Below are positions 1 to 20,698 of a DNA stretch of 20,698 nucleotides, piece after piece (the stretch's first letter is position 1; every line of letters begins with the position of its first letter). The position numbers and the translations under genes were made by a program. The stretch spans positions 1 to 20,698 of the IMG/VR virus record IMGVR_UViG_3300047554_000422, one strand, 5' to 3'. Source of the stretch: a virus. The notes under the pieces are model-generated. The model did not search any database, was not told where the DNA came from, and worked only from the letters and a program-made list of their open reading frames with translations.

Positions 1-2
1 CC

Positions 3-842
3 TCAGGACAGTCTAATCCGTATTCTTCATACAGACAAGGAGGAGGGGAGATTTTAGTTCCTGTTGGCGGAGGTACTCCTAAACAAGACCCACGTGATAT
101 GGGAAGATTCGCTTTAGAGAATGGATTGAGTCTTGATGGTAAAGATGCGGCATATTATGGGGTCGACATGTTGCCAAGCGGTTTAAGACAACAAAACTGG
201 GCTCCTCCTCCATCGATTGGTACTCTAAGGGACCCTATGGTAGACAGTGACAATTTCAGCATTATGCAGGACCAAGTACTAAAAGGAGAAAGAAGTCCTG
301 AGAATTTTGCTCAGCATTTAAGAGCAATGGGATACAGTTACACAGGCGATGGAATGGACCCTACAAGTCAAATACCAACAGCTGCCGCATTTAGGCAGGG
401 AAATACACAGGCACAATCGTCTGCACTATTACCTCAATCAGGAACTGCCCAATCAATACTAGATAAATTCCAAAGCTCGCCAGGGTATCAAGCAATGCTT
501 CAAGCAGGACAGCAATCGATTGCCTCGAAAGCAGCCGCCGCAGGTCATTTAGGCAGTGGGGCTATGCAGAAAGCATTAGCTAAATACTCGGCAGATTACG
601 CTAATACAGGTTATCAAAACTATTTAGGTAACCTACTTTCTGGAACAAACGTAGGACTACAGGCCGGACAAGCAATAGGCGGTAATGCTACTTCTGCAGG
701 TAATACTTTACAGCAAGCTAGTGTAAGTGCTGGTAATGCTGCTGGGTCCTTACAGAAACAAGCCGGCACAGAAGCAGCTAAAGTTCTTCTGGGTAACAGG
801 GTAACACCTGGCGGCTTCGGTGCTTCCAGCTTTTCATTTTAA
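3..842 (+). CDS. Internal virion / DNA-injection-type protein, 5' partial
   Basis: The frame is open to the left edge with no stop, so the gene probably begins outside the window. An ATG at 99 exists but has no Shine-Dalgarno sequence; the GGAGGAGG-like run near 40-50 simply encodes Gly and Arg residues. The C-terminal half is rich in Ala, Gly, Gln and Ser (for example QSIASKAAAAGHLGSG and repeated AGNA-type turns) with regularly spaced Tyr residues. This is the look of podoviral DNA-transfer/ejection proteins (P22 gp7/gp20 style, T7 gp14 position). It is followed after 17 bases by a second Ala/Gln-rich protein and then a lysozyme and a large gp16-like protein, which supports an ejectosome role. 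No enzymatic motif is visible. Function is inferred from composition and order only. Confidence 0.6.
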   Translation, partial: SGQSNPYSSYRQGGGEILVPVGGGTPKQDPRDMGRFALENGLSLDGKDAAYYGVDMLPSGLRQQNWAPPPSIGTLRDPMVDSDNFSIMQDQVLKGERSPENFAQHLRAMGYSYTGDGMDPTSQIPTAAAFRQGNTQAQSSALLPQSGTAQSILDKFQSSPGYQAMLQAGQQSIASKAAAAGHLGSGAMQKALAKYSADYANTGYQNYLGNLLSGTNVGLQAGQAIGGNATSAGNTLQQASVSAGNAAGSLQKQAGTEAAKVLLGNRVTPGGFGASSFSF

Positions 843-859
843 TTTTAGGAACGTAGAGT

Positions 860-2380
860 ATGAGATATTTTAGAAAGGGTATGCTACAAAGCGCTGCTGA
901 TGAAGGAGCGGATCAATGGCAAGCACGGACTAACGCAGAAACACGTGCTGGAGTAAACGGTGGTCAGATTAATAGTGGCTTCGTTGATGGAATAAGCTAT
1001 GGGGGAGATGGCGGAGCAGGAGAAACTGACAGAGTATTGATGCTAGCTAATCAACTACAAAACGCTAGTCCAGGTGCTCTTATGGCTGCCTTTAATCTTA
1101 TGGAGAAAGAACGTAAAGTTCCTGTTCCTCAGTTCGAGGCTGGTGTTATGTCAGGCGGTGCTTTGTATGCTCCTACTGCTGATGCAGGATTAAGCGGAAA
1201 GCTAGGTCCTATGCTGAGAGATGCTAATGGACAACAGCTAATGACTCCAGATCAGATAAGTAATCAAGCTGCTCAAGTAAGAGCATCTAAAGGTTTTGAT
1301 TTTAACGAGAAAACTCCTGACCAGATTCAAGCTCAAATGATGACAGGCATGTCTAAGAGCATAATGAATCTTCCACCAGATCAACAACATCTCGCATACG
1401 AGCGAGGTATTGGAGTATTAATGGGTAAAGGAGTTGTTAATTTTAACGAAGCTCCGCCATGGGATCAAGGCGGTAGGGAACTAGTTAAGCACATTGCAGA
1501 GCTCGAGGCTCAAACTAAATTAGGTGTTGCTAGTCTAAATGCTCAAGGACAGGTCGGAGCTGCTAGAGAAGGAGCTCAAGGTCAATTAGACGCCTCCCGA
1601 ATACAAGCTCAAGGACGTTTAGGCGAAGCTCAAGCTCAGGCTAATGCTGAAATGATGAAGACTGCAGCAGGAGCACCAATGCGGGAAGCTATGGTTGGTA
1701 AAACCCAAGCAGAAGCTGAGAAGGCTAGAGCAGAGGCTTTATCCATATCTAGAGGTGGTAATTCTAAGTTAGCTGAGAAACTAGCTGGAACAGATGCTTC
1801 TATGTATAAAGATGCTAACGATGCAATCGACGTTGCTGCTTCTATTAGGTCTAATCTTAATAATATTAAAGAAGCTAACATGGCTGGTTCTGAAGGAACT
1901 TTAAGCAGTATAGGTAACAAGGCTCTCGGTTCTTTAGGTGTTAACACAGACACCGTAGTAGCAAACAAACAGATAGAACAGGCTAGTAATGCCTTAGCGT
2001 TACAGTTAAAATCTTTATATAAGATGACTGGTGCTATGTCGGACAATGACGTTAACCTGTTAAAAGCTATGACGCCTAAGCTCGAAGATACAAGAGAGTC
2101 TAGGGCAGCTGCTATCGAGAACTTAGGTAAGTTTACAGACTATGTTACTCAAAGATCGACTGCGATGCAGAACTACATTCAATCGAATGGAACAAGTAAA
2201 GGATTTAATACTGAATGGCAGAAACAATATCCTAACGGAGCTCAGACATACATTGAGCAAACTGTTTCTGAGAAGAACCAACCAACACCACACGGTCTTA
2301 CGGACGAGCAATGGAAGAAGATTCAGGAGATGAGAGGGGCAGGAGCACCAGTAGGCGGTGGCGGAGCAGTAAGAGGATAA
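860..2380 (+). CDS. Internal virion / DNA-injection-type protein (506 aa)
   Basis: A 506-residue protein with a Gly-rich N-terminus and a long helical Ala/Gln/Glu-rich middle (roughly residues 205-300, AQGQ/AQAQ/EAEKARAEA-type heptads) likely to form a coiled coil. The C-terminus is Gly-rich. It has no signal peptide or catalytic motif. Start: an AGGAA element lies about ten bases before the ATG at 860. It sits between another ejection-type protein and the lysozyme, matching the position of T7 internal core proteins gp14-gp15. Such proteins leave the virion and help build the conduit for DNA across the envelope. The family assignment rests on composition and position, so an unrelated structural protein is possible. 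Confidence 0.6.
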   Translation: MRYFRKGMLQSAADEGADQWQARTNAETRAGVNGGQINSGFVDGISYGGDGGAGETDRVLMLANQLQNASPGALMAAFNLMEKERKVPVPQFEAGVMSGGALYAPTADAGLSGKLGPMLRDANGQQLMTPDQISNQAAQVRASKGFDFNEKTPDQIQAQMMTGMSKSIMNLPPDQQHLAYERGIGVLMGKGVVNFNEAPPWDQGGRELVKHIAELEAQTKLGVASLNAQGQVGAAREGAQGQLDASRIQAQGRLGEAQAQANAEMMKTAAGAPMREAMVGKTQAEAEKARAEALSISRGGNSKLAEKLAGTDASMYKDANDAIDVAASIRSNLNNIKEANMAGSEGTLSSIGNKALGSLGVNTDTVVANKQIEQASNALALQLKSLYKMTGAMSDNDVNLLKAMTPKLEDTRESRAAAIENLGKFTDYVTQRSTAMQNYIQSNGTSKGFNTEWQKQYPNGAQTYIEQTVSEKNQPTPHGLTDEQWKKIQEMRGAGAPVGGGGAVRG

Positions 2381-2385
2381 TATAA

Positions 2386-2811
2386 ATGTTACGTACGATA
2401 AGAGAATATGAAGGCCTCAGACTATACCCCTACAAGGATTCGTTGGGGTATCTTACCATAGGTTACGGGCACTTAATACTTCCTAATGAGAAATTTAAGA
2501 TGGGTCAAGCTATTACAGTTAAGGAAGCTGATGCTCTATTTGAGAAAGATTTAGCTATAGTCGTTAAAGACTTAGATCGCAATCTATCATTCTGGAAAGA
2601 TTTAGACCCAGTCGCGCAAGAGATAATGCGCAACCTTACTTTCAACTTGGGTATAAGAAAACTTATGAAGTTCCATAATACACTAAGAGCCATGAAGGAA
2701 CACAGGTATGCAGACGCTGCTGACCATCTTACTAAATCATTGTGGTATAAGCAAGTAGGCAGACGCGGTATAGAAATTGTTAAAGCTTTAAGAGACTTAG
2801 GCAACCAATAG
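2386..2811 (+). CDS. T4-type lysozyme (glycoside hydrolase 24)
   Basis: Muramidase of the T4 lysozyme family that would cleave the N-acetylmuramic acid-N-acetylglucosamine bond of peptidoglycan. Residues 7-29 align closely with the start of T4 lysozyme. The catalytic triad is visible as E9 (EGLRLYPYKD), D18 and T24 (TIGYGH), and a later NLTFNLG segment matches the helical domain. At 141 aa it is slightly shorter than T4 lysozyme (164 aa). There is no signal peptide or membrane segment. AGAGG about nine bases upstream supports the ATG. It lies between internal virion proteins rather than with a holin, so it may be a virion-associated lysozyme that opens the wall during DNA entry. It could equally be the lysis endolysin, since no other muralytic enzyme is seen in the window. 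Confidence 0.9.
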   Translation: MLRTIREYEGLRLYPYKDSLGYLTIGYGHLILPNEKFKMGQAITVKEADALFEKDLAIVVKDLDRNLSFWKDLDPVAQEIMRNLTFNLGIRKLMKFHNTLRAMKEHRYADAADHLTKSLWYKQVGRRGIEIVKALRDLGNQ

Positions 2812-2821
2812 GACAATTAAT

Positions 2822-4711
2822 ATGATAGATATGAATGCTCCACCTACACCTGAAGAATTATTAGCGATTGGAGTGGACCCTGAAGAGTATAAGCGTAGAC
2901 TACAACAACCCGCTCCTCAGCCTATACCTCAAGCACAACCTGTTCAACAGGCTTCTATGCCTCAGGATGACCTAATGAATGCTCCTCCTACAAGGGAAGA
3001 GCTTATTGCGATTGGTATAGACCCTGATGAACATGCTGCTAAATTAAATCAAGGTGTTCAGAAATCACCTGAAGAGCACATAGTAGAGAAAGGTAGTGCG
3101 CTATTAAGTACAATACAAGGAATTAGAGATGCATACCTAGCAGCCGGACATGAAGTTGGTTCCTTAGCAGGAGGTGCCGTTAAGAATATAGGTAAGATAG
3201 TAGGTAGTAAAACACTTGAAGATTTAGGAGCTGCTGGACAAGCTTCGTCTGATGCTGTAGTAGAAGAATCTATTCAGAGCAGTCCTATTTTAGGACGAGT
3301 GGGTAAATACGGAGCTGATCTTACGGCCGGTATCGCTGCTACGCCTGCTTCTACAGGGCTACTAGGAGGCCTAGCTGCTGGTGCCGTAGGAGGTGGCGCT
3401 GCTGCATTAGCAACATCTGACTCAGAGACACCTCTAAAGGATATAGCTAAAGGTGCTGGGACCGGTGCTGCAGTAGTAGGAGCATTAGGTGTCGGTAGTA
3501 AATTGCTAGCTAAAACTCTAGAGCCTGTTATTAAAGGATCAGGTCTATGGGCTTCTAATACTGACGATGTTGTAAATAAAGTTATGAACGCTGCTGTTAG
3601 CAAGAGCGGAGATGATGTTACTAAAGTCACTCCTGGTTCTTTCCTAAGTTCAGTCGAGGCTGCCCAAGCTAAAGCTAAGACAGCTGCTAATGCCTTATAT
3701 AAAGCCAGAGATGAGTACGCTGCTGGTATTAAAGCCACTGTACAAAGGTCTAACGTAGAGAATCTGGTTAATGATTTAAATGTACAGGTTCAAAGTGGTG
3801 CTACTGAGGGAACTACAGCTGCTCTTGCTGCTGCTAAGAAAGCTCTAGGTAATAACTCAGCCATACCGTTTGCTAAAGCACAAGAGCTTATAAGCGGGTT
3901 AGGTGATGAGGCGTTTACCGCCAGTAAGGCAGGTGACCTAGTAAAGAGTAAAGCTATCCTGGAGGTTAAACAGGCCTTAGAGAAAGATATTATAAGATCG
4001 ATACCTGATGAGCAATTACAAGCTCTACATGGAGCTGCTACCCAGTACTATAGAGATATTTATTCTCCTATTTCTAAGCTACAGCTTGATAAGAAGATGG
4101 CAGACAAATATACACAAGATGTGTTTGTTAATAAGTTTGCTAATAAGGTCCTGGACACTCCGTCAGCAATGAATGCCTTAGGTAAGATAGACCCCAACAT
4201 TAAGGAACAGGCAATTGCCTCAACCGTTAATGCTATTAAGAATGCTTCTATAGGAGATCACGGATTAGACCTAGCGAAATTTGCTAAAGGCTTGCGTAGG
4301 GAGGTAACTCAGAACGGACAGGCTTACGGAGATGTAGCAGACAGCTTGGCTACCTATGCTGATATATTATCAGCTAAAGTTACTTCAGGAAAGATAGGTT
4401 CAGGAGCTGCTTCTGGTAGTTTAATGCAGATGGGGTTATTTGGAGGAAGCTTTGCGTTAGGAGGACCTGCTGGGTTAGCGACCACTGCAGCAACGAGTAA
4501 GGCTTTGTTCTTATATCAAGCTGGTAAGTTGATAAGTAATCCAGAAGCACAGGCTTTATTAAAGACTGCTTCTACATTAGCTCAGAATGGTAAGAACCCT
4601 GCTATGGCCGCAAAGATCGCTGATCGTCTAATGTCTATCAGCATCAAGAATGAAAGGGGTCTTCCATCCCGCTTTGCGGCCGCATTGGCTGGAGGATCAG
4701 CGACGGAGTAA
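2822..4711 (+). CDS. Large internal virion protein (T7 gp16-like position), with N-terminal repeat
   Basis: A 629-residue Ala/Gly-rich protein. The N-terminus has two copies of a 24-residue unit (residues 4-27 and 52-75, beginning MNAPPT and containing EEL-AIG-DP) with about 16 identical positions, joined by a Pro/Gln linker. Two hydrophobic Gly/Ala stretches (about 165-200 and near 530-570) could insert in membranes. The rest is predicted helical. Last of the internal virion-type genes, it fits a membrane-penetrating ejection protein like T7 gp16, but I see no transglycosylase motif; that activity may instead be the separate lysozyme just upstream. AGGA eight bases upstream supports the start. 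Its last 15 bases overlap the end of a convergent small gene on the other strand. Confidence 0.6.
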   Translation: MIDMNAPPTPEELLAIGVDPEEYKRRLQQPAPQPIPQAQPVQQASMPQDDLMNAPPTREELIAIGIDPDEHAAKLNQGVQKSPEEHIVEKGSALLSTIQGIRDAYLAAGHEVGSLAGGAVKNIGKIVGSKTLEDLGAAGQASSDAVVEESIQSSPILGRVGKYGADLTAGIAATPASTGLLGGLAAGAVGGGAAALATSDSETPLKDIAKGAGTGAAVVGALGVGSKLLAKTLEPVIKGSGLWASNTDDVVNKVMNAAVSKSGDDVTKVTPGSFLSSVEAAQAKAKTAANALYKARDEYAAGIKATVQRSNVENLVNDLNVQVQSGATEGTTAALAAAKKALGNNSAIPFAKAQELISGLGDEAFTASKAGDLVKSKAILEVKQALEKDIIRSIPDEQLQALHGAATQYYRDIYSPISKLQLDKKMADKYTQDVFVNKFANKVLDTPSAMNALGKIDPNIKEQAIASTVNAIKNASIGDHGLDLAKFAKGLRREVTQNGQAYGDVADSLATYADILSAKVTSGKIGSGAASGSLMQMGLFGGSFALGGPAGLATTAATSKALFLYQAGKLISNPEAQALLKTASTLAQNGKNPAMAAKIADRLMSISIKNERGLPSRFAAALAGGSATE

Positions 4712-4810
4712 TAATATCGCCGAGCCTAGGGTGAACATTGCTATTAGGTACTGTCCGGTCAGGATTGACCAGACGAAAGCAACTAATAGTATTATAGGAA
4801 CATAGTTCAT
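4697..4810 (-). CDS. 37-aa membrane peptide of the reverse-strand cassette
   Basis: A short ORF starting MNYVPIILLVAFVWSILTG and ending LLLRR. It is almost entirely hydrophobic with a TGQ break, so it could form one long helix or a two-helix hairpin with a positively charged C-terminus. GGAGG lies seven bases before the ATG, and the previous gene's stop is one base upstream, so the two are probably translationally coupled. The mRNA contains a nine-pair hairpin (4753-4761 with 4766-4774, four-base loop) inside the coding region. It is last in a three-gene reverse cassette. A holin or holin-like role is possible on size and topology but is not shown by any motif. Confidence 0.6.
   Translation of the reverse strand: MNYVPIILLVAFVWSILTGQYLIAMFTLGSAILLLRR
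4753..4774 (-). other. RNA hairpin inside the 37-aa gene
   Basis: On the minus strand GTCTGGTCA pairs with TGACCGGAC around a four-base ATCC loop, nine pairs with one U-G. On the plus strand one pair becomes a C-A mismatch, so the structure favours the minus-strand transcript. No U-run follows, so it is not an intrinsic terminator. It may slow translation or protect the 3' end of the cassette mRNA. Confidence 0.4.
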
Positions 4811-4811
4811 C

Positions 4812-5252
4812 CTAGCCTCCAATTACGAAACATGGTTTAAGACCACCACGTTGGGCATTGTCACATGATCTATTGAGACCATCAACAAATACTTGACCGT
4901 CTACATCTCTAACACCCGGTGCGATGTATGTCTTCTTAGGTACGGTAACGAAGAAACTCGTACCACTACCTGTTGAACCTACCGATATGTTACCGTCAGT
5001 GAAGAAGGTAGCTGGTGGCTTAGGTGGCATGTTAAATGTAGATACAGTATTACCACCATTATAAGCAGAACTTCCAGTAGAGGTTGTAGTGGTAGCTGTT
5101 GAACTACTTCCGCTAGTACTCACTGACGATGTGGTCGATACTGATCCTACATCACCATACTGATGTCCTGGTGGTATAAAATCTGGCGGATCAGCAAAAG
5201 CTGCTCCCGTTAAGGCTAGTGTTATTACAACACTCAATAAATATTTTTTCAT
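4812..5252 (-). CDS. Secreted Ser/Thr-rich protein with signal peptide
   Basis: 146 residues with a textbook Sec signal peptide: KK n-region, hydrophobic core and a probable signal peptidase I site after residue 20 (GAAFA, then DPP). The mature part has a low-complexity Ser/Thr/Gly linker (about residues 38-72), a Pro-rich patch (MPPKPP), and a C-terminal region with two Cys residues (RSCDNAQ and KPCFVIG) that may form a disulfide in the periplasm. A strong AAGGAGG precedes the start. It lies on the strand opposite to the flanking virion genes, between two small membrane proteins. I do not recognise the family. It could act in the periplasm or on the cell surface (for example exclusion or spanin-like roles), but nothing in the sequence decides this. 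Confidence 0.75.
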   Translation of the reverse strand: MKKYLLSVVITLALTGAAFADPPDFIPPGHQYGDVGSVSTTSSVSTSGSSSTATTTTSTGSSAYNGGNTVSTFNMPPKPPATFFTDGNISVGSTGSGTSFFVTVPKKTYIAPGVRDVDGQVFVDGLNRSCDNAQRGGLKPCFVIGG

Positions 5253-5269
5253 GTTTTACCTCCTTAAGG

Positions 5270-5500
5270 TTAGTTAATTAACGAAGCTATTACATACCCA
5301 AATATAAGAGACTTTGGTTCTAATAGAGCTCCGAATATCAGTATTAATATAATTATCAACATTGGTGATAGACCTTCGTCTTCCTTAGTAACCTCTGTAG
5401 AAGTAACTGGGCCATATTTAGACCAGTCGGTAATTTTCTCTTCGTTGATAGCCTCTGCTAAACATCCGCTGAGTAATTTGTCTTCTGTGTCTGCGTACAT
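5270..5500 (-). CDS. Small membrane protein, first gene of the reverse cassette
   Basis: 76 residues. The first ~45 are polar and acidic (DTED, NEEK, TKEDEG). The C-terminal ~30 are strongly hydrophobic (SPMLIIILILIFGALL, then LIFGYVIASLIN), which suggests one or two membrane segments with an acidic N-terminal domain. AGGAG eight bases before the ATG fixes the start. A good reverse-strand promoter lies 34 bases upstream. It is followed by the secreted protein and the 37-aa membrane peptide on the same strand. I do not recognise the family. A lysis or superinfection-exclusion role is plausible for a membrane cassette of this kind, but is inference. Confidence 0.65.
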   Translation of the reverse strand: MYADTEDKLLSGCLAEAINEEKITDWSKYGPVTSTEVTKEDEGLSPMLIIILILIFGALLEPKSLIFGYVIASLIN

Positions 5501-5533
5501 TTTAGTTACTCCTAATCTTATTTACTTACTTAT

Positions 5534-5561
5534 AGTATAACACATTTTCACGAGAAAGCAA
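5534..5561 (-). promoter_or_regulatory. Sigma70-type promoter of the reverse cassette
   Basis: On the minus strand the -35 is TTGCTT (5561-5556), the spacer is 16 bases, and the extended -10 is TGTTATACT (-10 hexamer 5539-5534). It points at the 76-aa gene starting at 5500. The -35 box abuts the start codon of the plus-strand tail fibre gene at 5564, so the cassette carries its own promoter inserted between two structural genes. The -10 type and 16-base spacer match other promoters on this strand. Confidence 0.65.
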
Positions 5562-5563
5562 CT

Positions 5564-6715
5564 ATGGCAGTATTATTTCCTATAACACAATTCTTTGACA
5601 ATACAGGAGCTCCTTTAGCAGGAGGTAAAGTATATACTTATGCTGCCGGAGGAACAACTCCTAAGACGGCATACACAACACAAGCCGCTTCGGTAGCATT
5701 AGCTAACCCTGTAGTGTTAGACTCTGCAGGACGTACGTCTGGTATTTGGTTATCTGGCTCTTACCACATTGTCGTTAAAAGCTCAGATGGAGCTACAACC
5801 TATCATGACTTAGATACAGTGAACGGATATAACCCAGTTGACTGGACAGGTCTAACTGCTTCTATCGCGGACCTTAACGGGTATGCCTCTGCAGCAGGTA
5901 CACCAGGTACTGTAGCAGCTTCTAAAACTGTTGTAGTGGATTCAAATAAAGATATAGCTACCTTTCGAAACCTATCAGCTTCTACACTAACAGCTTCTAC
6001 ATCGATCACAACTCCGTTAATCAAAGATGCTAATGGCGTTAGTGCTGTTACCATAGCTACTACAGCTTCTCAAGTAAACGGCATAACATTAACCCCTAGT
6101 GCTACAGGCAATGCCGTGTCGCTGGCTGCTACTGGATCAGATACTAACATTAACTTACAGTTAAGTAGTAAGGGCTCTGGTAAGATCAAGCTAAACAGCT
6201 TCAGCTTTCCTACGACGGATGGAACAAGTGGAGACGTATTAAAGACGGACGGAGCTGGAGTATTGTCCTTCGGTCCTGCTGTAGGATTAAAATACTTAGG
6301 ACAGACTTCACTCACAGCGTTAACTACAATAACAACTGTAATACCATACGATGATACAATACCACAGAACACCGAAGGAGATCAAATTCTGTCTTTAACA
6401 GTTACTCCCACATCGGCTACGTCAAAATTACTGATATTCGTAGATGTTACCGCAGGATCAAACTCTACATCCAGAAACGTTAACGTTGCTCTGTTCCAAG
6501 ATTCTACAGCAGATGCATTGGCCGCAACGTCTGATGGAAACTCTGTTCATATGTTACATACTATGACTTCTGGAACTACTAGCGCGACCACATTCAAGGT
6601 ACGATGCGGTCCAAGTGCTGCTGGTACTGTATACGTTAATGGAACAATAGCAGGAGGTGCTTTATATAACGGTAAATGTAGCACAACTTTAACAATACTC
6701 GAGGTTGCTGTATAA
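5564..6715 (+). CDS. Tail fibre/spike protein, copy 1
   Basis: 383 residues. The N-terminus (FFDNTGAPLAGGKVYTYAAG, then LANPVVLDSAGRTSGIW) is the virion-binding motif common at the start of podoviral tail fibres and spikes. The middle is a Ser/Thr/Ala-rich beta repeat region, with TDGTSGDVLKTDGAGVL, a phrase frequent in fibre shafts. The C-terminus is beta-rich and ends LEVAV. It is paralogous along most of its length to the next gene, and the two ends (LEVAV, LEVLE) also match. The Shine-Dalgarno is weak (GAGAAAG). It should bind a receptor at the cell surface. No depolymerase or chaperone motif is seen. Its stop overlaps the next ATG by one base (TAATG). Confidence 0.85.
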   Translation: MAVLFPITQFFDNTGAPLAGGKVYTYAAGGTTPKTAYTTQAASVALANPVVLDSAGRTSGIWLSGSYHIVVKSSDGATTYHDLDTVNGYNPVDWTGLTASIADLNGYASAAGTPGTVAASKTVVVDSNKDIATFRNLSASTLTASTSITTPLIKDANGVSAVTIATTASQVNGITLTPSATGNAVSLAATGSDTNINLQLSSKGSGKIKLNSFSFPTTDGTSGDVLKTDGAGVLSFGPAVGLKYLGQTSLTALTTITTVIPYDDTIPQNTEGDQILSLTVTPTSATSKLLIFVDVTAGSNSTSRNVNVALFQDSTADALAATSDGNSVHMLHTMTSGTTSATTFKVRCGPSAAGTVYVNGTIAGGALYNGKCSTTLTILEVAV

Positions 6716-7905
6716 TGGCAGTATTATTTCCACAATTAAGGTTTTTTGATAATAACGGAGATGTCTTATCCTCAGGTACAGTTACATTCTATGAATCATT
6801 CTCTACTAAGCTGAAAGCAGTCTACACTAACCAAGGAGAGGGTACTCAGCTAGAGAACCCTGTTACATTAAATGCCTACGGAGTGCCTGCTACGTCAGGC
6901 AGTATCTGGGTTAATGGTGCTTATAGAGTACTTGTAAAAGATCAAGACGGAAATATCGTAGGGTCTCCTTTAAACGACTACTACAGGATAAACCCTGTTG
7001 ACTGGTCTACGTTGACTGCTACGGTAACTCAATTGAACGGTATGTCAATTGTTGGTATTGCTGAGGGAGTGGCGGAGGAAGGGACTACGATGCTAGTGGA
7101 CTCAAATAAAGACTTTCTAGGACTTCGAAGTTTAAGTGCTGTAACTCTTACTGCTACTACCGCATTTAAAACTCCTTGGATTCTTGATTCCAACGGTGTA
7201 CAGGCCTTTCGTATTACTACTACGGCATCAGCAGTTAACGGAATAACGATTACTCCTTCTGCTACTGGGAATGATGTAGAACTGGAATCTTCTGGAAGTG
7301 ATACTAACATAGGACTTACTTTGAGGCCGCAAGGAAGTTCAAGTGTAATAAAATTTAATAGTTTCTCGCTTCCTTATACGGATGGAGCGTCCAATAAGGT
7401 TTTAACGACAAACGGGTCTTATACCTTGTCTTGGGATTATGTAAATCTCTGCTTAACACAGGGTAGTAATATAGTGACTTCCACTGGAGCAGGAGCTCTG
7501 TGGTCGTCTGCTGTGAACTCCATTAGCAGTCCTATAAGCAGTTATTACACAGTTATAAACTCTGTCACTATTACACCTGTTAGTAATGCATCTAGGTTCT
7601 TGTGTATTAGTAGGCTTAATTTGAATAGTAGTAACGCTCCTTGTACTACTGCTATTTCTTTGTTGTCTGGAGGATCAGAATCTATACAAACAATGGCTTA
7701 TAACTATGCTAACACTAGAGGATGTGGGAATCATTTAACAACAGTATTATCACCTTCGACCACCGGAGAGATAACTATTAGCAATCGATATGCTTCTGGT
7801 AGTGGTTCCGTTAACGTTCATAGAAACTCTCAAGGATTCTCTACCTCTAGAGCATTCGGAGGTGTTAGCAGCTGTACCTTATTGGTATTGGAGGTTCTTG
7901 AATAA
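6715..7905 (+). CDS. Tail fibre/spike protein, copy 2 (paralogue of copy 1)
   Basis: 396 residues starting MAVLFPQLRFFDNNGDVLSSG against MAVLFPITQFFDNTGAPLAGG in the upstream gene. Shared landmarks include NPVDW, LNG, VDSNKD (near 140), ITPSATGND, SGSDTNI and FNSFSLPYTDGAS. The final ~150 residues diverge strongly in sequence and contain several Cys residues absent from copy 1. This suggests tandem duplication followed by divergence of the receptor-binding tip. GAGG about ten bases upstream supports the start, and both ends are coupled to neighbours by TAATG overlaps. The two may form mixed or alternative fibres, widening host range; that is inference. Confidence 0.85.
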   Translation: MAVLFPQLRFFDNNGDVLSSGTVTFYESFSTKLKAVYTNQGEGTQLENPVTLNAYGVPATSGSIWVNGAYRVLVKDQDGNIVGSPLNDYYRINPVDWSTLTATVTQLNGMSIVGIAEGVAEEGTTMLVDSNKDFLGLRSLSAVTLTATTAFKTPWILDSNGVQAFRITTTASAVNGITITPSATGNDVELESSGSDTNIGLTLRPQGSSSVIKFNSFSLPYTDGASNKVLTTNGSYTLSWDYVNLCLTQGSNIVTSTGAGALWSSAVNSISSPISSYYTVINSVTITPVSNASRFLCISRLNLNSSNAPCTTAISLLSGGSESIQTMAYNYANTRGCGNHLTTVLSPSTTGEITISNRYASGSGSVNVHRNSQGFSTSRAFGGVSSCTLLVLEVLE

Positions 7906-8171
7906 TGGACATTTTAAATACGCCCATATTCATATTTATTTTATCTATAATCGTTGCCGGTATCGGTGCATACATTAAAAGTATCAGTTCTAAGGTAGAT
8001 ACCATGATAACAGAACAAAACGTGCGATCCCTGATTGCAGATAAATTAGCAGTTGTCGACGCTAATAACGAGGCAACAAAAACCCGCATAGAGCGGGTCG
8101 AGGAAAGTTTAGTTCGTATTGAAGACAAACTAGACAGTTTGGTAGAGTTACTTGCTAGGAAGCGTAAGTAA
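7905..8171 (+). CDS. Membrane-anchored coiled-coil protein (lysis candidate)
   Basis: 88 residues: a short N-terminus, one membrane segment (about residues 6-24, TPIFIFILSIIVAGIGAYI), then a charged helical region (27-88) with heptad hydrophobics (RIERVEESLVRIEDKLDSLVELL) and a basic KRK tail. GGAGG ten bases upstream and a TAATG overlap with copy 2 of the fibre place it at the end of the plus-strand operon, where podoviruses often carry lysis genes. The shape resembles XhlA-type haemolysins, small holins and inner-membrane spanins. There is no outer-membrane spanin partner on this strand nearby. Topology is clear; function is uncertain. Confidence 0.75.
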   Translation: MDILNTPIFIFILSIIVAGIGAYIKSISSKVDTMITEQNVRSLIADKLAVVDANNEATKTRIERVEESLVRIEDKLDSLVELLARKRK

Positions 8172-8183
8172 TCACAACTTACG
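8163..8183. terminator. Hairpin between the converging arms
   Basis: CGTAAGT (8163-8169) pairs with ACTTACG (8177-8183), seven pairs around a seven-base loop, spanning the end of the 88-aa gene and the end of the convergent 33-aa gene. It is the only stem at the meeting point of two opposing operons, so it may stop transcription in both directions. Neither side has a good U-run, so an intrinsic terminator is doubtful. Confidence 0.35.
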
Positions 8184-8273
8184 TCTTAGTAATTCCATCA
8201 GTGATATGGCACACGCTATTGTGATGAAGGAGGCCGCTAGTGCTAACAGACTCATAAATATTGTAAGTGCCAT
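8172..8273 (-). CDS. 33-aa membrane peptide
   Basis: Starts MALTIFMSLLALAASFITI and ends MELLRRKL. It has one hydrophobic segment of about 20 residues and a basic C-terminal tail. GGAG lies eight bases before the ATG, within the end of the upstream hydrolase gene, so the two are probably coupled. Its stop codon is immediately adjacent to the stop of the plus-strand 88-aa gene, with no base between. The family is unknown. It is last in the leftward arm and is a possible holin-like or regulatory membrane peptide. Confidence 0.6.
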   Translation of the reverse strand: MALTIFMSLLALAASFITIACAISLMELLRRKL

Positions 8274-8274
8274 A

Positions 8275-8919
8275 TTACTCTCCTATTTCTTTAATTAAAT
8301 CTTTCATATACTCAGAACTATAGAACGGAGCAATGTGTCCGCCCTTCTGGTATATGTAAGCTTTATGCGTATATTGTTGGTCAGGCGTAACAACGTCATC
8401 TAACATACCAACATAGCTCCTAATCTTCCTTCTATTCTTAGCTATTATTCTCCCTAATAGTCCGTCTCTTGTGGATTCTGCCCAGTCATTCCATACTGCT
8501 TTCTTAATCGTTTGATAGCTATCTAACCATCTATCAAAGTCTGTTTCATCTGCCATCTTCCAGAACTTACTTGGATTGAAATGTATCTTAAGCCATAGCT
8601 TATGCATATCAACCATGAGGTTCATAGGTTCCATACCTCTAACAGGTGTAGACATTAAATGTATCTTACGAACGCTATCAGGGTGTTTAGATGCATATAA
8701 TAATGCGTAGTGCCCACCCTGACAAATACCTATTAGGTCTACTATATCTGATCCTACGGCACTGTGTATTCGTCTCAGATAGTCTTCAGTGGTTTGGACA
8801 TTAGTATTATCTACTAATACAGCTTCTTTACCTGAATCTTGTATCTTCTTAATCAGCTTATGTGTAATCCATGAGCTATTAACAAGTGAGTACACTATAA
8901 CAACTTTTTGAATGTTCAT
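8275..8919 (-). CDS. PHA synthase-like alpha/beta hydrolase with Cys nucleophile
   Basis: 214 residues of alpha/beta-hydrolase fold. The nucleophile elbow is GICQGG (residues 64-69, C66), the Cys-type lipase box characteristic of polyhydroxyalkanoate synthases (PhaC) rather than the usual GxSxG. The rest of the triad is visible as D174/D175 in MLDDVVTPD and H195 in KGGHIAPF, matching the Asp and His motifs of PhaC. It is much shorter than class I or III synthases (roughly 590 and 355 aa), with a reduced stretch between Cys and Asp. It has its own promoter at 8941-8968. A true polymerase, a thioesterase/depolymerase acting on PHA or acyl-CoA, or an esterase are all possible. Family similarity is clear, the substrate is not. 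Confidence 0.75.
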   Translation of the reverse strand: MNIQKVVIVYSLVNSSWITHKLIKKIQDSGKEAVLVDNTNVQTTEDYLRRIHSAVGSDIVDLIGICQGGHYALLYASKHPDSVRKIHLMSTPVRGMEPMNLMVDMHKLWLKIHFNPSKFWKMADETDFDRWLDSYQTIKKAVWNDWAESTRDGLLGRIIAKNRRKIRSYVGMLDDVVTPDQQYTHKAYIYQKGGHIAPFYSSEYMKDLIKEIGE

Positions 8920-8940
8920 GATTTAATCTCCTATACTGTT

Positions 8941-8968
8941 ATTATAGCATACTCTGTAAATAATACAA
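8941..8968 (-). promoter_or_regulatory. Promoter for the PHA synthase-like gene
   Basis: Minus strand: -35 TTGTAT (8968-8963), 16-base spacer, extended -10 TGCTATAAT with hexamer at 8946-8941. The start codon at 8919 lies 21 bases beyond the -10, so the leader is short, with AGGAG in it. It would let this gene be expressed independently of the long early transcript. Confidence 0.65.
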
Positions 8969-8969
8969 T

Positions 8970-9416
8970 TTATTTCTTCTTATATCTATTGTCTAGATCA
9001 GTCCTATTCTCACGTAGAAACGTACTAAGCATCATAGCTGTAGCTGCAATGCTATCAACATGATATAGTCCTGATTCCTTGTCTCTATCTTCGCCTTCCT
9101 TAAATGCCCTAAGATGACGTGCTATCGCTCCTATAAGACGACTGTACTGAAGGCCTTCTCTCCAGTTATTATCTCCATACTTCGTTACTCCGTATGTAAA
9201 GGCTTCACCTAATCCTTCTTCTCCCTCCGCAGGGATCAGATCAAGTCGAAGCTTATCAGTGTCAAACTTAGTTCCCTTCGATCCTGTCGAAATTGTTTGA
9301 TCAGACGAAGGAGACGTTTCTGACACATTTAGACCATCCATCTCCTCCTGTATACGCTTTATTGTTTCAGCATCAAGTGGATTATTCCAACCCCACATAC
9401 TAGTTATTCTAGTCAT
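8970..9416 (-). CDS. dATP/dGTP diphosphohydrolase-like protein (MazZ/MazG-type)
   Basis: 148 residues. Residues 1-48 are variable and low in complexity. Residues 50-135 carry the signature of the phage dATP/dGTP diphosphohydrolase N-terminal family: KFDTDKLRLDLIP (50-62), KYGDNNWREG (79-88), and RHLRAFKEGE followed by DKESGLYHVDS (100-122). These all-alpha enzymes, related to MazG, cut dNTPs to dNMP plus pyrophosphate; the best known is MazZ of 2-aminoadenine (Z) genome phages. No PurZ or DatZ lies in this window and the polymerase is T7-type, so a Z genome is not indicated. Nucleotide-pool control or removal of alarmones/dNTPs is likely. GGGGAGG precedes the ATG, directly after the upstream gene's stop. 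Confidence 0.8.
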   Translation of the reverse strand: MTRITSMWGWNNPLDAETIKRIQEEMDGLNVSETSPSSDQTISTGSKGTKFDTDKLRLDLIPAEGEEGLGEAFTYGVTKYGDNNWREGLQYSRLIGAIARHLRAFKEGEDRDKESGLYHVDSIAATAMMLSTFLRENRTDLDNRYKKK

Positions 9417-9767
9417 CTATACCTCCCCATTTAAATGTTTATAGCAGACGGCCTCCCAGTGACCGTCTTCCCATCGAGACGATACAGAATACAACCAACT
9501 TTCTGTATGTTCTGCATCTGTGGCTAATCTGTATTCGCTCCAGAAGTCCTTCATAAGAGAGGAGACAGGCCATAATTTAAAACCGTCTCCTAAATCATCC
9601 AGAACAATATATACTCTAGTTGCAGTATCTCCTGTAACGTGGTCCACTACGGTAGATAGTATATTTTCGATTGTTCCTATAGAACCATCTTCTTTCCTTA
9701 CTACCCTAGCTCCAATAAGGCTATTTATAGCTTTAATAGTCGAAACGCCTTCTAGATGCTTGTTCAT
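9417..9767 (-). CDS. Conserved-looking phage protein of unknown function
   Basis: 116 residues, soluble, mixed alpha/beta. Residues 17-40 (LIGARVVRKEDGSIGTIENIL) and 50-70 (TRVYIVLDDLGDGFKLWPVS) look like a small beta-barrel domain, and the C-terminus is Trp-rich. I do not recognise the family. It starts 21 bases after a 15-base leader motif also found before the metallophosphoesterase gene, and a promoter-like extended -10 lies at 9802-9807. It is followed without a gap by the diphosphohydrolase gene, so a nucleotide-metabolism role is conceivable but unsupported. Confidence 0.7.
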   Translation of the reverse strand: MNKHLEGVSTIKAINSLIGARVVRKEDGSIGTIENILSTVVDHVTGDTATRVYIVLDDLGDGFKLWPVSSLMKDFWSEYRLATDAEHTESWLYSVSSRWEDGHWEAVCYKHLNGEV

Positions 9768-9773
9768 GATGTT

Positions 9774-9788
9774 TACTCCTATAATGTT
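9774..9788 (-). repeat. 15-base leader repeat, copy 1
   Basis: Minus strand AACATTATAGGAGTA, identical to 10629-10643. Each copy includes the Shine-Dalgarno AGGAG and sits just before a start codon (genes at 9767 and 10623). Weaker versions precede 8919 (AACAGTATAGGAGA) and 13376 (AACTATAGGAGG). It may be a shared translation or processing signal. Confidence 0.6.
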
Positions 9789-9801
9789 TAATGTTACCTA
9801 T

Positions 9802-9811
9802 ATTATAGCAC
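9802..9811 (-). promoter_or_regulatory. Extended -10 promoter candidate
   Basis: Minus strand TGTGCTATAAT, with the hexamer at 9807-9802, in the gap before the 116-aa gene and overlapping the end of the metallophosphoesterase gene. The same TGC-TATAAT element occurs at 8941 and 19851. No convincing -35 is present at 16-18 bases, so strength is uncertain. Confidence 0.45.
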
Positions 9812-9813
9812 AT

Positions 9814-10623
9814 CTATTTCTTTTTACCAGAACTTCCGTATCTTTTCTTCAAGAAAGGTAATCCTACAAACATAGGGTAGAACAAACCATCCTCTACTCC
9901 TGACAACCTAATAACGCCTCGGAAGAACTCTTGGTTCTGACTTCCTCGATAAGGTTCCTCAGAGGTATAACAAGCACCACATATAATTCCTTGTAATGGA
10001 GTACCCCCTCTTTGCCTACTTGGCTGGTAGTGATAATCCAATATCTGAGCATGTCCGACTATCGTAGGCTTATGTATAGCATTTACAATAGCTTTAGCAG
10101 TCGTCAATGGTCTAGGACTATTAGCATTCGCTACATAGTGCGTGTAGCAAATCCCGTCAACTTCAGCTATTTCTAGGAAGTCATGAACTTCCCATCCCAT
10201 CTCTTCTAATTTTAAATCATCAAGACTAAACATTCCCTCTAGTTGAGGACATTCGTTTATAAGACGATTCATACGTTGTTCGTGGTTTCCTATAGTAAAT
10301 ATCATTCTAGGTTTATACCTAGTTCTATGTGCTTCCTTTGCATGCTTATTATATTCTATTATCGGAGCAAGTAACAACTTCATTGCCTTAACTCCGTACG
10401 CAATATCCTGCTTAATACGCTTTCCTTCTAGTTCCTTACTTCCCTTACCTACATGCGAGTTAAGCGATGGGAAATCCCAGAAGTCTCCTATACAAACCAC
10501 TACTTCTGGCTTCACGTCAAGTATATACTTCCCGACATCGCTCAGAAATGATATGTCTCTGTCGGGTGCCACTTGGCAGTCAGGTATCACGATGTGAGTT
10601 CGTCCCACACGTTCTCTATTCAT
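9814..10623 (-). CDS. Metallophosphoesterase (calcineurin-like)
   Basis: 269 residues with the calcineurin-type motif order: PDCQ (D15, Q17), IGDFWD (D47), GNHEQ (N113, H114), a CYTHY segment (H162) and GHAQ (H191). Compared with the general family (DxH ... GD ... GNHE ... H ... GHxH), the first and last His positions are Gln. The protein should bind two metals and cleave a phosphomono- or diester. The substrate is unknown; DNA 3'-end processing, cyclic nucleotide signalling or polynucleotide repair are possible in a replication operon. The C-terminus is basic (KKRYGSSGKKK). A leader repeat with AGGAG precedes the start. Confidence 0.85.
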   Translation of the reverse strand: MNRERVGRTHIVIPDCQVAPDRDISFLSDVGKYILDVKPEVVVCIGDFWDFPSLNSHVGKGSKELEGKRIKQDIAYGVKAMKLLLAPIIEYNKHAKEAHRTRYKPRMIFTIGNHEQRMNRLINECPQLEGMFSLDDLKLEEMGWEVHDFLEIAEVDGICYTHYVANANSPRPLTTAKAIVNAIHKPTIVGHAQILDYHYQPSRQRGGTPLQGIICGACYTSEEPYRGSQNQEFFRGVIRLSGVEDGLFYPMFVGLPFLKKRYGSSGKKK

Positions 10624-10628
10624 GTAAC

Positions 10629-10643
10629 TACTCCTATAATGTT
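10629..10643 (-). repeat. 15-base leader repeat, copy 2
   Basis: Identical to 9774-9788 (minus strand AACATTATAGGAGTA) and again placed just before a start codon, here of the metallophosphoesterase. The 66-base gap also holds a weak promoter-like pair (CTGACA, 18 bases, TATAGT) that I would not call alone. Confidence 0.6.
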
Positions 10644-10689
10644 CATTAAACGTTCTATATTCACTTAACAGATACTATAAGGACACTTA

Positions 10690-11331
10690 TCAGGATATGT
10701 CAGGTCTTATCTTTATAAACCTGGGATGTCTCATCTTCCCGTCGGCAGTTATTTCCATAAAGGAAACATCTATATACATACCTATTATATTAGGGGTATA
10801 TAGTGCCTCTCTGTCGTGATCTGTGAACCCTGTACCTACCTTACCCTTATCCGTCATTAATGCTCCTAAACGGCCTTTATTGCGCCCTGTGCCCTCTATT
10901 ATATCCGTAACTCTAACAGACGCATCATCCTTCTTCTTAACCTTCAGAGGCTCTCTCCCATCCTTAAAATGAAGAACTAATCCTTCATCACCATTATCCA
11001 AAACATCATTAAAGTGCATTTCTATTGTTTCAGGATGTGGATTAATAATCTCCGTTATAAATAGTCTTTCATCTATTACAGGGAACAAAGTGTATATATG
11101 TTCCTTATCAATTAGGACACCTCCATGTGTCTTAACTGCACTGATACTAGATTTAAAACTACCTAAGAATATCTCAGCCTTAATTCCTTCCTCCAGTTGA
11201 GGTAGGTTATATAATGGCTTGTCATTCCTGGACCTTGCTTGATTATCTAATCCCCATATAGCTTGCACGCCGTCTAACTTCCTTGTTAGAATAACTGTTC
11301 CTTCTAAATGCTGGTTTTTATATACCTTCAT
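10690..11331 (-). CDS. ATP-dependent DNA ligase, minimal form
   Basis: 213 residues from the preferred ATG at 11331, which has GGAG six bases upstream; an in-frame ATG at 11355 lacks a Shine-Dalgarno and overlaps endonuclease I. Nucleotidyltransferase motifs are in order: motif I KLDGVQA (K18 is the AMP-accepting lysine), SR (34-35), AEIF (E53), DEGLVLH (115-121), and KVKKK (130-134, motif V). An OB-like C-terminal part follows (GTGRNKGRLG, then VGTGFTD). It is shorter than T7 ligase (359 aa), with nothing before the nucleotidyltransferase core. It should seal nicks left by Okazaki-fragment processing. It sits directly after endonuclease I and the exonuclease. Confidence 0.9.
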   Translation of the reverse strand: MKVYKNQHLEGTVILTRKLDGVQAIWGLDNQARSRNDKPLYNLPQLEEGIKAEIFLGSFKSSISAVKTHGGVLIDKEHIYTLFPVIDERLFITEIINPHPETIEMHFNDVLDNGDEGLVLHFKDGREPLKVKKKDDASVRVTDIIEGTGRNKGRLGALMTDKGKVGTGFTDHDREALYTPNIIGMYIDVSFMEITADGKMRHPRFIKIRPDIS

Positions 11332-11332
11332 T

Positions 11333-11746
11333 TTATTCTCCGTTGAACCATTCATCTGGTATTAGTTTATCGGCATATACAAACCCGTTCTTCTCGCACC
11401 AATCTCCATATGATGTCTTTGACGTCTTCGTTATCTTAGCATTACTATTAGTAAATACAAACCTAATGTCTAAGTCAGGGTACTGCTCTTTGACGTATAG
11501 GTGTTTCTTCCTATCCTCTACAGTAAACCTACCTTTAGTCTCTATGATAACTTGCTTCCCGTTAATTGTCAACTCGAAGTCCGGACTATATACATGACTA
11601 GTCACAGGCTTAGTATACCTTATCTTAAATTGCTCGTACTTTACATCCATTCCTTTAGACTTTATTTGCTCTGCTACTCTGTCTTCTAGCCCTGATCTAT
11701 ATCCATGTTTTAACCCTGCCGTAGTTTTTGTATACGTTTTTCTCAT
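11333..11746 (-). CDS. Endonuclease I, Holliday-junction resolvase (T7 gp3-like)
   Basis: 137 residues aligning end to end with T7 gene 3 endonuclease I. Visible landmarks are YRSGLED (E21), the YSPDF segment (D56), IIETKGRF (E69 and K71), the DRKKHL and DIRFVF segments, SYGDWCEKNG, and ADKLIPDEW near the C-terminus. E21, D56, E69 and K71 correspond to the T7 metal-binding active site. The enzyme cuts branched DNA, clearing replication intermediates before packaging and helping break down host DNA. The start overlaps the exonuclease stop by four bases (ATGA), so they are coupled. Confidence 0.96.
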   Translation of the reverse strand: MRKTYTKTTAGLKHGYRSGLEDRVAEQIKSKGMDVKYEQFKIRYTKPVTSHVYSPDFELTINGKQVIIETKGRFTVEDRKKHLYVKEQYPDLDIRFVFTNSNAKITKTSKTSYGDWCEKNGFVYADKLIPDEWFNGE

Positions 11747-12591
11747 CTCAATACTTCCTTAACTGACCATATCTCGTTTTCACGTCGTCGTATATACAAC
11801 AACTTGCCTAACTCATCTACTAACTCAGCTGCTTTGGAGGAACTATGTCCTCTGCTTTCAAAGGCTCCTAAGACGCAAAGCAACATCTCTTTAGAGTTAC
11901 GTGCTTCCTTTAGAATAGCTTTCGCTTTCACAGGACCAACTCCGTCAAGTCCTTTAATATTATCTGCTCTATCTCCAGTTAATATCTGAGTATAAAAGTT
12001 TCTATCCGCTTCAACAGGACTTACTCTTACTAATGTTTTATGATATGAGTTATATATAAACCCAGGTATCGTTAGAAAGTCTTTGTCCTTAGATACAATG
12101 ATTGAAGGATAGCTACTCTCATTCGTAAGTTTAGTCTGTACTATACCTATAAGATCATCAGTCTCTTGTCCGTTAGCATACACAGCAAAGTACTTATCTC
12201 CTAAATATTTTCTAGCTTCGTCATAATTAGCAGGCTTCTCAGGACGGTGTGCTTTATATGCCACAGTCTTGCAATGTTTCCTTCTATAGTTCTTACCATC
12301 GCCTTTTAAATACAACGTATATAACACCTCACCTACTGCAATATTTGGATACTCTTCCTTAAATTTAGCAGGAACATCCCTTAGTATCTCGTGCATCATA
12401 TCGTCTAGCTGGCTTTTAACCGTCATAAGCCTAGGAGCCGTCTCAATTCGCTTTAGTTCTCCTTCAGCACCAGCTGCACTCTTCTTAGACTTAAAGTAGC
12501 GTGCCGCCTTCCCTGGCGACCGTACTTTCCAAGTAGAACTAGACGAGATGGATTGATGTATCAGTATATCTCCATCTATCAATAGTTGCAT
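11743..12591 (-). CDS. 5'-3' exonuclease (T7 gp6-like, FEN family)
   Basis: 282 residues. Active-site acidics are visible at D6 and D8 (LIDGDIL), E143-D146 (ETDD) and D169/D171 (SKDKDF). A helix-hairpin-helix region follows (GDRADN 206-211 and GLDGVGPVKA 214-223), typical of flap-type 5' nucleases binding duplex DNA. T7 gp6 removes RNA primers and degrades host DNA to nucleotides; the length (T7 gp6 is about 300 aa) and neighbours agree. The start has a GATAGGAG element about ten bases upstream, inside the end of the small upstream gene. Confidence 0.93.
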   Translation of the reverse strand: MQLLIDGDILIHQSISSSSTWKVRSPGKAARYFKSKKSAAGAEGELKRIETAPRLMTVKSQLDDMMHEILRDVPAKFKEEYPNIAVGEVLYTLYLKGDGKNYRRKHCKTVAYKAHRPEKPANYDEARKYLGDKYFAVYANGQETDDLIGIVQTKLTNESSYPSIIVSKDKDFLTIPGFIYNSYHKTLVRVSPVEADRNFYTQILTGDRADNIKGLDGVGPVKAKAILKEARNSKEMLLCVLGAFESRGHSSSKAAELVDELGKLLYIRRRENEIWSVKEVLR

Positions 12592-12592
12592 C

Positions 12593-12766
12593 TTACCTAC
12601 TCCTATCTTTTAGTTCCGCTACTTCTAACAGCAACTCCTTAAGTGTTTCTGGTGTTATTTGAAGTTTGTATAACACCTTCGTATCTGTAAGCACTACAAT
12701 ATGTACTCCCGTGTCCGTTACGGTTATTGAAGAATCTAACTCATCCGTTTCTACGTGTAGTAACAT
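12593..12766 (-). CDS. 57-aa protein between SSB and exonuclease
   Basis: Starts MLLHVETDELDSSITVTDTG and ends ELKDRSR. An N-terminal beta-rich half is followed by a helix (TPETLKELLLEVAELKD). It is acidic and soluble, with no known motif. AAGGAG seven bases upstream supports the ATG. It sits ten bases after the SSB gene and two before the exonuclease gene, so it is almost certainly co-translated with replication proteins. Size and position recall small T7 accessory proteins, but I see no homology. Confidence 0.75.
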   Translation of the reverse strand: MLLHVETDELDSSITVTDTGVHIVVLTDTKVLYKLQITPETLKELLLEVAELKDRSR

Positions 12767-12776
12767 AACGTTCTCC

Positions 12777-13376
12777 TTATAGGTCTAGAGCACTTGAATC
12801 CCCATCAAATGAATCTGATGAAGACGATTCTTTTCGTTCCGCCGATTGCAGAATTTTATCCTGAACCAGTTTAGGCAATTTAGAGAATACATCATCGCTC
12901 ACATCGTCAATATCAAAATCCAGTAATTCTGACTTAGGCTCCGGCACAACCATTCCTCTAGGAAGAGGCATTACGCCCTTAAGCTTAGTCTTTCCTGATT
13001 CTGTTCGTTCTACAGAAGCCAGTGCTTTCTTTCCTAGGAACTCGCTTAAACTGACTCCCTTCGTATCACTTAACTTTGCAAACTCTTTAGCACTTAAACC
13101 TAGGAATGCTTTCGCAAACTCGGTTAATGCGGATCGTTCGCCAAACGTAATAGTCATTTCTTTGATAAGAGTAAAAGGCTTATCTTCTCCTGTAAGTAGT
13201 TCTAAGTTGAACATCAATTTAGGACCGCCTTTAACAATCTTACCTGCATGTACACCGGCTTTGATTACATCTTCAGGCTGTGTTCCAATATCAGCAGTCA
13301 CTACGATAGCTACTGGATATGAACCCGGTTCTGGTTGTTTAAATTCGCCTGAAACACCTTTTAGTACCTTAGACAT
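12777..13376 (-). CDS. Single-stranded DNA-binding protein (T7 gp2.5-like position)
   Basis: 199 residues. The N-terminal ~130 are beta-rich with a long basic/aromatic region suited to an OB fold (GSYPVAIVVTADIG, then KLMFNLELL). The C-terminus is strongly acidic and Ser-rich (SSSSDSFDGDSSALDL), the hallmark of phage and bacterial SSBs, whose acidic tail recruits polymerase and primase-helicase. It lies directly downstream of the DNA polymerase and upstream of the exonuclease. AGGAGG before the ATG supports the start. I cannot align it to T7 gp2.5 by eye, so the call rests on tail, size and neighbours. Confidence 0.75.
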   Translation of the reverse strand: MSKVLKGVSGEFKQPEPGSYPVAIVVTADIGTQPEDVIKAGVHAGKIVKGGPKLMFNLELLTGEDKPFTLIKEMTITFGERSALTEFAKAFLGLSAKEFAKLSDTKGVSLSEFLGKKALASVERTESGKTKLKGVMPLPRGMVVPEPKSELLDFDIDDVSDDVFSKLPKLVQDKILQSAERKESSSSDSFDGDSSALDL

Positions 13377-13401
13377 CTTTTACCTCCTATAGTTATTAAT
13401 G

Positions 13402-15234
13402 TTAATGTATGTCGTTCCAATTGTCGCCTTCTTGCACTTCACCGCTCATCTTACAAGGGAACTTAAAATATTCCCCAGCTCTCACGCAAGCCTCAAGAGA
13501 CTTCTGTTTAATTATTTCCTTATCTTTTGGATCACACTCAATATCCCATTCATCGTGACTATATATAACAATCCCGTAATGTTTATTTTGTATCAATCCT
13601 TCCTTCTCTAACAACTCCGTCAATTCTACCAACCCTCTCTTACTTATTAGAGCACCTGCTGATTGCAGTACTGTGTTTAAAGCCATATATTCATAATCAC
13701 AATATATAGGCCTTCCATCTAATCCTTTCAACCAACCGTTTACGTACTCTGTGAATCCTTTATCCGACTTCTGCTGCTTCGCTCGTTGTCTATAAGCTTT
13801 CTGTATATCAGCTATAAAGTCTTTGATTCCATCCATACTGTCAAGTAAACGATCTCTTATCTCCCTGCCTACTTCCTTCTTCTGTAGCTCAGACATTCCT
13901 GAGTTTATGATAGACCCTGCCTTCTCAGCACCTCCTCCATACATCATAGCATATAGAAGCGTCTTTGCTGTTGTTCTATCTACTCCCATTGCCTTTGCGT
14001 TTATCGTATGTATATCTGTTCCTTTATCCTTGTCTCCATTCATTACGATGTTTCTTAACCGGCCCCTATCGTACTTAACCATGTATCCAGCTAGTACAGC
14101 AAACTCTAGACCTGTAAAGTCACATCCGATTAGTATCTTTCCTGGCGCAGCTCTAAATAATTTCCTACACTCTTCTCCATACTCTTTACCTGCTTTAGGA
14201 ACCTGCGACAGATTAGGCTTCTGGTGCGTACATCTTCCTGTTCTTGCTCCGTTTTGGTTTATCCTTCCATGTATCCTTCCGTCTTCCTTTATATGTAGTA
14301 ACCATGCCTCTTTACCTGTGGCTAACTGGCTTATACGCTTATTCAGCATAAACAACTCACTAAGTTTCTTTGCCTCTGGGTAATCCATAGAAGCTAAAAC
14401 TTTAGTATCCATTATAGGAGCTCCTTTCTCCGTAAACTTTGTAGGTTTCCAGTTATACTTGTTCTGTAGCCTGTCTATGATATGTGTACGTGAGTTAGGA
14501 TTAAACTCAGTTAACTCTATCTTACAAACTTCAGCATTAGTCTTCTTGTAAGTAAACATCTTAGTAAACTTAAACCAAGGAGGAAATATAAGCCTAGCTT
14601 CGTCAGCAATAATTTTATACTTCTCCAAAAGTTCTGCATAGAGTTTCTGTCCTTCCTCTACGTCAAAGTATATACCATAGTTACCTATATCTGCAATTAT
14701 TCTAGCTACGCTCATCTCAAATTCTATAGATGATTGTGGCCATTTCTTTGACAGTAAATATTTATAAAGCTCGTACGTTACTTTCGTGTCTTGCATACAG
14801 TATGTACCCATCTCCTCTGAGTATTCATCAAATCCTAGGTCGTACTGCTTCTTGTAACACTTTAAACGTATACCCCAAGCCTTAAGGTTCTGTCCTTTAC
14901 CTGTTATAACTTCACCTGTCTCAGGGTCTTTATAAAATACCTTCTTAACATCAGGACATATTAACTGAGCAATAGTCAACGTGTCAAACATTTTGTTCTT
15001 GAGTCTTACACCTGTTACCTTCTCAATTACTTGTATGTCGTACCCGCATATGTTGTGTCCTACAATTAAGTCAGCTTTGTTGAGTAATCCAACAGCTTCC
15101 TCAACCTCGTCCTTTCCAACATACAATACTGGTTCCTTGTCACGTGATTCTATATCGATCATTGCGATACAGTGAATCTTTGTCACGCTATCTAATAAAC
15201 TGTCCGCTTCGATGTCGAATATATATGACTTCAT
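13402..15234 (-). CDS. Family A DNA polymerase, T7 type
   Basis: 610 residues from the ATG at 15234, which begins MKSYIFDIEAD like T7 gp5 and has AGGAG upstream. An in-frame ATG at 15297 would add 21 unrelated residues and overlap the previous gene. Exonuclease residues: D7/E9, D66 (GHNICGYD) and D149. Polymerase motif A: GCDFTGLEFAVLAGYM (D372). Motif B: RTTAKTLLYAMMYGGG (K424, Y428). Motif C: HDE (560-562). GRCTHQKPNLSQVP and the final DNWNDIH also match T7. Y428 at the T7 Y526 position suggests easy dideoxynucleotide acceptance. The region between FPPWFK and FNPNSR (original thumb) is only about 25 residues, so the T7 thioredoxin-binding loop seems largely absent. It works with the primase-helicase and SSB encoded next to it. 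Confidence 0.96.
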   Translation of the reverse strand: MKSYIFDIEADSLLDSVTKIHCIAMIDIESRDKEPVLYVGKDEVEEAVGLLNKADLIVGHNICGYDIQVIEKVTGVRLKNKMFDTLTIAQLICPDVKKVFYKDPETGEVITGKGQNLKAWGIRLKCYKKQYDLGFDEYSEEMGTYCMQDTKVTYELYKYLLSKKWPQSSIEFEMSVARIIADIGNYGIYFDVEEGQKLYAELLEKYKIIADEARLIFPPWFKFTKMFTYKKTNAEVCKIELTEFNPNSRTHIIDRLQNKYNWKPTKFTEKGAPIMDTKVLASMDYPEAKKLSELFMLNKRISQLATGKEAWLLHIKEDGRIHGRINQNGARTGRCTHQKPNLSQVPKAGKEYGEECRKLFRAAPGKILIGCDFTGLEFAVLAGYMVKYDRGRLRNIVMNGDKDKGTDIHTINAKAMGVDRTTAKTLLYAMMYGGGAEKAGSIINSGMSELQKKEVGREIRDRLLDSMDGIKDFIADIQKAYRQRAKQQKSDKGFTEYVNGWLKGLDGRPIYCDYEYMALNTVLQSAGALISKRGLVELTELLEKEGLIQNKHYGIVIYSHDEWDIECDPKDKEIIKQKSLEACVRAGEYFKFPCKMSGEVQEGDNWNDIH

Positions 15235-15256
15235 CTTTGTTGTACTCCTAAGATCG

Positions 15257-15514
15257 TTACGACTGAACACGCTTAACAAAATTTCTAAAATCTTCACTGA
15301 AACGCTTCTTATCTTCTTCAGTATTTCCGTAAATCTTTGCTAATGCTTTGGCAGCCTTTCTTACTACGTTTCTACACTTCTTATCCCCATACCTATAGTA
15401 AAGGATTGACATATACGCAGGAACCGCATACGTTTTATCTACATCAGATACATCGCTAGGTATACGAGTCAAACGCTTTAGTCTTCTTAGCTGTCCTTTA
15501 GTCGACAGTTTCAT
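15257..15514 (-). CDS. Basic 85-aa protein of unknown function
   Basis: Starts MKLSTKGQLRRLKRLTRIP from the ATG at 15514, which has GAGGAGGAG upstream; an in-frame ATG at 15559 lacks such a signal and would run through the gene before it. Very Lys/Arg-rich, mostly helical (KCRNVVRKAAKALAKIYG), with a plausible nucleic-acid-binding surface. It lies 22 bases before the DNA polymerase gene and overlaps the 35-aa gene upstream by ATGA. The family is unknown; a DNA-binding accessory to replication is an inference from charge and position. Confidence 0.7.
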   Translation of the reverse strand: MKLSTKGQLRRLKRLTRIPSDVSDVDKTYAVPAYMSILYYRYGDKKCRNVVRKAAKALAKIYGNTEEDKKRFSEDFRNFVKRVQS

Positions 15515-15618
15515 AATGTCTCCTCCTCTATTAAGTATACAACCTCTAAACGTTCCCATTCACCTATATCGTGAAATCTTAAACACTCGAACTCTACGTC
15601 TACACCATAATTGCTCAT
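15511..15618 (-). CDS. 35-aa acidic peptide, coupled to the 85-aa gene
   Basis: Starts MSNYGVDVEFECLRFHDIG and ends IEEETL. It is acidic, with one Cys. TAGGAG six bases before the ATG, the four-base ATGA overlap with the next gene, and tight packing behind the primase-helicase make it a believable gene although very short. No family recognised. It may mainly couple translation of the downstream gene, whose Shine-Dalgarno lies inside it. Confidence 0.6.
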   Translation of the reverse strand: MSNYGVDVEFECLRFHDIGEWERLEVVYLIEEETL

Positions 15619-15632
15619 AATACACTCCTATT

Positions 15633-17267
15633 TTATAATGAAAGATTATCTTCTATCGTTCCAGTATTAAAAGCTGTGAACTTCTCAGTTAATCTCCCTG
15701 TGTGTTCGTTATATTCTAATGTATCCGCCATTCCAACCTTTCCTGTCGGTCTGTTCTTCAGTACTCGTATCCGTCTTTCATTTCCGTTATCTATTGATTG
15801 TTGGTCTCCTTCTAATGCTAGACATACGTCAGCAATACCTGCAATCTCACCACTTCCTTTAAGTCCTTGTAGTTGCACCTCTGCTCCGTTATTAGCTCCC
15901 TTCGAATCGCTTGTCTTTCGTAACTGACAAGCTGTAAATATAGAGCATCCTGTTCGTAGTTTAATCGAATCTAACCTATTTAGCAATAGGTCAAGTACTT
16001 TTCTGTCTCCTTCATTCCCTCCTTGTATTCCACTTACTATGTAAGTTAGGTGGTCAAATATAATCCATTGACATCCTAACGCTGCTGCCATGTACTCTAC
16101 TCTATCTAACAGAGTATCTGACCTCTTCTCTCCACCATGCTCATATATCTCTAATAATCCGTCATCAAATATAGCAGAACGTGCATTCAAGAATGCCTTA
16201 CGTCGAAGTTCGTCATCCTCTAACAGATTAACAACAGGTGTATTCTCATGCATTCCTATGAAACTCAACAAAGTCTCCTGTTTGTTCTCTTCTAAGAAAA
16301 TACAACCTACCTTTTGCTTGTGTTCCATTACAAGGTGATACGCTATCTCTTTCAGCAATGTACTCTTACCAAACCCCCAACCAGCCGTTACTACAGTTAG
16401 TCTTGCTGGGAATGTTCCTCTCAGCATATTGTTTAACTCAGTGTAAGGCAAGCTTAATCCTTTAGGCGGCTTAGCCATTATCATCTCTTCCGTAATATCC
16501 TTGCTGTTAATTATAGAATCTGGTCTATATACTCTAGCGTTGAACAAGCAATTCTGAAGGTCCTTTATCCGACCTTGTTGTAACATATCGCTTGCGTCTT
16601 TCAACGGAAGATTTATAACTTTTAACTTCCCTGGAGCGAACGGTATACTTAAACAATCTTCAACCGCTTTCTTTCCTGCCTCATCGTTATCAAAGCAAAG
16701 TCTTATTTCTTTGAATCCGTTCAGCCATTCAAACTGAGCTTGTAATTCTTTCTTAGCAGATTGTGCTCCACCTTTTAAAGAAACTACGGGCCACTTACAT
16801 CCTTGTATTTCTGCAATCGATAAACAGTCTATGTGTCCTTCAGTAATTATAACTGAAAGATTCGCATGCGGTTCAAACAATTGCTGTCCATACAGCGTTG
16901 CCTTATTTTCTTCTCCAAGCCATGGAAATGACTTATCAGGGTATCTCAGTTTAATAGCACAAGCTTTCTTATTTCTATCATAATGAGTTGCTGCATGTAC
17001 AAAAGTTCCTTTGTGATATCCTTGTCTATAGTCATAAAACTTACAAGTCTCCTGAGATATTCGTCTCTTCTGTAAAGGCAGAAATGTAAAGCAGCCTTGA
17101 TGTTTCTCTAAATCTTCTGGCTTATCTACTTTCACGAATTTACCGGCATCCGGGAAAACATGCTTACCACAAGAGAAACAGTGGGAACTGTCATCTTCGT
17201 ATATCGCGTTTGCGTCACTAGACCCGCAGGCTTCACAATTCGTATGCTCGATAAATTTTGAACTCAT
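15633..17267 (-). CDS. Primase-helicase (T7 gp4-like)
   Basis: 544 residues, close to T7 gp4 (566). Domains in order: a Cys4 zinc-binding primase domain (C11, C14, C30, C33), a TOPRIM primase domain (E143 in IITEGHID; D193 and D195 in CFDNDEAG), a linker, and a RecA-type hexameric helicase with Walker A GWGFGKST (296-303) and Walker B WIIFDH (D405). It unwinds the fork and makes primers for lagging-strand synthesis with the polymerase. Its start overlaps the stop of a 45-aa Cys4 protein by one base (TAATG), so the two are coupled. Confidence 0.97.
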   Translation of the reverse strand: MSSKFIEHTNCEACGSSDANAIYEDDSSHCFSCGKHVFPDAGKFVKVDKPEDLEKHQGCFTFLPLQKRRISQETCKFYDYRQGYHKGTFVHAATHYDRNKKACAIKLRYPDKSFPWLGEENKATLYGQQLFEPHANLSVIITEGHIDCLSIAEIQGCKWPVVSLKGGAQSAKKELQAQFEWLNGFKEIRLCFDNDEAGKKAVEDCLSIPFAPGKLKVINLPLKDASDMLQQGRIKDLQNCLFNARVYRPDSIINSKDITEEMIMAKPPKGLSLPYTELNNMLRGTFPARLTVVTAGWGFGKSTLLKEIAYHLVMEHKQKVGCIFLEENKQETLLSFIGMHENTPVVNLLEDDELRRKAFLNARSAIFDDGLLEIYEHGGEKRSDTLLDRVEYMAAALGCQWIIFDHLTYIVSGIQGGNEGDRKVLDLLLNRLDSIKLRTGCSIFTACQLRKTSDSKGANNGAEVQLQGLKGSGEIAGIADVCLALEGDQQSIDNGNERRIRVLKNRPTGKVGMADTLEYNEHTGRLTEKFTAFNTGTIEDNLSL

Positions 17268-17404
17268 TACTTACTCCTCTGAAATATTACTTCATCAATT
17301 TCGTATTTAGTAATCTCTATGATATCCTTGCACTCTTCACAACAGTCTTCGTTATAAGGCGTTTCTTTATGTAGAAGCTTATTACATATAATACAGTGTG
17401 TCAT
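17267..17404 (-). CDS. 45-aa Cys4 zinc-ribbon-like mini-protein
   Basis: Starts MTHCIICNKLLHKETPYNED and then has CCEEC. The CxxC at 4-7 and the CCxxC at 22-26 form a plausible Cys4 zinc site, and the rest is a charged helix (KDIIEITKYEIDEVIFQRS). AGGA lies eight bases before the ATG. It is four bases behind the ClpP-like gene and overlaps the primase-helicase start. It could be a small nucleic-acid or protein adaptor, perhaps for the primase. The family is not recognised, and zinc binding is inferred from Cys spacing alone. Confidence 0.7.
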   Translation of the reverse strand: MTHCIICNKLLHKETPYNEDCCEECKDIIEITKYEIDEVIFQRSK

Positions 17405-17407
17405 AGA

Positions 17408-18052
17408 TTATGTCCTATCGTGATTAGTTTTTTGAATCTCAGCAGCAATATCCACTCCAGTACATCTAGTAGATGCTCCTTCTTTATATACCTTATTAAA
17501 TGTCTCATCTGTAATCCATGCTAGACGTCCGGTATTAACCTTCTCCCAATCTGAGACTGTTAAATACTTATTATACTTCACCTGTAATAGTTTACTTATT
17601 AATCCGACGTACTTCCCATTCTCTCCTTTTAAATCATCTAAGGATAGAATATTGTCTCCTATAGAACCTAGGTGTACCATTAAGAAAGTACCTGGTTTCA
17701 TTACTGTCTTATCGGCGTTAAGAGCTATGATACCAGCCATACTAGATGCTTCTCCTATTACCACAGTTTCTATCTCTTTCGCTTTAGAATGACACATCGC
17801 TGTGGTCAGTTCTAGTCCAGCATCAACATACCCACCTGGTGAGTTAATATACAACGTTATACGTTCATATTCTTTAGCTGTGTGGAACTTATATAGTAAT
17901 GGAGTAACGCTTTTATCTGTTACAGTAGATGTTAGAAATAACTCTACTTTGTGTTTGTCTTTAACAGCTTCTAGTATGGAAGGAAAGACTCCAAATAATA
18001 AGCATAGTGTTAAAGCTGGTGCTGCTACAATGAATGCTAACTTTTTATACAT
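17408..18052 (-). CDS. ClpP/SppA-type serine protease with N-terminal membrane anchor
   Basis: 214 residues. Residues 5-24 (LAFIVAAPALTLCLLFGVF) form a membrane anchor or signal sequence. The rest is a ClpP-family core: LYINSPGGYVDAG (68-79), the nucleophile elbow GEASSMAG (S104 just before Met, as in ClpP), H127 (MVHLGSIG) and D182 (WITDETF) as candidate triad. Phage ClpP-like enzymes are usually capsid-maturation proteases in the virion module; this one is in the early arm and is likely on or beyond the inner membrane. It may cut host membrane or periplasmic proteins, or oligomerise with a host AAA+ partner. The family is clear, target unknown. Confidence 0.85.
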   Translation of the reverse strand: MYKKLAFIVAAPALTLCLLFGVFPSILEAVKDKHKVELFLTSTVTDKSVTPLLYKFHTAKEYERITLYINSPGGYVDAGLELTTAMCHSKAKEIETVVIGEASSMAGIIALNADKTVMKPGTFLMVHLGSIGDNILSLDDLKGENGKYVGLISKLLQVKYNKYLTVSDWEKVNTGRLAWITDETFNKVYKEGASTRCTGVDIAAEIQKTNHDRT

Positions 18053-18059
18053 AATACTC

Positions 18060-18389
18060 TCACTTTATTTTCTTTGGGGTTTTATCGTGATCTGATAGAC
18101 TACCGAAGTCTACAGAAACGACGTTACCCTTTGTTATATCCTTAGCATGTTTCTTATTATATTTAGAAGCAAGCTCTTGTAGTGTCTCGTGTGATTCTTT
18201 TAGCAGGTAGGAGATAGATCGTAAATGAACTACCTCCCTTTCCTGAAGAACCCGTCCTTCGTCTTCATTAAACTCTCGCAGTGTATTCCATACTTCAGCC
18301 ATCTTATAAGCTGCTTCTGCCAGAATTATCGTGTATACTACGAATGGTTCTTCAGGTAATGTTTGTCTATCATTTTCTCTCTTAGCCAT
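18060..18389 (-). CDS. 109-aa early protein of unknown function
   Basis: Soluble, mostly helical and charged, with a helix-rich middle (VYTIILAEAAYKMAEVWN, then LLKESHETLQELASKYNKK) and a basic C-terminus (HDKTPKKIK). No catalytic motif. AAGGTG before the ATG is a weak but adequate ribosome site. It precedes the ClpP-like gene by seven bases and probably shares its message. It could be an adaptor or coiled-coil partner, which is speculation. Confidence 0.7.
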   Translation of the reverse strand: MAKRENDRQTLPEEPFVVYTIILAEAAYKMAEVWNTLREFNEDEGRVLQEREVVHLRSISYLLKESHETLQELASKYNKKHAKDITKGNVVSVDFGSLSDHDKTPKKIK

Positions 18390-18398
18390 ATTTTCACC

Positions 18399-18479
18399 TT
18401 ATCCGTGCTTATCCTCATATCTCTTTAATTCCCATAACTCATCACATGGACAGTCAGGTACGTTATCTTCTGGGTTCAT
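18399..18479 (-). CDS. 26-aa peptide
   Basis: Starts MNPEDNVPDCPCDELWELK and ends YEDKHG. Acidic, with a CPC pair that could hold metal or form a disulfide. Its ATG overlaps the stop of the 51-aa membrane gene (TAATG) and GGGGA lies nearby, so translation by coupling is likely. Very short, so moderate confidence only. Confidence 0.45.
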   Translation of the reverse strand: MNPEDNVPDCPCDELWELKRYEDKHG

Positions 18480-18634
18480 TAATATCCCCACTTATCTAGT
18501 AGGAACATCATACCCGTGGCTAATACTGTCAGTAGTAGTATCGATAGTATCGGACCTACTCCTAATACCATTAGCACTAGGCTAGAGAAGAACAACACAA
18601 AGAACAGCGTTAATATACCTAATAACATATGCAT
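18479..18634 (-). CDS. 51-aa two-helix membrane peptide
   Basis: Starts MHMLLGILTLFFVLFFSSLV. Two hydrophobic segments (about 3-25 and 28-46) are separated by a GVGP turn, with a short DKWGY tail. TAGGAG nine bases upstream. The hairpin topology is common in phage membrane-modifying peptides and small holins, but its early position argues against lysis. Coupled to the 26-aa gene that follows. Confidence 0.65.
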   Translation of the reverse strand: MHMLLGILTLFFVLFFSSLVLMVLGVGPILSILLLTVLATGMMFLLDKWGY

Positions 18635-18637
18635 TTA

Positions 18638-18841
18638 TTACACTCCTATTTTAAATGGACGTAACCAAGTTCTTTCTTGGAGATGTTCTGAGCTAATCTC
18701 TTTAAAAGCTGGTCTGTACTTAGGCATTGCCCAAGTGCATCCCTTCTCTAAAGGATCACACCCATACGTAGTAGTATACCCTAAACTTTCTTCTAATTCA
18801 ACTACTTTCGACTTCTTTGTTCTCTTTTGACCGTGTGACAT
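18638..18841 (-). CDS. 67-aa early protein of unknown function
   Basis: Starts MSHGQKRTKKSKVVELEESL. Basic N-terminus, then a mixed segment with two Cys residues (YGCDPLEKGC) and several Trp and aromatic residues. Soluble, no known motif. AGGAG seven bases before the ATG supports the start. Clustered with microproteins of the early arm, where phages commonly keep host-takeover factors. Confidence 0.65.
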   Translation of the reverse strand: MSHGQKRTKKSKVVELEESLGYTTTYGCDPLEKGCTWAMPKYRPAFKEISSEHLQERTWLRPFKIGV

Positions 18842-18867
18842 TTTACTTCTCCTATTGTTGTTGTTAA

Positions 18868-19059
18868 TTATATTTGATTAAACACTTCATCATTATCTAT
18901 AATAGCAGATTGAATCTTATCTGTCACTATAGGCTTATCACATTTTCCTTCTAAGTATCCATACAACGCGCTCTTATATTTACGAGCTAAGTACACATTG
19001 AAGTCTGTAACGTTGTTATACTTCTGTGCGTACACTGGACTGTACGTGAATTCCTTCAT
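18868..19059 (-). CDS. 63-aa early protein of unknown function
   Basis: Starts MKEFTYSPVYAQKYNNVTDF. Soluble, Tyr-rich, ending in an acidic helix (IQSAIIDNDEVFNQI). The ATG overlaps the stop of the upstream 60-aa gene (ATGA), so it is translationally coupled. No family recognised. Confidence 0.65.
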   Translation of the reverse strand: MKEFTYSPVYAQKYNNVTDFNVYLARKYKSALYGYLEGKCDKPIVTDKIQSAIIDNDEVFNQI

Positions 19060-19238
19060 TGATACACTCCAGTCTTAGTCATATGGTCTAGCCATAGGTT
19101 CCTAGCCGTCTTAAGCATAATAGCTTCTTTATGAAGTTTCTTAATGTACTCTGACTCGTCTAGCAACAACGCTACCTCTAGTGCTTCCACTATCGTAGAG
19201 TACAATACAATCTTACAACCTAGTTTCTTCTTACTCAT
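19056..19238 (-). CDS. 60-aa early protein of unknown function
   Basis: Starts MSKKKLGCKIVLYSTIVEAL. A basic N-terminus is followed by a helical body (EALEVALLLDESEYIKKLHKE). Soluble or peripheral. Both ends overlap neighbours by ATGA, so it is part of a tightly coupled three-gene run (48-aa, 60-aa, 63-aa). No known motif. Confidence 0.65.
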   Translation of the reverse strand: MSKKKLGCKIVLYSTIVEALEVALLLDESEYIKKLHKEAIMLKTARNLWLDHMTKTGVYQ

Positions 19239-19381
19239 CGCGTTCTCCTAATTTCTAAAATAATTTCTTGTAAATCTTTTCTCTCTTTCTTCAAGGCTCT
19301 AAGGTCGATTATAGATAATATCAACCAACCTATAAGAGCCAAGAAGTTAAGCACAAGTAAAGTTATTATCAGTAGTGCCAT
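19235..19381 (-). CDS. 48-aa membrane peptide with charged tail
   Basis: Starts MALLIITLLVLNFLALIGWL, with one membrane segment of about 24 residues followed by a charged helix (DLRALKKERKDLQEI). GGAG lies eight bases before the ATG, and the stop overlaps the next start (ATGA). A single-pass peptide with a cytoplasmic coiled tail, function unknown. Confidence 0.65.
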   Translation of the reverse strand: MALLIITLLVLNFLALIGWLILSIIDLRALKKERKDLQEIILEIRRTR

Positions 19382-19391
19382 TAAGTTCTCC

Positions 19392-19628
19392 TTATAAAAT
19401 ATGTTTTTTGTGTTTTACACGTTTGGCATGTTGCTCTGCGTGTCTTAGTATTGATAGCAAAGCAATTATGATACCTGTGATTAAGAACACACTAATGATA
19501 CCATACACAAAGTGTGGTAGTTGAAATGCGTCTTTCATCAGCCAAATTAAATCACCTACTGCTATGACTAAACTGCTAATTCCAGCTAGTCCGAAGTTGG
19601 TGAACGAATTTAGTAATTTGTTTAACAT
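19392..19628 (-). CDS. 78-aa two-helix membrane protein
   Basis: Two hydrophobic segments (about residues 13-31, GLAGISSLVIAVGDLIWLM, and 41-61, VYGIISVFLITGIIIALLS) separated by a short loop, with a very basic C-terminus (HAKRVKHKKHIL). AGGAGG precedes the ATG and a small hairpin lies just before it. The holin-like topology is notable, but it is in the early arm, so membrane modification or exclusion fits as well. Confidence 0.7.
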   Translation of the reverse strand: MLNKLLNSFTNFGLAGISSLVIAVGDLIWLMKDAFQLPHFVYGIISVFLITGIIIALLSILRHAEQHAKRVKHKKHIL

Positions 19629-19642
19629 GATTATAACCTCCT

Positions 19643-19658
19643 ATACGCTTTCGCGTAT
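19643..19658 (-). promoter_or_regulatory. GAAA-tetraloop hairpin before a ribosome site
   Basis: On the minus strand ATACGC pairs with GCGTAT around a GAAA (GNRA) loop, directly followed by AGGAGG of the 78-aa gene. It also overlaps the stop of the 55-aa gene. It may protect the downstream message from 5' decay or serve as an RNase site; no U-run, so not a terminator. Confidence 0.5.
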
Positions 19659-19825
19659 TATCTTTTAAACTCATATTTGTACACTTCACCAATTGATAAC
19701 TGTCTTGGTTTAAGTGGTTTGTTTCCGAATATCATGTATTCTAGGCATCTCTCTCGTTTGAGTTCTGTCTGAATTCTTTGGTATTCAGCCCATTGTTCTC
19801 TCAGTTGTTCTATAAATTTAAACAT
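19658..19825 (-). CDS. 55-aa early protein of unknown function
   Basis: Starts MFKFIEQLREQWAEYQRIQ and ends YKYEFKR. A helical N-terminal half (heptad-like, highly charged) is followed by a small domain with GNKPLKPRQLSIGEVY. Soluble. GAGGAG about seven bases before the ATG. First gene behind the promoter at 19851-19878. No family recognised. Confidence 0.65.
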   Translation of the reverse strand: MFKFIEQLREQWAEYQRIQTELKRERCLEYMIFGNKPLKPRQLSIGEVYKYEFKR

Positions 19826-19850
19826 GATTGTTCTCCTCTAATATAAGTTA

Positions 19851-19878
19851 ATTATAGCACATACATACCGTATTGCAA
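19851..19878 (-). promoter_or_regulatory. Internal early promoter
   Basis: Minus strand -35 TTGCAA (19878-19873), 16-base spacer, extended -10 TGCTATAAT with hexamer 19856-19851. It lies over the 3' part of the 19-aa gene and points at the 55-aa gene. It would let the early operon be transcribed even if polymerase stops at the terminator at 20065. Confidence 0.65.
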
Positions 19879-19911
19879 CAATATTGCAATTATGAATACT
19901 AATGGGAACAT
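19852..19911 (-). CDS. 19-aa hydrophobic peptide (tentative)
   Basis: Reads MFPLVFIIAILLQYGMYVL, a single membrane-length segment. GAGGAGG lies about eight bases before the ATG, within the end of the 40-aa gene. The strong ribosome site argues for translation, but the length is minimal and the same bases hold the internal promoter, so it may be incidental. Confidence 0.4.
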   Translation of the reverse strand: MFPLVFIIAILLQYGMYVL

Positions 19912-19913
19912 GA

Positions 19914-20036
19914 TTATTTCCTCCTCTTCTTTGATCTCTTCTTCTTAGCTTCTGCTTCATCAATTTCTGCTACTACTATCGTCAAGATGAAAAGCAGGAA
20001 CGATGCACCAACCAATATCAGTATACCGCTTACCAT
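19914..20036 (-). CDS. 40-aa membrane peptide with basic tail
   Basis: Starts MVSGILILVGASFLLFILTI, one membrane segment (about 4-23), a short acidic patch (EIDEAEA) and a very basic tail (KKKRSKKRRK). AAGGAGG precedes the ATG. First protein gene after the structured RNA and its terminator. The basic tail could bind nucleic acid or acidic lipids at the membrane. No family recognised. Confidence 0.6.
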   Translation of the reverse strand: MVSGILILVGASFLLFILTIVVAEIDEAEAKKKRSKKRRK

Positions 20037-20063
20037 GATTATACCTCCTTAAATTTTAGACAA

Positions 20064-20578
20064 TAAAAAACCCCAGTGAAGGGGCTTTGAGTACCACAGA
20101 GTTAGGGTCTGTGCTTTGGTAAATTGGTACCGGTTGAGAGGTTCGCACTCCCGCGGTCTTACTGCTTTTCAGTTACCACCTACTTCGCTGCCGTTTACCT
20201 TATCCTGATCCTTATAAGATCAGTTGTACACCGGAATTCATCCCAGCTTTCGCACCCTTTATGTATTTGGGGCTGGCCCTGGGCGGCCGTATCTGCGGTT
20301 CACCGCGATTCAGTATCTCCTTGGCGGGGAGCTCTAATGAAGAGCTCGTTACGGCGTCTTAGTCGCCACCCGTCCCGATTCGGTTTGCCGTCCTTGGCAT
20401 CATGTCAATCATCCCGACATTCTTGCCGCTCGGGCGGGGCTGTCGGGCACCCTTTACTAAACAAAATCTTTCCTTCCTTCAGCATCTCTTTGCTTTTCAA
20501 GCTGTCGACTTCCTTATTAGTATGCGCTCTGTCCGAAATCATCCTCTGCCAATCAGTTCCTTGTTTTCGTCATCTCTT
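20064..20578 (-). ncRNA. Large structured RNA of unknown family (~510 nt)
   Basis: The region holds no credible gene, yet on the minus strand it is framed by a consensus promoter (20585-20612) and an intrinsic terminator (20065-20088). It is clearly richer in G and C than the rest of the window. Many stems are perfect. In plus coordinates: 20413-20419/20441-20447 with inner 20426-20429/20434-20437; 20386-20389/20396-20399; 20353-20356/20364-20367; 20329-20335/20341-20347; 20295-20298/20303-20306; 20243-20247/20272-20276 with inner 20255-20257/20269-20271; 20205-20210/20218-20223; 20129-20132/20154-20157 enclosing 20136-20140/20148-20152; 20095-20100/20108-20113. The 20136-20152 hairpin has a five-pair stem and seven-base loop TGCGAAC, close to a tRNA T-loop. 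Size and ornateness resemble phage ROOL or GOLLD RNAs; a leader for antitermination is the other main possibility. Confidence 0.75.
20065..20088 (-). terminator. Intrinsic terminator of the structured RNA
   Basis: Minus strand GCCCC, loop TTCACT, GGGG, then six T (20070-20065). The stem extends by A-T pairs with the T-run. It lies between the structured RNA and the Shine-Dalgarno of the 40-aa gene, so the early genes need read-through or their own promoter. Confidence 0.85.
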
Positions 20579-20590
20579 ATTATCAGTATA
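20576..20590 (-). repeat. Promoter-core repeat, copy 1
   Basis: Minus strand TATACTGATAATAAG, covering the -10 and the predicted first transcribed bases. Identical to 20680-20694. The match beyond the -10 suggests the start-site region itself is conserved. Confidence 0.8.
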
Positions 20591-20612
20591 CACTCTTTTA
20601 CAACTTTGTCAA
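20585..20612 (-). promoter_or_regulatory. Consensus sigma70 promoter of the structured RNA
   Basis: Minus strand -35 TTGACA (20612-20607, perfect consensus), 16-base spacer, -10 TATACT (20590-20585). Transcription would start near 20578. It is the strongest promoter in the window and has no gene closer than 500 bases. Confidence 0.85.
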
Positions 20613-20679
20613 CTATTTTTTGTAACTTTATTTAACTTTCTTTTCACTCCTTGTTGTAACTCTCTCTCTTTATCTCCTA

Positions 20680-20694
20680 CTTATTATCAGTATA
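20680..20694 (-). repeat. Promoter-core repeat, copy 2
   Basis: Second copy of TATACTGATAATAAG, 104 bases upstream of copy 1 in the direction of transcription. The 75 bases between the copies are purine-rich on the minus strand and hold no gene. Confidence 0.8.
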
Positions 20695-20698
20695 GCAT
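20689..20698 (-). promoter_or_regulatory. Second upstream promoter, -10 element only
   Basis: Minus strand ATGCTATACT: an extended -10 with hexamer 20694-20689; its -35 would lie beyond the window edge (about 20711-20716). It shares 15 bases with the promoter at 20585, suggesting tandem early promoters. Confidence 0.5.

Follow-up and report, generated by a model that had tools for sequence, protein, structure and literature searches.

The window, by which we mean the whole stretch of DNA analysed here, is an IMG/VR record of 20,698 bases in which end repeats were looked for and none was found. Its structural genes run rightward and extend to about 8.2 kb, and its small early ORFs and a T7-like replication set, comprising primase/helicase, DNA polymerase, 5'-3' exonuclease, ATP-dependent ligase and metallophosphoesterase, run leftward from 20036 to 8275. 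The window phage reads as a podophage with T7-like replication genes. Among individual genes, we noted an early serine protease that is ClpP-like and has a hydrophobic N-terminus (17408-18052; Pfam CLP_protease, phrog_1827), a very short ATP-dependent DNA ligase of 221 aa with a KLDG motif and an OB domain (10690-11355), and two adjacent ORFs with similar starts (MAVLFP...; 5564-6715 and 6715-7905), which are probably duplicated tail-fibre genes. On the minus strand, positions 20612-20061 hold a sigma70 promoter, about 515 GC-rich bases in which no credible gene is seen, and an intrinsic terminator (Table 1). All early genes lie leftward of this locus, from which we infer that it stands at the head of the early arm, but the contig stops 120 bp upstream.

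Table 1. Features of the early-arm RNA locus and its surroundings (window coordinates).
Feature	Position	Strand	Basis or remark
Upstream -10 region copy TATACTGATAATAAG	20680..20694	-	Direct repeat; TG one base ahead; any -35 box would lie beyond the contig end
Sigma70-type promoter TTGACA-16-TATACT	20585..20612	-	11/12 matches; start site expected near 20578
5' segment, purine-rich, weakly structured	20458..20578	-	Fold z -1.1; carries 4 of 7 AAGGA motifs
GC-rich structured core	20119..20457	-	Predicted closing helix 20457-20453/20123-20119 and 20451-20446/20131-20126 (core folded in isolation; competing folds exist)
Core arm A	20369..20438	-	20438-20430 with 20378-20369; pair probabilities 0.70-0.99
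Arm A inner hairpins	20420-20414/20408-20402; 20399-20396/20389-20386 (loop AAGGAC)	-	Base-pair probabilities
7-bp hairpin GAGCTCT/AGAGCTC	20329..20347	-	Pair probability 0.99-1.00
Hairpin CTGATCTT/AGGATCAG	20205..20223	-	Pair probability 0.94
Adjacent arms GTGGT..ACCGC (inner ACTG/CAGT) and GGGAG..CTCTC	20136..20179	-	Probability 0.77-0.94 in the core alone; absent from the full-length MFE fold
Hairpin CACAGA/TCTGTG, core-terminator interval	20095..20113	-	Pair probability 0.89-0.98
Intrinsic terminator AAAGCCCC-TTCACT-GGGGTTTT, then T run	20067..20088	-	Sequence; near-identical ones in four gammaproteobacterial phages
First early ORF, 40-aa predicted membrane peptide	19914..20036	-	AAGGAGG ribosome site
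Next candidate promoter TTGCAA-16-TATAAT, TGC ahead of -10	19851..19878	-	Would drive the following early ORFs (from 19825)

A preliminary description of this DNA had proposed a structured, noncoding RNA that is expressed early from a strong host promoter, and our analysis supports this as far as a single sequence allows. The -35 box, the 16-base spacer and the TATACT that it reported are indeed present, with TTGACA starting at 20612 and TATACT ending at 20585. Sites with 11 of 12 matches occur just twice in 12.7 kb, the second one inside a gene. The 15-mer TATACTGATAATAAG is present twice, 104 bp apart (20694-20680 and 20590-20576), which makes a tandem pair of promoters probable; a comparable 15-mer repeat arose in 9 of 500 shuffles. 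The longest ORF on the RNA strand (20542-20405) encodes 45 aa and lacks a spaced Shine-Dalgarno sequence, which confirms that the RNA contains no believable ORF. Antisense frames of 77 and 191 aa gave no Pfam match, and the 191-aa frame yielded a weak match to phrog_36487 alone (E 0.0035). The GC content, likewise described as above that of the window, is 0.50 in 20001-20500 and 0.55 in the core, compared with 0.34-0.36 in 18501-20000 and 0.40 in the whole window.

The 519-nt transcript has a predicted minimum free energy of -163.3 kcal/mol, compared with -145.6 ± 5.9 for shuffled sequences (z -3.0), and none of 100 shuffles was as stable. For the core (20119-20457), z is -3.6 on the minus strand versus -1.2 on the plus strand, and 20095-20454 on the minus strand has the lowest energy and the second-best z among 228 segments of 360 nt. 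The strongest fold z in the window (-6.9) belongs to 4501-4860 on the minus strand, which covers the place where a virion gene ends and an opposing ORF begins, and may include terminators. The whole fold is stabler than the shuffles, although single stems are near chance and prove little individually, with 6 perfect hairpins of stem length at least 5 against 3.3 ± 1.7 in shuffles. Globally, the RNA has three mutually exclusive predicted folds separated by no more than 5.4 kcal/mol, namely the free minimum (fold 1), a fold in which the core is closed by GTAAA-GGTGCC/GGTACC-TTTAC (fold 2) and one in which GGTAAA/TTTACC closes the 3' domain only (fold 3). In these models the individual arms appear mostly stable across the three folds and the overall architecture is ambiguous. 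We rejected fold z as sole proof of a structured RNA, since the gap at 1312-1830 in HTVC120P reaches z -4.7 and yet appears to hold an unannotated ORF with hairpins and terminators. Within that annotation gap, the apparent ORF starts MKLSEIVK and, with the hairpins downstream of it, occupies about 1336-1600.

Rfam covariance models, run against the window and the locus at E values up to 10, gave chance matches only; one of these, to Yfr10, covers just the 3' hairpin and the terminator. The families named in the preliminary description (ROOL, GOLLD, OLE, tmRNA and the group I intron) were all compared with the locus and none matched, and neither Rfam nor ARAGORN detected a group I or group II intron or a tmRNA in the window. 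The group I intron of ProddE, used as a positive control for Rfam, was detected. No homologue of the RNA was found in Rfam, in 50,697 phage records, in 72,556 plasmids, in IMG/VR and GTDB searched by motifs, or in 207 loci of protein-related phages, collections from which records very close to the window may be missing. With blastn against phages and plasmids, the terminator alone gave a meaningful match and the rest was chance. A match in MW202710 (36 nt, 83%) falls between two structural genes, in a gap of 71 nt, and was dismissed as chance, every match obtained in IMG/VR and GTDB genomes with core motifs, whether exact or degenerate, fell inside coding sequence, and matches to the 19-mer GGTAAACGGCAGCGAAGTA fit a codon run for VNGSEV. 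Covariance models of two subdomains (R1 and R2), weak models built from one sequence, found no match in 50 related records. For polymerase, helicase, exonuclease and phosphoesterase, the nearest relatives searched show 38-43% identity; for endonuclease I the value rises to as much as 57%.

These searches bear on the suggestion that the RNA belongs with ROOL or GOLLD. Its phage origin, its GC-rich sequence devoid of an ORF and its large multi-arm predicted fold would suit a new ornate RNA of ROOL/GOLLD/OLE type that assembles into RNA-only particles, and it is large, structured, phage-encoded and noncoding as ROOL and GOLLD are. We nevertheless consider this very improbable: the suggestion was not borne out by an Rfam match, either at the gathering score or at E up to 10, and the RNA differs in its early position. 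ROOL and GOLLD often lie near a tRNA island, and no tRNA was found in the window, which is a fragment, so that tRNAs may lie beyond its ends. Many GOLLD RNAs exceed 800 nt (PMC12286853), compared with about 515 nt here.

The lone sequence without homologues, the near-chance single stems, the ambiguous fold and the z value reached by an ordinary ORF region with terminators in HTVC120P would also fit an acquired or decayed GC-rich stretch, for example an intron remnant, with an incidental fold and no function at the RNA level. This, too, is improbable, because the exact framing from promoter to terminator, the GC contrast and the strand asymmetry argue against it, no intron family matched, and an unused 0.5 kb is seldom retained in compact phage genomes. 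The window RNA is a real sequence arrangement and is probably functional; as it stands alone, with no homologue, it is not a demonstrated new family.

The preliminary description was right in giving the RNA its own intrinsic terminator (20088-20067), yet expression of the first early ORF seems to require read-through. Terminator and start codon (20036) are separated by 24 bases with a strong ribosome site at their end, and no convincing promoter was found between them, the sole match (9 of 12) overlapping the terminator; it is for this reason that read-through seems to be needed. The region 20088-20043 is near-identical, by blastn, in Acinetobacter, Pseudoalteromonas and Vibrio/Shewanella phages, which suggests a gammaproteobacterial host for the window phage.

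An own promoter and an intrinsic terminator around an extensively folded RNA without an ORF could also mean that the terminator releases a stable, free RNA of about 515 nt, which would act in trans by binding a host protein or RNA and thereby aid takeover or counter defence. The early ORFs that follow from 19825 have their own candidate promoter, as this reading would allow, and the RNA is in the position expressed first, which in T7 is taken by the anti-restriction gene 0.3. AAGGA occurs 7 times in the RNA against 1.6 expected, one copy being in the loop of a TGCC/GGCA hairpin; GGA motifs overall are not enriched, however (14 versus 14.5 expected), and we rejected a CsrA sponge of the CsrB/RsmZ type as weak on this ground despite the AAGGA excess. 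The positional counterparts in LUZ24-like and phiKMV-like phages are, moreover, joined to early mRNA. We place a free trans-acting RNA only slightly behind the reading preferred below.

The better comparison for the window RNA is a positional one, with covarying leaders of LUZ24-like and phiKMV-like phages that are unrelated to it in sequence. In LUZ24 (NC_010325), two annotated sigma70 promoters start 104 bp apart and are followed, ahead of gp1, by a leader of about 360 nt that carries no annotation and that we took as 655-1019 (about 365 nt; boundaries set in this analysis, no Rfam entry). This leader is kept in 8 Bruynogheviruses, and its consensus fold has nested helices, with 97.9% of cells paired. 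In the alignment, 6 pairs are changed on both sides compared with 1.2 ± 1.0 in shuffles that ignore the kinship of the sequences (0 of 500 as high; 0 or 1 with slid partners), most of the signal being supplied by the divergent phage FJK. The leader had no Rfam match even at relaxed cut-offs. Its covariance model (R3), run unfiltered against the window RNA, reached at best 2.5 bits over a 25-nt stretch, and its profile HMM and a sequence comparison gave no match to that RNA.

In the Bruynoghevirus phiIBB-PAA2, a third, different leader lies between the early promoters and the first gene (about 705-1130). It shares a 37-nt, TGGACAGTATGTTGGGTTAGTATC-like stretch (84%) with LKD16, and the leader slot seems to be exchanged between phages.

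The phiKMV-like leader is the stretch from the last early promoter to the first gene, an arrangement found in LKD16 and LUZ19, and we took it as about 1290-1599 of LKD16 (NC_009935; about 310 nt), again with boundaries set in this analysis and no Rfam entry. It occurs in Phikmvvirus and also in Pollyceevirus, and it is conserved over more than 80% of its length in about 88 records. Across 7 sequences including PollyC, which contributes much of the covariation, 19 pairs are changed on both sides versus 5.0 ± 1.8 in shuffles that likewise disregard kinship (0 of 500 as high; 0-5 in slid versions). Rfam gave no match at relaxed cut-offs, the profile HMM of this leader did not match the window, and there is no sequence similarity to the window RNA. 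A phiKMV-type leader was also observed at 39-338 of PV565004 (vB_PaePA01phi1_RS1), a Pseudomonas phage record of 45.5 kb compared with 42-44 kb for the phiKMV-like records listed with it, and may reflect exchange between genera. Both the LUZ24 and the phiKMV leader continue directly into the first early gene.

Such leaders could instead serve RNA processing or stability, as does the RNase III-cut leader before T7 gene 0.3. The window RNA sits where a processing leader would, between early promoters and the first early gene, and the LUZ24 leader with its nested helices is comparable. We give this role little chance, as the predicted structure contains no extended, unbroken duplex of the kind usual for RNase III sites, and a terminator follows the RNA.

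Weighing these alternatives, we tentatively favor, at a probability of about 0.38, an early-leader RNA that would control read-through in cis, with a trans-acting RNA close behind. Host RNA polymerase would start at one or two tandem sigma70 promoters during DNA entry and make an RNA of about 515 nt, the GC-rich core of which is predicted to fold extensively. Most transcripts would probably halt at the terminator, giving a discrete RNA, and the remaining ones would read through into the first early genes, whose placement behind the terminator is directly visible. The folded leader may act on the transcribing host polymerase and so set read-through to the early genes, in the manner of HK022 put RNA. 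Promoter, tandem repeat, terminator and a first ORF without its own promoter suggest this, as do the modelled fold, stabler than shuffles and more so on the transcribed strand, and the lack of a credible ORF. The same arrangement in LUZ24, LKD16 and LUZ19, with covarying leaders joined to the first early gene, points in the same direction. Against control of read-through in cis stand the missing homologues of the window RNA and, as far as comparison of sequences and models goes, the missing link to the LUZ24 or phiKMV leaders; the terminator gate is not shared by these two, the single-sequence fold is ambiguous, and a promoter and terminator around a noncoding RNA suit a free trans-acting RNA equally.

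It is conceivable, if doubtful, that large folded RNAs heading the early arm are common among podophages as a functional class so far undescribed, that the window RNA represents a third family of it, unrelated in sequence to the covarying families of LUZ24-like and phiKMV-like phages, and that in the opening minutes of infection these RNAs act on host polymerase or on some other target of takeover. The first RNA made after infection is a prime takeover tool, yet annotation at this place seeks proteins only. That two familiar phage groups have covarying leaders in this slot raises the interest of the locus. The conserved, covarying RNAs of LUZ19/phiKMV and LUZ24, which are widely grown phages, seem undescribed in the literature we searched; it included few subscription journals, so that an earlier account may exist elsewhere. 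Should the class be real, laboratory phage-host pairs would allow a direct test of its function, and the window RNA shows that distant phages not in culture use the slot as well. Early-leader RNAs could reveal a new RNA-based way of controlling host RNA polymerase or defence.

Among known systems, the early leader of T7 before gene 0.3 is short and RNase III-processed; like the window RNA it follows host early promoters and precedes the first early gene, but it lacks a large fold. The put RNAs of HK022 are located immediately behind early promoters; they suppress intrinsic terminators, making host polymerase ignore them without the help of a protein (PMC9378689). The window RNA likewise lies just downstream of an early promoter and ahead of a terminator. 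Put RNA has about 70 nt and two stem-loops (PMC9378689), whereas the window RNA, at about 515 nt, is seven times longer with many predicted arms; put mediates factor-independent antitermination via the beta' zinc-binding domain of RNA polymerase, and the window RNA is likened to it by position only. The LUZ24 leader (about 365 nt) shows compensatory changes and the phiKMV-like leader (about 310 nt) is joined to gp0.1, whereas the window RNA is longer, a single sequence, and the only one of the three with a terminator before the first gene, none being seen before gp1 of LUZ24 or in the phiKMV leader. In LUZ24 as in the window, a long, structured, noncoding leader separates the first early gene of a convergent-arm podophage with T7-like primase and DNA polymerase from tandem sigma70 promoters that are spaced by 104 bp. 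The phiKMV-like leader, also long, structured and noncoding, stands behind host-type early promoters and before the first early gene. The window RNA resembles these leaders in its place and its kind, with tandem promoters of host type followed by a long noncoding leader that folds, and by small early ORFs.
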